64,000 nucleotides of DNA from Gallionella sp. (GTDB lineage: Bacteria; Pseudomonadota; Gammaproteobacteria; Burkholderiales; Gallionellaceae). Location: contig PLWV01000008.1 in the NCBI GenBank assembly GCA_003153155.1, forward strand, positions 170,233 through 234,232. Reading direction: 5' to 3'. Of this stretch, positions 1 through 64,000 are shown one piece after another. Position 1 is the stretch's first letter; each line of letters begins with the position of its first letter. The translations under genes were made by a program, and so were the position numbers. The notes under the pieces are model-generated. The model had not been told where the DNA came from and did not search any database. It saw only the letters and a list, made by a program, of their open reading frames with translations.

Positions 1-209
1 CGCTGCAACAGGCACGGCAGTTGCGCGAACGGCATGGTGAGTTCAGCGTGGGCCTGAGCGGCGGCGTGTTCCAGAATCGATTGCTCACCGAACAACTCAT
101 TGCGCTGCTCGAAGCGGATGGCTTTACGGTATGTCTCGCGCGCTACGCTCCTTATAATGACGGCGGCATCAGTTATGGGCAATTGGTGGAGGCGGCGGCA
201 AAGTTATGA
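1..209 (+). CDS. hypF: HypF carbamoyltransferase, C-terminal fragment
   Basis: Partial gene; its 5' part lies outside the window and the frame is open from position 3. HypF makes the carbamoyl group that becomes the cyanide ligands of the NiFe active site and passes it to the C-terminal cysteine of HypE. The visible tail has the VGLSGGVFQN segment of the Kae1/TsaD-like carbamoyltransferase domain and the closing P-Y-NDGGISYGQ motif typical of HypF ends. The stop overlaps the hypE start (ATGA at 206-209), so the two are translationally coupled, fitting HypF-HypE complex formation. Confidence 0.9.
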   Translation, partial: LQQARQLRERHGEFSVGLSGGVFQNRLLTEQLIALLEADGFTVCLARYAPYNDGGISYGQLVEAAAKL

Positions 210-1213
210 GTGAAGAAAAATTTATCATGCTGGCGCATGGCAACGGCGGGCGCTACATGCGCGAGTTGATCGAAGAATTATTCGCGCGCCATCTCGCCAA
301 CCCGCTGCTCGATACCCGCGTGGATGCGGCGCACATCCCGCTTGGCGCGGGCGATGTGATGGTCACCACCGACGGCTTCACTGTGCAGCCGCTGGAATTT
401 CCCGGCGGCACCATCGGCTCGCTGGCGGTGCATGGCACGGTCAACGATCTCGCGGTGTCCGGTGCCGTGCCGCATTACCTTACGCTGAGCGCCTTCATCG
501 AGGAAGGCTTCGAAATCGTGCAACTGGAACGCATCGTCATCAGTCTCGCCCATGCCGCGCGCGAGGCGAACGTCGCGGTGGTGGCGGGTGATACCAAAGT
601 GGTGCCGCGCGGCGAAGGCGGCGGGCTGTATCTCGCCACCACTGGAGTCGGGCTGCGCGCTGCGGGCGTGCAACTCGGCATGCAGCATATCCGCGCCGGC
701 GACGCGCTGCTGGTGAGCGGCCCGGTGGGCGATCACGGCATCGCGGTGATGCTGGCGCGCGAACAGTTCGGCCTGCGCGGCGAATTGCTCTCGGATGCCG
801 CCAGCGTGTTGCCCCTCACTCAAGCATTGCTCAAGCTTGGCGGATTGCGCTTCATGCGCGATCCCACGCGCGGCGGCTTGGCTACCGTGGCGCACGAGAT
901 TGCCCATGCCACCGGACTTACGGTGCGCCTGCATGAGACGTATATTCCGGTGCGCGACCCGGTGCGCGCGGTGTGCGAGATACTCGGCTACGATGCTATG
1001 TTCCTTGCCTGCGAAGGCCGGGTAGTAGCGGTAGTGGAAGCGGCGCAGGCTGAAGCCGCATTGGCTGCATGGCGCGCGCTGCCGGGCGGCGAACAGGCCG
1101 CACTCATCGGCCATGTAGAACCTGGCGATGCACAGGTGGTGCTGGAAACCGAACTCGGCGGCCAGCGTTTGCTCGAAGAGCTGGAAGACGATCCGCTGCC
1201 GAGGATTTGCTAA
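206..1213 (+). CDS. hypE: HypE, carbamoyl dehydratase for NiFe cofactor cyanide synthesis
   Basis: 335 aa, normal length for HypE. The AIR-synthase-like ATPase dehydrates the thiocarbamate on its own C-terminal cysteine to thiocyanate and then gives CN to iron on HypCD. Visible signatures are the amino-terminal LAHGNGGR, the substrate loop with TTDGFTVQPLEFPGG, VAGDTKVV, MRDPTRGGLATV, and the essential C-terminal PRIC. Coupled to hypF by a 4-base overlap and followed by hypA after 62 bases. hypC and hypD are not downstream, so they must lie upstream of this window or elsewhere. Confidence 0.97.
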   Translation: MSEEKFIMLAHGNGGRYMRELIEELFARHLANPLLDTRVDAAHIPLGAGDVMVTTDGFTVQPLEFPGGTIGSLAVHGTVNDLAVSGAVPHYLTLSAFIEEGFEIVQLERIVISLAHAAREANVAVVAGDTKVVPRGEGGGLYLATTGVGLRAAGVQLGMQHIRAGDALLVSGPVGDHGIAVMLAREQFGLRGELLSDAASVLPLTQALLKLGGLRFMRDPTRGGLATVAHEIAHATGLTVRLHETYIPVRDPVRAVCEILGYDAMFLACEGRVVAVVEAAQAEAALAAWRALPGGEQAALIGHVEPGDAQVVLETELGGQRLLEELEDDPLPRIC

Positions 1214-1275
1214 TTTGAAATTTGAGGTTCACCATAATCGGTACGTGAATTTTAATGATATGAACGAAGTTTGCC

Positions 1276-1617
1276 ATGCATGAAATGTCGATTGCGGAAA
1301 ACGTGCTGCAAATCATTGAAGATACCGCGCGAGCCGAGGGGTACACCAGGGTCAAGGCCGTGTGGCTGGAAATCGGCCAATTGGCCGGCGTGGAAAAGGA
1401 GTCGCTGCGCTTCTGCTTCGATGTGGTGACGCGCGACAGCGTTGCCCAGGATGCGCGGCTGGAAATCATCGAGACCGCCGGACAAGGCTGGTGCATGGAG
1501 TGCGCCTGCAATGTGGCAGTGACGGCCCGTTATGAGCCTTGCCCGAGTTGCGGCAGTTTGCAGATTCAGGTGACGGGCGGCGAGGAGATGAGGGTCAAGG
1601 AACTGGAGGTGGAATGA
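1276..1617 (+). CDS. hypA: HypA, hydrogenase nickel incorporation protein
   Basis: 113 aa. HypA delivers nickel to the hydrogenase large subunit together with HypB. The protein begins [10 protein letters not shown] with the conserved His2 nickel ligand and has the zinc site formed by two CxxC pairs (C73/C76 and C89/C92). The stop overlaps the start of hypB (ATGATG at 1614-1619), indicating coupled translation. A 62-base gap separates it from hypE; no convincing promoter was seen there. Confidence 0.97.
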
Positions 1618-2492
1618 TGTGTACGACATGCGGATGTGGAATCGGTCAGACGTTGATTGCAGGCCATGCACTTCAGAAACCGCGCAAAGCGGGCGAGGCG
1701 CTGCGCTTTCGTGTGCATAATGAAAGTGCAACGCATGCACATCCGCACGACCATACACATGCATATAACACGATCGATTTTGGTGCGGGACCGGCAGGCA
1801 CGCATGCGCCCGGTATGAGTCAGGCACGCATGGTGAAGATCGAGCGCGACATTCTCTCCAAGAACAACGGCTATGCCGATGAAAACCGTCGCTACTTTTC
1901 CGGACACGGAATTTTTGCACTCAATCTGGTATCCAGTCCCGGCTCCGGCAAAACCACCCTGCTGGTGAAAACCATCACTGCTTTGAATGGGGCACAGTCA
2001 CTCGCCGTTATCGAGGGCGATCAGCAGACCGACAACGATGCTGCGCGCATCCGCGCCGCCGGTGCACCAGCGCTACAGATCAATACCGGCAAGGGCTGCC
2101 ATCTGGATGCGCACATGGTCGGTCAGGCCATGCAGCGGCTCGGCTTGCGGGACGACAGCCTGCTGCTGATCGAGAATGTCGGCAATCTGGTTTGTCCGGC
2201 GAGTTTCGATCTGGGCGAGGCGCACAAGGTGGTGATCTTTTCAGTGACGGAGGGTGAAGACAAACCGCTCAAATATCCCGACATGTTCCGCGCCGCCGGC
2301 CTAATGCTGCTCAACAAGTGCGACCTGTTGCCGCACCTTGATTTCGATGCCGATCTCGCCGTGGAAAATGCGCGCCGTGTCAATCCAAATATACGGGTGA
2401 TCCGCGTATCGGCCACCAGCGGCGAAGGTCTGGCGGAATGGCTGGAGTGGATCAAAGCCGGTTGTCACGACGCAGTTGCCGCGAAGCAGTAA
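1617..2492 (+). CDS. hypB: HypB, nickel-binding GTPase for hydrogenase maturation
   Basis: About 291 aa from MCTTCGCG; an ATG one codon earlier (1614) is equally possible. HypB is a SIMIBI GTPase that drives nickel insertion. The amino-terminal CTTCGCG (residues 2-8) is the high-affinity nickel motif. A short histidine-rich stretch (about residues 40-48) suggests extra metal storage. The Walker A segment is [11 protein letters not shown] near residue 107, and NKCDLLP is the guanine-specificity NKxD motif. Last gene of the hyp operon; the next gene is convergent. Confidence 0.95.
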
Positions 2493-2553
2493 ACCTGGCA
2501 TCACCGCAACTACAGTTCAGTGCGGATTTTTTGGACACGGGCAATCGTGGTGC

Positions 2554-3333
2554 TCACTGGTTCTCCCCTTTTGACGGGTTGCCCAGAGATTTTTCCGTAA
2601 ACAGCCTGATCAGATCAATTGGCACCGGAAACACGATGGTCGTGTTTTTGTCCGCACCGATTACAGTCAGCGTTTCCAGATAACGAAGCTGAATAGCTTG
2701 CGGTTCCCGTGCCAAGACCTGGGCTGCCTGCAGCAGTTTTTCCGACGCCTGCAGTTCGCCCTCGGCATGGATCACTTTGGCCCGCCGTTCCCGCTCTGCC
2801 TCCGCTTGACGGGCGATGGCCCGCACCATGGTTTCGTCGATATCCACGCGCTTGATTTCCACATTGGAGACTTTGATTCCCCAAGTATCTGTCTGCGCGT
2901 CAAGCGCCTTCTGGATATCGATGTTGAGCCGCTCCCGCTCGGCGAGCATGTCGTCCAGTTCGTGTTTACCCAGGACCGAACGCAACGTGGTCTGCGCCAA
3001 CTGGCTGGTTGCAAACAGGTAGTCCTCCACCTGGATAATCGCCTTCTGCGGGTCGATCACGCGGAAATACACCACCGCGTTAACCTTGACCGAAACGTTG
3101 TCCCGGGAAATCACGTCCTGGCTCGGCACATCCATGACCACCGTGCGCAAACCCACTTTGACCATCTGCTGGATGCCGGGAATAATCAGCACCAACCCCG
3201 GACCTTTTACTTTCCAAAACCGCCCAAGCATAAACACCACGCCACGATCATACTCGCGCAGTATGCGTATGCTGGAGAACGCCAACAAGACGAGTATTAA
3301 TAAAAAACCACCGAAACTAAAATCCCAAGTCAT
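2554..3333 (-). CDS. Slipin/stomatin-family SPFH membrane protein
   Basis: 259 aa from MTWDF. This start is chosen over an upstream one because AAGGAG lies 6 bases before it. One membrane anchor (about residues 7-22) is followed by the [15 protein letters not shown] entry to the SPFH domain and a charged coiled-coil tail ([19 protein letters not shown]). Slipins form membrane scaffolds and partner with NfeD proteases; that partner is immediately upstream. Role here is inferred from the family: membrane microdomain organisation or protein quality control. Confidence 0.9.
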
Positions 3334-3375
3334 ATCGTTCTCCTTAATTGTTATAGCAAATGGGTATAGAACCAT

Positions 3376-4785
3376 TCATTCATTGCGTGCTCCTTCCGGC
3401 TCGACATCGAAGATCAGCCCGTCCATGCGAACGACCCTAATCTTTTGTCCCCGGCCCAACGGCTGCCTGCTTCTGATGCGCCAGTTTTCGCCATGCACCC
3501 GCGCCCAACCATCCTTGCCATCGAAGTCTTCCAGCACCTCTCCGATGCTTCCGATCAATTCCTCGCGGCCGCTCACCACGGGTCGCCGACGTGCTTTCAT
3601 TGCCATACCGGCGACGAAGAAGATGAACAAGGCACTGGCAAGGGCAACCGGCACGATCACCGTCCACGGAATTCCATACCCCAGAATATCGGTATCGATC
3701 AGCATCACCGAACCGATCACGAAGGCAATGATGCCGCCGATGCCCAGCACGAAGCTGGGCATGAACACCTCACCGGTCATCAAAGCGAGCCCCAGAATGA
3801 TGAGTCCCATTCCGGCATAGTTGACGGGCAACATCTGAAACGCGAACAGCGCGAGTAGCAGCGAAATCGCACCGACCACCCCCGGCAACACGAATCCCGG
3901 ATTGGAAAATTCGAAAAACAGGCCGGCAATACCCGCAAGCATCAGCAGGTAAGCAAGACTTGGATCAGCAATGACAGCCAGTACCCGGCTCCGCCAATCC
4001 GGCTCCAAAGTAACGATGCGTGCTCCCGCCATATCCAGGGTGCGCTCCAAGCCCAGCACATTCACCTTCCGCCCGTCGAGTTGCCGGAGCAGGTCGGGCA
4101 CATCACGGGCGATCACATCGATGACCTTGAGCTTCAAGGCCTCGTCCGCGGTCAGGCTCACCGCTTGGCGCACCGCCTGCTCCGCCCATTCGATATTGCG
4201 GCCGCGCATCTGCGCCAAACTGCGGATATACGCGGCAGCATCATTGATTTGTTTGTGCTCCATCGCGGTGATGGGTGCGGCCATCCCGCCGCCAACCGGA
4301 CTCGCGACTCCGCTCTTCCCCTGCCCGCCGTCCTTCCCGCCCTTCTGCGCTTGATCGCCCGACTCCGGCTGACCGCCGATGCCGCCGATGCCGATAGCTA
4401 TCGGCGTGGCAGCCCCCAGATTGGTGGCCGGGGCCATCGCGGCGATGTGGCTGGCGTAGAGGATATAGGTGCCCGCACTCGCGGCCCGCGCGCCTTCGGG
4501 TGCGACGAAGGCAGCAACGGGAACCGGCGAAGCGATGATCTGCTTGATGATCTGCCGCATAGCCGTGTCCAAGCCACCCGGCGTGTCCATCTTCAGCACG
4601 ACCAATTGGGCCTGTTCCCCGGCGGCCGACTTCAGGCCGCGCACCACATAGTCCGCCGTCCCCGGGCTGATCGCCCCGTCAACGTTGAGCACGACCACCA
4701 TGGGCGCGGACGCTGTCGCGCGGCCCAACCAGGCAAGCAAAAACAGGCCGGACAATAAAGCGCGCATGATAGGAAGGCGATCCAT
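3376..4785 (-). CDS. NfeD-family membrane serine protease (slipin operon partner)
   Basis: 469 aa, the long (1510-type) NfeD class. Signal peptide about 1-26, then a ClpP-like Ser/Lys protease domain. The nucleophile is probably Ser103 in AASAGTYIL; the Lys lies in the MEHKQINDAAAYI segment. A Gly/Lys-rich low-complexity insertion (GGIGGQPESGDQAQKGGKDG region) splits the protease domain. Several transmembrane segments follow, then a C-terminal OB-fold-like NfeD domain (ELIGSIGEVLEDF). Archaeal relatives cleave stomatin. The pairing with slipin 42 bases downstream is the classic arrangement. Confidence 0.92.
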   Translation of the reverse strand: MDRLPIMRALLSGLFLLAWLGRATASAPMVVVLNVDGAISPGTADYVVRGLKSAAGEQAQLVVLKMDTPGGLDTAMRQIIKQIIASPVPVAAFVAPEGARAASAGTYILYASHIAAMAPATNLGAATPIAIGIGGIGGQPESGDQAQKGGKDGGQGKSGVASPVGGGMAAPITAMEHKQINDAAAYIRSLAQMRGRNIEWAEQAVRQAVSLTADEALKLKVIDVIARDVPDLLRQLDGRKVNVLGLERTLDMAGARIVTLEPDWRSRVLAVIADPSLAYLLMLAGIAGLFFEFSNPGFVLPGVVGAISLLLALFAFQMLPVNYAGMGLIILGLALMTGEVFMPSFVLGIGGIIAFVIGSVMLIDTDILGYGIPWTVIVPVALASALFIFFVAGMAMKARRRPVVSGREELIGSIGEVLEDFDGKDGWARVHGENWRIRSRQPLGRGQKIRVVRMDGLIFDVEPEGARNE

Positions 4786-4889
4786 AATCGCAACTATAGG
4801 CGTTTTTATTCTATCCGCAAGAATTTTTGGATGGGGTACTCTGTTGCCAGGTTCAGAGGCAATTGCAGGCTAACATTTGCGCTGGAGAG

Positions 4890-4918
4890 TTACCCAACCA
4901 AACATATTTCGCTATACT
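4890..4918 (+). promoter_or_regulatory. Possible sigma70 promoter for the cupredoxin operon
   Basis: TATACT at 4913-4918 with TTACCC 17 bases upstream, in the 258-base divergent gap between nfeD and the cupredoxin gene. The -10 is good and the -35 weak. A near-repeat CTGGTCAA follows twice (about 4959 and 4981), each before AATTC/TTTTCG, and could be an operator. Weak evidence only. Confidence 0.3.
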
Positions 4919-5043
4919 TATCCGCAATCGTACCTATGCTTGCGCGGCTTTTATGTCTGGTCAAAATTCAATGAGCCCGACTGGTCAATTTTCGATGCGT
5001 ACCAATAGCTAAAATTCACGTCTCAATCAACGGGTACCTGACT

Positions 5044-5475
5044 ATGAAGACTATGAAAAATTTCGCGATATTTTTTCTGTTCTGCCTTGGGATTACCGGA
5101 TATGCAGTGTGTCGAGCCGACACTTCTCCGCCCGAGGAGGTCGTTTACCAGGCAACCATCGCAGCAGATGGCGTGCAGCACGTGCGGATTGAAGGCGGTA
5201 GTGATTTTTTCAAGCCAAACCGTGTGATCGTCAAGGTGAATGTGCCGGTGGAGTTTACGGCCAGTGTGGAAAGGAGTTTGATTCCCCACACGCTCGTTAT
5301 TCAATCGCCCGAAGCGGGCATTTCGGTGGATGAAAAGCTATCGAGCGATGCCAAAAATATCCGCTTCACGCCCACCGCCGTCGGCAAGTATCCTTTTTAT
5401 TGCAAGAACAAATTGCTGTTTTTTAAAAGCCACCGCGAGAAGGGCATGAAGGGTGTGCTCGAAGTGGTGCAATAG
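5044..5475 (+). CDS. Exported cupredoxin-like protein
   Basis: 143 aa with a signal peptide (about 1-25). The C-terminal domain has a type I copper ligand set: His82 in PHTLVI, then Cys120, His130 and Met135 in YPFYC...SH..KGMKG. This matches the His-Cys-His-Met pattern of small blue copper domains, so a periplasmic electron carrier or copper-binding protein is likely. A second ATG three codons in is an alternative start. The next gene begins 3 bases after the stop, so they form an operon; the redox partner is unknown. Confidence 0.8.
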   Translation: MKTMKNFAIFFLFCLGITGYAVCRADTSPPEEVVYQATIAADGVQHVRIEGGSDFFKPNRVIVKVNVPVEFTASVERSLIPHTLVIQSPEAGISVDEKLSSDAKNIRFTPTAVGKYPFYCKNKLLFFKSHREKGMKGVLEVVQ

Positions 5476-5478
5476 CCG

Positions 5479-6144
5479 GTGTTATCAGCCCTGATGCTTG
5501 CCGCAGCGCTCACCGGTATTCCCCCCGCCGATACTCCACCAGACCCGCTGGCTAGCGCCATCGAGCATTACCGCACAGTCGAGTCCTACCGTGTCACCAT
5601 CCACTCCACTCATGCCGGCGGCGAGGAGTACATTCGCTATTACTACAAGAAACCCGGTTTTGTGCGCATGGAATTTATTCGTCCGCATGACGGCGCGCTG
5701 CTGATTTACAATCCGGATACCCGGCGTGTGCGCGTGTGGCCGTTTGGTGTTAAGCATTTCCCGGAACTCAGTTTGAGTCCCGGTAATCCGCTGATCCGGA
5801 GTTTGAGCGGTACGCGCGTGGATCAATCGGATGTCGGGGTGCTGTTCGAAAATATCCGTATCCTGCGGGAGGGCGGCACCACCGAGATATTGGGCGATAC
5901 AAAAAACTCTAGTCCGGGCACCCGAGAGAGCATGGACGGCCGCACGATTCTGCATCTTATCGTGACCGGAGCGGGCGGTATCGCGGTCGCCAATGTCCAC
6001 CGCAGCGAATTGTGGTTGGATACAGCGAGCCAGTTCCCAATCAAAGTGGTTAGCCGCGATTTGCGGGACGTCATCATTGAATCCGTAATGATGGAAGAAC
6101 TGGAAATCAACGCTACGCTGCCGGAGACGCTGTTCAATCCTTAG
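5479..6144 (+). CDS. Exported LolA-like / lipoprotein-sorting-fold protein
   Basis: 221 aa beginning at a GTG three bases after the cupredoxin stop. The amino end is a short signal peptide (LSALMLAAALTG). The body has the alternating pattern of the LolA/LppX half-barrel fold: EHYRTVESYRVTI, then GEEYIRYYYKKPGFVRMEF and LWLDTASQFPIKVV. It resembles exported proteins annotated as outer-membrane lipoprotein-sorting-like. The ligand is unknown. The operon with a cupredoxin and an SRPBCC protein suggests an envelope function. Confidence 0.65.
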   Translation: MLSALMLAAALTGIPPADTPPDPLASAIEHYRTVESYRVTIHSTHAGGEEYIRYYYKKPGFVRMEFIRPHDGALLIYNPDTRRVRVWPFGVKHFPELSLSPGNPLIRSLSGTRVDQSDVGVLFENIRILREGGTTEILGDTKNSSPGTRESMDGRTILHLIVTGAGGIAVANVHRSELWLDTASQFPIKVVSRDLRDVIIESVMMEELEINATLPETLFNP

Positions 6145-6151
6145 AGGAGCG

Positions 6152-6631
6152 ATGATGAAGTACAGTTTTGTCACCATCTGGCATATTGAGGCGCCAATCG
6201 AGGCAGTCTGCGAGGCCATCTACCATTCCCTGAACTGGCCGCAGTGGTGGAGCAATGTGGAGAGAGTCGAGGAGCTCGCCCCCGGCGACGCCCGAGGTAT
6301 CGGCAGCGTGCGCCGTTACTCCTGGAGAGGACGCTTGCCGTATCGCCTCACTTTTGACATTTGCGTTATCCATATCGAGCCGCTGGCTGCCATCGAGGGC
6401 ATCGCCAGCGGTGATGTAGAAGGCCAGGGCCGTTGGTCATTCAGCACCGATGGTGCCGTGACCATCGTACGCTTCGAGTGGCAGGTACACACTACGCCAA
6501 TCTGGATGAATCTGCTGGCGCTGTTTGCGCGCCCATTCATCAAGTGGAACCATGACACTGTCATGCAGCAGGGCGGCGAAGCCTTGGCGCGCATGCTCAA
6601 TGCCCGTCTGGTTGAGATCGCGCACTACTGA
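6152..6631 (+). CDS. SRPBCC (START/polyketide-cyclase-like) family protein
   Basis: 159 aa beginning MMKYSFVTIW, seven bases after the previous stop with GAGG just upstream. The pattern WHIEAPIEAVCEAIYHSLNWPQWWSNVERVE is the typical opening of SRPBCC hydrophobic-ligand-binding domains, and the late FEWQVHTTPIWMN and FIKWNHDTVMQQGGEALARML helices complete the fold. No catalytic residues can be assigned. Its 3' end overlaps the convergent membrane-protein gene by 35 bases. Confidence 0.8.
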   Translation: MMKYSFVTIWHIEAPIEAVCEAIYHSLNWPQWWSNVERVEELAPGDARGIGSVRRYSWRGRLPYRLTFDICVIHIEPLAAIEGIASGDVEGQGRWSFSTDGAVTIVRFEWQVHTTPIWMNLLALFARPFIKWNHDTVMQQGGEALARMLNARLVEIAHY

Positions 6632-7100
6632 CATCCAGCCATCGGTAAACCGAGATGGCCGTCACCCCGAACACCGCATGAACGATCAAAGTAATCCAGC
6701 CACGCGCTTGCGCGAACCAGGGAAAGATCGCCGTGAAACCGTATAGATTGACGATATAAAGCGTGACGCCGAAGCCGACACCCGCCAGTAGTGCCAGGAC
6801 GGTATTAAGGCGCGTGGCGAGTGGTGCCAGCAAGGCGGCATAAATAATCGAAAGCATAAAGTGGATGAGCGCGGCTGCCAGCATGATGTCAACATCGAAT
6901 GTGGCGGGTGGAGGTAACCCCGAGCCACCGAGTACCATTGCCACAGTCAGCCGTGCATCACGGTACAGGATGGCGGGGAATTCATCGGTAAAAATCAGCC
7001 AGAGCAGCACCTGAACTAGCGTGGCCAAGGTGCCGGCAATTACACCGGCCCAAATCGTGGCACGCCAGCCGGACTGACAATTTTTACAGTATCTGGTCAT
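6597..7100 (-). CDS. Small integral membrane protein of unknown function
   Basis: 167 aa with about four hydrophobic segments (near residues 14-36, 70-92, 97-118 and 130-150). The conserved-looking block FPAILYRDARLTVAMVLGGSGLPPPATFD lies between the first two. I believe related betaproteobacterial proteins are loosely labelled sodium:proline symporter, but nothing here supports transport. The amino-terminal CKNC pair is notable. It overlaps the convergent SRPBCC gene by 35 bases. Confidence 0.7.
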   Translation of the reverse strand: MTRYCKNCQSGWRATIWAGVIAGTLATLVQVLLWLIFTDEFPAILYRDARLTVAMVLGGSGLPPPATFDVDIMLAAALIHFMLSIIYAALLAPLATRLNTVLALLAGVGFGVTLYIVNLYGFTAIFPWFAQARGWITLIVHAVFGVTAISVYRWLDVSSARSQPDGH

Positions 7101-7375
7101 CGGCTGTTGGTGTTCATGTGAAATTGATCCACTATTTCCATGCTGGATTGTCTCACGGGATTAACCTGTAAATCGGCGACTTGTTTGGGTTGGCGGGGAC
7201 TTGGCATGGCCTGCCATTACCCAATGTCTGAAAATGACCGAGGCTATGTAGAAACTCAAAATCAGTTTGATTTTTTGGGTGCCCTGCCCATTTCAAACAC
7301 CAGAAAAATCGAATACAGCGCGTTTAATGCGGTCACGTTTAATTGGCACCGGCTGATTGGCGCGAGCGGTGCGGC

Positions 7376-7975
7376 TCATTGTTTCCAGGCAAGAATCAAG
7401 GGTTCCTTTCTTGAAGTGGTAGCGGTTTCTCCGCTCGGCACGCCCACGATGATCGGCGCCACTGCGTTGAATTCGGCCGGGATGCCGAGTTTCGCTTTCA
7501 CCTCCGAAGTGTTCAGCGCCGCAACAGAAGAGCCGATGACGCAACTGCCCAGCCCGATGGCGCAGGCCGCCAGCATCAGGTTTTCCGCCGCCAGCCAGCA
7601 GTCGGCTTCCACAAAAGGGCCGGATGGTTTGGCGCAGATGACGATGAGCGTGCCTGCGTCATGGAAGATATTGAAGTCCGGGTTGGAGAAGGTGTCGAGT
7701 ACATGGCCACCTGTCTGGTGGGAGCGATGCAACCTCTCGATTAAAAGCGGCTTGGCGCGATCGGACAATTGCTTCAAAACCTGTCTGTTCTGCACCACGA
7801 CGAACGCCCATGGTTCTTCATGGATAGCCGTGGGCGCGCGCACGGCGGCTTCCAGCAATGTTTGAACGGTGTTGCGGTCAAGTTCATCCGGCGCATAAGC
7901 GCGTACGGAACGCCGCGCAAGAATGGTCTCGAATATGTTTTTTTCCGGTGGCTTCTCGTTAGCAGGCAGGGTCAT
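7376..7975 (-). CDS. Nitroreductase-family flavoprotein
   Basis: 199 aa from the ATG at 7975, which has AGGAAG about 9 bases upstream; a GTG 30 bases further up is less likely. The FMN-binding opening TILARRSVRAYAPDELD, then AAVRAPTAIHEEPWAF and the GLGSCVIGS segment, are standard for NAD(P)H-dependent nitroreductases. These act as dimers with FMN. Substrate not predictable. Isolated gene between two intergenic gaps with no obvious partner. Confidence 0.9.
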   Translation of the reverse strand: MTLPANEKPPEKNIFETILARRSVRAYAPDELDRNTVQTLLEAAVRAPTAIHEEPWAFVVVQNRQVLKQLSDRAKPLLIERLHRSHQTGGHVLDTFSNPDFNIFHDAGTLIVICAKPSGPFVEADCWLAAENLMLAACAIGLGSCVIGSSVAALNTSEVKAKLGIPAEFNAVAPIIVGVPSGETATTSRKEPLILAWKQ

Positions 7976-8034
7976 GATCTTTAACTTCCTGAAAGCAGAC
8001 TTCACACGGTAGCATCAAATCATCACGGTGTTAA

Positions 8035-8064
8035 GATGCATCCCCGATTGATGCATCCCCGATT
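8035..8064. repeat. Perfect tandem duplication of a 15-base unit
   Basis: GATGCATCCCCGATT occurs twice head to tail in the gap between the nitroreductase and aldo/keto reductase genes. The unit contains ATGCAT. It could be a replication slip or a paired operator for the minus-strand nitroreductase gene, whose start lies 60 bases away. Confidence 0.6.
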
Positions 8065-8162
8065 GGAATGAACCGCTGGTCCAGCTCTCATTTCATGGTT
8101 ATAGTCGAGTAAATGCAAAAATTCTGCCAAATGGCTCAAACCGGAATGCATTTCAACAGACG

Positions 8163-9197
8163 TTATTCCTTCACTGGCGGTGTAGCGCGATATTGCCCTT
8201 GGAATGCGAGCATCCACCCAGGATATTCCGGTGACAGGGCGCTAGCCTCATCGAGTGTCTTTAATTCCGCTTCAGATAGAACCAATTTAGTGGCCGCAAG
8301 ATTATCTTTTAATTGCTCCATACGGCGAGCGCCGATGATGATGCTCGACACTTGTTGTTTGCTTAATATCCATGCCAAAGCCACTTGAGCAACCGATACG
8401 CCATGTGTTTTTGCGATGGGTTCTATCGCATCCAAGCAAGCAAAAGCTTTATCTTTATTCAAGGGTGGGAAATCGAAATCGGTACGACGGGAACCCGCGG
8501 GAGGAGCTTGGTCGCGTTTAAATTTCCCGGATAAAAATCCGCCGGCTAGTGGACTCCAAATCATTAGCCCCAGCTTTTGGTCCTGAACTAAGGGGAAAAT
8601 TTCGCGCTCGAGATCTCGCCCCGCGATTGAATAATAGGCTTGCACACTCACAAACTCACTCCAATGGTGGAGTCTGGAAATTCCCAAGGACTTCATAATT
8701 TGCCAGGCCGCCATATTGCATAGGCCAATGTAACGGATCTTCCCGGACTTAACGAGGTCGTTGAGCGCGGATAGTGATTCTTCGAATGGGGTCAGGGGGT
8801 CAAAGCCATGCAATTGATAGAGGTCAATATGGTCTAACTGCAGGCGCTTGAGGCTTGCATCGACCTCGTTGAAGATATGAAAACGCGATTGGCCTCGCCC
8901 ATTGGGAGACTCATTCATGATTCCGGTGGATTTCGTGGCGACCACGATTTCATCTCTTGGCAGCCCAATATTTTTGATTGCTTGGCCAAGTAATGTTTCC
9001 GATTCGCCAAGCGAATAAACATTGGCAGTATCAAAGAAATTAATGCCTTGGTCGAAAGCTTCGCGTACTAAAAGACCAACTTCTGGTTGCTGAAGGCCGC
9101 CCATGACTTTCCAAAATTCTTTAGCGCCGAAAGTCATTGTCCCCAAGCATAGTTCGGAAACATAGAGACCGGTATTCCCTAATAATCGATACCGCAT
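8163..9197 (-). CDS. Aldo/keto reductase
   Basis: 344 aa from MRYRLLGNTG; this start has AAAGAGGAG 9 bases upstream. NADPH-dependent carbonyl reductase of the AKR superfamily (YajO/AKR11-like). Visible are LCLGTMTFG, the catalytic Asp/Tyr region FFDTANVYSLGESE, the Lys in VVATKSTG, YQLHGFD and the cofactor-binding IIGARRMEQLKDNL. Substrate unknown. Stand-alone gene. Confidence 0.93.
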   Translation of the reverse strand: MRYRLLGNTGLYVSELCLGTMTFGAKEFWKVMGGLQQPEVGLLVREAFDQGINFFDTANVYSLGESETLLGQAIKNIGLPRDEIVVATKSTGIMNESPNGRGQSRFHIFNEVDASLKRLQLDHIDLYQLHGFDPLTPFEESLSALNDLVKSGKIRYIGLCNMAAWQIMKSLGISRLHHWSEFVSVQAYYSIAGRDLEREIFPLVQDQKLGLMIWSPLAGGFLSGKFKRDQAPPAGSRRTDFDFPPLNKDKAFACLDAIEPIAKTHGVSVAQVALAWILSKQQVSSIIIGARRMEQLKDNLAATKLVLSEAELKTLDEASALSPEYPGWMLAFQGQYRATPPVKE

Positions 9198-9326
9198 GGC
9201 TAAAAACTCCTCTTTAATAAATATGTGGCTAGATTGAGGCGTAATACGCAAGCGTTAACAAACCCCGTTTACAACACTCTGGACTTCAATGCGTGCGGGG
9301 CTTTGAAGCAGCGCATATACTATGTT

Positions 9327-10295
9327 TCACTTTATCTGCTCGGATTTTTTCCAGCCTGCTCCTGGGTTAAATGTCGTGATTGCTGCTGCGACGGTTTTCG
9401 TATTCTGACCCAGATCCTTCTCGTAGATCACACCATCGTGATTGACCAGAAAGCTCGTGACTCCCGATGCGCCGTAACGTGCCGGATACGCGATGACAGC
9501 AAACCCGCCGATCATCTTGCCTTTAACCAAGTAATGTCGCGCACCGTCCGGTGCGTCTTCTCCCTGGCCGGTCAGAATGCGGTAGTAGTAACCGTGATAG
9601 GGCTCGCGCCGCAACACGCCTGGGCGCGCATATCCCTCATCGGCAGCGGCGGCAAGCAGCGCGCCGAGCGGACTCGGCGCTTCGTTCGCCTTGGTCGGCC
9701 AATACAATCCGTCGCGTTTGGCAGGGCTGCTGGTGAACCGAGACGCATAGACCGGAACACTGCCGCTATCGGAGTGCCGCGCCGCATACTCGCGTTCCGC
9801 ATCGACAATCGCCAAGCACACCTGCATCGTCTCGAGTTCGTTGCGGCCGATTCGCCGCTTGAGTATTTCATCCTCGCCCTTGACCGTGTCGAAGCGCCAG
9901 CCGTCAGGATACTTGACCAACGGGATCGGCATCGGCCATTCGTCCTTTCCGATGACGAGGGTCGCTTGCGCTTCGCTTTCAAGCACCACTTTGTTGGCCT
10001 CGTCGTAGGCTTTGCTGAACACCACGCGGCTGTGCGCGTCGGCGACCGCGTCGCCCGAACTGAGGAGCTTGCTGCCCTCGGGTCCGAAGATGGCGCGCAA
10101 TGCGGATACGTCGTTCGCCTTCACGGCCTTTATCAACGCAGTGACACCCGCCTGCGGGGATTCAAAGTATTGCTGCGACGCCGCCGCGAAGGACTCCGCC
10201 GGCGCGATGAATGCCAGTCCCAATGCGCAAATGATGGTTCGCGCGTTGAGCCGGCATGTGCTCATGCGCCAAAATATTGTTTGCGAAATATTCAC
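9327..10295 (-). CDS. DUF2950 exported protein
   Basis: 322 aa from a GTG at 10295 with GGGAGG 8 bases upstream; earlier ATGs lack a ribosome site. Signal peptide about residues 11-36 (ICALGLAFIAPAESFA). The protein has the DUF2950 layout: FESPQAGVTALIKAVKANDVSALRAIFGPEG, then GWRFDTVKGEDEILKRRIGRNELETMQ, and the closing YGASGVTSFLVNHDGVIYEKDLG. Function unknown. It is paired with a DUF3300 gene just upstream on the same strand, a combination seen in many proteobacteria. Confidence 0.88.
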   Translation of the reverse strand: MNISQTIFWRMSTCRLNARTIICALGLAFIAPAESFAAASQQYFESPQAGVTALIKAVKANDVSALRAIFGPEGSKLLSSGDAVADAHSRVVFSKAYDEANKVVLESEAQATLVIGKDEWPMPIPLVKYPDGWRFDTVKGEDEILKRRIGRNELETMQVCLAIVDAEREYAARHSDSGSVPVYASRFTSSPAKRDGLYWPTKANEAPSPLGALLAAAADEGYARPGVLRREPYHGYYYRILTGQGEDAPDGARHYLVKGKMIGGFAVIAYPARYGASGVTSFLVNHDGVIYEKDLGQNTKTVAAAITTFNPGAGWKKSEQIK

Positions 10296-10403
10296 TACCT
10301 GTTCCTCCCGTTTGCACTGCATGTTGAGGTCATTAACCGTTGCATTTTCGTATTCCATTTGCCGCGTATGCTGGGGATGTTCGGCTGCCAACGGCACCGG
10401 GCT

Positions 10404-11522
10404 TCAATGATCCGCCCGACGCGATGACCCGCGCGATGACGCAGGCGCAGAAGATTTGCCCGATAAGCTGGCATGGCCGCGCGCGCTAAAACTACGCGCG
10501 TCGGCACCGCGCCCGACATTCTCGAAAGCATGCGCCCTTGGTTCAACGAACGGTTGGCTCACGCTCCGCGGCGCCATCGTTTCCCGTGTTTCAGGCAAGC
10601 GGGCCCTTACGACAGGTTCCGTCGGTAAGCGATTGCCGGGTTCGCCAGGACGCGCGTTTACTGACGGCTCATGTCCACGAAACTCCGCGCGCGACGCAGG
10701 TGTTGCAGCACCGCGACCGACTTGCCGATTCAGCGACGCGTCACGATATGGCACCCCGTGACGATGCCCCGGGTCGTGCTGCCATGGATGACCATCGTCC
10801 AAATGCCGATGGTCGTGAGTGTAGACGCGGTGGGTGCGCCAATCCCACGACCCGAAAAAGAAATCGGCACCGATGCCAATACCGATGCCCCATGCGAATC
10901 CGCCATTCCAGTCATAGCCCGCCCATGGCGCCCAGAACACAGGCGGATAATCCGGCCACCACCAGGATCCGTAGACCACCGCTGGGTCGTAGTACGGCAC
11001 ATATACCACGTCGGGATTCGCCGCCGCGACTTCGATGCTGTCGTCCGATTGGGTTACTTGGATTTGCGAGTTGGAACTCAGATTGCCGGCCTCCTGCGCT
11101 TTTTGGCGCAGCTTCTGAACCGTGTCCATCACTTGCGATTGTTGCGCGAGAAACGCATCACCCAAGCGTTCGGTCCACTCGATTTTTTGGTCCAGAGTTT
11201 GCAGCACTTGCGGGAAGGCGACCAGCGATTTAATGCTCGGATCCCAATCCCGGCTGTCTACAGCCTGAACCGCCGCATCGCCCTTAAGCGCGGGATTGGC
11301 GCTCGACCAGCGCGCCGCCTCGACGACCTCCAACGGATAGGTCGCCGCCATCAAAATCTGCGATATCAAGGAGTCCGGATACAGCGCGATCGGCGCCAGT
11401 ATCTGATCCAGCTCCTGTTGCGAGAATGTCGGATTGTCCTCTGCGGGCGGTACGATCTGGGCGAACGCCCCCATCAGAACCAGCAGCAGCGAAAAGATAA
11501 GATACTTTGCGTACTTTTTCAT
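10404..11522 (-). CDS. DUF3300 exported protein
   Basis: 372 aa with a signal peptide (residues 1-21). The DUF3300 domain is clear: FSQQELDQILAPIALYPDSL, QILMAATYPLEVVEAARW, then VVYVPYYDPAVVYGSWWWP. An aromatic/glycine-rich middle (FWAPWAGYDWNGGFAWGIG) and an Arg/His/Pro-rich disordered tail follow. Probably surface or periplasmic; function unknown. Likely co-transcribed with the DUF2950 gene 108 bases downstream. Confidence 0.88.
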   Translation of the reverse strand: MKKYAKYLIFSLLLVLMGAFAQIVPPAEDNPTFSQQELDQILAPIALYPDSLISQILMAATYPLEVVEAARWSSANPALKGDAAVQAVDSRDWDPSIKSLVAFPQVLQTLDQKIEWTERLGDAFLAQQSQVMDTVQKLRQKAQEAGNLSSNSQIQVTQSDDSIEVAAANPDVVYVPYYDPAVVYGSWWWPDYPPVFWAPWAGYDWNGGFAWGIGIGIGADFFFGSWDWRTHRVYTHDHRHLDDGHPWQHDPGHRHGVPYRDASLNRQVGRGAATPASRAEFRGHEPSVNARPGEPGNRLPTEPVVRARLPETRETMAPRSVSQPFVEPRAHAFENVGRGADARSFSARGHASLSGKSSAPASSRGSSRRADH

Positions 11523-11665
11523 AAATAGCCTATCTATATGGACAAAGCTGGCGACCTAACTTCACTTACAAAAGTTGCACTTCCGAGTTGAATCCACCTA
11601 ATACAAGACGAGTACTTTTGCCATGGTAGGCCTCCTGTGGTTGAGAGTTGTCGTGACCGGGCGGT

Positions 11666-12277
11666 TTACATCGGCGGCTTCATGCCGTCCTTGCCGATCA
11701 GGATGCGCTGTGCCGTCAGGCTGCCGTCGGCGGCTTGCTGTGTGATGATGAATACCTGCGCACCGGCCTTGAGCACCGACTTGTCGACGGGCTTAAAGGT
11801 GACGATGGGCACGCCCTGCGGCACGATGATCTTCTGGCTGCCGCCTTTGTAGCTGAGCGTCAGTTCCTTGCCATTGTTGGTGTTTACGATTGCATCAACG
11901 TTGGCGTTGGTCATGCTGGAGCCGGGTTCGAGGTCCCAATCGTAATGACCTTCCCCGGTGCCCCTCTGTGCCTCCGGAAACAGATGCACTTCGCGCGCCT
12001 GCAGAGGTGTTCCTGGCCCCTTCTGGATCGCGGTCACGCCGACGAAGCTGCCTTGTTTGATGTCGCTCATCCTGAGTGTGGACAGAGCGTTGATTTTGGT
12101 GTTGTCGGTGACATTCACCTTCAAATCCTTGCCTTCACGTGTCTTCACCTGAAGTTCATGGTTGTCGAAGCCGGTAACGGCGCCCCGTATTCTCATGGTG
12201 GGCTGCGACTGTGCCAGCGCATTCACCAGGCCAAAAAAAATCGTGCCCACTAACAGCAGCGCTTTAACTTTGTTCAT
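11666..12277 (-). CDS. Exported protein of unknown function (small beta-domain repeats)
   Basis: 203 aa from MNKVKALLLV, which has GGGGAGC upstream; longer in-frame extensions lack a site. Signal peptide about 1-22. Two similar beta-rich parts follow: RIRGAVTGFDNHELQVKTREGKDLKVNVTD and VDAIVNTNNGKELTLSYKGGSQKIIVPQG. This resembles DUF5666-type OB-like exported proteins. No catalytic residue is apparent. The C-terminal motif LTAQRILIGKDGMKPPM is glycine/proline rich. Confidence 0.6.
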   Translation of the reverse strand: MNKVKALLLVGTIFFGLVNALAQSQPTMRIRGAVTGFDNHELQVKTREGKDLKVNVTDNTKINALSTLRMSDIKQGSFVGVTAIQKGPGTPLQAREVHLFPEAQRGTGEGHYDWDLEPGSSMTNANVDAIVNTNNGKELTLSYKGGSQKIIVPQGVPIVTFKPVDKSVLKAGAQVFIITQQAADGSLTAQRILIGKDGMKPPM

Positions 12278-12744
12278 AATGTGCTCCCCGAGATGCCACT
12301 TTGATGAAGGTAAAGCATACTGCGAACGGGCTGGATTTTCAATACATGATTCCAAGTATTGTTCGGCTACTCCATGCCTCCATTGGGTGTTGCACGCGGA
12401 TTTGAATTCGCGTGCAAGAATGAACTTGGGTATAGAAAGCTGACTATCTCTGCACATGGACGAGCCACTGGAAATTCACCTGCTCGTAATCCTCGCCCTC
12501 CGCCAGCAGGAAGGAAGACTTGTTGTGATCGTCATGGGCAATTAGCCCAATATAATCATCTAGCCTAGGATCCAACGTACAAACCAGCATCGCTGCCGAA
12601 TCAAGTCGGGACAATCCATCTCCTAGAGATTTGAGCGCCTGCTTCTGGCCGACTGCTGCTGGTCAGTTCCGGATCGAATTTGACATCGTGTGGAGGGCCG
12701 AGTCCAATAGGAGCCTGGAAACTCTATGGGTAGTAAGGATCACG
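12278..12744. other. Gene-free stretch with one hairpin
   Basis: No supported coding region. It separates two divergently read genes, so both promoters should lie here. A 9-bp inverted repeat (TTGCACGCG at 12390-12398 and CGCGTGCAA at 12409-12417) with a 10-base spacer is the only clear structure. It has no T-run and may be an operator. Confidence 0.4.
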
Positions 12745-13503
12745 ATGGATAAACAAGCTTCTCCTACGTTGGCGCCTGCCGGCTTCGCTGCCGTCTGTGC
12801 CGAATGCGGCGCGGCTTCTCACGACCGGCAATATGTCCGCTTACTCGATCGTCACACCTGTGAGCATTGCCTCCTGAATTCCCGCAAGCGCCTCGGCGGT
12901 CTGGAAAATGACCCTTATGAGATGTTCGTCGAATCCCTCGCCGAAGCCCTGGACTTGAGAGAGCGGGAAACCGGACTTCATTCCAAGCGGGTCGCGACGC
13001 ATACGCTGCTCTTGGCAGCGCATCACTATAAAAGGGTAAGCGATCTCCGGGAAGTCTATTGGGGCAGTCTGCTCCACGACATCGGGAAGATCGGCGTGCC
13101 GGATGCCGTACTCCTGAAGCCAGGACCGTTGTCGGATAAGGAATGGCACATCATGCGGGAGCATCCGCACAATGGTTATCTCCTCCTGCAGAATCTACCT
13201 TTCCTCTCCATGGCTGCGGATATCGTTCTATGTCACGAGGAACGTTTCGATGGCTCAGGCTACCCGGCAGGGCTCAAGGGTGAGGAAATTCCGCTGGCAG
13301 CAAGGCTCTTCGCCGTCATCGACACCCTCGACGCCATGACCTTCAATCGTCCCTACCGCAAGGCGGTACCCTTTGACACCGCCAAGGCGGAAATCCTGCG
13401 CATGGCCGGTAGCCAATTCGATCCCAAGGCGGTGGACACTTTCCTTCGCGAAGAGGCTGCGTTGCGGGAAATGGCCGCCATGGAGTTCCCCTCGGCTAAA
13501 TAG
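12745..13503 (+). CDS. HD-GYP domain protein with an amino-terminal Cys cluster
   Basis: 252 aa from MDKQASPTLA, with AAGGA just upstream. HD-GYP domains hydrolyse cyclic di-GMP. The metal/catalytic motifs are intact: HDIGKIGVPD, HPHNGY, and HEERFDGSGYPAGLKGEEIP. Before the domain, CAECG and CEHC are spaced like a zinc ribbon, replacing the response-regulator receiver domain usual in this family. This suggests a metal- or redox-linked input. No kinase is adjacent. Confidence 0.9.
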   Translation: MDKQASPTLAPAGFAAVCAECGAASHDRQYVRLLDRHTCEHCLLNSRKRLGGLENDPYEMFVESLAEALDLRERETGLHSKRVATHTLLLAAHHYKRVSDLREVYWGSLLHDIGKIGVPDAVLLKPGPLSDKEWHIMREHPHNGYLLLQNLPFLSMAADIVLCHEERFDGSGYPAGLKGEEIPLAARLFAVIDTLDAMTFNRPYRKAVPFDTAKAEILRMAGSQFDPKAVDTFLREEAALREMAAMEFPSAK

Positions 13504-13807
13504 CGCTCCGTGACAATGCCCTCCCGTTGGCTTCCCGTGTGCCGGCGTCCGTAAAACAACCCCAATATACTGGACAGTCAGGGTTCGACCTGAACGGCCG
13601 CTTCACAGAGCTGACTTCCACGACCGGCAGCAGCCGACCCACAGCAGCCAATCGGCTTTGATTTTACGCTTCCAGAAAGCCGCTATTCACCAAGTTCAGC
13701 AAACGACACGTTGCGGTCATTCGAGATTCCAGAAAGCGGGCGCATAATGTCTTAACTTTGTTGCATCAGCCAGCAGCGCTGCATGCGCAAGAAATGGAAG
13801 GAGCACC
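13504..13807. other. Gene-free stretch
   Basis: Between the HD-GYP gene and the terminator of the outer-membrane protein gene. GATTCCAGAAAGC and CTTCCAGAAAGC occur about 60 bases apart; nothing else recognisable. No open frame with a ribosome site was seen. Confidence 0.4.
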
Positions 13808-13834
13808 AAAAAAATAGCCGGGACAGTGCCCGGC
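13808..13834 (-). terminator. Rho-independent terminator of the outer-membrane barrel gene
   Basis: On the minus strand a GC stem (GCCGGGCACTGTCCCGGC) is followed by TA and seven Ts, 27 bases beyond the stop of the gene ending at 13861. Confidence 0.8.
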
Positions 13835-13860
13835 CATGCCTATCTTTAGAGACGAATAAA

Positions 13861-14433
13861 TCAGAACTTGAGTACAACACCAGCGGAAAGCAGTGTTACT
13901 TTGGTGGTACCAGTGGTATTGGCATCTCCAACCGTACCCAATCCTTCATATTGGGCACGAACGGCAACGCTCTTGGTAAAGTCATATTGCGCACCGATGC
14001 CATAAGCAAGACTGGTCCTGGTGGCATTGACATTAGCTACTCCGCCCGAGAGCTTAATTTCTGTCCGGGCAATCCCTAGTTTTCCGATCAAGGAAAATGC
14101 ATTCCCGAGAGGGAAAGTGCCGGTTCCCGAAACCTGAAAACTGCTAAGCTGCCAATCTTCTGACAATGCACCCAGCGTTCCTGCACTTTCCTTGCCATAA
14201 GCCGCGTAACTGACTTCCGCTCCCCACATCGGAACAAACTGGTAACCACCCGCAATCCGGTAAAGAGTAGCAGTATCCTTGCATCCCGTTACACCTGCCG
14301 GTAAACCGGTACAGGCATCCTTTGCCTTTGCTTGCCCAAGATCAAGTGCCCCATAATAACCGTCCGCCATGGCTGGTGAAACTGCCGCACCAAATATCAG
14401 TGCTGCCGCAAGAACTTTAGAGTTAATTAACAT
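13861..14433 (-). CDS. Small outer-membrane beta-barrel protein (OmpA-like barrel)
   Basis: 190 aa from MLINSKVLAA, with GGGGGAG upstream. Signal peptide ends at AMA-DGYYG (about residue 23). Alternating beta strands (YRIAGGYQFVPMWGAEVSY, FSLIGKLGIARTEI, AVRAQYEGLG) and the C-terminal Phe (VTLLSAGVVLKF) mark an eight-stranded barrel without a peptidoglycan-binding OmpA C domain. Own terminator downstream. Role likely structural or adhesive; not determinable. Confidence 0.8.
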   Translation of the reverse strand: MLINSKVLAAALIFGAAVSPAMADGYYGALDLGQAKAKDACTGLPAGVTGCKDTATLYRIAGGYQFVPMWGAEVSYAAYGKESAGTLGALSEDWQLSSFQVSGTGTFPLGNAFSLIGKLGIARTEIKLSGGVANVNATRTSLAYGIGAQYDFTKSVAVRAQYEGLGTVGDANTTGTTKVTLLSAGVVLKF

Positions 14434-14654
14434 TTTGATTACTCCCCCAAGAAAATTAATTGAACCCATAATAACTGGGCGAATTCATCTTACTACCGTC
14501 CCGCATATATGCAACATGAACGAACTAAATATTATTGATGGATGACCGCTATGGAGAACATTTTCGACCGTCCGTTTCTGGCACTGAGCAGAGCCCCGTA
14601 GTATCAAGTTCGATGCCTGAAAGCTGCCATTCAAACAGGGATGCTTTATTCTGA

Positions 14655-15122
14655 TTACACCAAACGTTTTGATCTTGCTCTGTCAACTCGGGTAATCAAG
14701 TCATCTGTTACCTGATTCCTGGCGAACGGATTGATCGTAAATGGCCTGATCGGAGAGAATGATATTTCCTCTCCAAACTTTCCGGGCTTTACCAGCCTTA
14801 GTGTGACTCGCGGAGGATTCACAAGCACCGTTGCACTAACGTTTATGATGTCAGAGAGAGGCACTTTTTCTTCTTCGCCGTGATTCCTAACTAGGAGAAA
14901 ATCTCCATAGTCATATACTTCATCAACAAGATCCCATACAAGCTTCTTCATCATGAAATAACCGAAAATTGCCATCAAGCAAGGAACGACAATAGCAATC
15001 GGAGCTCTTTCATAAGCTCTTGACACGATCATTATGACCATAACGAATGCAAGAATCCCGAACCATAGAGCAGGAAATACGTTCTTTGTAATGAACAGAT
15101 AATTCGAGGATATCTTTTTCAT
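14655..15122 (-). CDS. Membrane protein with PH-like cytoplasmic domain, unknown function
   Basis: 155 aa. Two hydrophobic segments (about residues 14-34 and 41-58) are followed by a soluble beta-rich domain (VYDYGDFLLVRNHGEEEKVPLSDIINVS) that looks like a bacterial PH or YdbT-type domain. Base composition is visibly more AT-rich than the neighbouring genes. No functional partner nearby. Confidence 0.6.
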   Translation of the reverse strand: MKKISSNYLFITKNVFPALWFGILAFVMVIMIVSRAYERAPIAIVVPCLMAIFGYFMMKKLVWDLVDEVYDYGDFLLVRNHGEEEKVPLSDIINVSATVLVNPPRVTLRLVKPGKFGEEISFSPIRPFTINPFARNQVTDDLITRVDRARSKRLV

Positions 15123-15367
15123 GTTCCTGATTAACTCTGGAGAAATATTTTGTTGCTGAGTGTCTGCTCATGGCACCAACCAGAATGTCGTGACATGAAA
15201 TACGTTGCCCGAAAGCGGTCGGTCACCACGGTCTGCTCTTGGCACGTATTTAGACAATCGTGTTTGGTTAAGACAGCCATCCTCTTGATGGCATTAGAGC
15301 GGACTAAAACGGACAGTGTTGGTCAGATCAAGTATGAATTACTACACTTTATCCATGAATGCTGTAA

Positions 15368-15459
<92 letters not shown>

Positions 15460-15524
15460 GGGTGAGTCAACAAATAGCGGCGCGCATTCTACCAGCAACC
15501 TCCAATTTCGTGCAGAATGTCCAC

Positions 15525-16910
15525 ATGCGGAACCCGACTCGATGTGTGCAAACAGTACTGGTCAGCTTATGCCTGTTGCTGGCTGCCTGTGATCAACAGG
15601 TTCCGCCATGGAATGCCGGCAAGCTGGTGGTGGTGGTTCCGGAAACCGCACAGGGGCCGGAGGCGGAATTTGAGCGCGAATTGGCACGATTGTTCGCCGA
15701 GCAATTGCATGTCACGCTCGAAACGGTTCCGCTGCCGCAAGAGGAAGTGCTTACCGCGTTACGCAGACACCAGGCACATCTTGCTGCCGCTCCGCTGCGT
15801 AGCGAGAGCAACCCTGCCGCGCTGCAGTTTGGCCCCAGCTACCAGAGTGTGCGCGAATTGGTGGTATGTAATGGCGATAGACCTCCCATAAAAAATCTTG
15901 CTGATCTGGCGGGTAGAAAATTGGCGGTGACGGCCGGATCGGCTCATGAGGTGGCACTGCGCGAGGCACGGACAAATTTGCCCTCGTTGCAATGGCAAAC
16001 TCGTCACAAGCTCACCACGCAAGACCTATTGGCCGAGGTCGGCGAAGGCACCCTGGATTGCGCGGCTGCCAATGAACTGCAGCTTGACGATGCACGCAAC
16101 TATCACCCCAATCTGGTCGCCGAACTTGATATTGCCCCGCCTTCCAAACTCGCCTGGGGATTCCCCGAGGATGCTGATCCCGGCTTGCTCGAACAAGTAC
16201 AAATTTTTTTCACCGGCATCCAGCAAGACGGCACGCTGCATCGCTTGCTGGATCGTTACTACGGTTACAACAACCGGCTGCGCAAGATGGATGCTGCCGC
16301 CTTCATCACCGGAATCAATAAAGTCCTGCCGCATTTCCGCCGCATGTTTGAGGAAGCCGCCACGCTTACCGGAGAGGACTGGCGACTGTTGGCGGCGCTG
16401 GCTTATCAGGAATCGCAGTGGAAACCGCTCGCCACCTCTTACACCAATGTGCGCGGCATGATGATGCTGACCGGGGATACCGCCGACCGGATGAAGGTAA
16501 GCAATCGACTGGATGCGCGCGAAAGCATCCGCGCCGGCGCAAAATATCTGCTGCTGCTCAAGGAACAAATGCCGGGTCGCATCCCGGAACCTGATCGCAC
16601 CTGGCTGGCACTGGCCGCCTACAATCAGGGCTATGGTCATCTGGAAGATGCGCGCATTCTGACCAGCCGCGCCGAATTGAACCCGGACAGTTGGTCAGAC
16701 GTGAAAAAATGGATGCCGCTGCTGAACCGGCCAAATTATTACAGCACACTGAAACACGGTTATGCGCGCGGCGGCGAGGCGGTGATTCTGGTGGAAAGCA
16801 TCCGCAGCTACTATGACATGCTCAAGCGACTGGAACCCGGCCAACCGGTAGCCGTGCCGGAGGAAGTTTCATATCGACTGGTAGAGCCGATGCAACGCTT
16901 GTTACCCTAG
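15525..16910 (+). CDS. mltF: MltF, membrane-bound lytic murein transglycosylase F
   Basis: 461 aa from MRNPTRCVQT. Lipobox LLAAC places the acylated Cys at residue 22, so it is a lipoprotein. An SBP_bac_3-like regulatory domain (about residues 30-245, with FERELARLFAEQLHV and DLAGRKLAVTAGSAHEVAL) precedes a C-terminal SLT lysozyme-like domain. The catalytic Glu is in ALAYQESQWKP, followed by GMMMLT and AAYNQGYGHLEDAR. It cleaves peptidoglycan to 1,6-anhydro products. The start is set by the signal sequence; the ribosome site is weak. Confidence 0.93.
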   Translation: MRNPTRCVQTVLVSLCLLLAACDQQVPPWNAGKLVVVVPETAQGPEAEFERELARLFAEQLHVTLETVPLPQEEVLTALRRHQAHLAAAPLRSESNPAALQFGPSYQSVRELVVCNGDRPPIKNLADLAGRKLAVTAGSAHEVALREARTNLPSLQWQTRHKLTTQDLLAEVGEGTLDCAAANELQLDDARNYHPNLVAELDIAPPSKLAWGFPEDADPGLLEQVQIFFTGIQQDGTLHRLLDRYYGYNNRLRKMDAAAFITGINKVLPHFRRMFEEAATLTGEDWRLLAALAYQESQWKPLATSYTNVRGMMMLTGDTADRMKVSNRLDARESIRAGAKYLLLLKEQMPGRIPEPDRTWLALAAYNQGYGHLEDARILTSRAELNPDSWSDVKKWMPLLNRPNYYSTLKHGYARGGEAVILVESIRSYYDMLKRLEPGQPVAVPEEVSYRLVEPMQRLLP

Positions 16911-17082
16911 TTGTCCTCTGCTGGCTGCCGCTCTTCTAACCGGAGCTCGACGCGCCCCAGTCTTGCTCCTCACGCCTGACTTTTTTCAACATCGCTGCCG
17001 AAAAAATGCCGACAAATTCGCGGTCAGTAGCGGGGTTTTCATGTGCTTCGACCACGGCGATGCCGAACAGATGGACGACCTT

Positions 17083-17234
17083 ATTCCAATTCTCATTAAA
17101 AACGATAATAATTTCGCCGGATGTCCGAAAAACTTTTGGCCGGGCACCCGTAGGAGCGGGCCATGCCCCCGAGTCTCTTGGTCGCGGGCATGGCCCGCTC
17201 CTACACACATGCTGTTTTTAATGCGAATTGGAAT
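17083..17234. mobile_element. Small inverted-repeat element, ATTCC...GGAAT family, copy 1
   Basis: About 152 bp with imperfect terminal repeats (ATTCCAATTCTCATTAAAAAC and its inverse ending AATTGGAAT) around a long GC hairpin built on GTAGGAGCGGGCCATGCCC. A second full copy is at 30710-30862 and a fragment at 34744-34768. No coding capacity, so MITE-like or REP-like. It lies just beyond the serS stop. The bases before it (16936-17080, minus) can be read as ...FGIAVVEAHENPATDREF..., possibly an eroded gene end. Confidence 0.75.
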
Positions 17235-17239
17235 TACAT

Positions 17240-18619
<1,380 letters not shown>

Positions 18620-18623
18620 TCAA

Positions 18624-18726
18624 TGTAGGTCGGGCTACGCCCACCATGTCGGGCAGTGCGTGGTTGTTGCCGCTTTAGCGGCTTTACAACCACGGCCTGC
18701 CCCTTGCGGGCGCAGCCCGACCTACC
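18624..18726. repeat. Palindromic intergenic repeat (GTAGGTCGGGCT type)
   Basis: TGTAGGTCGGGCTACGCCC at the left and GGGCGCAGCCCGACCTACC at the right form an imperfect inverted repeat with a second internal hairpin (TGGTTGTTGCC...ACAACCACGG). It fills the gap between rarA and serS. REP-like; could act as an mRNA-stabilising or attenuating hairpin between the two genes. Confidence 0.7.
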
Positions 18727-18733
18727 ATTATTT

Positions 18734-20059
18734 TTATTTTTTCTTTTTTGCTGCCGCATCCAGTTCGCGCAGATGCGCCAGCTTCTCCGCGATCTTTGCT
18801 TCCAGCCCATGATCGGTCGGTTGATAAAAACTCACCGGCGGCATGTCATCGGGAAAATAATTTTCACCCGCCGCATAGCCGCCCGCCTCGTTGTGCGCAT
18901 AACGGTAGCCTTTGCCGTAATCGAGCTGCTTCATCAACTTGGTCGGCGCATTGCGCAAATGCAGCGGCACTTCGCGCGAACTATCCTGCGCCACCCAGGC
19001 GCGCGCGGCATTATACGCGACGTACCCGGCATTCGACTTGGGCGCGCAGGCCAGATACAGAATGGCCTGAGCCAGAGCCAGCTCGCCTTCCGGAGAGCCG
19101 AGACGCTCGTAAGTTTGTGCAGCGTCCTGCGTCAGTTGTATCGCGCGCGGATCGGCCAGGCCGATGTCTTCCCATGCCATGCGCACGATGCGCCGCGCCA
19201 GATAGCGCGGGTCCGCGCCGCCGTCCAGCATGCGCACCAGCCAGTACAAGGCGGCATCAGGATTGGAGCCACGCACCGATTTGTGCAGCGCGGAAATCTG
19301 GTCGTAGAACGCCTCGCCTCCCTTGTCGAAACGGCGCAAGTTTTGCGCCAGCGTGTTGTCGAGGAACGCGCTGTCTATCCTGCTCACGCCCGCAGTTTTA
19401 GCGGCGGTTTGCAATTGCTCCAACGCATTCAACAAGCGGCGCGCATCGCCGTCGGCGTAACCGATGATGCGTTCGCGCGCGTCATCATCAAACACCAATT
19501 CCTGCAAAGCGGCCTGTCGCGCACGTTCGAACAATTGCGCCAGCTCTTCCGCCGACAAGACATGCAGCACATACACTTGGGCGCGCGACAATAAGGCGTT
19601 ATTCACCTCGAACGACGGATTCTCGGTAGTCGCGCCGATGAAGGTCACCAAACCCTGTTCGACGAAAGGCAGAAAGGCATCCTGCTGCGATTTGTTGAAA
19701 CGATGCACTTCGTCCACGAACAGAATGGTGTGACGGCCGCGCTGTTGCAGCACTTGCTGTGCCTGCGCGATGGCCTCGCGAATGTCCTTGACGCCGGACA
19801 GCACCGCCGATAGCGGCACGAATTCGGCATCGAAGGCCGAGGCCATCAGCCGCGCCAGCGTAGTCTTGCCGACCCCGGGCGGCCCCCACAGGATCATCGA
19901 GTGCAGCTTGCCGGATTGAAATGCCAGACGCAGCGGCCTGCCCTCGCCCAACAAATGCGGCTGGCCGATCACTTCGTCGATGTGCTTGGGTCGCAGGCGT
20001 TCCGCCAGCGGCGCAGCGGCAACATTTTCGGCAAACAGTTCTCGCGTATCGGCAGTCAT
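18734..20059 (-). CDS. rarA: RarA (MgsA), replication-associated recombination AAA+ ATPase
   Basis: 441 aa. Acts at stalled replication forks. Walker [13 protein letters not shown], Walker [20 protein letters not shown], sensor [14 protein letters not shown], and the C-terminal tetramerisation domain ([42 protein letters not shown]). A poly-Lys tail (AAAKKKK) closes it. The start overlaps the stop of the upstream glycosyltransferase by four bases, so it is now coupled to that gene. Confidence 0.96.
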
Positions 20060-21279
20060 GCTCCTCCCTGTTTTCGGGCGGCGATTTCTTCGATGGCGAT
20101 TTCTTCGATTCTGGCCACGATATTTTCTTGTTGCCCGCTCTGATCGAAATCGGCATATTTTTTCGCAAACAGCCGGGCATTCTCGCGATAACCCGGCGCA
20201 TCCAGCATGCTGCGAATAACAGTCACGTAGTCAGGCGGGGGAGTTTCAGGATTCACCGCGATCCCAGCTCCCATCGCCGCAACACGCATGGCCAGCAAGA
20301 AGCGTTCAAGCTGGGTGGGCAACAGCAGCAGCGGCACACCCGCCATCAACATGCCCGCCGTCATACCGTGTCCCGCATAGCCGATGGCAAGGTCGCATTC
20401 CGCCAGCAGTTTGTCGAGCCTGAACGGCTTGGTCGAAACGATGATGCGCTGGTTCTCATATTTTCGCCGCAAATCATCCGAAATGCCCGGCACACAGACG
20501 ATAGCGCGAAGGCCAAGTACCACGATGGCTTCCAGCACGTTGGTAAAATCACGGCTTTGCGGCTCCAGATAGACGAACACGCGCTTGCCTTCGCCATCCG
20601 GCCACGAGACCTCCTGCCCCATTTCCATGTTCCAGCAAGCCCCCCAATATTTGGCCGGTTCGCGTTGCGAGTAATGGTCCAGCTCGGCAAAAGTGCATAG
20701 GAAATTTTCTTCGATCCCGAACAACTCGCTCACACTCACTAGCGGCTTAACCTTGTACGCGATGAGCAACGTGTTCATGTTGTTCAGTACCAGCGTGTCC
20801 GAATTTTCCAGTCGTCCATGCGGAACATTCAGCCATGTACGCATATTGGGCATCGGCGTCTGACGCGGCGGAAAATAAAAACCGGTACCCAGCGTCGTTG
20901 CCGCCAAACCCATGCTGCGCGCCGCAAGCAACGCCGTGGGAGAATGATCCGCCACGATCACATCGCTGCCATGCAGCGCAAACAGAGACCGCCACGCGCT
21001 CACCAAACCGGCCAGTCCATCCGCATTGAAATAACCGTAGCGCATGAGAATCTCTGAATAGTTGAGCGGGGGCTCGGGCAAACCATTTAGCTGCGGCAAC
21101 CATAACGGGGCCTGCAATATCGGGATTTCATCCCCAAGTATGCCGCTGACATTGTGCAGTTCGCGCAGCACCAACACCACATCATGACCGCGTTGCTTGA
21201 GCCTTCTTGCAAATGGAAGCAGCACAGAGATATGGCCGTATGACGAACCAAGTTCCCATACGAATGCAATGCGGCTCAT
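20056..21279 (-). CDS. GT-B glycosyltransferase (UGT/MGT-like)
   Basis: 407 aa. Rossmann opening FVWELGSSYGHISVLLPFARRLKQRGHDV, HSPTALLAARSMGLAATTLGTGF, and the C-terminal sugar-nucleotide region LLAECDLAIGYAGHGMTAGMLMAGVPLLLLPTQLERFLLAMRV are typical of family 1 glycosyltransferases. Acceptor unknown. It is inserted between lolA and rarA, which are usually neighbours, and overlaps rarA by four bases. A TA-flanked MITE lies directly upstream. Confidence 0.85.
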   Translation of the reverse strand: MSRIAFVWELGSSYGHISVLLPFARRLKQRGHDVVLVLRELHNVSGILGDEIPILQAPLWLPQLNGLPEPPLNYSEILMRYGYFNADGLAGLVSAWRSLFALHGSDVIVADHSPTALLAARSMGLAATTLGTGFYFPPRQTPMPNMRTWLNVPHGRLENSDTLVLNNMNTLLIAYKVKPLVSVSELFGIEENFLCTFAELDHYSQREPAKYWGACWNMEMGQEVSWPDGEGKRVFVYLEPQSRDFTNVLEAIVVLGLRAIVCVPGISDDLRRKYENQRIIVSTKPFRLDKLLAECDLAIGYAGHGMTAGMLMAGVPLLLLPTQLERFLLAMRVAAMGAGIAVNPETPPPDYVTVIRSMLDAPGYRENARLFAKKYADFDQSGQQENIVARIEEIAIEEIAARKQGGA

Positions 21280-21318
21280 GCTACATTTCCTTGTTGGCCA
21301 AGAGATGCCAATATCTTA

Positions 21319-21579
21319 CAGGGTGTTGAAAAACTACTGATGAAACGACTAGCCATCTGACTAAGCTGGCAAACTACGCCAACTAAGTCATTGGTTATGC
21401 GCTTCGGCATAACTGCTTTGCTCAAGGGCTCAAAATGCGGGGTCGCGCAGCGATAAACTAATAGTAAACTCCGCTTTTTGCGAGTTGGGCGGCAAAGGAA
21501 AGCCGCCCATCCCTGCGAGACCCGCTTCGCCCCTTCGCGCCTTGTTCTGCCATCGCTCGCGACGTTTTTCAACACCCTG
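21319..21579. mobile_element. MITE with CAGGGTGTTGAAAAAC ends and TA flank
   Basis: Perfect 16-bp terminal inverted repeats (CAGGGTGTTGAAAAAC) enclose about 260 bp with no transposase. TTA stands outside both ends, consistent with TA target duplication as in IS630/Tc1-type elements. The right flank supplies the lolA stop codon (TAA, read from 21580-21582). Interior motifs (ACTTAGTTGGCG, GTCAGATGGCTA in inverse orientation) recur in the repeat cluster at 62939-63154. Confidence 0.85.
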
Positions 21580-22212
21580 TTATTCGCTCAACACATCTGC
21601 GCCTTTGGGCGGTGTGAAATGAAATTGTTTCTCAGCCAATTTTGGGTTGTGCTGCATGGCGGAAAAACGCAACACCGTTTTATGCCCGAACATATCGTTC
21701 AGTTCCATCACGACCAGCTCGGCTTGCGCATTGAATGCCATGAGTATCTTGTTGAAGCTGCTGTCTTGGCCTTTGCTGCCTTGGCCTTTGGGCGTAGCTT
21801 GCAGCCATTCCAGGCCATCCTTGTTGCCGTTTTCCATGAGCGTAAAACCGCGCTCGATTTCGTTGTTGCCGGAGAGCAGCGCGGCGGGACTGCTACCCAA
21901 GGCCGCATCCAGTTTCCTGACTGTCACCTGATTCAGGTCGGTATCGTACAACCAGAATTTGGTACCGTCTCCGACGATGAGTTGCTCGTAGGGCTTCTGG
22001 TAAGTCCAGCGGAATTTACCGGGACGCTGAAACTGCATGATGCCGGACGCGCTCTGGATGCGCTTGCCGTTTTGATCCAAAACCTCTTGAGTGAAATTCG
22101 CCTGTGCGGAATGTGTCGCGGCAATGAAGGTCTTGAGTTTTTCGATGGCTCCGGCGTGGGCGGTTGCAGCGAACAGGGAAATTGAAAAGCCGATTAAAAA
22201 ATTTTTGAACAC
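21580..22212 (-). CDS. lolA: LolA, periplasmic lipoprotein carrier
   Basis: 210 aa with a signal peptide ending near residue 20. LolA accepts lipoproteins from the LolCDE transporter and passes them to LolB. The fold markers SAQANFTQEVLDQNG, SGIMQFQRPGKFRWTYQKPYEQLIVGDG and FWLYDTDLNQVTVRKLD are clear. It follows ftsK on the same strand, the usual order. Its stop codon is at the edge of a TA-flanked MITE, so the last residues may be altered. Confidence 0.93.
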   Translation of the reverse strand: MFKNFLIGFSISLFAATAHAGAIEKLKTFIAATHSAQANFTQEVLDQNGKRIQSASGIMQFQRPGKFRWTYQKPYEQLIVGDGTKFWLYDTDLNQVTVRKLDAALGSSPAALLSGNNEIERGFTLMENGNKDGLEWLQATPKGQGSKGQDSSFNKILMAFNAQAELVVMELNDMFGHKTVLRFSAMQHNPKLAEKQFHFTPPKGADVLSE

Positions 22213-22232
22213 GCTTTACACCTGAATTGAGT

Positions 22233-22310
22233 TAAGGGACAAGGGACAAGGGAGAAGGGGAAACCTCAGAGCGGTTGTTGCCCTTCCCCTTTATCCCTTT
22301 CACCCTTCCC
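22233..22310. repeat. AAGGGACAAGGG inverted repeat overlapping the ftsK 3' end
   Basis: TAAGGGACAAGGGACAAGGG runs into GAGAAGGGG and is mirrored by CCCTTCCCCTTTATCCC...CACCCTTCCC. The right arm contains the final codons and stop of ftsK. The same sequence type occurs inside bioH (27113-27199) and at 53499-53517. Confidence 0.65.
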
Positions 22311-24573
22311 GATTTGGAGCAAGCACTTCACGATTACCGTTGCTTTGCATCGCCGAAACGATCCCTGCCGCTTCCATTTGTTCGACCAGCCGCGCGGCGC
22401 GGTTGTAGCCGATGCGCAAATGTCGTTGCACCAGCGAGATCGAAGCGCGGCGATTTTTGACGACGATTTCCACCGCCTGGTCATACAGCGGATCCGCTTC
22501 CGCACCCAGGCTCTCACCCGCTGCACCGCCCTCTTCCGATGACTCTTCCAGCGAATTCAGCACGCCGTCGATGTACTGCGGCTCACCTTGCGCCTTGAGA
22601 TATTCGGCGACGCGGTGCACTTCCTGGTCGGACACGAACGCGCCATGCACGCGTTGCGGATAGCCGGTGCCTGGCGGCAGATATAACATGTCGCCCTGCC
22701 CTAACAAGGCTTCCGCGCCCATCTGGTCGAGGATGGTGCGCGAATCGATTTTGCTCGACACCTGAAAGGCAACGCGCGTCGGCACGTTGGCCTTGATCAG
22801 TCCGGTGATCACATCCACTGACGGGCGTTGTGTGGCCAGCACCAGATGGATGCCGGAAGCGCGCGCTTTCTGCGCCAGACGCGCGATCAGTTCCTCGATC
22901 TTTTTGCCCACCACCATCATCAAGTCGGCGAGCTCGTCGATGAACACCACTATAAACTCCATCTCTTTCAGTGATTCCGGATTCTCCGGCGTGAGCGTGA
23001 ACGGGTTGGTGAGCGGCTGCCTGGCTTTCACGGCATCGCGCACTCTCTGATTGTAGCCGGCGATGTTACGCACGCCAAAGTGAGACATGAGCCGGTAGCG
23101 CCTGTCCATTTCCTGCACGCACCAGTTGAGCGCGGAAGCGGCCTGGCGCATGTCCGTCACCACCGGCGCGAGCAAGTGCGGAATGCCCTCGTACACCGAC
23201 AATTCCAGCATCTTGGGATCGATCAGCAGCAGGCGCACCTGCTGCGGCGTGGCCTTGTATAGCAGGCTCAGGATCATCGCGTTGATCGCCACCGATTTGC
23301 CGGAACCCGTGGTACCCGCCACCAGCACATGCGGCATCTTGGCTAGATCGGCGACCACCGGTTTGCCAGAAATATCCTTGCCCATCGCGATGGTCAGCGC
23401 GGAGCCCATATCGGCATACACCTGCGAGCTGAGTATCTCGGACAGGCGCACCACCTGCCGTTTCGGGTTGGGTAACTCCAAGGCCATGTATGCCTTGCCG
23501 GGTATCGTTTCGACCAGGCGTATGCTCACCACCGACAATGCGCGCGCCAGATCCTTCACCAGATTGGTGATCTGACTACCCTTCACACCGACGGCGGGTT
23601 CGATCTCATAACGCGTGATCACCGGCCCGGGATAGGCTGCCACCACTTTCACTTCCACGCCAAAATCCTTCAGCTTGCGCTCGATCAGGCGCGAGGTAAA
23701 TTCCAGCGTGTCGGCAGACACGACTTCAACCTGCTGTGATGCCTGATCCAGCAAATGCAACGGCGGCAACGGCGAGTCCGGCATATCGGCGAACAACGGA
23801 ACCTGTTTTTCTTCCGCGGCTCGCGTCGATTTGGCCACTTCCATCAGCGGCATTTCAATGTGTATGGGCTGGTGCTCCTCAACGCGTTTCTTTTTTTCTT
23901 CTTCGACGACGGCGACTCGAACATGCGTCGCCTGCATGCCGATACGCCGATCCTGGCGTGTCTGCCAAGTCTGGCGCGCCCACAGATAAGCGGTTTCCAG
24001 CAGTTCACCCAACCAGTCCACAAAACGCAGCCAGGACAATCCGCTGAACAGGCTGAAGCCGGTGGCGATCAGGGCCAGCAGCAACAGCGTCGCACCGGTA
24101 AAGCCAAACACACGTGTCAACGCGTCGCCCAACATCGTGCCGAACATTCCGCCATGTTCCTGCGGCAACGTGACTTTTATGCTGTACAGGCGTTTCGCCT
24201 CAAGCGCGCTGCTGGCCAACAACAACGCGGTGAACCCGGCAACCGAGACCCACAATGCCCGCTTGCTGAAGATGCTGTCGGCGCGCAAATCATGGTATCC
24301 CGCCCACACGCGCTGCAACATGAACAGCACCCACCACCAGGCGGAGAAACCGAACAGGAAAAATAACCAATCGGCCAGATACGCGCCCAGTACTCCGCCC
24401 GGATTGCTGGTGTGCATGCCGCTGACGCTACGCGACCAGGCCGGGTCGGCCGGATTATAGCCATACAAAGCGGCGGTGAAATACAGCGCGCAGGCGACCA
24501 GCAATATCCAGCGCGATTCGCGCAGCAACACGAGCAACTTATTGGCCGGAAAATTGCCGCTCGCTTCAGCCAT
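22300..24573 (-). CDS. ftsK: FtsK/SpoIIIE DNA translocase
   Basis: About 757 aa from MAEASGNF; a GTG three codons up is less likely. Four amino-terminal membrane segments (about residues 20-175) anchor it at the septum. A short linker leads to the motor: Walker [16 protein letters not shown], Walker [15 protein letters not shown], then [17 protein letters not shown]. The C-terminal gamma domain ([20 protein letters not shown]) recognises KOPS sites. It pumps chromosome ends towards XerCD/dif at division. The last codons lie in a repeat. Confidence 0.96.
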
Positions 24574-24709
24574 GAGATGCACCGATCAAGGCCAACTGTC
24601 CAGCGACATGCGCCGTGACATGCCCAGTAAAATGTAACGCCCAGGCAATTTGTTTATTGCGCACCTTCTCGCAGAACAGCAAATGATCATCAACCAACAG
24701 AACTTTCAT
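24566..24709 (-). CDS. Short frame starting like a response regulator; probable gene remnant
   Basis: 47 aa with GGGGAAA upstream of the ATG. The first 14 residues ([14 protein letters not shown]) match the start of NarL-type receiver domains, but the rest does not continue the domain and the frame runs 8 bases into ftsK. Either a decayed regulator fragment or a small coupled leader for ftsK. Confidence 0.35.
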
Positions 24710-24767
24710 GACGATTTTCCCCACACCGATTGATTATTATTGAACGTATCCATAATACCGCAGCCGG

Positions 24768-25643
24768 TCAATGCGCGCCTTTATTATCAAGCTGACCCAA
24801 GCGATCCAGATCGAGCTGCCTGGCCGCAACGCGCGCATCCGCCTGCGGCAAATATGGCACGATGCCCAGCAACGGCGCGGCGATCCGCTGCTGCAGCGCG
24901 GCAACGTTTTCTTCAACCGATGCCATGTCAGCTTCGACAACATTGGCCACCCAGCCCGCCAGCGTCAAGCCGCGCGCGGCGATCGCCCCCACCGTGAGCA
25001 GTGCGTGATTCAAACAACCCAGGCGCATGCCCACCACCAGGATGACCGGCAGGCCCAATTCCAGTACCAGATCGGCACTGTCCTGCTGCGCGTTAAGCGG
25101 CACACACAAGCCGCCCACACCCTCCACGATCACCACATCCGCCTGCGCAGCCAATTTTTGATAGGACTCTGTGATACGCGAAAATCGAATCTCGACCCCG
25201 GCGTGTTGTGCGGCGATGTGCGGCGCGATCGCCGGCAGGAAACAATACGGATTGATTAGCCCATAGCTCACCGCCACATTGCCTGCGGCGCGCAATTGCA
25301 GCGCATCCTCGTTCTGATCATCTGCATTGCAACCCGCCGCACCCGCAAGGAGTAGCTTTGCAGGCGACTTGCAACCAGCCAAAGGCTGGGCAAGATCGTC
25401 ACCGCCGATGGGTACACCCTCCGGGTGCGAGAACCTCTGCGAGGCCCCGTTGCCTGCGCCAAGACCGCCCGAAGGGCGAGCGTCTGGCGGCGTCCCCTTT
25501 ACGGGGGTGCGCAACGACCCTCCCGCAGCTACCGGCTTCATGCCGGCCACGCGCTTACCCTGCGCAGCAAAACCATGCAGCAAGGCGCAGCTGATCAGCG
25601 TCTTGCCGACATTGGTATCCGTCCCGGTGACAAAAAAATTCAT
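24768..25643 (-). CDS. bioD: BioD, dethiobiotin synthetase with a repeat-derived insert
   Basis: 291 aa against a usual 220-230. BioD closes the ureido ring of dethiobiotin with CO2 and ATP. P-loop TGTDTNVGKT (residues 7-16), KPVAAG, and the second motif VVIVEGVGGLCVPL are intact. Between KPVAAG and CNADDQNEDALQLR, where normal BioD is continuous, lie 63 extra residues (about 42-104) rich in Gly/Ala/Pro, encoded by hairpin-rich repeat DNA. Removing them restores 228 aa. Last gene of the bio operon; overlaps bioC by four bases. Confidence 0.93.
   Translation of the reverse strand: MNFFVTGTDTNVGKTLISCALLHGFAAQGKRVAGMKPVAAGGSLRTPVKGTPPDARPSGGLGAGNGASQRFSHPEGVPIGGDDLAQPLAGCKSPAKLLLAGAAGCNADDQNEDALQLRAAGNVAVSYGLINPYCFLPAIAPHIAAQHAGVEIRFSRITESYQKLAAQADVVIVEGVGGLCVPLNAQQDSADLVLELGLPVILVVGMRLGCLNHALLTVGAIAARGLTLAGWVANVVEADMASVEENVAALQQRIAAPLLGIVPYLPQADARVAARQLDLDRLGQLDNKGAH
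25332..25520. repeat. In-frame repeat insert within bioD (63 codons)
   Basis: About 189 bp with internal hairpins (CCGCCCGAAGGGCG, TTGCAACCAGCCAAAGGCTGGGCAAG). It interrupts the BioD motif region exactly between two residues normally adjacent; GCGGG stands near both edges and may be a target duplication. Open in the bioD frame throughout. Confidence 0.8.
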
Positions 25644-26512
25644 TTCAGTTTGAACGAGGTTTGAATGATAGCCGCACCGTCTTTAGTCGTGCGCGGCTGC
25701 GGCTTCCATGCGTGGCCGTACACCACTTCAAAAGTCGCGGGCAGCTTGCCGTTGCTGCGCAAGCGTTCGTAATTTTCCATGAGGCGTGCCCAGGCATTTT
25801 TTCCCATCAAACCCTGTCCGCGTCCTGCGGTGGCATTGTGCGCGCCTATCGTTTTGAGGTCTTGCAACACACCGCGCACATCATCATATGTCAGCGTCAA
25901 ATATTCCATATCCATCACCGGCTCGGCAAAGCCGCTGTGTACCAGCATGTCGCCGATGTCGTGCATGTCCGCGAAACGGTTGAGATGGTTGTGTTGGTCC
26001 ACACCATTGAACGCCCGCCGCAATTCTTTCAGCGTATCTGGGCCGAAGGTGCTGAACATCAACAGCCCGCCCACTTTAAGCACGCGATGCAGATCGACGA
26101 ACGTCGCCGGTAAATCATTGCACCACTGCACCGCCAGGTTCGACCACACCATCTCGACACTATTCGCCGCCAGTGGCAGGGTTTCGATATCACCGCACAC
26201 TAGCATTTGCTTTGTGCCGCCGAACAATTTTTGCCACCAGCCGGAACGTCCGCGCGCGGTCTGTAACATGCCGCTGGCGATGTCTAACGCGATCATCTGC
26301 GCAGCCGGATACCGTTGTGCCAACCGGCGCGTCCCCCAGCCGGTGCCGCTGCCGGCGTCCAGTATGCGCGAGGGTTGCAGCTTGATGTATTCCAGGCGTT
26401 CCAGCATCCGCGCGCACACTTCGCGCTGCAACACTGCCGCCGCGTCGTAGCTTGCCGCCGCGCGATTGAAAGCGCGGCGCATTAATTTTTTATCTATTGC
26501 AAATTCGTCCAT
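25640..26512 (-). CDS. bioC: BioC, malonyl-ACP O-methyltransferase
   Basis: 290 aa. Methylates malonyl-ACP so it can enter fatty acid synthesis as a pimelate precursor. SAM-binding motif ILDAGSGTGWGTRRLA, acidic IALDIASGML, and LPLAANSVEMVWSNLAVQWC are the class I methyltransferase motifs; LKVGGLLMFSTFGPDTLKELR is specific to BioC. Normal length with no insert, unlike its neighbours. Overlaps bioD by four bases and follows bioH by six. Confidence 0.95.
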   Translation of the reverse strand: MDEFAIDKKLMRRAFNRAAASYDAAAVLQREVCARMLERLEYIKLQPSRILDAGSGTGWGTRRLAQRYPAAQMIALDIASGMLQTARGRSGWWQKLFGGTKQMLVCGDIETLPLAANSVEMVWSNLAVQWCNDLPATFVDLHRVLKVGGLLMFSTFGPDTLKELRRAFNGVDQHNHLNRFADMHDIGDMLVHSGFAEPVMDMEYLTLTYDDVRGVLQDLKTIGAHNATAGRGQGLMGKNAWARLMENYERLRSNGKLPATFEVVYGHAWKPQPRTTKDGAAIIQTSFKLK

Positions 26513-26518
26513 GTGTTT

Positions 26519-27373
26519 CTACTCGCTCAGGAAGTTCACCACGTGTTCGACGAATTCTGCCGGGTGAGACAGAAATGGCGCGTGCGCCGCGCCCTTGATC
26601 ATCGCCAATCGTCCCTTGGGTGTCCGGCTGGCCAGAAATTGCGAGGCTTGTTGTGGAATCAGCGTATCGCGTTCGCCCGCCAACACCAGCGTGGCCTGCT
26701 TCACTTCTGCCAATGCACCGCGTAAATCGCTACCGCGCAAAATCTCCAGCCCCGATTGTAAAGCAGTCAAATCGGGCTCACCGCGACTGAACAATCCATC
26801 GCGCAATACCGCCAGTATTTCCCGTTCATGCTCGCTGCCGCGCATTTGCAATGACAGGAAGCGTTTCAGGGTCAGCGCGTAATTCTGCTGCAAATTGGCC
26901 GCGAACTCCTCCAGTATTTCCACGCTCAATGCATACTTCCAATCATCAAGACGCACAAAACATGGCGTGCTGGACACCAACACCAGACGCTCTACTTGTT
27001 GCGGATGGCGCAACGCCCAGCGCAATGCCACCTGCCCGCCCAGCGACCAACCGCATACGTTGAGCGGCACATCGAACTGCGCGGATAGCTCATCGACGAT
27101 GGCATCCAGTGCGAAGGTTAAAGGTTCAAGGTTCAAGGAAAAAGCCAAGTCTTGCCCGTTGCCCCTTACCCATTGTCCCTTGCGCCTTTCATTTTTGACG
27201 CTGTAGCCATGCCCTGGCAAATCCACCGCCATCACGTGAAAATTCTGCGCCAGTTTTTCCGCGACTCCGCCCCACATGCCGCCGTGCATACCCCAGCCGT
27301 GGATCAGCAACAGGGGCGTGCCGCCGCCACCCTTCCCCGCATATTCATAATGATCAACGTGCAAGACGGTCAT
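26519..27373 (-). CDS. bioH: BioH, pimeloyl-ACP methyl ester esterase with a repeat-derived insert
   Basis: 284 aa; BioH is usually about 255. Alpha/beta hydrolase that frees pimeloyl-ACP from its methyl ester. Oxyanion LIHGWGMHGGMW, nucleophile elbow GWSLGGQ, late Asp in LVLAGERDTLIP and His in GAAHAPFLSHP are all present. After DLPGHGYS, about 29 extra residues (59-87, KNERRKGQWVRG... to LEPLTF) interrupt the chain before the ALDAIVDELSAQ helix. They are encoded by the AAGGGACAAGGG repeat found elsewhere in intergenic gaps. Confidence 0.93.
   Translation of the reverse strand: MTVLHVDHYEYAGKGGGGTPLLLIHGWGMHGGMWGGVAEKLAQNFHVMAVDLPGHGYSVKNERRKGQWVRGNGQDLAFSLNLEPLTFALDAIVDELSAQFDVPLNVCGWSLGGQVALRWALRHPQQVERLVLVSSTPCFVRLDDWKYALSVEILEEFAANLQQNYALTLKRFLSLQMRGSEHEREILAVLRDGLFSRGEPDLTALQSGLEILRGSDLRGALAEVKQATLVLAGERDTLIPQQASQFLASRTPKGRLAMIKGAAHAPFLSHPAEFVEHVVNFLSE
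27113..27199. repeat. In-frame repeat insert within bioH (29 codons)
   Basis: On the coding strand it reads GGCGCAAGGGACAATGGGTA and ends in CTTGAACCTTGAACCTTTAA. It resembles the repeats at 22233-22310 and 53499-53517. It is open in the bioH frame and lies between the fourth strand and the following helix of the hydrolase. Confidence 0.75.
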
Positions 27374-27471
27374 TTAGTACTCCTACAGTTGAGGCCGCCA
27401 TGCACGTTTCCCTCTCCTCAATCCTCTCCCGCAAGCGGGCGAGGAAGCAAACGCATCGCTACGCGAATTTC

Positions 27472-28746
27472 TCATCCCTGTGCAAGCTCATGCAGGGATT
27501 CGAGCAAACGTGTCACATCCGCTGCGCGATGTGCGGCAGACAAGGTGATGCGCAAGCGCGCCGTGCCCTGGGGCACGGTGGGCGGACGAATCGCCGCGAC
27601 CCAGATGCCGCGTTCACGCAATCCGGCACTCAGATTCAACGCCGCGTGATTGCCGCCAACCAGCAAGGGTTGTATCGCCGTTGCAGATGGCATCACAGAC
27701 CACGGCAGGCTGCGCAACCCGCTGCGCAATTGCGCGATCAGGCGTTGCAGATGGTCGCGCAGTTCATCACCATTTGCTATCAGTCGCAGACTCTCCAGCA
27801 GCGCGCTCGCCAGTGCGGGCGGTGTGGCAGTCGTGTAAACATAGCTGCGCGCATGGTTGATGAGCGTATCGATCACCACCTGTTCCGCCGCGACGAACGC
27901 CCCGAACACCCCCGCCGCTTTGCCCAGTGTCGCCATGCAGATGACGCGTTTAGATGCGATGCCGAAATGCGCCAGTGAGCCGCGTCCCTGTTCACCCAAC
28001 ACGCCGAAACCGTGCGCGTCGTCGATCAGCAGCCACGCATCATGTTGTTCGCATAACGCCAGCAATTCCGGCAACGGCGCGAGATCGCCGTCCATACTGA
28101 ATACCGCGTCGGTGATGACAAGTTTGCGCCCACATTTAACATGAGACTCGCGCAGCGAGACCCTATCCCTCTCCCCCTCCGGGGGAGAGCTGGAGAGAGG
28201 GAAACGGGCATGGCGGGATTCAACATCAGGGACGGCATCTTTGCCATGCCCGTTGGCTTGTTCCAGCAGTTTCGCCAATTGGGTCATGTCATTGTGGCGG
28301 TAGCGCTTCACTGTGGCGCGCGACAGCTGCATCGCATCGTTCAGCGAAGCGTGATTGAACTTGTCGGCAAACACCGTATCGCCCTTGCCAACCAGTGCCT
28401 GCACAACGCCCAGATTCGCCATATATCCGGTGGAGAACAACAGTGCGGCGGGTTTACACACGAAGGCCGCAAGTTCATTTTCCAACTGATGGTGCGTTGC
28501 GCCATGCCCGCTCACCAGATGCGCCGCGCCTGCACCCACGCCATGTTGCTGCGCGCCTTGTTGTAGCGCGGCGATGAGCTGCGGATGGTTGGCCAGACCC
28601 AGATAATCGTTGCTGCAGAATGACAAATAGGATTTGCCGTCCACCATGGTGTGCGGCGCCTGCGGGCTTTGCAGTGTGTGCCGATGACGCAGCAACCCCA
28701 GTGAAGCGCGTTCGTTCAGTTCGGATTGAAGTGCGGAAAATGGCAT
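27472..28746 (-). CDS. bioF: BioF, 8-amino-7-oxononanoate synthase with a repeat-derived insert
   Basis: 424 aa; the family norm is about 385. PLP enzyme joining pimeloyl-ACP and alanine. Visible are SFCSNDYLGLANHP, GHGATHHQLENELA, the DDAHGFGVLG aspartate motif and, near the PLP lysine, VICMATLGKAAGVFGAF. Between LLEQAN and GRKLVITDAVFSMDG an extra 39 residues (about 166-204) are encoded by a hairpin repeat. Removal gives 385 aa. Preceded by bioB and followed 98 bases later by bioH. Confidence 0.94.
   Translation of the reverse strand: MPFSALQSELNERASLGLLRHRHTLQSPQAPHTMVDGKSYLSFCSNDYLGLANHPQLIAALQQGAQQHGVGAGAAHLVSGHGATHHQLENELAAFVCKPAALLFSTGYMANLGVVQALVGKGDTVFADKFNHASLNDAMQLSRATVKRYRHNDMTQLAKLLEQANGHGKDAVPDVESRHARFPLSSSPPEGERDRVSLRESHVKCGRKLVITDAVFSMDGDLAPLPELLALCEQHDAWLLIDDAHGFGVLGEQGRGSLAHFGIASKRVICMATLGKAAGVFGAFVAAEQVVIDTLINHARSYVYTTATPPALASALLESLRLIANGDELRDHLQRLIAQLRSGLRSLPWSVMPSATAIQPLLVGGNHAALNLSAGLRERGIWVAAIRPPTVPQGTARLRITLSAAHRAADVTRLLESLHELAQG
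28135..28251. repeat. In-frame repeat insert within bioF (39 codons)
   Basis: Contains ACGGGCATGGC mirrored by GCCATGCCCGT and CTCTCCCCCTCCGGGGGAGAG, the hairpin type common in this window's intergenic gaps (59064-59099, 53575-53640). The length is divisible by three and no stop appears in the bioF frame. Confidence 0.8.
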
Positions 28747-28762
28747 CAGAAGCGTGAGTTTT

Positions 28763-28840
28763 GTAGGAGCGGATTCATCCGCGATTAACTTTTGTCGCGG
28801 TTAAAACCTGTCCTGAGCCTGTCGAAGGGGCCGCTCCCAC
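28763..28840. repeat. GTAGGAGCGG / CCGCTCCCAC hairpin with a TCCTGAGCCTGTCGAAGG unit
   Basis: Intergenic repeat between bioB and bioF. Outer arms GTAGGAGCGG and CCGCTCCCAC, a nested ATCCGCG/CGCGGTT pair, and one CCTGTCCTGAGCCTGTCGAA unit. The unit recurs inside mshN (31636-31735 and 31861-31889). Confidence 0.7.
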
Positions 28841-28845
28841 CTGCG

Positions 28846-29853
28846 TCATTTTTTATCGGCAAACGGATACATACCCAGCTTGTCCAGCAAGGCGCGATCC
28901 TTTTCAGCATCCGGATTGCCGGTGGTCAGCAATTGCTCGCCATAGAAAATCGAGTTCGCGCCGGCGAGAAAACACAATGCCTGTATCGCGTCCGACATCT
29001 GCTGGCGTCCTGCCGACAGTCGCACGCGCGCAGTCGGCATGGTGATGCGCGCCACCGCGATGGTGCGCACAAAATCCAGCGGGTCGAGATCTTCGGTTTG
29101 CGCAAGTGGCGTGCCTTCGACTTTGACCAGATTGTTGATCGGCACGCTTTCAGGATAAGGTTCGAGATTGGCCAGTTGCGCGACCAAACCCGCGCGCTGC
29201 GTGAGGTTCTCGCCCATTCCGACGATGCCGCCGCTGCATACATGCATCCCCGCTTTGCGCACACGCTCCAAGGTATCCAAGCGATCCTGGTAATCGCGCG
29301 TGCTGATGATGTCGCCGTAAAATTCCGGCGAGGTATCCAGATTGTGGTTGTAGTAATCCAAGCCGGCGGCACGCAATTGTTCTGTCTGTTTCTCATTCAA
29401 CATGCCCAGCGTGGCGCAGGTTTCCATGCCCAAACCGCGCACCGCCTTGACCATTTCCACCACGCTGGCCATATCCTCTTCGCTGGGTTCGCGCCACGCC
29501 GCACCCATGCAGAAACGGTCCGCGCCGCTTTGCTGTGCGGCACGCGCGGCGGCGACCACCACGTCCACATCCAGCATTTTCTGATTCTCCACGCCCGTCG
29601 AATGGAACGCCGATTGCGGACAATAGCCACAGTCCTCCGAACAGCCGCCGGTCTTGATCGACAACAAAGTGGAAAGCTGCACCGCGTTCGGATCGAAATT
29701 CTCGCGGTGCACTTGCTGCGCGCGAAACAACAAATCGGCAAACGGCAGTTTGAACAAGGCTTCGACTTCGGCCACGCTCCAGCGTTGCGGAGTAGCGGGT
29801 CGTTTGCCAGATTGATTGACAGTACGGATGAATTCGATAGTTTGGGTGTTCAT
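28846..29853 (-). CDS. bioB: BioB, biotin synthase
   Basis: 335 aa, standard length. Radical-SAM enzyme inserting sulfur into dethiobiotin. The 4Fe-4S Cys triad is in [11 protein letters not shown], followed by CMGAAWREP and the 2Fe-2S cysteines in [20 protein letters not shown]; the conserved Arg region [10 protein letters not shown] binds that cluster. First gene of the operon bioB-F-H-C-D and the only one besides bioC without a repeat insert. Confidence 0.97.
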
Positions 29854-29973
29854 AAATTTTTTATGTTCGGTATGATGCGTTATATTTAACTGATAGCCCC
29901 CACGCGCGGAGCAAGGAGCGTGGCGATGGGCTAGGGTTGGTCAGAGACGCATCATCCTTGAAAGGGCGACAGC

Positions 29974-30726
29974 TTGTCAATTTTGCGCAACTATTTTTTG
30001 AACATTCGCACAGGATTTAAGCGAATTCTGCCGACACAGCCTTGTGTGCTATGCGGCAGCATGAGCCATGACGGACTGTGGTGTGCGGCTTGCGACGCAG
30101 CCCTGCCCTATTTCAACGCAGCGCATTGCCCGGTCTGCGCCTTGCCGACACCCAGCGGCGAAATGTGCGGGCACTGTTTGACACAGCCGCCGTTATTCAC
30201 CCGCACCACCGCCGTATTCGGCTATTCCTTTCCGCTCGACAAGTTGATACAAGGCATGAAATACGGCGAACAGCTGGCATTGGCGCACGCCTTCGCGAAA
30301 AAGCTGGTACAGCGAATTGATAAAAGTAATTTGCCGGATTACGTCATTGCCATGCCGCTGCATCCCGTCAAACTGCGCGAACGCGGTTTCAATCAATCGC
30401 TGTTGCTCGCCGCAACAGTCACCCGCGAACTGAAACTCAAACTGCTGTCCAACGCCTGCCAGCGCGTGCGCGACACCCCTCCGCAATCTGCCTTGCCGTG
30501 GAAGGAGCGCAAGAAAAACGTGCGCAACGCATTTTGCTGCGATCTGGATTTGACCGGTAAACGCATCGTTCTGGTGGATGATGTGCTGACCACAGGGGCC
30601 AGCCTGAACGCACTTGCCGAGGCAGTGTCGAAGAAAGGCGCGATTGAAATCAGTGCATGGGTGGTGGCAAGGACGTTGCCGCATTCAGAAAACAAAGGGC
30701 TGAAGACTAATTCCGATTTGCGTTAA
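29974..30726 (+). CDS. comF: ComF-family phosphoribosyltransferase-like protein
   Basis: 250 aa from a TTG at 29974 preceded by AAAGGG. This early start is needed to include the first zinc-ribbon cysteines (CVLCG, CAAC, CPVC, CGHC). The C-terminal PRTase domain has the PRPP loop VLVDDVLTTGASL. ComF proteins act in natural DNA uptake, which may connect to the type IV pilus locus nearby. The final codons (NSDLR, stop) come from the terminal repeat of the element at 30710-30862, so the native end has been replaced. Confidence 0.9.
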   Translation: MSILRNYFLNIRTGFKRILPTQPCVLCGSMSHDGLWCAACDAALPYFNAAHCPVCALPTPSGEMCGHCLTQPPLFTRTTAVFGYSFPLDKLIQGMKYGEQLALAHAFAKKLVQRIDKSNLPDYVIAMPLHPVKLRERGFNQSLLLAATVTRELKLKLLSNACQRVRDTPPQSALPWKERKKNVRNAFCCDLDLTGKRIVLVDDVLTTGASLNALAEAVSKKGAIEISAWVVARTLPHSENKGLKTNSDLR

Positions 30727-30862
30727 AAACGACAATAATTCTGCCGGGTGTCCGAAAAACTTTGGGCCGGGCACCCGTAGGAGCGGGCCATGCCCGCGAC
30801 CAAGAGGCTCGCGGGCATGGCCCGCTCCTACAATTAAAGCTATTTTTTATGCTAATTGGAAT
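30710..30862. mobile_element. Small inverted-repeat element, ATTCC...GGAAT family, copy 2
   Basis: About 153 bp. Left end ATTCCGATTTGCGTTAAAAAC, right end TTTTTTATGCTAATTGGAAT, with the hairpin GTAGGAGCGGGCCATGCCCG inside. Closely matches 17083-17234. It overlaps the last codons of comF and separates it from the convergent mshN gene. Confidence 0.75.
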
Positions 30863-30911
30863 AGGTCGTAGCTCAGCCGCGACAACACCCCTGTCTTCTG
30901 TCCTCTGAACA

Positions 30912-32066
30912 TCAGAGTGCTTTGAGTTTTTGCTGCACAAACGCCCGCAAATCCGGACTGAGTGTTTGTGTATCGAGTGCGTGCTTGAATGCATCTTTAG
31001 CATCAGCATTACGCTGCATGGCCTGCAAGGAAATCCCGTAGCCCATCAGCCAAATCCCATTGTTCGGGGCAAGTTGCAGCACAATCTGATAATGAGCGAT
31101 CGCCTCGTCATTGCGATTTTGGCGTTGCAACAACGCCGCCAGGAATGCCTGATAATCGGCTTGCGAATTGGCATATGGCAAGGCTTTTTCCAGTGTTGCG
31201 GTTGCCTCTGCAACCGCGCCGCGCTCCACCTGCAAGCGCGCCAGCATCATGGTAAAGCCGGTATGATCGGGTTTGCTGTTCAGCCTTTCCTGCAACACGC
31301 GTTCGGCATCCGTGCCGCGCTTGCCCTCCAGCAGCAAGGCGACCAACGCCTGCCGCGCCGCATCATAGCCCGCATCCAGGCGCAATGCCGCCTCATATCC
31401 CGCCAGTGCATCGGCGATGCGCCCCTGCTGCATTAACGCAGCCGCTTTGCGAAATTCCGCATCAGCCTGTTGCGCGGGACTAACATGCTTCATCGGCAAT
31501 GCACCTTTCGATGTTTGAACGGCGACTTTTGCATTTGATGTAGCGGTTTTTATTGACTGTGGCTTGGCTGTCGCCTTGGCTGGCTTCACCGATACGTCTG
31601 GATTTTCGGAAATGCTTTTTTCATCCGTCAAAGCTTGTCCTGACCCTTCGACCGTGCTCAGGACTAAAGGCCTTGTCGAAGTGGCCTGTCCTGAGTGAAG
31701 CCTGTCCTGAGTCTTGTTGAAGGATCGAAGGGTGGAAGGCAGTGGCACCGAGCTCAACTCAAAGCTCAGTCGCGAGGCCGGCAGATCCGCGGCTGAAACA
31801 CCCGATACCTGCGCAACTATTTCTACAGGTTGCTGCTGAACACTACTCGCGGCGGCATTCGGCCCTTCGACTGAGCTCAGGACAGGCTTGCGTGTCTGTA
31901 CCCATTGCCATGCGGCGATCCCGATCATCAGTGCCAACCCGAATGCCAGCAAAGGCATGATGAAGTTGCGTCTGGTATGCTGCACAGCGCGCACCATGGT
32001 CTGCTCCGCTGCGGTATGCGCTCCACGCTGTTCGAGCTGGTTAAGCACCTGATTGATGACACTCAT
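30912..32066 (-). CDS. mshN: MshN, MSHA pilus TPR protein with repeat-derived linker segments
   Basis: 384 aa from MSVINQVLNQ; the ATG overlaps the mshM stop. Short cytoplasmic amino end, one membrane segment (about 35-52), a long low-complexity linker, then TPR repeats (from about residue 200: EFRKAAALMQQGRIADALAGYEAAL, YQAFLAALLQRQNRNDEAIAHYQ). Two linker pieces, KPVLSSVEGP (about 60-69) and RPLVLSTVEGSG (about 132-143) with neighbours, are translations of the TCCTGAGC...GTCGAAGG repeat. They fall in a tolerant linker. Probably a periplasmic pilus assembly factor. Confidence 0.88.
   Translation of the reverse strand: MSVINQVLNQLEQRGAHTAAEQTMVRAVQHTRRNFIMPLLAFGLALMIGIAAWQWVQTRKPVLSSVEGPNAAASSVQQQPVEIVAQVSGVSAADLPASRLSFELSSVPLPSTLRSFNKTQDRLHSGQATSTRPLVLSTVEGSGQALTDEKSISENPDVSVKPAKATAKPQSIKTATSNAKVAVQTSKGALPMKHVSPAQQADAEFRKAAALMQQGRIADALAGYEAALRLDAGYDAARQALVALLLEGKRGTDAERVLQERLNSKPDHTGFTMMLARLQVERGAVAEATATLEKALPYANSQADYQAFLAALLQRQNRNDEAIAHYQIVLQLAPNNGIWLMGYGISLQAMQRNADAKDAFKHALDTQTLSPDLRAFVQQKLKAL
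31636..31735. repeat. TCCTGAG..TCGAAGG repeat cluster inside mshN
   Basis: Several head-to-head units (TGTCCTGACCCTTCGAC, GTGCTCAGGACTAAAGGC, CTTGTCGAAGTGGCCTGTCC, GCCTGTCCTGAGTC) remain open in the mshN frame. A single related unit is at 31861-31889, also in mshN, and another at 28806-28830 between genes. Confidence 0.75.
31861..31889. repeat. Single in-frame TCGAC..GAGCTCAGGACAGG unit in mshN
   Basis: CCTTCGACTGAGCTCAGGAC is translated on the other strand as PVLSSVEG, directly after the membrane segment of MshN. Confidence 0.75.
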
Positions 32067-33019
32067 TGCAGCACCATCCACGCAATCCCCAACGACACAA
32101 TCGCCGCCGCACCAGTCAACGCCGCCGCCCAAGGTAACCAATCGCGGCGCACTTCAGGCGTGTCTGCTGCCGCATCGCGGATATGCCTGGCCAACACCTG
32201 CTGCCTGCCTTCGCTGAACGTCAGCATCAATGCTTTGTGAGCAACGATATTGACCAGCCTTGGTGTGCCGCCTGTGATACGTTGCAACTTGCCCACCGCC
32301 GCGGCGCTGAACAATGTTTCACCGGCAAATCCGGCCACTGCCAAACGATGGCGCAAATAGCGTTCCAGCTCATTCTTGCGCAAGCCTTGCAGGTCATATT
32401 GGAAGCTGATGCGCTGCCGCAGCTGGCGTATCGAATGATGCCGCAAGCGTTCATCCAACTCCGGCTGACCGAACAACACCACCTGCAACAGTTTGCGTTT
32501 TTCGGTTTCAAGATTGGTGAGCAGGCGCAACACCTCCAGACTTTCCAGCGGCATCGCCTGCGCCTCATCCAGGCACACCAGCGCGCGCTGACCGTTGCGC
32601 GCACATTCCAGCAGCGCGCGCGTCAAACCCTTCAGCAGCAAATATTGTTCGGCATCTTTTTCCAGCGGCACGCGGAATTCTTCCGCCAACGCCAGCAACA
32701 AGCTGCGCGGCTCGAGATAAGGATTGGGAATGTAAGCGGTAATGAAGCGTGGCGCGGTCGCTGCAACTGCCGCTTGATCCTGCGTACCGATCAGCGTGGT
32801 GGATTGCCGGCCTTGATTCAGCGTGGCGAGAAATTTGCGGCACAGCAAGGTCTTGCCATTGCCCACCTCACCGGTAATTTTGATAAAGCCTTCACCGTTG
32901 CGCGCCGCCACCAGCAAAGTATTGAGAGCCTCCTGATAACTTGAGCAAGCGAAGAAAAAACTGGTGTCAGGAGTCAGGCTGAAAGGCGCTTCGCGCAGAC
33001 CAAAGTGTCGTAGATACAT
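32063..33019 (-). CDS. mshM: MshM, AAA ATPase of the MSHA locus (ExeA/GspA-like)
   Basis: 318 aa. Begins MYLRHFGLREAPFSLTPDTSFFF, the usual GspA/ExeA opening. Walker A GEVGNGKTLLCR, Walker B ALVCLDEAQAMP, and sensor region GQPELDERLRHHSIRQLRQRISF. A C-terminal hydrophobic segment (WAAALTGAAAIVSLGIAWMVLQ) anchors it. ExeA homologues help insert secretins through peptidoglycan, fitting the mshL secretin one base upstream. Confidence 0.93.
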   Translation of the reverse strand: MYLRHFGLREAPFSLTPDTSFFFACSSYQEALNTLLVAARNGEGFIKITGEVGNGKTLLCRKFLATLNQGRQSTTLIGTQDQAAVAATAPRFITAYIPNPYLEPRSLLLALAEEFRVPLEKDAEQYLLLKGLTRALLECARNGQRALVCLDEAQAMPLESLEVLRLLTNLETEKRKLLQVVLFGQPELDERLRHHSIRQLRQRISFQYDLQGLRKNELERYLRHRLAVAGFAGETLFSAAAVGKLQRITGGTPRLVNIVAHKALMLTFSEGRQQVLARHIRDAAADTPEVRRDWLPWAAALTGAAAIVSLGIAWMVLQ

Positions 33020-33020
33020 A

Positions 33021-34733
33021 TCAAGGTTTTGTGCCCTGCCCCATTATCCCAGTGACACGATCGCGACTGTGCATGATGTCATCAGACCAATCTTTGTCGC
33101 TATCCACCACGGTTGCTTTCAGCAGAATCACCAACTCACGTTTTGCGTTGCGCTGATTGGTTTGACCAAATACTGACTTGGGCAAGCCCGGCAATCCGGA
33201 ATTATCATTAGACGCGGATTGACTCATCAAACCGCCAATCGCCACGATCTGCCCATTGCGCGCGCGCACGATGCTGTCGGTTTCAGAAACAGAACTGGAA
33301 GCCAGCGGCAAACTGAGCGACCCGTTTGTACCACCCAGATTAACGATTGTGGTGACCGTGCTGACCTGACTGACGGAAGGATGAACATGCAATATGATCT
33401 CGCCGTTCTCATCGATGCTCGGCGTAACATCCAGTGCAATACCGGAGAAGAACGGTTGTAATGTGACACTCGGGCTAGTGGTCGCCGAAGTTCCAATAGC
33501 GGTCGTCGTCGTCGAGACGTTGGTGACAAAGAAATCATCCGTGCCGACCTTGAGCACGGCCTTCTGGTTGTTCAGCGTGGCGATGCGCGGGCTGGACAAC
33601 ACATGCACGCTGCCCTGCGACTCAAGGAAATTCAACAGCGCGGCAAAATTGCTGGTCTGGAAGGCCAAGCCGAATAGAGTGCCTGATCCTGTCGCCGCAA
33701 GCGAAGCCAGGTTTGAGCCCGGAGTGGATGCAATCACACTATTGCTGATATTTTGAGCCGCTCCCCCCACGGCATTAGGTACCAGCGTTCCTCCGGGAGA
33801 CAAAACTCCTGTCGACACCCTGCTGTTCGGGCTGCTCTTCAAGCTCCCGAATGCGCCCCAATTCACCCCGGATTGGAAGCTATCGTTCAATTGCACGTCA
33901 ACAATCTTGGCTTCCAGAATCACCTGACGCTCAATGGATATCTGCGAGGCCTTGAGGTAAGCAGTGACATTTCTCAACTCGTCCGGCATCGCACGCACCA
34001 CGATAACGCCCGACATCGGACTGACCACCACACTGCGCCCCTTGTCGTTGCCAACGATCGCAGTCAGCGATTTCTCCAATTCATCCCAAAAATCGGACTT
34101 ACTGGTCATGGTTACCTTGCTGCTGTTCTGAGCTTGTCCTGTAACACCTGCGGGGGATGATTGTCCTGTAACACCTGTGGAGAATGCAGTGCCGGGTGCA
34201 CCACCCGCCGGAGCGTCTGACACCGAACCGGAAGCAACTCTCAGCGACGACGTACCGTTGCGTTGCGCCGTCAAATAATTCACCTGAAAAATCCGCGTCT
34301 GCAAGGTCAGCGGCTGAATGTAAATGCGGGTGCTGTCTATCTTGTAATCGTAGCCATACATCTCGCGTATTGCTTCCAAAGCTTCGAATACCGTCACGTC
34401 TTTCAGATTCAGCGAAATGTTGCCGCTGACATCGGGGTGCAGCAACATGCTGTAGCGTGTGCCGGAGGCGATTGCCATGAATACTTGACTGGCCGGCGTG
34501 TTGTTCACCGTCAAATCGAATTTCGTGTCCAGCGATTTGTTGTCCACCTTCGGCATGCCCACCGCAAGAGGGGGCAGCAAAGCATTGTTCACCTCTTCGG
34601 GTTTGCTTGGTTGCGCGCTATCTTGCGCGGCCTGATTCATTTCGCGCTGAATCGAATCTGCCGTCTGATTTCGACCACTCGAAGTAGCACAGCCTGCCAA
34701 CAGCAGCACACCCAGCCATAACGTTATTCTCAT
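33021..34733 (-). CDS. mshL: MshL, outer-membrane secretin of the MSHA pilus
   Basis: 570 aa lipoprotein; lipobox LLAGC puts the acylated Cys at residue 15. An STN-like short domain (about 75-145, VFEALEAIREMYGYDY) and a Ser/Gly-rich stretch precede the N domain (VVVSPMSGVIVVRAMPDELRNVTAYL). The secretin core follows from ISIERQVILEAKIVDVQL through VHVLSSPRIATLNNQKAVLKVG to SIVRARNGQIVAIGGLM. It forms the outer-membrane gate for the pilus. Confidence 0.95.
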   Translation of the reverse strand: MRITLWLGVLLLAGCATSSGRNQTADSIQREMNQAAQDSAQPSKPEEVNNALLPPLAVGMPKVDNKSLDTKFDLTVNNTPASQVFMAIASGTRYSMLLHPDVSGNISLNLKDVTVFEALEAIREMYGYDYKIDSTRIYIQPLTLQTRIFQVNYLTAQRNGTSSLRVASGSVSDAPAGGAPGTAFSTGVTGQSSPAGVTGQAQNSSKVTMTSKSDFWDELEKSLTAIVGNDKGRSVVVSPMSGVIVVRAMPDELRNVTAYLKASQISIERQVILEAKIVDVQLNDSFQSGVNWGAFGSLKSSPNSRVSTGVLSPGGTLVPNAVGGAAQNISNSVIASTPGSNLASLAATGSGTLFGLAFQTSNFAALLNFLESQGSVHVLSSPRIATLNNQKAVLKVGTDDFFVTNVSTTTTAIGTSATTSPSVTLQPFFSGIALDVTPSIDENGEIILHVHPSVSQVSTVTTIVNLGGTNGSLSLPLASSSVSETDSIVRARNGQIVAIGGLMSQSASNDNSGLPGLPKSVFGQTNQRNAKRELVILLKATVVDSDKDWSDDIMHSRDRVTGIMGQGTKP

Positions 34734-34743
34734 TTTTCCTCCT

Positions 34744-34768
34744 TCGGGTGCCCGGACAAAAGCTTTTC
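34744..34768 (-). repeat. Fragment of the ATTCC...GGAAT element
   Basis: CGGGTGCCCGGACAAAAGCT plus TTTCG is the inverse of a CGAAAA.CTTTTG.CCGGGC segment shared by copies 1 and 2. Only this piece is present, in the mshK-mshL gap, so it is probably a remnant. Confidence 0.6.
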
Positions 34769-34828
34769 GTAGCGCGCAGTTGGCCTGGTTTTATGTTTGC
34801 CGGACTGCACCTTGCTTGCGGACAATGG

Positions 34829-35260
34829 TTATTTGACCTGTGATTCTTTATTCGGCGATTCCTTTTCCGCTGATTCTTTGTCAGGCGTTTCTTTTTGGGT
34901 GATTTTCACATCAGGGAACAGCGTCAACACTTGTCTGCTTTGCGCACGCTGCAACACGACACCGCCCTCATTGACTTCAATCAACTTGGCATCGCCATGT
35001 TCTCCCCCCAATTCGACGGTTTGTCCATCAATGATCGCGGCGCGACGAGTTTCGGAAATGATGATCGTATGCAAGCCGGACGACTGATTCTCGGTTGCCT
35101 CTCGCCCGGCCCCGGCAGCAGGTGCAAAAATACTTGCCGGCGGGCGAGTAGGATCGGGCAAGTCTTCGGCGTGAAGAGGACTGAGGACTGAGATCAGGAG
35201 GCAAAAAACTGAAACGTCCCATCGCGGTGCAGCGGCAACACTCAGTCCTCTGATCATCAT
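34829..35260 (-). CDS. mshK: MshK, MSHA biogenesis protein (PilP/GspC-like)
   Basis: About 143 aa from an ATG overlapping the mshJ stop. Signal peptide ends near HAED, then LPDPTRPP, characteristic of MshK, and a small beta domain (TVELGGEHGDAKLIEVNEGGVVLQRA) like GspC-HR/PilP. A Glu/Ser/Lys-rich tail follows. The signal-peptide region contains AGGACTGAGGACTGAG and CTCAGTCCTCTGATC, an inverted repeat of the window's repeat type, so its start has probably been remodelled. Confidence 0.8.
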   Translation of the reverse strand: MMIRGLSVAAAPRWDVSVFCLLISVLSPLHAEDLPDPTRPPASIFAPAAGAGREATENQSSGLHTIIISETRRAAIIDGQTVELGGEHGDAKLIEVNEGGVVLQRAQSRQVLTLFPDVKITQKETPDKESAEKESPNKESQVK

Positions 35261-35964
35261 ACGGCCAGCCACGTCTTGTCCAGACTCAAGGTGTACACGG
35301 TCAATGTAAACACTGCATCAGGATATTTTTCCACGCTCAAACTCGCTTCCCCCCAAAACATCTGCGCGGGCATTTTCTCCAGCGCGGTGACGTAACGCAT
35401 CAAATCCAGGTAACCGCCGCGCACAGTGATACGCACGCCGTGTTTGAAGATTTGCTTTTGTGAACCCGGTTGTTTTTGCCCGTCCGGTGAATTCGCAGCA
35501 GTTGGTTGCGCCGCAATATCAGCTGCTTGCGGCTTTTCAATCAGCAGACTCACCGGCAGGGTTTTCAACTCGATCAGTTGCAGCCTGCCATTTTTATTCA
35601 GCACCTGCTTCAGCAAGTCGGCCATTTTGTTCGGCTGGACCAAGCGATCCCGGCGGCTTTGCAAATAGCCATCCTGTTCTTGCAGTTGCTGCTTGAGCTG
35701 CGCCAGGCGATCACGCAATGGCGAATGTTCGTCGTCGCGTTTTGCTTGCAACAAGTTTTGCATCTGCGCTTGCAACTCCTTCATTTTTTCCTGCTGCTGA
35801 ACCACCTGTGTCGATAACATTTTTTGCCTGGACAACAACGGATCAAGCAATATCACATTCATCAGCGAAATCACCACAAAGGCGGCGGCAACGAAAATCA
35901 TCGCACGCTCGCGCAACGACATGTCATCTATCGCGGTGCGAACCCGCTCCCAATAACGATTCAT
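35257..35964 (-). CDS. mshJ: MshJ, PilO-like inner-membrane assembly protein
   Basis: 235 aa. Short cytoplasmic amino end, one membrane segment (about 21-43), a coiled coil (QQQEKMKELQAQMQNLLQAK...LAQLKQQLQEQ) and a C-terminal ferredoxin-like domain (GVRITVRGGYLDLMRYVTALEKMP). This is the PilO/GspM-like role in the inner-membrane platform. Overlaps its neighbours on both sides by four bases. Confidence 0.88.
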   Translation of the reverse strand: MNRYWERVRTAIDDMSLRERAMIFVAAAFVVISLMNVILLDPLLSRQKMLSTQVVQQQEKMKELQAQMQNLLQAKRDDEHSPLRDRLAQLKQQLQEQDGYLQSRRDRLVQPNKMADLLKQVLNKNGRLQLIELKTLPVSLLIEKPQAADIAAQPTAANSPDGQKQPGSQKQIFKHGVRITVRGGYLDLMRYVTALEKMPAQMFWGEASLSVEKYPDAVFTLTVYTLSLDKTWLAV

Positions 35965-36611
35965 TTATTGGACTCGCTATCCGGGCTGGAATACAAAGTG
36001 AACTCAACATAGCGCCGTGCCGCGAAAGCGGGCGCCTGATCGGCCCCCACGCCCTGATCCGCCTTGGATTGCTGCATTTTCAAGGTAGAGAAAGTCTTGC
36101 CCTGCATGATGCGCTCCTTGCCCAGACGCAGGATATAAGCAGGCAACAATTCCGGATTCAACACTCCGCCGCTCAGGCTGATCTGCGCAGCATCTCCGGT
36201 CACTTTGAAGCCGGTCAACCACAAGCCTTGCACCACTTGGCGCGAAAAGGCGCGCATGTATTCAGAATAGCCGATGGTATTGCCCACCGCACCGGATTTC
36301 AGCGTCTCAATTATTTCGTTCTGTTCGGCGGTCTGCTTTTCCAAACGCTGCACCTCGTCCTGCAATAATTGATTGGACTGTTGCGGAGAAAACTCGGCCA
36401 CAGAGCGTGCCAGACGCAGCTGCTCGGCGTTGTAGCGTTGGGTGTTTTCTTGCGATTGCCGGTTAAGCTGATCAACCTGATAAATCGCATAACCATAAAA
36501 AATCAGCGAGCCCGCGATGATCATGCCCAACGCCTGCAACATCGCCAGCAGCGAAAAATACTTGCGCTGCTTCATGAAAATCGGATTGAACAGATTGATC
36601 TGCTGACTCAT
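35961..36611 (-). CDS. PilN-like MSHA assembly protein (MshI2 position)
   Basis: 216 aa. Starts MSQQINLFNPIFMKQRKYFS; INLFNP is the PilN motif that docks to the PilM-like ATPase fold protein, here MshI. One membrane segment (about 22-44), a coiled coil (QLNRQSQENTQRYNAEQLRLAR) and a C-terminal periplasmic domain. Overlaps mshI and mshJ. With MshI and MshJ it forms the PilMNO-equivalent platform. Confidence 0.88.
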   Translation of the reverse strand: MSQQINLFNPIFMKQRKYFSLLAMLQALGMIIAGSLIFYGYAIYQVDQLNRQSQENTQRYNAEQLRLARSVAEFSPQQSNQLLQDEVQRLEKQTAEQNEIIETLKSGAVGNTIGYSEYMRAFSRQVVQGLWLTGFKVTGDAAQISLSGGVLNPELLPAYILRLGKERIMQGKTFSTLKMQQSKADQGVGADQAPAFAARRYVEFTLYSSPDSESNK

Positions 36612-37564
36612 AGCACGCGGCTTTCCTGGCGTAATGCCGCGCCCAACGTTGGCAAGGTGTGTGCAACAAATTCACTGTCCGCGAGCGCGGGGATGGCGCT
36701 GATGTCCATCACCTGTGACAAGTCCAGTTTCTGCACTTTCGCATCAAGTTCCGCAGCCAAATACTCCACCAAACCCGTTTTGTCCGGCACGCAAACCAAC
36801 ACCATGTCAACCGGCAGGTGATTATACTGGCGGTCAAAATAATCCAGCGACCTCTGCAACTCAGTTTCAACGCGATCGCGATATTGCTGGCGCAAATTCT
36901 CATTGGCATCCAGCAACTGCCCGACACTGATTTCGATGCGGCGCGACAAGTACAACTCACCACCTGCCGTAAACGTCATCAGACCACCATAATCATCAAA
37001 TGCCAGCACCACCAAAGCGCGATCATCCTGCTCAAACAGCGCGGCGATATTGCGCTGCGCCATTTCCGGAATATCAATCACATCCAGTTCGATTTTGGCC
37101 TGCTCGAATAACCTGATGCGTTCCTGGATAATGCCATTCGCCGCTGCGATCGCATACAAGGATTGCGGACGCCCCGAAGCATATTTGCTGGCGGGAATCC
37201 GCACCATATCCACCGCGGCGTCATCGATGTGGTAATTCAGACCGTCCTTGATCTTCCAGCGTACCGCCGTCTTCATCTCATCGGTGGGAACATTGGGCGC
37301 CTCGACCAGCAACATCTGATATTCGCCCGGCGCCAACAGCGTGGTGACATCATGGTTGCCGATATCCGCCTCGCGGCGCAGCTTTTCCAATGAAGATGCA
37401 GACACCGCGCCGGTCTCGTGATATTCGCAGCGCACCACACACGGCATCGCCCCGGCAAACTTGATTTTCGCCAGATAAATACCATGCGCACCCAAGCTGA
37501 TCGCAAACCAGCCCGCATCGTGGCTTTTTGTTTTAAATAAGCTGGAAATCGACGGTATTTTCAT
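36608..37564 (-). CDS. mshI: MshI, PilM-like protein
   Basis: About 318 aa from MKIPSISSLF; a GTG three codons up is possible and neither has a strong ribosome site. An SHS2/actin-like fold as in PilM: WFAISLGAHGIYLAKIKF, then DEMKTAVRWKIKDGLNYHIDDAAVDMV and LVVLAFDDYGGLMTF. Cytoplasmic partner of the PilN-like protein. First gene of the I-N block; 143 bases separate it from mshQ. Confidence 0.9.
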   Translation of the reverse strand: MKIPSISSLFKTKSHDAGWFAISLGAHGIYLAKIKFAGAMPCVVRCEYHETGAVSASSLEKLRREADIGNHDVTTLLAPGEYQMLLVEAPNVPTDEMKTAVRWKIKDGLNYHIDDAAVDMVRIPASKYASGRPQSLYAIAAANGIIQERIRLFEQAKIELDVIDIPEMAQRNIAALFEQDDRALVVLAFDDYGGLMTFTAGGELYLSRRIEISVGQLLDANENLRQQYRDRVETELQRSLDYFDRQYNHLPVDMVLVCVPDKTGLVEYLAAELDAKVQKLDLSQVMDISAIPALADSEFVAHTLPTLGAALRQESRVL

Positions 37565-37697
37565 AGTTAACACGAAGGTAATTCAATAACCTACTGGAGT
37601 CAATGATTTTTTTATACGCCAAGCCTGACAAACCGGCGTTTGCAGCGTGGTCGCGCTAATGATTTTGGCTCCGGCATAACACGCCGGCGCTGAAACT

Positions 37698-37724
37698 ACT
37701 ATTGAGGTGTTCCACCTCAATAGT
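37698..37724. repeat. Perfect 12-bp hairpin spanning the mshQ stop codon
   Basis: ACTATTGAGGTG at 37698-37709 and CACCTCAATAGT at 37713-37724, three-base loop. It includes the mshQ stop. No T-run follows on the minus strand, so an mRNA end-protecting or processing hairpin is likelier than a classical terminator; it could separate mshQ from mshI expression. Confidence 0.6.
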
Positions 37725-40700
37725 TTTCACGCAGATAAATAAACTCGTTCGCGCCCTTGTACACGCCGAAAGTGGCACGCCCGGTGGTGCTGGGCAACAG
37801 ATAGCTTGGCGCGGTGACTATATTCAGGTCCACGCTGCCCGCCACGGTTGGCGCAACCAGTATGAAAGTGTTTATCCCATTTGCAAATGTAACCAGGCCC
37901 GGCGTAACGACACTGACATTGGCAAGCGCGAGCGGCCCTTTCGCGATGGTCGGCTGCACGTTGCCCCCTGCCGCGAACAGTTTCGTATTGAACTGGGTTG
38001 CACTATCCGTACTGCTGATCACATAGCCCGTGCCATTCCAGTACTGCACCGTCGCAGAGATCGGCAGTTGCAGCAATTCGGAACCGTACGCGTTAGACAG
38101 ATTGATGCGCCCGTAGCGCACTTCACCAATTCCCACTTGGGTGTGATCATTCGCACCCGCCACCACGTGCGTGGTATCCAAATTGTAGACTGTAGTCACG
38201 CCATCGCTATCCACTGGCGCGACACCTATATTCAATGCGACAAAAGGGCCGACTGCGGCTGCGCCACGATAGACCGTGAGGGGAACGGTAATGCCTGTCG
38301 CCACCCCGCTGGCAAAACTTCCAGCGGTAGCCTGCGAAGGAGTAAAGCATGGATGAGCCGGAGCCGCCGTGCAAACCGGGAACGGGGTGCGTGGCGCGGT
38401 CGTATCAATCACGCCCAATCCCAATGGGCCGCTGGTGTAGGCTGTAACAGCGGCGGTCGGGATCAATTTTGCCAAATTATTCAGCAAAGTGTATGTATAG
38501 TTTTGCGTGGTAGCCGGTAGGGCTGCCCCATTCATCGCGGTCAAAGTAAACACCGCATTCATCGGCTCGCCCATATAGGTAAATGTACCGCAGCCCAGCG
38601 GGCAGAAGTCGAAACGATTAACCAGAGACCCGCCGCTCATCGCAAAATGATCCGGCACAAAACGTCCGACATCCACGGACGAGCACACCCACTGTCCAAT
38701 GCAACTCGCCGGGGTGCCGTCTCCCGTGTCCACACTGGCGAAGCTGGTATCCTGTAACTGCAAGGTAAAAGCCCCGACCTCGCTGTAAGTTGCGGTAGTC
38801 GAGATATTCACCCCGGCCACAGCCGCCGGCCACGTCCCAATTGAAAACGTGCCTAAATTTAACAATGTCGGGCAGGCGGTGCCCGCACATGCCGAAAGCA
38901 CGCTGCTAGGTATGCCCGTATAGTTCGTGGTTGTCACCGCTGAGGCATTCACCGCCGTCGCCTGCACCCTGAACGGCTGCCCCGCGTTATGCACCGGCAC
39001 GCCAGCTACGGTCGTGGCGTTGAGTGTATTCGTTGTACCCGCAGTGGTGCGATTGAGGTCTTGAACCAGAATGGTGAAACCCGATGGCCGGATCGCAAAA
39101 TTATCGGTCGAGCAACCGATTGCGGTATAAGGCCCGCCGACCGGCGAGCGCATCTGGAAGCGCACGTTGGGGTAGGAATTGGCCACCGTGACTGAGAGAA
39201 TCGTGCCACGTCCGCTTGCCGGAATAGCGAAGCTGGGGAGCGCCTGAATCAGCGGCCAGGCGGCGTTGCAATTGTTAACATCATATGGACCCCCGCTGCT
39301 GCTGTCCAGCAGACGCACCTCGACCGTCACACCCGCCGCCAAAATACCCGTCTTGTTCGCATTGACGTGCACGATATCCACGGTGAACCCAGTCCCCGCT
39401 ACCTTGGTCATTATTTTGCCGAAAAAATTTGGGGGGACGACAATCGGAGTCGAAGTATCAAACGCTTCATACGCGCCGATTATCCCGCCAAATCCGACCA
39501 CCGGATCGCCAATCGCAAAGGCATTGCTGCCCGTGACCGGCAGCGTGCTAGGCGTGAAAGTGGCCTGCGTGTTGAGCGGGTTGGCCGCGACCAGCGTGGT
39601 GATATTCCAGACTGCGCCATCGTAGCGCTCAACAATAAAGTTCGCGGTGTTGGCCCCGGCATCGACATCACCCGCAACAAAAGTGAAAGTAGCTGTAATG
39701 GCGGTGCCGACCGTAAGTGTGGCGGTGGTGAACGTCCAATAGCGGGCAATGTCGTAGGTGGCGTTTATGCCCGTGGAGGCGATGGGTGCCGTCACCAAGG
39801 GATGTTCGGTCGCGGTCGTCGACACCGTCAGACTTCCTGCTGCACCTGCGGTGTTCGTGCCTGCGGTGATGTTGACAGGCGTGAAGTTGGTCGCATCCCC
39901 GACGGGAAAATTGTTGCCGGCAAAATAACTGAGGTTGGCACCGGCGGCGTACATCTTCTGGAAATTGCCCACGACATAGCTGCTCGCACTGGGGGTGGCG
40001 ATGGTACCGGTAGCCGCGACGATGACCGCGTTGGCGCCAGTAACGATCTGGCCCATCGTAAACGTCAGTGTGGCGTTCACCGTCGGGGTTGTATTGATGG
40101 TCAGATTGTTCGACGCCTTGTTGATGGTCAGGTTGTTGAACGTGGTCGCAACGGTGCCGCCCAGGGTCTGCGGTGTCGCGCTGTTGAACGTCACCGCGCC
40201 GGTTCCCCGGTTGAAGGTGCCGCTCATTGTCGCGTTGCCGCCGATGTTCAGAATTCCCGCCGCCGTGTTGGTAAAGATACCCGTGGCACTGTTGGTGAAG
40301 TCACCATTGGCGTTGACATTTCCCGTGGTAGTGAGCGTGACGGTGCCGTTGTTGGTCAGCGTGCCGCCCACGGTGATATTGCCGGTGCTGCTGAGCGTCA
40401 TGGTTTCGGCGGCAGCGTTGGTCAGATTTCCCGTGACGCTGAGCGTGCCGGTCGAAACGGTGGTGCTTGCGACATTCGTGGCACTCGTATTATTAAAGGT
40501 TGCGGCAGCGTTCGTGACGCTGAAGGTCCCGGCCCCGACGGTTACAACGTCACCATTGGTCACGCCTGCTGCCCCGTTCACCGTGATTCTTCCCCCGGCG
40601 GCCGTGATGGACGCGGTGGATGAAGTGGCCACGGTAGCGTTGATGATCAATCCGCCGTTGATGGTGATGAGGCCCGAACTGACCGTAAGCAGCGCGTCCC

Positions 40701-41118
40701 GAGTGGCGGCAGTGCCGCCGTTAAGAGTTACGTTGCCGCCGACGGTAAGCGTGCCAGTGGCGACGTTGATCTGTTTGATTACTGCAGCGGTCGGCAGATT
40801 CACGACGACGTTGTTGGTGACGACGAGGCTGGACCCGGCAGCAAACGTCAGCCCCGATGCGTTGGCGCCCGTGTTGATGGTGACCGAACTGGCCGCCATC
40901 CCCGCGTTGTTGACGGTGACGGTGGTGTTGTTGATGATGGTCACCGTGTCGGCGGCGACGGGACCGCCGGCAACGTTGCATGGCGCAGCCCAGGTTCCGG
41001 CTGCGCTCCAGATGCCGGTTGCCACATTGACACAGGCGGCCGCCCATGCACTCGTCGCGCCGCCCAACAACCCAGCGAACGACAGGAACAGCACAAACGA
41101 CTTGGCGAGTTTTCTCAT
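37717..41118 (-). CDS. mshQ: MshQ, very large exported MSHA-locus protein (DUF6701-type C-terminus)
   Basis: 1133 aa. Signal peptide ends near residue 28 (SAWAAACVN). Residues about 35-400 are Thr/Asn/Gly-rich short-strand repeats (GNITVGGTLTNNGTVTLTT type) resembling a beta-helix adhesin. The C-terminal half has paired cysteines and the MshQ/DUF6701 features (FRMQ.., GRINLSNAYGSELLQLPISATVQYWNGTGYV, close of FIYLRENY). Probably a tip adhesin or minor surface subunit. The low-complexity part causes long antisense open frames. Confidence 0.85.
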   Translation of the reverse strand: MRKLAKSFVLFLSFAGLLGGATSAWAAACVNVATGIWSAAGTWAAPCNVAGGPVAADTVTIINNTTVTVNNAGMAASSVTINTGANASGLTFAAGSSLVVTNNVVVNLPTAAVIKQINVATGTLTVGGNVTLNGGTAATRDALLTVSSGLITINGGLIINATVATSSTASITAAGGRITVNGAAGVTNGDVVTVGAGTFSVTNAAATFNNTSATNVASTTVSTGTLSVTGNLTNAAAETMTLSSTGNITVGGTLTNNGTVTLTTTGNVNANGDFTNSATGIFTNTAAGILNIGGNATMSGTFNRGTGAVTFNSATPQTLGGTVATTFNNLTINKASNNLTINTTPTVNATLTFTMGQIVTGANAVIVAATGTIATPSASSYVVGNFQKMYAAGANLSYFAGNNFPVGDATNFTPVNITAGTNTAGAAGSLTVSTTATEHPLVTAPIASTGINATYDIARYWTFTTATLTVGTAITATFTFVAGDVDAGANTANFIVERYDGAVWNITTLVAANPLNTQATFTPSTLPVTGSNAFAIGDPVVGFGGIIGAYEAFDTSTPIVVPPNFFGKIMTKVAGTGFTVDIVHVNANKTGILAAGVTVEVRLLDSSSGGPYDVNNCNAAWPLIQALPSFAIPASGRGTILSVTVANSYPNVRFQMRSPVGGPYTAIGCSTDNFAIRPSGFTILVQDLNRTTAGTTNTLNATTVAGVPVHNAGQPFRVQATAVNASAVTTTNYTGIPSSVLSACAGTACPTLLNLGTFSIGTWPAAVAGVNISTTATYSEVGAFTLQLQDTSFASVDTGDGTPASCIGQWVCSSVDVGRFVPDHFAMSGGSLVNRFDFCPLGCGTFTYMGEPMNAVFTLTAMNGAALPATTQNYTYTLLNNLAKLIPTAAVTAYTSGPLGLGVIDTTAPRTPFPVCTAAPAHPCFTPSQATAGSFASGVATGITVPLTVYRGAAAVGPFVALNIGVAPVDSDGVTTVYNLDTTHVVAGANDHTQVGIGEVRYGRINLSNAYGSELLQLPISATVQYWNGTGYVISSTDSATQFNTKLFAAGGNVQPTIAKGPLALANVSVVTPGLVTFANGINTFILVAPTVAGSVDLNIVTAPSYLLPSTTGRATFGVYKGANEFIYLRENY

Positions 41119-41137
41119 GGTTCGCTATCCTGATTTT

Positions 41138-41405
41138 CTAGTGTGCGATCGTCACACTCATCTGCCGCTCAACATAATTCGGCGTTGCCACCGTGCCCTG
41201 CGTTGCAGTTGAGGTTGAGGTTGTTGGTAAATAGTGAGCCACAGCCTCGCTGCTCGCATTCGCAGTGCATTCAGCGTTCAAGTTAAAGCCTGACAAGGTA
41301 TACGGCAAGGGGCAACACGTGGGAGGTCGCTCCTGCCAGACAAGCGGTTGCAAATGCAGCCACGGTTTCCTTGATTACTTTCGCTTCAGAGGGTGCGATT
41401 CTCAT
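41138..41405 (-). pseudogene. Remnant: nucleotidyltransferase start joined to an MshP-like C-terminal tail
   Basis: From the ATG at 41405 the frame reads MRIAPSEAKVIKETVAAF, the start typical of MNT-type minimal nucleotidyltransferases, then drifts and stops at 41283. In the next frame, 41293-41138 encodes FNLNAECTANAS...TPNYVERQMSVTIAH. This parallels the end of MshP (FSVTVTCSS...NYVERVINVKMGR). So a second, truncated mshP-like copy lies between mshP and mshQ behind a foreign gene start. Confidence 0.5.
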
Positions 41406-41450
41406 GGTGTTTCATTCGGTTGAGCTTTACCCAAGTCAAGCATAAAATTT

Positions 41451-41906
41451 TCATCGGCCCATCTTGACGTTAATCACGCGCTCCACATAGTTCGCGTTGC
41501 CGGGCAGCGCGCCGTTCACGCCGCTGGCCGCCGAAATGATGTCATACACCCATATCGTGTTTACACCCTCAACCGCTGAAACCGCGCTGCTGCAAGTCAC
41601 CGTTACCGAAAAAGGAGTGAGCATTCCTCCCAGTGTATTCGCCGGGAAAGTTGTTCCGGTTGCGCACCCCACCCATAGCACCCCCGAAGCAGTTTGCGAA
41701 ACGCCTAGCGCCGCCCACTCCACCCCCGCCCGCGATGCCTGGTAAGCGCGCGAGCCCAACACATCGACCGCAGAGCTTTGCTGTTGCGCGGTGAAAAACG
41801 TCACCATCATCGCTCCCAGCGTACTCAACACTACCAGCAGAAAAATGGCGGTCACCAGGCTGAAGCCGCGCTGCAACTTGTAAGCTATTTTTGCCATGGG
41901 TTTCAT
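41451..41906 (-). CDS. mshP: MshP, minor pilin-like protein
   Basis: About 151 aa. The ATG overlaps the mshO stop. Prepilin-like amino end KLQRGFSLVTAIFLLVVLSTLGAMM; the usual Glu5 of pilins is replaced (FSLVT), as in MshP/PilX proteins. The membrane helix leads to a small C-terminal domain with Cys pair (VGCATG, VTVTCSS) and the tail NYVERVINVKMGR. Likely part of the minor-pilin tip complex. Confidence 0.88.
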   Translation of the reverse strand: MKPMAKIAYKLQRGFSLVTAIFLLVVLSTLGAMMVTFFTAQQQSSAVDVLGSRAYQASRAGVEWAALGVSQTASGVLWVGCATGTTFPANTLGGMLTPFSVTVTCSSAVSAVEGVNTIWVYDIISAASGVNGALPGNANYVERVINVKMGR

Positions 41907-42811
41907 CACGGAATGTTATTGACGTGGATTTCCTGATAGAGGCTGACACTTTCCCCGCCACGGGTAATAACCAGTGTAATCGCCACCAGCCCGTTGCGCT
42001 GGTTTGCCAGGTTATAAACGATGTTGCAGGTGCTCACCCGGTTGGCAAGCATGGCATTCGGTACACCCAGTGGAGGGACTGGTTGCGCGTTAATAAAACC
42101 ATAATTCCAGTAACGCATAAGTTGAGCCTGTCCATCATTGTTTGCATCCAAAGTGCCTAACGTACCCACACAAGCGTAAGTCACCGCCTGCTGATCGTTG
42201 GGCACCACGTCAAAGTGCTGGCTCGACAACTCAGCAAAAGCGGGGAATTGCACCCCAAGGATTTGCACTTTGGTCAATGTTCCCGTCACACCTGTATAAG
42301 GGCGGCGAACTCCGGGTCCCGCAAACGTTTTGTCATAAGCGGGATTGCCATTCGATTGCGTGCTGCCAACCACAATCTGGTCGCTCGTATCGTCTGTCGC
42401 CCCTCTGACAAAAGGAATGGCCGTGCCGATAATCTCAAAGCAGGAATCGGCAATGGTAAAATCGAGTATGTCTTGAGCCCGCGTACCGCCGCATTGCACC
42501 GCGCCAGCCGGGTCTGGGTTAGCGCGATAACGCCCGCCCGCCTTGGTTGGCAAAAACTCGATATAGGTTGAACCCGCAGCAACGGGAATACGCACGCTAT
42601 TCGGCACTGCCGTGCGGATGTCGCGCGCCATGCGGCGCAGCGCGGTGTCCGCGATGTCGGTCATCTCGGCGCGACGCGCGCTGTCCATATAGCCCTGCAC
42701 CGGCGCGCGGATGAACATGGCGACCACCCCGCCGATGATGCCGGTGATGACGATCACCACGATCATCTCGACTAGGGTGAAACCGCGCTGGAATTTCCGG
42801 TCAATTCGCAT
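41906..42811 (-). CDS. mshO: MshO, minor pilin / pseudopilin
   Basis: About 301 aa. Class III leader MRIDRKFQRG then FTLVEMIVVIVITGIIGGVVAMF, with Glu5 present. The large C-terminal domain includes YMDSARRAEMTDIADTALRRMARDIRTAVPNSVRI, as in GspJ/MshO minor pilins, and two Cys pairs. Start codon overlaps the mshD stop (TGATG). Confidence 0.9.
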   Translation of the reverse strand: MRIDRKFQRGFTLVEMIVVIVITGIIGGVVAMFIRAPVQGYMDSARRAEMTDIADTALRRMARDIRTAVPNSVRIPVAAGSTYIEFLPTKAGGRYRANPDPAGAVQCGGTRAQDILDFTIADSCFEIIGTAIPFVRGATDDTSDQIVVGSTQSNGNPAYDKTFAGPGVRRPYTGVTGTLTKVQILGVQFPAFAELSSQHFDVVPNDQQAVTYACVGTLGTLDANNDGQAQLMRYWNYGFINAQPVPPLGVPNAMLANRVSTCNIVYNLANQRNGLVAITLVITRGGESVSLYQEIHVNNIP

Positions 42812-43290
42812 CAATAAGCCGTCCTGTATCCGGTTACGACTGTCGCTTGTCCCGAGGGGTCGGTAACGGAAACGGTAATCCTCATCGCGCTGGCTGGCGC
42901 CACTCCCAAATCCCCGCCAGCAGCTAGCGCAACTGTGACTGCCGGACTCACGTTGTAATTCCCCAAATTCGCGACGGCAACATTATCGAACGTAAAAATC
43001 CCCGCCGTCGTGAACCCGTTGTAGTCAGTCACAATGTGGTAAGCCGTAGAGCGGTTTGCCAACGTCACCACCGGGGTTACGCCCGACGCCGAAGTGAAAT
43101 CCTGCAACTCGATTTCCTCCAGCAGCGATTCAGCAACCGCCAGCGCCTGCTTGCGCACCAGCGTATCGGCGCTGTGGCGAGTGACATTATTCATCACCAG
43201 TAGAATCCCAGCCAGCGCCACGCTGACGATGACAATGAACATGATCAGCTCGACCAGGCTGACGCCGCGCTGATTATGGCGAGTGAACAT
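42811..43290 (-). CDS. mshD: MshD, minor pilin
   Basis: 159 aa. Leader MFTRHNQRG followed by VSLVELIMFIVIVSVALAGILLVM with Glu5. Typical GspI/MshD features: ADTLVRKQALAVAESLLEEIELQDF and a beta-rich tail ending TAY. Overlaps the 3' end of mshC by 17 bases. The leader DNA CATAATCAGCGCGGC is shared with mshC, relevant to the rearranged mshC start. Confidence 0.9.
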   Translation of the reverse strand: MFTRHNQRGVSLVELIMFIVIVSVALAGILLVMNNVTRHSADTLVRKQALAVAESLLEEIELQDFTSASGVTPVVTLANRSTAYHIVTDYNGFTTAGIFTFDNVAVANLGNYNVSPAVTVALAAGGDLGVAPASAMRITVSVTDPSGQATVVTGYRTAY

Positions 43291-43837
43291 AGCCGGTCTC
43301 AGCTTCTACGACAATATTGTTCGTTGCACCGCTGATGGTAATGGTCTGTTGAACAGCCGTTCTTCCCAATGCGTCAAAATTGAAACTTACCGGCGGAGCC
43401 ACAGGTAAAGACGAAAGCGTGATGCCGGAACCGGGAGGCGCGCTGATGAAGTTCCCCCCTGTCGGTAAAGCCAGATTCGTGTCACAAGTACTCGCCGCGC
43501 CGCTAAGGCTGGCGATGGTCAAGGTAATATCGCTGGGAGTCATTGCCACGCAAACATTACGGTGCTGCGCGATTGCCTCCTTTTGCGCGTAACGCAATGA
43601 GGCTTGCACCTGATCGGCAAAGCCGCGCGATTTGAATACATTAACGTCAAAAAAACGCGGGGCGATTACCGCAGCAAGAATGCCGACAATGACCATCACC
43701 ATGATCAGTTCGACCAAGGTGAAGCCGCGCTGATTATCATCCACGCGCGAACCGAACAGCCACATCTCGGCCTGCGCACCGAAGAAATGTTTGATCTCCT
43801 GCTTGATCCCTTCAATATGGCTAGAACTCGGACGCAT
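43274..43837 (-). CDS. mshC: MshC, minor pilin with a nucleotidyltransferase-derived leader
   Basis: 187 aa if translated from 43837. Pilin part: QRG then FTLVELIMVMVIVGILAAVIAPRFFDVNVF, with the GspH/MshC pattern FADQVQASLRYAQKEAIAQHRNVCV. The preceding 38 residues are not a pilin leader. They read as the amino end of a minimal nucleotidyltransferase (IKQEIKHFFGAQAEMWLFGSRVDD), fused at the shared QRG. An internal Met25 (43765) would give a normal 14-residue leader MWLFGSRVDDNQRG, which may be the true start. Confidence 0.85.
   Translation of the reverse strand: MRPSSSHIEGIKQEIKHFFGAQAEMWLFGSRVDDNQRGFTLVELIMVMVIVGILAAVIAPRFFDVNVFKSRGFADQVQASLRYAQKEAIAQHRNVCVAMTPSDITLTIASLSGAASTCDTNLALPTGGNFISAPPGSGITLSSLPVAPPVSFNFDALGRTAVQQTITISGATNNIVVEAETGYVHSP
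43724..43837 (-). other. MNT nucleotidyltransferase 5' fragment fused to mshC
   Basis: Encodes residues 1-38 of the mshC frame. GSRVDD is the start of the nucleotidyltransferase GSRVDD.xRGGDID motif; the second catalytic part is missing because the pilin sequence begins at QRG. AATCAGCGCGGC is the likely junction. A second MNT-like start is at 41405. Confidence 0.7.
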
Positions 43838-43907
43838 TTCCTATCTGCCCTTCAGGAACGGAATTTGGATAGGTACGCAGTGTAACAAAAACCGCAAACA
43901 GCCGGCA

Positions 43908-43941
43908 AAAAACAAGGGAGGCCGAAGCCTCCCTTGTTCAT
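43908..43941 (-). terminator. Strong terminator after mshA
   Basis: On the minus strand AACAAGGGAGGC, loop TTCG, GCCTCCCTTGTT, then TTTT. Perfect 12-bp stem with a UUCG tetraloop, about 45 bases beyond the mshA stop. It separates the abundant pilin transcript from mshC. Confidence 0.9.
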
Positions 43942-43987
43942 TCCCAACCTACGCGGGCTGCAAATCAATCGAGGTTGGCCCCATTGA

Positions 43988-44389
43988 TTATGGTGCTGTG
44001 ATTGCTGTATAGGTAGCTGTAGTAGACGCACCCTGCTGAATTGTACAAGTAACGCCTGCAGCAGTAGTTGCCGTATCTGCTGACAAGTAAGGCACTGTGG
44101 TACTCACTACAGTCCCAAGTACGAGGCTTGGCTGCATAAGCAAACCAACATCAGAACATTTGGCTACAGCAACGCATACATTAGCAGTAACGACACCCTT
44201 AACTTTGCAACCTGCATAGTTGATAGTATTGGCTGAATTGAGCCCACCGGCTATGCCTTTAACTGAAGCATTTAGAGCATCAGTGCTTAAATCCACAAAC
44301 TTCGGCAATGCAACGGCTGCCAGAATACCCAGAATCACGATCACCATGATCAGTTCGATCAATGTAAAACCAACTTGTTGTTGTTTCAT
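43988..44389 (-). CDS. mshA: MshA, major type IV pilin
   Basis: 133 aa. Seven-residue leader MKQQQVG then FTLIELIMVIVILGILAAVALPKFVDLS; Glu5 is present and ALPKFVDL is a hallmark of MshA pilins. Cys residues (GCK, VCV, KCS, VTC) allow a disulfide loop. AGGAGA lies 8 bases upstream. It has its own sigma54-like promoter and terminator, as expected for the structural subunit. Confidence 0.95.
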   Translation of the reverse strand: MKQQQVGFTLIELIMVIVILGILAAVALPKFVDLSTDALNASVKGIAGGLNSANTINYAGCKVKGVVTANVCVAVAKCSDVGLLMQPSLVLGTVVSTTVPYLSADTATTAAGVTCTIQQGASTTATYTAITAP

Positions 44390-44466
44390 TATTTACTCTC
44401 CTAAAAATTAAGGCCGCAGCCTTGGTTATTGAAGCACCTTCACTTTGCCCGTTAACCCCTTGCCGC

Positions 44467-44482
44467 AGCAAGCAATTGCCCA
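44467..44482 (-). promoter_or_regulatory. Candidate sigma54 promoter of mshA
   Basis: On the minus strand TGGGCA-ATTGC-TTGCT: GG and GC are separated by exactly 10 bases, and the -12 element TTGCT is perfect while the -24 is partial. The predicted start lies about 65 bases before the mshA ATG. Many major pilin genes use sigma54. Confidence 0.4.
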
Positions 44483-44545
44483 GGCAGGACGAACATTAAA
44501 CGAAATCTGATATGCGCGCAACCCCCCAACCGACCAGCGGTTGCG

Positions 44546-45157
44546 TTATGCCAACGAACGGAACATGGCAAAAAACAGATAAATGCTGCCCACCAACAGC
44601 AGCCAGCCAGCCCTTTGCGCATGACGCGCAATAAAAATATCCACTTGACCATGCGGCACATCCAGCATTTTCGTGACACGGCGCGAAGACACCCATTGGT
44701 TTGCCACTTCCTCCATACCGCGCAGCAGGCTGGGACGCAACCATAAAAACAGCCCGACCATCAGCGCGACCGCGCTACCGACCAGCAAACCCAGCACCAT
44801 GGCATCAAGCAGACCACCGAGCAACTTTGCCGGAATCTTCCCGCTCCAGCGTTGCAGCGTATACGCCTTGTCGAACAGGAAACCGAAGTAGGTGAGGATA
44901 TAGGATGCCCCCAGCACGATGACTACCCCTGCCGCGCGATGGTGCTGATAAAACCAGTGCTCGATTCTGATACTGCGATCCAGCCACTGGTTGATATGTC
45001 GCGTGGAAACCCAACGATTCGCCACGCGATTGAGCCGCTCCAGGAATTGAGGCTTGAAGATCAGCAGCAGCGCCAATACCACGCCGAGCAGCGCACCGAT
45101 CAACAAGAAGATCGCCAAGGCGCGCCATAAGAAAATGTAAGCCGGATTAGTAAGCAT
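44546..45157 (-). CDS. Four-helix membrane protein with internal duplication, MSHA locus
   Basis: 203 aa from MLTNPAYIFL, with GGAGG 8 bases upstream. Two homologous halves: KPQFLERLNRVANRWVSTRH...AGVVIVLGASYILTYF and RPSLLRGMEEVANQWVSSRR...AGWLLLVGSIYLFFAMF. Each half has one hydrophobic segment before and one after a basic loop (W-V-S-T/S-R-H/R). Not a known MSHA component in Vibrio. Its position between the prepilin gene and mshA suggests a pilus-linked role; function unknown. Confidence 0.7.
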   Translation of the reverse strand: MLTNPAYIFLWRALAIFLLIGALLGVVLALLLIFKPQFLERLNRVANRWVSTRHINQWLDRSIRIEHWFYQHHRAAGVVIVLGASYILTYFGFLFDKAYTLQRWSGKIPAKLLGGLLDAMVLGLLVGSAVALMVGLFLWLRPSLLRGMEEVANQWVSSRRVTKMLDVPHGQVDIFIARHAQRAGWLLLVGSIYLFFAMFRSLA

Positions 45158-45223
45158 GTTAAAAACCTCCAAAATGACAGGTACATTGATACCATAGCAT
45201 ACATGTGTGAACAGGGTGCTCCA

Positions 45224-45829
45224 TCAAAACCACGAATACGGCTCGACCGGCTCGAACACTATGCCGGTCAATTCAGGGGGGGCGTTTTGCAATGAGGGCA
45301 GGCGCGAAGCTTCATAGTTTACGGCAACGTGAAAACGTATCCATTTTTTGCCGTCCTTGCCCGGCTTGAAGTAATTGTCATTGCGCACCACATAAACCAG
45401 GTCGCGCGACTTGAGATCGAATACCCAGTTGCCGGACTCCACGGCCAGCGGTGTGGGGTCATAGAACTCGCCGGCGTAATTGCGCGGCCTTTTTTGCATC
45501 CAGTTCATCGGATTGTCTTGAGCCAATGCCGCCGCATCGGATGACTTCCCGCGCGTAAGAATCTGCCCGTATTGCATGGTCAGCGCGCTTTGTATCGTAC
45601 CCGCCACTTCCTCCATCGCCGTTTTCTCAGCTTGTTCCATGTAGAACAACGCACGATTGAGGAACAGCCCCATCAGCACCACGATGATGGTGATGACTAC
45701 GATCAGCTCGATGAGGGTGAAACCTTTTGAGGATTGAGGAGAGCGGAGCGAGGGGTGGAGGAGCGAAAATTGAGTTGAACCCACCCCGCTTCTCGGCTCA
45801 ATCCTTGATCCTCGATCCACGATCCTCAT
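45224..45829 (-). CDS. Prepilin-like protein (MshB/MshF position) with long leader
   Basis: 201 aa. Start overlaps the mshG stop (ATGA). The pilin helix is KG then FTLIELIVVITIIVVLMGLFLN, Glu5 present; the rest (DLVYVVRNDNYFKPGKDGKKWIRFHVAVNY) is not MshA-like. The 36-residue leader is far longer than usual and is encoded by GAGGATTGAGGA/CTCAATCC repeat DNA. Whether the peptidase processes it is unclear. Probably the minor pilin encoded after mshG in related betaproteobacteria. Confidence 0.8.
   Translation of the reverse strand: MRIVDRGSRIEPRSGVGSTQFSLLHPSLRSPQSSKGFTLIELIVVITIIVVLMGLFLNRALFYMEQAEKTAMEEVAGTIQSALTMQYGQILTRGKSSDAAALAQDNPMNWMQKRPRNYAGEFYDPTPLAVESGNWVFDLKSRDLVYVVRNDNYFKPGKDGKKWIRFHVAVNYEASRLPSLQNAPPELTGIVFEPVEPYSWF
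45722..45829. repeat. GAGGATTGAGGA inverted repeat forming a prepilin leader
   Basis: GAGGATTGAGGAGAGCGGAG at one side and CTCAATCCTTGATCCTCGAT with CACGATCCTC at the other. A similar pair (GAGGATTGAGGATTGAG ... CTCAATCCTCAATCC) lies between trmL and hemW at 49587-49649. Confidence 0.65.
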
Positions 45830-47064
45830 CTATGCAGCGCCGCTTTACCCAGGTCCCACATCGGCAGGAATACGCCGAGTGCCAATATCAACACCATGAT
45901 GCCGAGTGCCACGATCAGGACCGGTTCTATTTTTGAGCTGAGGCTTGCGACTTCATATTTGACTTCGCGCTCGTACATGTCGGCGATCTCGAACATTAGG
46001 CCGTCCATGTCGCCGCTTTCTTCACCGACGGCAATCATTTGCAACACCACCGGATTAAATACGCCGGTGGCAGTTGCGGTGCGCAGGATGGTTTCGCCGC
46101 GCTCGACACCATCGCGCATTTGCTCGATGCGGCTGCGCATGAATTCATTATCCACCACCATGCCCACCACGTTCAGCCCCTGCAGGATCGGCATCCCGCT
46201 CTTGAAGGAAAGTGCCATGCTGCGCGCAAATCGCGCCAGAGTGGCTTTGAGGATAATCTCTCCGGCTATCGGCAATTTGAATTTGTACCAATCCCAATTG
46301 TAGCGACCGTCCGGTGTACTGATGTAGAAGCGAAAGCCCAGCACCGCACCGACCAACATCGCGAGCATTAACAACCAATAATTCACCATGAAGCCGGAGA
46401 AGCCGATCAGCATTTTGGTGATGAACGGGAGTTCGGCGTGGAAACCCTCATACACCTTGGCAAATGTGGGAATCACGAACAGGTTGATGATGACTATCGC
46501 GATCACCATCGCCATGATCACGAAACTGGGGTAGCGCATCGCTGCCTTGATGCGCTCGCGCATATCGCGTTCGAATTCCAGATGTTCAAACAGACGAATG
46601 AAAGTCGCATCCAGCATGCCGGTCATCTCGCCCACCTGTACCATGCTGACATAGAACGGCGAGAAAACCTTGGGATGGCGGCGCATCGCTGCGCTGAGTT
46701 CGCGACCGCTATCCAGGCTTTCACGCAAGTCCTGAAGCAGCGCCGAGAAGGTTGGGTTCGGCGTGGATTCCTGCAAACCGGCCAGTGCGCGCATGATGGG
46801 AACGCCGGCTTTAAGCAAGGTGTACATCTGGCGGCTGAACAGCATCAAATCCATCGGGGTGATCGGCTTCCCGGTAAGCTGGCGTTTGATCCAGCCCGGC
46901 TTGCCGGATGTGCTGCCAAGTACGCCGCGAAACTGGATGATTTCGGTGGGAGTAATACCGGTATTCATGAGCTGGTCAGCGATGACCCCGCTGTCATCGC
47001 CGTCCAGCGTGCCTTCCACCAGATCACCGCGGCCGTTGCGGCCTTTGTAGGTAAACACACCCAT
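45826..47064 (-). CDS. mshG: MshG, inner-membrane platform protein (PilC/GspF family)
   Basis: 412 aa. Two GspF/PilC halves: FSRQMYTLLKAGVPIMRALAGLQ with YPSFVIMAMVIAIVIINLFVIPTF, and FARSMALSFKSGMPILQGLNVVG with EPVLIVALGIMVLILALGVFLPMWDLG. Three membrane segments. It couples the assembly ATPase MshE to pilin extraction. Begins two bases after the mshE stop. Confidence 0.96.
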   Translation of the reverse strand: MGVFTYKGRNGRGDLVEGTLDGDDSGVIADQLMNTGITPTEIIQFRGVLGSTSGKPGWIKRQLTGKPITPMDLMLFSRQMYTLLKAGVPIMRALAGLQESTPNPTFSALLQDLRESLDSGRELSAAMRRHPKVFSPFYVSMVQVGEMTGMLDATFIRLFEHLEFERDMRERIKAAMRYPSFVIMAMVIAIVIINLFVIPTFAKVYEGFHAELPFITKMLIGFSGFMVNYWLLMLAMLVGAVLGFRFYISTPDGRYNWDWYKFKLPIAGEIILKATLARFARSMALSFKSGMPILQGLNVVGMVVDNEFMRSRIEQMRDGVERGETILRTATATGVFNPVVLQMIAVGEESGDMDGLMFEIADMYEREVKYEVASLSSKIEPVLIVALGIMVLILALGVFLPMWDLGKAALHR

Positions 47065-47066
47065 CG

Positions 47067-48770
47067 TTATTCTTCTATCCGATTACTGATGCTCATCACC
47101 TCAAACGCCGTGGTATGCCCCTGCTTCATCTCTTCCAAGGCATGATCCAACATCGTCTTACCTTGCATGTGCTGGCGCGCCACATGCATGAACTGGGTGG
47201 CACTGTCGTGCGCCGCCGCTTCGACCATGTCGCGGTTCATTTCCAGCATTTCGTATACGCCCATCCGTCCGTAATAACCGGTGCCGCTGCAATGCGAGCA
47301 ACCGCGTCCATTCTTCAAGCCACTCCATTGTTCAGGCGACAAGCCTTCCATCTCCATCCATATTATTTCTTGAGGTGTGGGGGTATGCGGCTCACTGCAG
47401 CTTTCACACACGCGACGCAGCAGACGTTGCGCGATCACCGCCTGCACCGAGGTGGCTACCATGAAGCGCGGCACACCCAAATCGACAAAGCGGAACAATG
47501 TGCCTGCCGCATCGCGTGTATGCAAGGTGGAAAATACCAGGTGACCGGTCATCGCCGCACGCAAACCGATATGCGCAGTTTCCGCATCGCGCATTTCGCC
47601 GACCAGAATCACATCCGGATCTTGCCGCAATGCAGAACGTAATACGCGCGAAAATGTCAGATCAATCTTTTCGTTGACCTGCACCTGATTGATGCCGGGC
47701 AAGCGGTATTCCACCGGGTCTTCCACAGTGATAATCTTCTGATCGAGGGTGTTGATCTCGGCCAGCGCGGAATAAAGGGTGGTGGTCTTGCCGCTACCGG
47801 TCGGCCCCGTCACCAGTATCATGCCATTGCTGCGCCGGATAATCTCGCGGAAGCGTTTGAGCATGTCGGGGGGCATACCCAGCTTGTCCAGGCCGATCAT
47901 TCCGCCATCCTGACGCAACAGGCGCATCACCACCGATTCGCCGTTTTGCGTGGGACAGGTGGCGATGCGCACATCCACGCCCTGATCGCGCACCCGCACA
48001 TGGAAACGTCCGTCTTGCGGCAGCCGTTTTTCGGAAATATCCAGACCGGACATCAGCTTGAGGCGCAGCACCAATGCGGGAGCGATCTTGCTGTCGGCTT
48101 CAGTTTGCAGATGCAGCACGCCGTCGATGCGAAAGCGTATCATCACCTGGCCTTCCTGCGGCTCAATGTGTATGTCGGAGGCGTTGATCTGCGTGGCATC
48201 GTCGAACATGCTCTGCAGCAACTTGACCACCGGCGCCTCTTCCATACCGACGCTATCGGTCAGCGCACCAAAGTCTACGTAGGTGTCACCCAGATCTTCG
48301 CTGAGATCACGCGCCAAACCGGCAATTTCCTCAGTGCGCCGATAGCCGCGATCTATGCTTTCCAGCAACTGCCCTTCTGTGACCACTGCTATGTCAATAT
48401 CACGTTTAACGATGCGCGTGATTTCATCAAAAGCAGACAAATCGGTCGGATCAGCCATGCCGATCAGCAACATGCCATTGCGCTCTTCCAGCACGATCGC
48501 GCGGAAACGCCGCGCCTGATTTTCCGGCAGCATCCTTACCAACTCGAGATTGATGTGGTAGTACTTAAGATTGATGTAGGGGATGTTCAATTGCTTGGCG
48601 AGCGCCTCGGATATGTTCTCCTCGGTGACGAAGGCATTGTCCACCAACACGCGACCCAACTTGCGTCCGCTGCGCTTTTGCTGCTCAAGTCCGAACTTGA
48701 GTTGGTCTTGTGAAATGAGTTTTTGCTGAACCAGCAAATCGCCTAAGCGAATTTTTTCCGGACGCGCCAT
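47067..48770 (-). CDS. mshE: MshE, pilus extension ATPase (PilB/GspE family)
   Basis: 567 aa. Amino-terminal MshEN domain begins IRLGDLLVQQKLISQDQLKFGLEQQKRSGRKLGRVLV; this domain binds cyclic di-GMP in Vibrio MshE, so pilus extension may respond to the HD-GYP and GGDEF proteins in this window. Walker A GPTGSGKTTTLYSAL, Asp box and Walker B ILVGEMRDAETA, His box TGHLVFSTLHTRDAA, and the zinc tetracysteine CESC...CSHCSGTGYYGR are intact. Confidence 0.97.
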   Translation of the reverse strand: MARPEKIRLGDLLVQQKLISQDQLKFGLEQQKRSGRKLGRVLVDNAFVTEENISEALAKQLNIPYINLKYYHINLELVRMLPENQARRFRAIVLEERNGMLLIGMADPTDLSAFDEITRIVKRDIDIAVVTEGQLLESIDRGYRRTEEIAGLARDLSEDLGDTYVDFGALTDSVGMEEAPVVKLLQSMFDDATQINASDIHIEPQEGQVMIRFRIDGVLHLQTEADSKIAPALVLRLKLMSGLDISEKRLPQDGRFHVRVRDQGVDVRIATCPTQNGESVVMRLLRQDGGMIGLDKLGMPPDMLKRFREIIRRSNGMILVTGPTGSGKTTTLYSALAEINTLDQKIITVEDPVEYRLPGINQVQVNEKIDLTFSRVLRSALRQDPDVILVGEMRDAETAHIGLRAAMTGHLVFSTLHTRDAAGTLFRFVDLGVPRFMVATSVQAVIAQRLLRRVCESCSEPHTPTPQEIIWMEMEGLSPEQWSGLKNGRGCSHCSGTGYYGRMGVYEMLEMNRDMVEAAAHDSATQFMHVARQHMQGKTMLDHALEEMKQGHTTAFEVMSISNRIEE

Positions 48771-48869
48771 AATTCCCTCCCGAATAGATTTTTCTGCGAC
48801 GCAACTTTTGCAGAGGCGGAAGTTAGCCGTTTTTCACGATGATGACAAGGACTTAGCAGGTATTTTTAT

Positions 48870-49125
48870 GGGAACCTCTATAAATTCATTTTCCGAGCTA
48901 ATCTACCCGCAAGGGGTAGGCCGGTGGGTACCCCGCTGCTGCGCAGCGACCCTCACGCTCGCGGCGTCGCGTGCTCGCTCACTCCTGTGCGCAGCGGTCG
49001 TAGCTTCAGCTACGGGAACCGCGCGGCCTACCCCTTGTGGGTGCGCCTATCAATTTGATATGTCTCGCTGTTCGCTGCGCGACTCCTTGCGCTTCATCCC
49101 GCAAAACGAATTTCTAGAGGTTCCC
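48870..49125. mobile_element. MITE, GGGAACCTCTA family, copy A
   Basis: 256 bp. Ends GGGAACCTCTATAAATTCAT and its inverse ATTTCTAGAGGTTCCC. Flanked by the 4-bp duplication TTAT (48866-48869 and 49126-49129). Interior hairpin CTACCCGCAAGGGGTAGG and GCGGCCTACCCCTTGTGGG. No coding capacity. The right duplication overlaps the trmL ATG and AGAGG of the terminal repeat sits 7 bases before it. Confidence 0.9.
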
Positions 49126-49127
49126 TT

Positions 49128-49601
49128 ATGTTTCACGTGATTCTGTACCAACCCGAGATTCCACCGAACACCGGCAATGTCATCCGCCTGTGCGCCAATA
49201 CCGGTTGCCAATTGCATTTGATCAAACCGCTCGGCTTCACGCTGGAGGATAAACAGCTGCTTCGCGCCGGGCTGGATTATCACGAGTTTGCGAGTTTGCG
49301 CGTGCATGACACTTTGCCGGATTGCCTGTCGGCATTCGATCCGGCGCGCGTGTTCGCGCTCACCACCAAAGGCTCGCAAGCCTTCCATCAAGTGCGCTAC
49401 CAGACAGGTGATGCGTTTCTATTCGGGCCGGAGAGTCGCGGTTTACCTGCCGAAGTGCTCGGCCAGTTCAATGTCGAACAACGCGTGCGACTGCCGATGC
49501 TGCCCGACAATCGCAGCCTGAATTTATCCAACACGGTGGCAATAGCGGTATTTGAAGCGTGGCGACAATGCGGGTTCATGGGAGCGAGGATTGAGGATTG
49601 A
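49128..49601 (+). CDS. trmL: TrmL, tRNA (cytidine/uridine-34 2'-O)-methyltransferase
   Basis: 157 aa SPOUT methyltransferase acting on the wobble base of leucine tRNAs. Knot motifs: YQPEIPPNTGNVIRLCANTGC, FLFGPESRGLP and LPMLPDNRSLNLSNTVAIAVFEAWRQ. Normal length. The promoter region and ribosome site have been replaced by a MITE, whose end supplies AGAGG. Confidence 0.95.
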   Translation: MFHVILYQPEIPPNTGNVIRLCANTGCQLHLIKPLGFTLEDKQLLRAGLDYHEFASLRVHDTLPDCLSAFDPARVFALTTKGSQAFHQVRYQTGDAFLFGPESRGLPAEVLGQFNVEQRVRLPMLPDNRSLNLSNTVAIAVFEAWRQCGFMGARIED

Positions 49602-49649
49602 GCAAAAACAACTGCCCCGCTTTTCACACGCTCCTCAATCCTCAATCCT
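49587..49649. repeat. GAGGATTGAGGATTGAG inverted repeat between trmL and hemW
   Basis: GAGGATTGAGGATTGAG mirrored by CTCAATCCTCAATCC about 30 bases apart. It overlaps the last codons of trmL and of hemW, which converge here. Possible shared transcription stop. Same repeat type as the prepilin leader at 45722-45829. Confidence 0.65.
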
Positions 49650-50847
49650 ACGCTGCGTCTCTGAGAAATATCTCCAGCAGATCGTTGAGAAATCTTTGCC
49701 CAAGCTGAGTCGGGGCGATGCGCTGATGGTCACGAAAAAGCAGGCCGCGCCGCTCGGCCTCTTCCAACTCACGGCGTATATTGAGCAATGGCAGGCTGGT
49801 GCGCTCCTGGAACAACACGCTACCGAAGCCTTCGTTCAACCTCAGCGCATTCATCATGAACTCGAAACCCAGTTCAACGCGGCTGACTTCGTGTTCGGTT
49901 TGTATCGGCGCGTCTTTGGCGACTTGCTGCATATACGCTTGCGGCTGCTTATAGCGCGCCTGGCGTATTACCTTATCGGGAAAACTCAGCTTGCTGTGCG
50001 CGCCCGCGCCGATGCCCAAATAATCGCCGAACTGCCAGTAATTGAGATTGTGTTTGGCGCGGCGTTTCGGCTGCGCGAAGGCGGAAGTCTCGTAGTGCTG
50101 ATAGCCTGCTGCCACCAACAATTCCTCGATATGCTGCTGCATGTCGCTGCTCACATCGTCGTCCGGCAAAGAGGGCGGATTGCGATAGAACAGCGTGTTC
50201 GGCTCCAGCGTCAGGTGATAGCAGGACAGATGTTGCGGCGCGAAAGACAGCGCGGTTTGCACATCCTGCAATGCTTCATCCAATGTTTGCTTGGGCAATG
50301 CGTACATCAAATCGAGATTGAGATTGCCGAAATGCTGCTGCGCAATGACTATCGCGCGCTTGGCTTCATCGGCAGAGTGGATGCGACCCAGTGCTTGCAG
50401 ATGTGCATCGTTGAAGCTCTGGATGCCCATCGACAACCGGTTCACCCCCGCCTCACGATAAGCCGCAAAGCGCGCCGCCTCCACCGTGCCGGGATTGGCT
50501 TCCAGCGTGATCTCTGCGCCAATATCCAGCGGCAGCAACATGCGCACACTGCGCAGAATCTGCTCGACACTTTCGCCGCTCAACAGACTGGGCGTGCCGC
50601 CACCGAAGAACACCGTATAAACCTTGCGTCCCCAGATCAGCGGCAAGGCCAGCTCCAGATCGCGGATCAACGCCGCAATATATTCCTGCTCCGGGAACGC
50701 GCCGCGCGCCTCATGCGAATTGAAATCGCAATACGGACATTTGCGCACGCACCACGGAATGTGGATGTACAGCGACAGCGGCGGCAATGCCTGAAAATTC
50801 ACGGCTTGGGATTTGAGAGCGATGGGTTGCAGCGGGTGGGTGGTCAT
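49648..50847 (-). CDS. hemW: HemW, heme chaperone-like radical SAM protein
   Basis: About 399 aa from MTTHPLQPIA; an earlier ATG gives an unusual extension and neither has a clear ribosome site. Radical SAM motif CVRKCPYCDF, then TVFFGGGTPSLLS, and GVNRLSMGIQSFNDAHLQALGR mark the HemN/HemW family. The CxxxCxxC and short C-terminal domain fit HemW rather than coproporphyrinogen oxidase HemN. Follows rph-rdgB as usual, but a GGDEF gene now intervenes on the other strand. Confidence 0.93.
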   Translation of the reverse strand: MTTHPLQPIALKSQAVNFQALPPLSLYIHIPWCVRKCPYCDFNSHEARGAFPEQEYIAALIRDLELALPLIWGRKVYTVFFGGGTPSLLSGESVEQILRSVRMLLPLDIGAEITLEANPGTVEAARFAAYREAGVNRLSMGIQSFNDAHLQALGRIHSADEAKRAIVIAQQHFGNLNLDLMYALPKQTLDEALQDVQTALSFAPQHLSCYHLTLEPNTLFYRNPPSLPDDDVSSDMQQHIEELLVAAGYQHYETSAFAQPKRRAKHNLNYWQFGDYLGIGAGAHSKLSFPDKVIRQARYKQPQAYMQQVAKDAPIQTEHEVSRVELGFEFMMNALRLNEGFGSVLFQERTSLPLLNIRRELEEAERRGLLFRDHQRIAPTQLGQRFLNDLLEIFLRDAA

Positions 50848-51117
50848 GATTGTAATGATGTTGGGCAAGCCGAGCCGGAACGGCTCTGCTGTTAGTGCAT
50901 CGCAACGGGTTGGCGTGGAACACACCCTACCAAGCTCATGCTCATTGGGCAAGTCCTGGAGTTGGGATCAGCTGCGAAACCGGCTTGATATTTTTGAATG
51001 TCTATAAAAACGAGTGCCCCGCCTGATGTTTGTTGTCTTACAATATCGCACCGGTGAACGTCCTGCACCAGCGAATCGCCCATACTTTAGACGAATTAAC
51101 TGCACAAGGGTAATAAC

Positions 51118-52077
51118 ATGATCCACTCTCCAGAGATTCTCAAAGTATTGAAATCAGCACCTTTGTTCCATGGGATACTCGGCCATTTACTCGTCGAACA
51201 TTTAAATGAGTCCAGGCTGCAACCGTTGACTTCCGGTCAGGTCCTGTTGGTTCCCGGTCAAACTAACAACACAATCTACATAATCCTTTCCGGACGCCTG
51301 CTCATCCAATCAAAAGAATCTGAAGTCGAGCCTATTGCCATCTTGGGCGAGGGAGAATGTGTCGGGGAGATGTCCATGCTGGGGGGCGCACCTGTTTCGG
51401 CATACGTCATCGCCGCCACAGACTGCGAACTGCTTGCAATCGACCATACGGCCATGTGGGAGTTGATCAACAGCTCCCATGCAGCCGCGCATAACATGCT
51501 GAACATACTGACCAGCCGTATTCGCAATACCAACCAGATCGTGGCAGAGAACCTTGGGCAGCAGCAAGGATTTTCAGGAGGCTCGATGGTGGATGAGATG
51601 ACCGGGCTTTACAATCAGCACTGGACGCACGAAAAATTCGACCGCCATTTGCGTCGAGCCATCGTGGGCAAAAAATCGAGCTGCATGTTGATGCTGGAGA
51701 TGGACCAGTTCAAAGAATTTAGTGGCAGGCATGGGCAACTTGGCGGTGATCAGGCGCTGCGAGATATCGCTTACACCATACTGTCCTGTCTGCGCCCGGA
51801 TGACCAAGCGGGACGCCATAGCGGCGAAAAATTCGCAATTTTTCTGCCGAGCACATCCCTGCCTGATGCCTGCACTGCGGCAGAAAGACTGAAGGCGGCC
51901 GTCAGCCAATCTTTGATCGTGCTACCCAGCGGCGATGCATTGCCCTCTATTACCGTATCCATAGGTATCAGCCAAGCTCGTTCGGACGATACTGTGGTCG
52001 GCCTGTTCGCTCGCGCCGACGAAGCTTTGCAGCTTGCCAAGGACAGTGGCGGCAACTGTGTAAAGGCTATGCAATAA
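51118..52077 (+). CDS. Cyclic-nucleotide-binding domain plus degenerate GGDEF protein
   Basis: 319 aa. Residues about 15-130 form a CRP-like cNMP-binding domain (LTSGQVLLVPGQTNNTIYIILSGRLLI, GEGECVGEMSMLGG). Residues about 155-319 form a GGDEF domain with DEMTGLYN entry, but the signature reads SGEKF in place of GG(D/E)EF. The fourth position is Lys, so diguanylate cyclase activity is doubtful and a binding or regulatory role is possible. It interrupts the rdgB-hemW neighbourhood. Confidence 0.88.
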   Translation: MIHSPEILKVLKSAPLFHGILGHLLVEHLNESRLQPLTSGQVLLVPGQTNNTIYIILSGRLLIQSKESEVEPIAILGEGECVGEMSMLGGAPVSAYVIAATDCELLAIDHTAMWELINSSHAAAHNMLNILTSRIRNTNQIVAENLGQQQGFSGGSMVDEMTGLYNQHWTHEKFDRHLRRAIVGKKSSCMLMLEMDQFKEFSGRHGQLGGDQALRDIAYTILSCLRPDDQAGRHSGEKFAIFLPSTSLPDACTAAERLKAAVSQSLIVLPSGDALPSITVSIGISQARSDDTVVGLFARADEALQLAKDSGGNCVKAMQ

Positions 52078-52099
52078 CGCCCTGAAGCGCAACCCGCTT

Positions 52100-52696
52100 T
52101 CATCCCTGCATCATTTTCAATTTTTCCAGCAACACCCGCAACGCCTTGCCGCGATGGCTGATGGCGTGTTTTTGTTCGCGCTCAAGTTGCGCGCTGGTCT
52201 TGCCCAATTCAGGCAGCCAGAACAACGGGTCATAGCCGAAACCGTTGTCACCACTGGGTTGCATGGCGATCTCGCCGTGCCACTCGCCTTCTGCGATCAG
52301 CGGCTGCGGGTCGTCGGCATGGTGCAGCAGCACCAGCACGCAGTAGTAATGAGCGCGGCGATCCGTCACGCCGCGCATGACTTGCAGCAGCTTTTCGTTG
52401 TTGTGCTCATCTGACTTCGGATCATCTCCGGCATAGCGCGCGGACAGCACGCCGGGCGCGCCATCCAGCGCAGTGACGCAGACGCCGGAATCATCCGCCA
52501 GCGCGGGCAGTCCGCTCAAACGGCTGACATGGCGCGCCTTGGCGAGGGCGTTTTCGATGAAGGTGTGGTGCGGCTCTTCGGCTTCTTCGATATTCAGTTG
52601 CGCCTGCGTCAGCACCTCGATGCCGAGCGGCTGCAACAGGAATTGGAATTCGCGCAGCTTGCCGGGGTTGTTGGAGGCGATAACGAGTTTTTGCAT
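52100..52696 (-). CDS. rdgB: RdgB, ITP/XTP pyrophosphatase (Ham1 family)
   Basis: 198 aa. Removes non-canonical purine nucleotides. Begins KLVIASNNPGKLREF; FIENALAKARH, LPALADDSGVCVTALDGAPGVLSARYAG and GDNGFGYDPLFWLPE with SHRGKAL are the family blocks. Downstream of rph by 62 bases in the common order rph-rdgB-hemW. Confidence 0.96.
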   Translation of the reverse strand: MQKLVIASNNPGKLREFQFLLQPLGIEVLTQAQLNIEEAEEPHHTFIENALAKARHVSRLSGLPALADDSGVCVTALDGAPGVLSARYAGDDPKSDEHNNEKLLQVMRGVTDRRAHYYCVLVLLHHADDPQPLIAEGEWHGEIAMQPSGDNGFGYDPLFWLPELGKTSAQLEREQKHAISHRGKALRVLLEKLKMMQG

Positions 52697-52758
52697 GGTT
52701 GGTTTATCCTTTACCCTGGGAGCAAAAGATTATGATGAGAGGAAAAATTAGGGTGCCT

Positions 52759-53478
52759 CTAGTCCTTTTCCAGCACAGCTCTCTGCATTGCGATCAGCTC
52801 GGCAATACCGCTTCGCGCCAATTCCAGCAGCGCATCCATCTCGGCGCGGGTAAAAGCGTGGCCTTCGGCAGTGCCCTGCACTTCGACGAAGTGGCCGTTG
52901 CCCAGCATCACCACGTTCATGTCGGTATCGCAGTGAGAGTCTTCGAGGTAATCCAGATCCAGAACCGGCTTGCCTTGATAGATACCGACGGAAACTGCGG
53001 CGATGAAATCTTTGAGCGGGGATTCTTTGATCAGGCCTTTGCTGAGCAAATCCCTCACCGCATCATATAGAGCGACGAACGCGCCGGTGATGCTGGCGGT
53101 GCGAGTGCCACCGTCGGCCTGGATCACGTCGCAATCGATCTGAATGGTGCGCTCGCCGAGTTTTTGCAAATCCACCACCGCGCGCAGGCTGCGTCCGATC
53201 AGGCGCTGGATTTCCTGCGTGCGTCCGGATTGCTTGCCCTTGGCGGCTTCACGGCTCATGCGCTCACCTGTGGAACGCGGCAACATGCCGTATTCCGCCG
53301 TGACCCAGCCTTCGCCGCTGCCCTTTTTATGCGGCGGGACTTTTTCTTCGACGCTGGCGGTGCAGATGACTTTGGTGTCGCCGCACTCGATCAGCACCGA
53401 ACCTTCGGCGTGTTTGGTGTAGTGGCGCGTGATGCGTATTTCACGCAATTGGCTGGATGATCTTTGACTGGGGCGCAT
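52759..53478 (-). CDS. rph: RNase PH
   Basis: 239 aa. Phosphorolytic 3' trimming of tRNA. Begins [90 protein letters not shown] and CDTDMNVVM are all diagnostic, including the phosphate-binding Arg region. First gene of the rph-rdgB unit; a MITE sits upstream of it. Confidence 0.96.
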
Positions 53479-53517
53479 AGTGAATTCTCGCTAAAAGATG
53501 AAAGGGACAAGGTACAA

Positions 53518-53854
53518 GGGAACCTCTAAAAATTCAATTTTGCGGGATGAAGCGCAAGGAGCCGCCAACCCTCATCCTAACCTTCCCCCAGAGGGGGAAG
53601 GAACGATCGCCTCCTCCCCCTTGGGGGGAGGATTGAGGTGGGGGCTGTGCGAATGACGAGGCATATCGCATAGATAGACGCACCCGCAAGGAGTAGGCCG
53701 CGCGGTTCCCGTAGCTGAAGCTACGACCGCTACGCACAGAAATGAGCGAGCACGCGACACCGCGAGCGATAGGGTCGCTGCGCAGCAGCGGGGTACCCGC
53801 CGGCCTACCCCTTGCGGGTGGATTCGCCTGCAAAATGAATTTTTAGAGGTTCCC
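53518..53854. mobile_element. MITE, GGGAACCTCTA family, copy B
   Basis: 337 bp with ends GGGAACCTCTAAAAATTCAA and ATTTTTAGAGGTTCCC, flanked by the 4-bp duplication ACAA (53514-53517 and 53855-53858). The central hairpin is the inverse of that in copy A, plus about 100 bp of CCTCCCCCTTGGGG-type repeat. It lies between rph and the PP2C gene. An AAGGGACAAGG repeat precedes it. Confidence 0.9.
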
Positions 53855-53867
53855 ACAAGTGAAAGAG

Positions 53868-54662
53868 TTATGAAATCTCGAGGACGTGACTGACCGGCTC
53901 AGCAGTATCGTGGGCAACTTCACTGTTACCCCAGCGCATCGCCAGCCCGGTGACGTTATCAGAATGTCCGTCCTCGCGCTTCAGGGCACTTGCGATCAGG
54001 TCATCCAGCATATCTGCGACGGGTCCGGAGGCGAATGCTTCGACCAATTCCCGGTCGGTGAACGGCCCCCACAGACCATCGCTGCCGAGCAACAGGACAT
54101 CGCCGGACCGCAACGCGACGGGTTCACCGGGCTCCATATAGAATACGTCTTCGGTACCGCCAAGGCAGTTGGTGATATGGTTGCGCTGCGGATGGGCGCG
54201 TGCTTCATCGGCAGAGAGCTTGCCCGACTCGACCCACTGCTGCACCAATGAGTGATCGTTCGTCCTGGCTAATACCGCGCCGTCGCGCAGCAAGTACAGG
54301 CGCGAGTCTCCGGCGTGACCCCAATACATCTGGCCATCTTGTATCAGCACAGCGACACAGGTCGTCCCGGGAAAACCGCCCATGTCTTTGTCGTGTGGAA
54401 ACTTCATGATGAGCTCGTGGGCGTAGCGCATGGTTCCCAGGAGGAATTCGTTTGGATCAGCAATACGCGGCTGTGCATGCCGGCCAAACGATTCAACAAA
54501 AGTCTCGATGGTCAAGCCCGCCGCCAGCTCCCCGTGCAGATGCCCGCCCATGCCGTCCGCCAGCGCCAATAACAACGCATCGTTGGTGTAGGAATACGCA
54601 ACGCGATCCTGATTGAATCTGCGACTGCCGATATTGCTGGCTTGGTGTATCGAGAAGTTCAT
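53868..54662 (-). CDS. PP2C-type serine/threonine protein phosphatase
   Basis: 264 aa from MNFSIHQASN; the open frame extends 54 codons further up, but those come from the MITE at 54673-54812. Motifs RRFNQDRVAY, LLALADGMGGHLHGE, GTTCVAVLI, WGHAGDSRLYLL, LLLGSDGLWGP and GHSDNVT give all metal-binding Asp residues of PPM phosphatases. In related genomes a Ser/Thr kinase gene stands between it and rph or yicC; none is here. Its upstream region is now a MITE. Confidence 0.92.
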   Translation of the reverse strand: MNFSIHQASNIGSRRFNQDRVAYSYTNDALLLALADGMGGHLHGELAAGLTIETFVESFGRHAQPRIADPNEFLLGTMRYAHELIMKFPHDKDMGGFPGTTCVAVLIQDGQMYWGHAGDSRLYLLRDGAVLARTNDHSLVQQWVESGKLSADEARAHPQRNHITNCLGGTEDVFYMEPGEPVALRSGDVLLLGSDGLWGPFTDRELVEAFASGPVADMLDDLIASALKREDGHSDNVTGLAMRWGNSEVAHDTAEPVSHVLEIS

Positions 54663-54672
54663 GAGCGCACGA

Positions 54673-54812
54673 GGGGCCTCTAAAAATCTACTGCGCGATT
54701 CGATAGCTGCGTTGCGCGGTGCTCGCTCCTCGCCTATCAATCTGATATGTCTCGTTCGCTGCGCTCCGTGCGCCTTGCTCTCGAACCGCTCGCTACGATT
54801 TTTAGAGGCCCC
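54673..54812. mobile_element. MITE, GGG.CCTCTAAAAAT family, copy C
   Basis: 140 bp with ends GGGGCCTCTAAAAATC and GATTTTTAGAGGCCCC (perfect 16 bp). No 4-bp duplication is visible. It occupies most of the divergent gap between the PP2C gene and yicC. Confidence 0.85.
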
Positions 54813-54886
54813 AAAAAATTTCACGGGATGTTATCGTAATATAATGCGCCGCTTCAGCACAGCCTTTTATTCGAAAGCCTCTTGCC

Positions 54887-55765
54887 ATGATTCTCAGTAT
54901 GACCGGCTACGCCACCGCCAGCGCGGAACTTGACAGCGGATCATTGACACTTGAACTGCGCGCGGTCAACCATCGTTATCTGGACATTCAGTTGCGCATG
55001 CCGGATGAATTGCGCGGCTTCGAGGGCGTGCTGCGCGAAGCGATCACCGCGCAATTGCAGCGCGGCAAGGTGGAGTGCCGCATCAACTATGCGGCGCGAT
55101 CCGCGCAAAGCGGCGCTGCACTGAATCGCGGACTGCTGCAACAACTCGCTGCATGGAACAAGGAAGTACAAGCCGCACTGCCCGATGCGCGCAGCCTGAG
55201 CGTGGCCGATGTGCTGCGCTGGAACGGCGTGATGGAAACACCCACCGCCTCGGCGGACGAATTGCGCGCCACCCTGCTCGACTTGCTGCAAATTTCATTG
55301 CAGGAGTTCTCTGCTTCACGCGCACGGGAAGGCGAGAAACTCAAGGATTTCTTGTTGCAGCGCGTGGAAAAAATCGAGGCGCTGCGCAATAGCGTGATGC
55401 CGCATGTGCCCGCCGCGATCGCCGCCTACGAACAAAAGCTCATCACCCGCTTGCGCGAGGCGATGCAAAACGCCCCGATACAGGAAGCCGGGGACGAGCG
55501 CATCCGTCAGGAGATCGCATTGTTCGCCAGCAAGATAGACGTGGATGAAGAGCTGTCGCGGCTTGCCAGCCATCTCACCGAAATGCGCCGCATCCTTTCA
55601 TTAGGCGGCGCGGTAGGCAAACGGCTGGACTTTTTGATGCAGGAACTGAATCGCGAAGCCAACACGCTCGGCTCGAAGTCGGTAGATGCGGAAGTGTCGC
55701 GCAGCGCGATGGAGATGAAGATACTCATCGAACAGATGCGCGAACAAATTCAAAACCTGGAGTAA
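54887..55765 (+). CDS. yicC: YicC-family endoribonuclease
   Basis: 292 aa. Begins ILSMTGYATASAELDSGSLTLELRAVNHRYLDIQLRMP, the YicC N domain; the C-terminal DUF1732 (DERIRQEIALFASKIDVDEELSRLASHLTEMRRIL...FLMQELNREANTLGSKS) is complete. YicC proteins are RNases acting on structured or small RNAs. It stands upstream of gmk as in many proteobacteria, separated by a 270-base palindromic gap. Confidence 0.95.
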   Translation: MILSMTGYATASAELDSGSLTLELRAVNHRYLDIQLRMPDELRGFEGVLREAITAQLQRGKVECRINYAARSAQSGAALNRGLLQQLAAWNKEVQAALPDARSLSVADVLRWNGVMETPTASADELRATLLDLLQISLQEFSASRAREGEKLKDFLLQRVEKIEALRNSVMPHVPAAIAAYEQKLITRLREAMQNAPIQEAGDERIRQEIALFASKIDVDEELSRLASHLTEMRRILSLGGAVGKRLDFLMQELNREANTLGSKSVDAEVSRSAMEMKILIEQMREQIQNLE

Positions 55766-55796
55766 GAGTCCATTTCAGCAGGTTTCATGTTCCGCG

Positions 55797-55893
55797 TTGG
55801 GGCTGGGCGCGGATGGATGCAAGGCGCAGCGCTTGCCAATGGTTATTCCATTGGCAAGCGGTGCAACGCGGCAGACGCCGTGCCCAGCCCCAA
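55797..55893. repeat. Nested palindrome upstream of gmk, part 1
   Basis: Outer arms TTGGGGCTGGGC (55797-55808) and GCCCAGCCCCAA (55882-55893) enclose a perfect 13-bp hairpin CGCTTGCCAATGG/CCATTGGCAAGCG (55830-55860). Could be a terminator-like or attenuating structure after yicC, but lacks a T-run. Confidence 0.75.
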
Positions 55894-55901
55894 CCCGAAG
55901 G

Positions 55902-56001
55902 GCCGTTTGCCTGCAGGCGCATTGCGGCGTTGCGTTCTGCTTGTGTAGAATGCCTGCACGGCGCAGCCCGCGCCTTGCACTGCATCCTGCCGGCAAACGG
56001 C
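55902..56001. repeat. Nested palindrome upstream of gmk, part 2
   Basis: Arms GCCGTTTGCCTGCAGG (55902-55917) and CCTGCCGGCAAACGGC (55986-56001), one base shifted in each, around GTAGAATGCCTGCACGGCGC. It ends 35 bases before the gmk start, so the gmk leader RNA would be strongly folded. Confidence 0.7.
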
Positions 56002-56035
56002 GCGGAATATAAAACCTACTGAAATGGACTCTAAC

Positions 56036-56653
56036 ATGTCGGGAAATCTGTTCATCATCAGCGCGCCATCCGGTGCAGGCAAGACCAGTCTGGTGCACGC
56101 CCTGCTCAACATCAATCCGCACATTGATTTATCGGTCTCCTACACCACGCGCGATCCTCGCCCCGGCGACCATGACGGCAAGGACTATCATTTTGTCAGC
56201 CGCGAGACTTTCATCGCGATGGCGAAGCGCGGCGAGTTTCTGGAAAGCGCGGAAGTCTATGGCAATCTTTACGGGACTTCGCAAACCTGGATCAGTCAGG
56301 GAATCACCAAGGGGCGCGATATCCTTATGGAAATTGACTGGCAGGGCGCGGCGCAAATTCGCCGCCTGTTTCCGGAAAGCATCAGTATTTTCATTCTGCC
56401 GCCGTCCATGGAGGCGCTGGGACAACGCCTGAAGGGGCGCGGCAAGGATAATGATGAGGTGATCGCCAAACGCATGGCAGCGGTACGCGAGGACGTCGCC
56501 CATGTCGCCGAATTCAATTATGTTATTATCAACGACAACCTGAACGTGGCGTTGCGCGAACTTAATGCGGTGGTGCTTTCCGCCGGACTGCGTTGCGCGA
56601 AGCAGCTGTCTCGCCATCAGGCCTTAATCAATCAGTTACAAAAACCGGAGTAA
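56036..56653 (+). CDS. gmk: Guanylate kinase
   Basis: 205 aa from MSGNLFIISA; an ATG four codons earlier is an alternative and neither has a strong ribosome site. P-loop SAPSGAGKTSL, GMP-binding SYTTRDPRPGDHDGKDYHFV and GEFLESAEVYGNLYGTS, DILMEIDWQGAAQIR. Makes GDP from GMP; upstream of rpoZ and spoT in the canonical order, linking guanine nucleotide supply to the stringent response. Confidence 0.95.
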   Translation: MSGNLFIISAPSGAGKTSLVHALLNINPHIDLSVSYTTRDPRPGDHDGKDYHFVSRETFIAMAKRGEFLESAEVYGNLYGTSQTWISQGITKGRDILMEIDWQGAAQIRRLFPESISIFILPPSMEALGQRLKGRGKDNDEVIAKRMAAVREDVAHVAEFNYVIINDNLNVALRELNAVVLSAGLRCAKQLSRHQALINQLQKPE

Positions 56654-56656
56654 ATC

Positions 56657-56863
56657 ATGGCTCGTATTACCGTCGAAGAATGTCTGTCACTAATCCCGAA
56701 TCGCTTTGAACTGACGCTGGTCGCCGCCTACCGCGCACGTCAATTGGCCAATGGTGCGGCGCATCTGGTGGAAAACAGCAAGGACAAACCCACCGTCGTC
56801 GCGTTGCGTGAAATCAGTGAGGGCAAGGTGGGCAAGGAAATTTTGAATCGCGGCCAGGCATAA
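56657..56863 (+). CDS. rpoZ: RNA polymerase omega subunit
   Basis: 68 aa. Begins [33 protein letters not shown], the omega family signature. Omega helps assemble RNA polymerase and forms a ppGpp-binding site with beta prime. Starts three bases after the gmk stop and is followed 15 bases later by spoT. Confidence 0.97.
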
Positions 56864-56878
56864 TCAACGTGATTTTAA

Positions 56879-58993
56879 ATGGCCGACACAGATCTATTAA
56901 TCGAGGAGCTCTCCACCTATCTTAAGCCGAAGGATGTCGAACACGTCCGTGTAGCGATTGAATTCAGCCGTGCGGCGCATCAGGGCCAGATGCGCCAATC
57001 CGGCGATCCGTATATTTCCCATCCGATTGCCGTTGCCCGCATCCTGACCCCGCTGCACATCGATGCGCAGGCCATCATCGCCGCGCTGCTGCACGATGTG
57101 GTGGAGGACACCGACACCACCACCGAACAAGTCGCCGAGAAATTCGGCAAGCCGGTCGCGGAATTGGTCGATGGGCTGAGTAAACTGGACCGGATCCAGT
57201 TCGAGACGCGCGAAGACGCTCAGGCGGAAAACTTTCGCAAGATGCTGCTGGCGATGGCGCGCGACGTGCGCGTCATTCTCATCAAGCTGGCTGATCGGCT
57301 GCACAATATGCGCACGCTTGATTCCATGGCTCTCGACAAGCGCGAGCGCATCGCGCGCGAGACCATGGAAATCTACGCGCCGATTGCCAACCGTCTCGGC
57401 CTGAACGACCTTCACCACGAACTGGAAGATTTAAGCTTCAAGCATTTGCATCCCAATCGCTACGCGGTACTTGCCAAGGCACTGCAAGTTGCGCGCGGCA
57501 ACCGCCGCGAGGTGGTCAGCAAGATACTCGAAGCGTTACGCCACAAGCTTGCCGAATTCAACATTCAAGCTGATGTCACGGGAAGAGAGAAAGACATCTA
57601 CAGCATCTACAAAAAGATGCAAAGCAAGTCGCTGGCTTTTGCCGAGGTGCTGGATATCTACGGTTTTCGCGTATTGGTGAATGATTTTGCTTCCTGCTAT
57701 GTGGCGCTCGGCGTGCTGCATGGTTTATACAAACCGATTCCCGGCAAGTTCAAGGATTACATCGCCATCCCCAAAGTGAACGGCTATCAATCGCTGCACA
57801 CCACGCTGTTCGGGCCTTTTGGCACGCCCATCGAAATCCAGATACGCACCCATGAGATGCACAAGATCGCCGAGGCCGGCGTCGCTTCGCATTGGCTGTA
57901 CAAGACCGGTCATGATTCGATCAATGATCTGCACAAGAAAACTCACCAGTGGTTGCAGGAACTGTTGGAAAGCCTGAGCCAGAGCAGCGATTCATCCGAA
58001 TTTCTCGAACACCTCAAGGTGGACCTGTTCCCCGATGAGGTATACGTGTTCACGCCCAAGGGCAGGATACTTTCGCTGCCGCGCGGCGCGACCGGGGTGG
58101 ATTTTGCTTACAGCGTGCACACCGACATCGGCAATCGCTGCATCGCCGTCAAGGTGAACCATGAGCTGGTGCCGTTGCGCACTGAACTCAGGAATGGTGA
58201 TCGCGTGGAAGTGATCACCGCTCCACACGCCAATCCCAATCCCGGCTGGCTGGGTTATGTCGCCACCAGCAAGGCGCGCAGCCAAATCCGCCATTTTCTC
58301 AAGACCATGCAGTCCGGTGAATCAGCACAACTCGGCGAACGCCTGCTCAACCAGGCGCTGAACGCATTGGGAGTCAAACCGCAAGACATGGACGAAGCGC
58401 ACTGGAACAAGTTGCTAAGGGATACCGGGGTAAAAACGCGCCAGGATATTCTTGCCGACATCGGCCTGGGTCGACGTCTCAACATGGTAGTGGCGCGACA
58501 ACTGGCCAGCATCGGTGAAACGGTGGCCAATGAAATGGCAGCCAACCCAGTCATCACCATACAAGGCACGGAGGGCATGGCGATACAGTTCGCCCAGTGT
58601 TGCCGTCCGATTCCGGGCGACCCGATCGTCGGCGTGATCAAGAGCGGGCAAGGCTTGCTGGTGCATACCCACGATTGCCCGACACTGCGCCGGGGACGCA
58701 GCAGCGGCGAGCAATGGCTGGATGTGGCATGGGACAAGAACATCACCCGCCCCTTCGATGTCAACATCAAATTGCTGGTCGCCGATCAGCGCGGCGTGCT
58801 GGCAAAAGTCTCCGCCGCGATCGCCGAAGCGGAAGCCAACATCGAGAACATCAACTTTACCCATGAAGGCGAATACACCGGACTGCATTTCACCTTGGAG
58901 GTGAATAACCGTTTGCACCTCGCCAACATCATGCGCGGTTTGCGGAAGATACCGGAAGTGGTGCGAATTATTCGGGTAAAGAACGCGACGTAG
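56879..58993 (+). CDS. spoT: SpoT, bifunctional (p)ppGpp synthetase/hydrolase
   Basis: 704 aa. HD hydrolase domain (LLHDVVEDTDTT, His72-Asp73; IKLADRLHNMRT), synthetase domain (YGFRVLVNDFASCYVALGVLHGLYKPIPGKFKDYIAIPK), TGS domain (FTPKGRILSLPRGATGVDFAYSVHTDIG), zinc-finger-like CCRPIPGDPIVG region and C-terminal ACT domain (NIKLLVADQRGVLAKVSAAIAEAEANI). HD residues are intact, so hydrolase activity is expected. A separate relA is not in the window. Confidence 0.96.
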   Translation: MADTDLLIEELSTYLKPKDVEHVRVAIEFSRAAHQGQMRQSGDPYISHPIAVARILTPLHIDAQAIIAALLHDVVEDTDTTTEQVAEKFGKPVAELVDGLSKLDRIQFETREDAQAENFRKMLLAMARDVRVILIKLADRLHNMRTLDSMALDKRERIARETMEIYAPIANRLGLNDLHHELEDLSFKHLHPNRYAVLAKALQVARGNRREVVSKILEALRHKLAEFNIQADVTGREKDIYSIYKKMQSKSLAFAEVLDIYGFRVLVNDFASCYVALGVLHGLYKPIPGKFKDYIAIPKVNGYQSLHTTLFGPFGTPIEIQIRTHEMHKIAEAGVASHWLYKTGHDSINDLHKKTHQWLQELLESLSQSSDSSEFLEHLKVDLFPDEVYVFTPKGRILSLPRGATGVDFAYSVHTDIGNRCIAVKVNHELVPLRTELRNGDRVEVITAPHANPNPGWLGYVATSKARSQIRHFLKTMQSGESAQLGERLLNQALNALGVKPQDMDEAHWNKLLRDTGVKTRQDILADIGLGRRLNMVVARQLASIGETVANEMAANPVITIQGTEGMAIQFAQCCRPIPGDPIVGVIKSGQGLLVHTHDCPTLRRGRSSGEQWLDVAWDKNITRPFDVNIKLLVADQRGVLAKVSAAIAEAEANIENINFTHEGEYTGLHFTLEVNNRLHLANIMRGLRKIPEVVRIIRVKNAT

Positions 58994-59063
58994 CAGGTGC
59001 AATTCCATTGCATTCTGTGGTTAAACCAAAATCAACTTCGCCGGGGTACAACTACCCCCTCTC

Positions 59064-59099
59064 CCTTCGCGGGAGAGGGTTGGGGAGAGGGGGTGGTTT
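59064..59099. repeat. CCCTCTCCC..GGGAGAGGG hairpin repeat
   Basis: CCCCCTCTCCCTTCGCGGGAGAGGG plus TTGGGGAGAGGGGG. The same type is seen inside bioF (28170-28200) and in MITE copy B. Located after spoT; may end its transcript. Confidence 0.65.
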
Positions 59100-59112
59100 G
59101 GCGAATGAACAA

Positions 59113-59204
59113 AATCAAAACCGCCGGGGGTAGCCCGACAGCTAGTCACTTTTTCTTGCTTCGCCAAAGAAAAAGTAACCAAAAAGAAGGCGACCCCGGT
59201 TTGC
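59113..59204. repeat. Left arm of long inverted repeat around the PIN-like gene
   Basis: About 92 bp including GGGGGTAGCCCGACAGCTAG and CTTCGCCAAAGAAAAAGTAA, almost exactly inverse to 60253-60345. The similarity continues inwards to GGCGCACAGGGGA (mirrored by TCCCCTGTGCGCC at 60115-60127). Confidence 0.85.
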
Positions 59205-59361
59205 CTCCGCTACTCGGCGGCGCACAGGGGAGGATAAGCGGAAACCCAAAACCAAAAAACAGGGTGGGCAACAAGTTGCCCACCATTCTGAAGTAGATAG
59301 GCAAAACAATTCGACTCCGGTACATTGGGGTGTGATTAATTGACAGGTTTCACGATTCCAT

Positions 59362-60012
59362 ATGTATGTCGCCAAGGTCTTCCTCGATACGAATATCCTG
59401 AAGTTCGCTGCCACTAAATTGCCGAGGCTGAGGCCACGGAAACAATTAGTCGATTGGGGTGGAAAAACTATTGAAGTGACCCTTCACGATTTCGTTGAAG
59501 TCAATCGAAACGAGTTCATCGTAAATCCAGTTCTAAAAGCCGAAGCAGAGCTACTTCCCCGCCTTGCTGAGATTGGAAAACTCGGCAAGCTTGAATATGT
59601 TATGAGCGGGGAAACGATGATAGAGAGCTGGGGACTGCGGAATATGGATAGCAAGGGTGGTCGGTTCTATGGAGTTCCTATCAAGGTTGTTAAGGCTCCG
59701 CCCGATTACGCTTATATTCTAGCGGGCGGCGAAATTGGAGTAACACCAATGGAAAGACAATTTCGCTTTTTAGCTTCGATCAAGCACAAACGGTTTTTAG
59801 CACTGCAAAAAATTACCGGCGCCTATCAAGGTGAGAGAGAACTCAACCGAAATCAACTTCTTGATGCATTTCATATTTGGTGCGCTGAGCATAATGAGTG
59901 CAAGTTCTTTCTAACGCTTGATTTCAAGCTCATTAAAGTATTAAGTAAGTCCAAGTCAACGGTTCGCGTTGTTCGGCCATCCGAACTTCTCGCGTGGCTG
60001 GAGTCAGCGTAG
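59362..60012 (+). CDS. PIN-like domain protein, orphan
   Basis: 216 aa. FLDTNIL (Asp9) is the first PIN nuclease motif; the late segment LLDAFHIWCAEHNECKFFLTLDFKLI carries the paired acidic residues. The middle (MSGETMIESWGLRNMDSKGGRFYG) matches no family I know. Base composition is clearly more AT-rich than flanking genes. No antitoxin-like small gene is adjacent, so a toxin-antitoxin pair cannot be claimed. Bracketed by long inverted repeats. Confidence 0.65.
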   Translation: MYVAKVFLDTNILKFAATKLPRLRPRKQLVDWGGKTIEVTLHDFVEVNRNEFIVNPVLKAEAELLPRLAEIGKLGKLEYVMSGETMIESWGLRNMDSKGGRFYGVPIKVVKAPPDYAYILAGGEIGVTPMERQFRFLASIKHKRFLALQKITGAYQGERELNRNQLLDAFHIWCAEHNECKFFLTLDFKLIKVLSKSKSTVRVVRPSELLAWLESA

Positions 60013-60016
60013 CCGT

Positions 60017-60084
60017 GTAGGGTGGGCACGATTTTGTGCCCACGCGGCAAATCAATAGATGGTGGGCACAACGTGCCCACCCTA
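60017..60084. repeat. GTAGGGTGGGCAC palindrome after the PIN-like gene
   Basis: GTAGGGTGGGCAC mirrored by GTGCCCACCCTAC, with a second TGGGCAC/GTGCCCA pair between, then GTTTTTTGTTTTTTG. Plausible terminator for the PIN-like gene. ACAGGGTGGGCAAC/GTTGCCCACC at 59253-59282 is the counterpart on the other side. Confidence 0.65.
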
Positions 60085-60128
60085 CGTTTTTTGTTTTTTG
60101 TTTTTCGCTTTTCATCCCCTGTGCGCCG

Positions 60129-60239
60129 CCTCGATCAGACACAAACGAGCGGTGGGGTTGGGCGAGCACTGTTTGAGCACGTGGCCGCGTAGCGGATCGT
60201 GCGAGTTGCGCAGCCCCGCTCGTTTGTGTCTGATCGAGG
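60129..60239. repeat. Perfect 24-bp inverted repeat nested in the right arm
   Basis: CCTCGATCAGACACAAACGA with GCGG (60129-60152) and its exact inverse (60216-60239), 63-base GC-rich spacer. It interrupts the outer inverted repeat, so it was inserted into the right arm after that repeat formed. Confidence 0.85.
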
Positions 60240-60252
60240 GAACCCGAAGGGC

Positions 60253-60345
60253 GGCAAACCGGGGTCGCCTTCTTTTTGGCTACTTTTTCTTTGGCGAAGC
60301 AAGAAAAAGTGACTAGCTGCCGGGCTACCCCCGGCTGTTTTGATT
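60253..60345. repeat. Right arm of long inverted repeat around the PIN-like gene
   Basis: GGCAAACCGGGGTCGCCTTC through AAAAAGTGACTAGCTGCCGG, inverse of the left arm. Its outer edge ends at the pirin stop codon. Confidence 0.85.
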
Positions 60346-61043
60346 TACCCCATATCAAACAACAACACCTCCGCCTCCCGCGCGGCGCTCAACTCAACCA
60401 CCGCCTCATCCGTGTACATCAATGCATCCCCCGCAACAAGCGCATAGCCATTGGCTTGCAGGCTGCCACGCGCAACATGCAGATAAATTTTACGTCTGGC
60501 GGTAATCTGATAATCCAGCGTCTCAGCGCCATTCAGCCGCGCCGCAAACACGCGCGCGTCCTGATGAATCAACAACGAGCCTTGCGCAGCATCGGGCGAA
60601 GCCAGCAGACACCAGCGCGCCAACTTGTTTTCCAGCGGAAAATTCTTTTGCTGATAGCCCGGCGTCAAGCCTTGCCGATCCGGCATGATCCAGATTTGCA
60701 ACAGATGCACCGCCTCGTCCGGTGAAGGATTCACCTCGCTGTGCTGCACACCCGTACCCGCGCTCATCATTTGCACTTCACCGTAACGGATGTCCCCGCT
60801 GCTCCCCGTGCTGTCGCGGTGGCGCAACGCGCCGCTCAACACATAAGTCAGGATTTCCATATCGCGATGTCCGTGTGTACCGAAGCCGGTGCCGGGCTGC
60901 ACGATGTCCTCGTTGATCACGCGCAACGGCCCGAACCGGACATGCGCCGGATCGTTGTAATCGGCAAACGAAAAACTGTGCCAGCTTTCCAGCCAGCCGT
61001 GCTGGGCATAGCCGCGTTCAGCTGCCTTGCGTAGAACCATCAT
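60345..61043 (-). CDS. Pirin-family cupin protein (YhhW-like)
   Basis: 232 aa from the ATG at 61043, with GGAGG 5 bases upstream. Bicupin; metal ligands in FGTHGHRDMEILTYVLSG and GTGVQHSEVNPS are the pirin His/Glu set. The first half (YAQHGWLESWHSFSFADYNDP) is typical of YhhW-type quercetin 2,3-dioxygenase-like pirins. True substrate unknown. A MITE lies directly upstream, so its promoter may be in the element or before pabB. Confidence 0.92.
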   Translation of the reverse strand: MMVLRKAAERGYAQHGWLESWHSFSFADYNDPAHVRFGPLRVINEDIVQPGTGFGTHGHRDMEILTYVLSGALRHRDSTGSSGDIRYGEVQMMSAGTGVQHSEVNPSPDEAVHLLQIWIMPDRQGLTPGYQQKNFPLENKLARWCLLASPDAAQGSLLIHQDARVFAARLNGAETLDYQITARRKIYLHVARGSLQANGYALVAGDALMYTDEAVVELSAAREAEVLLFDMG

Positions 61044-61054
61044 ATTCACCTCCA

Positions 61055-61195
61055 GGGCACCTCTAAAAATCCAGATTTCATCCCAACTGCTGCGTTGCGG
61101 AAAAAATTTCTTGCTAACATATCATTCATATGCGGCGCTGCGAAATTTTTCCCACGCCTTGCATTTGGGCGAACTCAGAATTTTTAGAGATACCC
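61055..61195. mobile_element. MITE, GGG.ACCTCTAAAAAT family, copy D
   Basis: 141 bp with ends GGGCACCTCTAAAAAT and ATTTTTAGAGATACCC and the perfect 4-bp target duplication TCCA (61051-61054 and 61196-61199). Inside are GAAAAAATTTCTTG and GCGAAATTTTTCCC, an inverted pair. It contains the pabB stop codon. Confidence 0.9.
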
Positions 61196-62515
61196 TCCAT
61201 AGTGTCGCAATAGTTTAAGCATGGCGGACGCCTTATCCAGCGTCTCCTGATACTCCGCCGCCACATCGGAATCCGCCACGATGCCGCCCCCTGCCCAGCA
61301 ACTTATCTCGTTGTCAGAATACACCAGCGTGCGGATAACGATGTTGGTGTCCATGTTGCCGTCGAAACCGACATAACCTATCGCTCCGCAGTAAATGCCG
61401 CGACGGTTCGGCTCCAGCTGCTCGATGATTTGCATGGCGCGCAGTTTGGGCGCGCCGGTGACGGAGCCGCCGGGGAAGCAGTCGCGCAGCACGTCGAGCG
61501 TATCGCGTCCTTTGGCCAGCTTACCTTCTACCGTGCTGACTAGATGATGCACGCTGGCAAAACTTTCCACCTCAAATAATTTCGGCACGCGCACCGATCC
61601 CGGCGCGCAGCTCTTGCCCAGATCGCTGCGCAACAGGTCGACGATCATCAGATTTTCCGCGCGGTCTTTGGGGTGGTTGCGCAGCTCTTCGGCAAGTTGG
61701 CGATCCTGTCGCGCATCGCTGCTGCGCGGGCGGGTGCCTTTGATCGGTTTGGTTTCCACGTTGCCGTTTTGCACGCGCAGGAAACGTTCCGGAGAGGCGC
61801 ATAAAACCTGGACTTGCGGCAGGTTAAGAAAGGCGGAATACGGTGCGGGACTCAAGCTGCGCAGCGTGAGATAAGCACCCAAAGCATCGCCCGTAGCGGC
61901 TGCGCTGAAGCGTTGCGCAAGGTTGATCTGGTAGCAATCGCCCGCCTGTAAGTAGTTTTGCACGGCAGCGAATGCGCTCGCATAGCTGTCAGGCGTGAAG
62001 TTGGAAGTGATTTTTCCTTGCACACGAAAGGTATCCGGTGGAATTATAGCGTCACTCTGCAAGCGGAGAAGTATCTGCGGCAACAATTCTGCGGTTTCAG
62101 CAAATCGCTGATGCGATACCAATCGTGCGCTACGCTGCTGATGATCCAGCACCAACGCCCAGTCGTAGATGCCGACCGCCATATCGGGTAGATGCCAGGC
62201 ATCCTCTGCAGCACCCGGCAATGCATACATCTTCCGCGCCAGGTCATAACCCCAGTAACCCAGCGCGCCACCGGCGAACGGCACGTCCGCTATGGGCGCG
62301 ACTTGTTCACCCAGTTCTTTGCGCAACAAGGCGAACGGATCGCTACGCGTAGGTTCCTCATGCAGCACCAGCGTGCGCTGAGGGACAGCGGTGAGGATGT
62401 CATAGCACCCCATACCGCCGCTATCCAGCCACACCGCCCAAGGCAGATCGGCCAGCGCGGCGTAGTAGCGCACTGCATCGAATTGATAGGGCAGTTCAAC
62501 TGAATAAAAGCTCAT
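61184..62515 (-). CDS. pabB: PabB, aminodeoxychorismate synthase component I
   Basis: 443 aa. Converts chorismate, with ammonia from PabA, to aminodeoxychorismate for folate. Chorismate-binding motifs: CYQINLAQRF, PIKGTRPRS, AENLMIVDLLRSDLGKSC, GGSVTGAPKLRAMQIIEQLE, IGYVGFDGNMDTNIVIRTL and CWAGGGIVADSDVAAEYQETLDKA. The tail after RHYGG is encoded by the MITE end, which also supplies the stop. No PabC domain is fused. Confidence 0.94.
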   Translation of the reverse strand: MSFYSVELPYQFDAVRYYAALADLPWAVWLDSGGMGCYDILTAVPQRTLVLHEEPTRSDPFALLRKELGEQVAPIADVPFAGGALGYWGYDLARKMYALPGAAEDAWHLPDMAVGIYDWALVLDHQQRSARLVSHQRFAETAELLPQILLRLQSDAIIPPDTFRVQGKITSNFTPDSYASAFAAVQNYLQAGDCYQINLAQRFSAAATGDALGAYLTLRSLSPAPYSAFLNLPQVQVLCASPERFLRVQNGNVETKPIKGTRPRSSDARQDRQLAEELRNHPKDRAENLMIVDLLRSDLGKSCAPGSVRVPKLFEVESFASVHHLVSTVEGKLAKGRDTLDVLRDCFPGGSVTGAPKLRAMQIIEQLEPNRRGIYCGAIGYVGFDGNMDTNIVIRTLVYSDNEISCWAGGGIVADSDVAAEYQETLDKASAMLKLLRHYGGYL

Positions 62516-62566
62516 CGCTTATTTAAGGGATAATGTCGCCACTTCAAAACACCTTGAAACTCAAAC

Positions 62567-63403
62567 ATGACCACCATCGTCGCCGTTATAAAAAATGGTA
62601 TCGCCGCTATCGCCGCCGATACCTTGACCACCTTCGGCAATACTCGCCTGCCCTCGCATCTCGATGCGTCGCACGACAAGATTTTGCATATCGGTAACAG
62701 CTACGTCGGGGTATGCGGCAGCGCGGCACACCACTTGGTGCTGGCAAACCTGCTCGCCAAAACACCTGATGTGCAGCTTAACAGCAAGGCGCAGATTTTT
62801 AAAACGTTTCGCAAACCGCATCCGGTCCTGAAAGAAGAATGCTTCCTGAACCCCAAGGAAGATGAGGAAGATCCCTATGAATCGTGCCAGATCACCGCAC
62901 TGATCGCCAATGCCAACGGCATCTTCGGCATTTACTCGATAACCAGCGACTTAACTGGCGCTAACCAATGACTTAGTTGGCGTTAACCAGCGGCTTATGT
63001 CACCGTCTTTTGGTGACTTAGCCGAATGGCTATGCAACACGTTTGCCAACTTATAACCAGCCACTTGGCTGCCGTCTTTTGGTAGCCTAGTGGAATGGCT
63101 AGTAGTTCCATCAGTCAGATGGCTATGCCAGTTTAGTCGAATGGCTATGCAAGGCTGCGCGAGGTATTCGAATACACACAGTATTGGGCGATCGGTTCGG
63201 GACATGTACTCGCGCTCGGCGGTGTCAACTTCTCAAGTTCGTAAGAAATTAGAGAATTGCCTGCCTTTGGTGCGCTGCATCACACCTATTCACATCACGA
63301 TACCGCCGCGGACATCGCGCGAGCCGGTGTAGAAGCGGGCATCGCGCTGGACAAAAACAGCGGCGCGCCGATCACGTTGTATAACGTTGCGTTGCAAAAT
63401 TAG
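62567..63403 (+). pseudogene. Broken Ntn-hydrolase (proteasome-like) gene with two repeat insertions
   Basis: Begins MTTIVAVIKNGIAAIAADTLTTFG, the HslV/20S-like start with the potential nucleophile Thr. The homologous chain runs to FGIYS (62938), resumes at LREVFEYTQYWAIGSGHVLALG (63155-63220), and again at ALHHTYSHHDTAADIARAGVEAGIALDK to the stop at 63403. The two interruptions are 216 and about 48 bases, both multiples of three, and each brings in-frame stops (62969, 63242). A 134-residue fragment could still be translated. Confidence 0.8.
62939..63154. repeat. Cluster of short degenerate repeats inside the Ntn-hydrolase gene
   Basis: Two unit types: TAACCAGCGACTTA/TAACCAATGACTTAGTTGGCG/TTAACCAGCGGCTTA, and GTCTTTTGGTGACTTAGCCG/GTCTTTTGGTAGCCTAG followed by AATGGCTATGCAA or AATGGCTAGT (AATGGCTATGCAA twice, ATGGCTATGCC once). 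Parts match the inverse of the interior of the MITE at 21319-21579. Confidence 0.75.
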
Positions 63404-63409
63404 CAAGTG

Positions 63410-63611
63410 GCTTTGCCTGTCGCTTCGTGATCGGCTGATATTCCGCACATGGGCTGATATTTCGACAGGAATGGGGGCAGAAATGGCCGTTGCAGAATCA
63501 ATAAGTTAAAAAAGTGCCATGTTCACAAAATTTAGAGGGCACAAAACCCATCGCAAACCATCTCAGTTTGCAATGAGGACAAAAGATCGCACCAACATTG
63601 CGTTGGTGAAA
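63410..63611. other. AT-rich gene-free stretch
   Basis: Between the broken Ntn-hydrolase gene and the terminator of the histone-H1-like gene. GGCTGATATTCC and GGCTGATATTTCG occur 20 bases apart. No coding region or RNA gene recognised. Confidence 0.4.
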
Positions 63612-63641
63612 TAAAAAGGCGCACGCACCAGTTAGTGCGCC
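63612..63641 (-). terminator. Terminator of the histone-H1-like gene
   Basis: Minus strand: GGCGCAC, loop, GTGCGCC, then TTTTTAT. A further inverted pair (TGTGGTAAGCCCC/GGGGCTGCCACCACA, 63659-63703) lies between it and the stop codon. Confidence 0.65.
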
Positions 63642-63716
63642 CAAAAAACCAAGCCTACTGTGGTAAGCCCCTTACTGCCGAAACATCAGGGGCTGCCACC
63701 ACAGCGATACCACCGA

Positions 63717-64000
63717 CTAGTTCGGCTTGCCGATTCCCGGTGTAGGAAAAGGCCATGTTGCAGCCGGACGTACAGGTGCTGGAGCGGAAGGGGCCGGTGC
63801 TGCTGGCCTGGCTACCGCAGGAGCTGCCGGTTTAGCTGCAGCGGGCTTTGCGGCGGCTGCCGGTTTTTTGGCCATTGCCTTCTTCGCAGCTGGCTTTTTA
63901 GCAGCGGCTTTCTTTGCTGCCGGCTTCTTCGCCGCTGCCTTCTTCGCAGCTGGCTTCTTGGCAGCGGCTTTCTTTGCTACCTTCTTCTTCGCAGCTGGCT
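63717..64000 (-). CDS. Lysine/alanine-rich histone-H1-like protein, C-terminal fragment
   Basis: Partial; the start is beyond the window. The visible residues are KKAAAKKPAA-type repeats in tandem units of about 11, then an Ala/Pro linker and the end TWPFPTPGIGKPN. Such tails occur in AlgP/HctB-like DNA-binding proteins that compact nucleoids or regulate genes. The DNA is a near-tandem repeat (GCAGCTGGCTTCTTGGCAGC...), prone to length change. Confidence 0.8.
   Translation of the reverse strand, partial: PAAKKKVAKKAAAKKPAAKKAAAKKPAAKKAAAKKPAAKKAMAKKPAAAAKPAAAKPAAPAVARPAAPAPSAPAPVRPAATWPFPTPGIGKPN

Follow-up and report, generated by a model that had tools for sequence, protein, structure and literature searches.

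In-frame copies of dispersed hairpin repeats in biotin-operon and other core-enzyme genes of Gallionella

The biotin operon and its in-frame inserts

The window, a stretch of 64,000 nucleotides from a Gallionella sp. genome, carries five biotin genes on the reverse strand: bioD (24768..25643), bioC (25640..26512), bioH (26519..27373), bioF (27472..28746) and bioB (28846..29853). The best NCBIfam match of each gene (bioD, BioC, bioH, bioF and bioB) scored above its own cut-off. Alignments to relatives indicated that bioD and bioF contain extra in-frame segments of 63 and 39 codons, the sizes given in an earlier note on this DNA, and that these segments are absent or differently filled in the relatives. 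The note had also described bioC and bioB as insert-free; NCBIfam and the relatives' alignments agreed, no insert of 8 aa or more being flagged in 33 BioC rows (window included) or 28 BioB rows, with chain ends left out of the count.

The 291-aa BioD protein harbours a composite insert (25341..25529, reverse strand; 189 bp, aa 39-101) pieced together from three or more different repeats. BLAST against the own genome matched pieces 15-83, 82-127 and 124-195 of the query to different dispersed copies, and at least 20 further genomic places were found, mostly pieces (40 of 63 candidates scored). NCBIfam TIGR00347 matches BioD in two stretches, PDB entry 1dts aligns as two pieces flanking the insert, and the predicted model has a pLDDT below 50 over aa 42-102. 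The insert is missing in 32/32 aligned relatives of the genus; in L100, one of them, the place is taken by a different insert, of 16 aa.

The BioF protein (424 aa) showed the same organisation, with TIGR00858 in two stretches, PDB entry 5jay in two pieces and a pLDDT below 50 at residues 169-180 and 182-203. Its insert corresponds to a 120-bp element (28135..28254, reverse strand; AACGGGCATGGC ... GTTAAA), a net gain of 39 codons over relatives. The query found 14 further places in the own genome, several of them full length with like ends. This bioF-type element has inverted ends (AACG.../...CGTTAAA in several copies) and three open frames; within genes, copies that retain the left end are read in one frame in 3/3 cases. 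A partial copy (78% over 50 bases) occupies the bioF/bioH intergenic region (27395..27444, forward strand), and a GTCCTGAGCCTGTCGAAGGG hairpin lies between bioB and bioF (28810..28829, forward strand), with a related 24-bp hairpin inside purD of genome G013. The +39-aa insert was found in 2/33 relatives (L071 and L072), another (L073) has a different 7-aa addition at the site, and the insert is lacking in BioF proteins that otherwise match the window's at 96-97% identity. The BioF homologues listed were the best 120 of 7797 matches. Comparison with 32-33 relatives and the two-piece alignment of the solved structures ruled out that the inserts are a conserved part of these families. Assembly error was likewise rejected: several separate records (P0002-P0005, G029 and G030) contain the BioF insert, and inserts are found across many genomes. 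Positions that never vary in the BioD and BioF relatives aligned are unchanged in the window's proteins, in keeping with the earlier claim that catalytic motifs stay intact insofar as they include the residues that we take to be catalytic.

The enlarged loop of BioH (284 aa), recognised by NCBIfam and structure alignment, comprises 30 codons (27110..27199, reverse strand) with opposed arrays of 7-bp units at 27114-27138 and 27151-27188. A 29-codon insert had been proposed here; the extra in-frame loop was confirmed, but its net excess is about 22 codons because the loop already has 7-8 codons in the shortest relatives (L071, L073 and L088). Loop length varies throughout the genus, and 20/31 long loops, whose sequences vary, fold with a z-score below -2 (window loop, -1.8; mononucleotide shuffles). 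BLAST detected no second copy of the BioH insert in the own genome at E<=0.01, so that the claim that all three repeat types occur elsewhere stood by sequence for BioF and BioD, whereas for BioH only the 7-bp array type recurs between genes. Many BioH inserts are 7-bp unit arrays facing each other which, together with the lack of a dispersed homologue of the window copy by BLAST, fits hairpins generated locally through slippage and template switching. We consider such a local origin unlikely overall: the BioD, BioF and 27-bp inserts (see below) have many dispersed homologues, and the BioH inserts of L091-L093, L075, L078 and L103 are structured palindromes without 7-bp arrays, some of them alike across genomes.

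Judged from sequence, the inserts are probably translated into disordered peptides that are near-neutral, and the structure models predict disorder. Byps are inserts that the ribosome skips. Bypass of this kind, or removal at the RNA level, would leave a native protein and could be imagined for hairpins within core enzymes, yet no listed bioF element match contains an internal stop and wherever both pieces of a split gene appear among the matches, they agree on the open frame. A segment that is skipped has no need to be a multiple of three or stop-free, whereas all inserts read here are both, a property that ORF-based detection favours. We regard bypass or removal as highly improbable.

A 27-bp element and repeats in other genes

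The earlier note had tied the phenomenon to a single operon. This did not hold, in-frame repeats also being present in the genes for PurD, SahH, IspG, a UbiH-type hydroxylase, pyruvate dehydrogenase E2, PBP4, PriA and RNase E and in an RlmN-type gene. A probe search found an in-frame repeat in 16/391 sampled genes. The bio genes were enriched (3/5 against 14/386 sampled genes, Fisher p 0.0007), in an operon chosen for its inserts and with bioH counted though covered by no probe. Genes were called with our own hexamer caller. One of 30 loci (L244) was left out when orientation failed. In an unbiased ortholog comparison, partners were found for 61 of the 391 own genes in G007 (320 kb covered) and for 26 in G027 (80 kb covered); beyond bioD, bioF and bioH, two own genes have extra segments (17 and 21 aa) that may or may not be repeats, and three are without segments present in a relative.

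Only 17/64 repeat regions lie within genes, compared with about 52 under uniform placing; the elements are rarer in genes than expected and purging is therefore strong. In-frame hairpin repeats are likely tolerated since their sole effect would be a longer floppy loop at the protein surface. A repeat piece designated P1 is read in one frame in 5/5 genes with coding sequence on both sides, a partial hairpin copy in priA is read from the other strand, and elements are nested in one another in P0002, P0003 and L033.

The inserts in PurD and SahH belong to a 27-bp element with 84 copies in the own genome at no more than 3 mismatches (0 for a reversed-pattern control). It was found in 28/37 Gallionella genomes, own included, and in 0/24 genomes of other genera. 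Both genes differ from empty sites by exactly 27 bp (PurD CTG|TCCGAC; SahH ACC|AAGGAC, e.g. L390 and L409). The PurD locus was present in 30 of 36 matching genomes, all of which were aligned; for SahH, 33/37 genomes matched and 5 of 30 loci (L387, L389, L400, L404 and L412) were left out. In PurD, TCCG stands on each side of the element; in SahH, the other gene compared, it does not. Stem pair 1-15 is CG in 58 copies, AT in 22, GC in 1 and other in 2 (of 83), indicating compensatory change.

Downstream of the element, position +4 is G in 82/83 own copies (and in 14/14 examined of the 25 in genome G016) and position +5 is A in 67/83. The element has a length of 3n and is stop-free in all six frames. 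Of 18 copies flanked by coding sequence left and right, 13 use one of the six; 12 of these 13 have Asp or Glu two residues on. The remaining 5/18 coding placements are in other frames, some of which may be wrong. The element is thus located immediately upstream of NNNG(A/G), and within genes the downstream GA mostly begins an Asp or Glu codon; such a target, together with selection, would fix the frame as (S/A/D)-EKLLAGHP-x-(D/E). The earlier alternative between a high invasion rate and a mechanism favouring in-frame entry was thus sharpened into strong purging combined, for the 27-bp element, with a target-linked frame.

Probable insertion and possible spread of the elements

Vertical inheritance alone does not account for the BioF insert. 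Between the window and G030, pS is 0.03 in the insert and 0.46 in the core, normal divergence resuming on either side, and this comparison led us to reject simple inheritance from their common ancestor. The two inserts differ at 10/117 sites (synonymous changes 1, nonsynonymous 9; core, 132 and 75) and have the junction codon TGT in common. The same TGT is found in L071, and P0003, P0004 and P0005 have Cys there. A quick tree built from 153 rows required 17 state changes at BioF site 1, a patchy distribution. Strongly supported branches alone force 3 changes for this insert, and its restriction to a single clade was only marginally rejected (p-AU 0.0458); string matching served to assign the states, and the nine insert rows include two identical pairs.

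These features would also be expected if the inserts arose once or a few times and moved between strains by short-tract homologous recombination, or by gene conversion templated by copies elsewhere in the genome. The low insert divergence between normally diverged flanks and the common junction codon fit exchange as well as repeated insertion, and the patchy distribution and the merely marginal rejection of one clade also speak for it. Across the genus, however, BioF has two insert sites with unrelated inserts, at least four types at site 1, and unrelated inserts at the same sites cannot be one insert exchanged. Similarly, PurD of G003, a gene 80% identical to the own copy, carries a diverged 27-bp element at the same base while most relatives between are without one. 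Spread by recombination is a possibility that we keep in view but do not favour as the general account.

A selected role, with mRNA hairpins setting bio-operon expression or peptide segments having a function, could explain why 3/5 operon genes are affected and why the sites are genus-wide hot spots. We find it improbable, given that insert sequence and presence vary among close relatives, that the ratio of nonsynonymous to synonymous changes in the BioF insert is so unlike that of its core, that the inserts are predicted to be disordered and that unrelated genes also carry them. The unrelated inserts at the BioH and BioF loops of relatives were compared at those loci.

Collectively, the data argue for dispersed families of hairpin repeats whose in-frame copies in BioD, BioF, PurD and SahH were likely inserted as non-autonomous elements of the REP kind. 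A trans-acting protein, perhaps a RAYT-type HUH transposase, would carry them, in the form of single-stranded hairpins, to short motifs in the target; those disrupting the frame or the folded core of the protein would be lost, and those of 3n length with an open frame in floppy loops would be retained. The genome has three Y1_Tnp (PF01797) genes, one with a P1-type copy just upstream, and no 27-bp or bioF-type copy was found within the 1.5-kb flanks of any of the three. From these gene neighbourhoods, mobilisation by a RAYT transposase appears plausible but barely supported. More tentatively, and with some doubt on our part, the hairpin elements may be adapted to life inside proteins: the 27-bp element, 3n, stop-free and targeted three bases before GA, hence before Asp or Glu codons, would enter surface loops in one frame and expose its peptide EKLLAGHP to solvent. 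Loops of core enzymes would then be a common, repeatedly occupied habitat for unrelated elements that nest in each other with the frame kept.

Relation to known repeats

The earlier note had likened the inserts to Rickettsia palindromic elements (RPEs), which it did not know to be established for this group. The resemblance stood. Beyond Rickettsia, in-frame REPs are already on record, for example in O. terrae and Thauera (Di Nocera et al. 2013, PMC3733652). As described there, the intragenic REPs of the GTAG/CGTC families are dispersed 20-40 bp palindromes also found in conserved genes, REP dimers and groups encode 20-30 aa or more, and recB of two Xanthomonas species carries REPs in nearly the same place. 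The main text of that paper mentions neither 'Gallionella' nor 'Sideroxydans', and a literature search returned no paper on palindromic, REP or MITE elements in Gallionella among the matches listed. Some BioH inserts of relatives (L075, L103 and L091) begin with GTAG at the hairpin foot, as do intragenic REPs. The 27-bp element resembles a REP in being a 20-40 bp palindrome in many copies. It falls outside the GTAG/CGTC super-family, defined by an unpaired tag at the end of a single stem-loop: GTAG is present at 0/83 copies, GACG, GACA or GAGG (CGTC, TGTC or CCTC reversed) at only 33/83 and three bases off the hairpin, and the element has two hairpins, not one, with a near-strict NNNGR downstream.

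RPEs are described in PMC2229807 and PMC10969869 as palindromes that lie in frame within metabolic genes of unrelated kinds and encode a conserved peptide; a guanylate kinase carrying an RPE is reported to be translated and active. The Gallionella elements share their insertion into unrelated conserved genes in a preferred frame (27-bp, 13/18; P1, 5/5; bioF-type, 3/3). Set beside RPEs by description only, they differ in nesting and in re-using the same loops, and in size (24-27, 66 and about 120 bp plus heptamer arrays, against 105-150 bp). MITEs such as Correia/NEMIS and ERIC, as outlined in PMC2229807, compare with the bioF-type element, about 120 bp with inverted ends and three open frames. 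For the 27-bp element, a candidate target duplication is the paired TCCG in PurD, which SahH lacks. The kind is therefore already known, because the inserts work like RPEs and the 2013 intragenic REPs of other bacteria. What is new here is how extensive the phenomenon is, that the same loops are used again and again, that elements nest and that the frame is linked to the target.

With dozens of genomes available from one genus, sites occupied by in-frame selfish repeats can be set against their empty counterparts. One can then ask how such elements come to lie in coding frames, whether the choice of target is by itself enough to lock the frame and how far the loops of essential enzymes stretch. 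What look like 'variable loops' or odd stretches of low confidence in such proteins may, on this reading of the sequences, be translated repeats.

Extra segments in BioD and BioF

NCBIfam matches delineated a minus-strand operon, bioB-bioF-bioH-bioC-bioD, on contig C26 of this 2.75-Mb genome. The top match for each of the five proteins exceeded its cut-off and was split into two stretches in BioD, BioF and BioH. The proteins were aligned with those from 27 to 33 same-genus genomes. No insert was flagged in the alignment of either BioC or BioB, as the earlier note had proposed, and its in-frame segments of 63 codons in bioD and 39 in bioF proved to be missing from all or most of the relatives aligned. 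BioD has 63 additional residues directly after KPVAAG, missing in 32/32 relatives; they form a mosaic whose three pieces match separate sets of dispersed genomic copies. At the same position, locus L100 (genome G018) has another insert of 16 residues. BioF contains the 120-bp bioF-type element (28135-28254, minus strand), adding 39 residues common to only 2 of 33 relatives, G030 and G029. This segment was found in 14 further genomic places; several of these copies are full length and end similarly, in AACGGGCATGGC and GTTAA(A).

Both inserts are predicted to be disordered. In AlphaFold models, most of each enzyme was confident; residues 42-102 of BioD and 169-180 and 182-203 of BioF (also 75-79) were below pLDDT 50. 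The modelled inserts occupy loops: in BioD the one joining strand 32-35 to helix 112-120, in BioF the one leading from helix 154-164 to strand 208-213. Solved chains of both enzymes align on either side.

The nearest named BioF relatives are Gallionella MAGs. Among the best 120 of 7797 BioF matches, homologues 96-97% identical to the window's protein outside the insert are without it, two (P0002 and P0003) have it enclosing another, nested repeat of 20 residues, and others have unrelated inserts at its position. Locus L073 has a different addition of 7 residues there. A quick tree of 153 rows required 17 state changes here; if only strongly supported branches are considered, 3 are forced for the window-type insert. 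Grouping all nine rows with the insert was marginally rejected (p-AU 0.0458). Between the window and G030, the insert differs at 10/117 sites (nine non-synonymous), against pS 0.46 and pN 0.09 in the rest of bioF. The insert is therefore far more recent than the divergence of the two genes. It came in either by separate insertion or by short-tract exchange, and the TGT junction common to both inserts favours exchange. A second BioF site, near window residue 260, carries inserts of 10-46 residues in 5/33 relatives (L097, L100, L101, L102, L103). Several of these inserts are hairpin-like.

The BioH loop

The earlier note had listed three insert types, all recurring elsewhere; this held by sequence for BioF and BioD, and for BioH by array type only. 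The BioH loop between VDLPGHGYS and LDAIVDEL is indeed enlarged, to 30 codons against 7-8 in the shortest relatives, with solved chains aligning on either side. The segment had no second genomic copy at E<=0.01. Within it, 7-bp units form two opposed arrays; intergenic arrays of this type exist, for example at window 22234-22307. There, AAGGGAC units face CCCTTTAA units, beside a gene that we take to be ftsK-like. BioH loops are at least 30 nt long in 31/34 sequences, window included; of these 31, 20 had a folding z-score below -2 relative to 100 mononucleotide shuffles. Many of the loops vary in sequence from genome to genome. The BioH and BioF insert sites are hot spots across the genus.

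A 27-bp hairpin element with a preferred frame

We counted 84 copies of the 27-bp element KCCGAARAACTTTTGGCCGGGCACCCG in the window's genome at up to 3 mismatches (reversed control, 0). It occurs in 28/37 genomes of the genus, this one included, and in 0/24 of other genera. With a degenerate pattern, this genome has 89 copies and the remaining 35 of the genus, G016 aside, 0-11. G016, with 25 copies, is a second amplified genome.

Insertion is exact. PurD reads CTG[27 bp]TCCGAC, where L283 has CTGTCCGAC and most relatives a similar sequence (30 rows aligned, 21 of them same-genus relatives). In G003, a diverged copy sits at the identical base; G013, G016 and G019 have a 24-bp insert about eight codons further on, and G007 has five other extra residues. 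SahH reads ACC[27 bp]AAGGAC, against ACCAAGGAC in L390 and L409; the element is missing from 24/24 parsed relatives and from PDB 3d64.

The hairpin and a target-side motif are conserved. The first stem pair is CG in 58 copies, AT in 22, GC in 1 and other in 2. Downstream, G occupies +4 in 82/83 copies (14/14 examined in G016) and A occupies +5 in 67/83. All six frames are open, yet of the 18 copies flanked on both sides by coding sequence, 13 share a single frame (P about 2e-6 if all frames were equally likely), mostly giving (S/A/D)EKLLAGHP, with Asp/Glu two residues further on in 12/13. The other five use different frames. At locus L249 (C29:55745-55824), three elements follow one another with an exact 27-bp period and encode the C-terminal end of an open frame, repeating SEKLLAGHP. 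A variant (L371:1501-1526; C30:46400-46425) lies close to the N-terminus of a gene that is, from its motif, presumably valyl-tRNA synthetase-like.

Genomic spread and possible mobilisation

In-frame repeats go beyond the bio operon. Ten element probes marked 64 regions in 434 kb of this genome (391 genes, our own gene caller); 17 were intragenic, in 16 genes, against ~52 under uniform placing. Some of these genes were compared with relatives. The genes with in-frame repeats that NCBIfam named are purD, ispG, priA and those for a UbiH-type hydroxylase, pyruvate dehydrogenase E2, an RlmN-type methyltransferase, RNase E and PBP4 (in the last, outside the region that its family model covers); SahH was named from a PDB match. 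Bio genes were above average (3/5 vs 14/386, Fisher p 0.0007), the operon having been picked because of its inserts.

The elements are dispersed, nested and recurrent at particular sites. We infer that a transposase acting in trans most likely moves them as single-stranded hairpins and that selection removes insertions which disrupt the reading frame or the fold. The genome contains three genes of the RAYT type (Y1_Tnp). One (L341 on C3, match at locus 1501-1833) has a repeat of the P1 probe type directly upstream (locus 1329-1390); the flanks of the other two, L342 and L343, contained no probe repeat, and no 27-bp or bioF-type copy lay within 1.5 kb of any of the three.

In-frame palindromes are established in Rickettsia (PMC2229807, PMC10969869). 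In-frame REPs are also reported for several further genomes, O. terrae and Thauera among them, with recB of two Xanthomonas hit at about the same site (PMC3733652). No earlier report for Gallionella was found in the literature searched. The published accounts as consulted do not describe unrelated elements re-using the same enzyme loops throughout a genus, elements nested within proteins, or a target motif that falls in step with codon phase.
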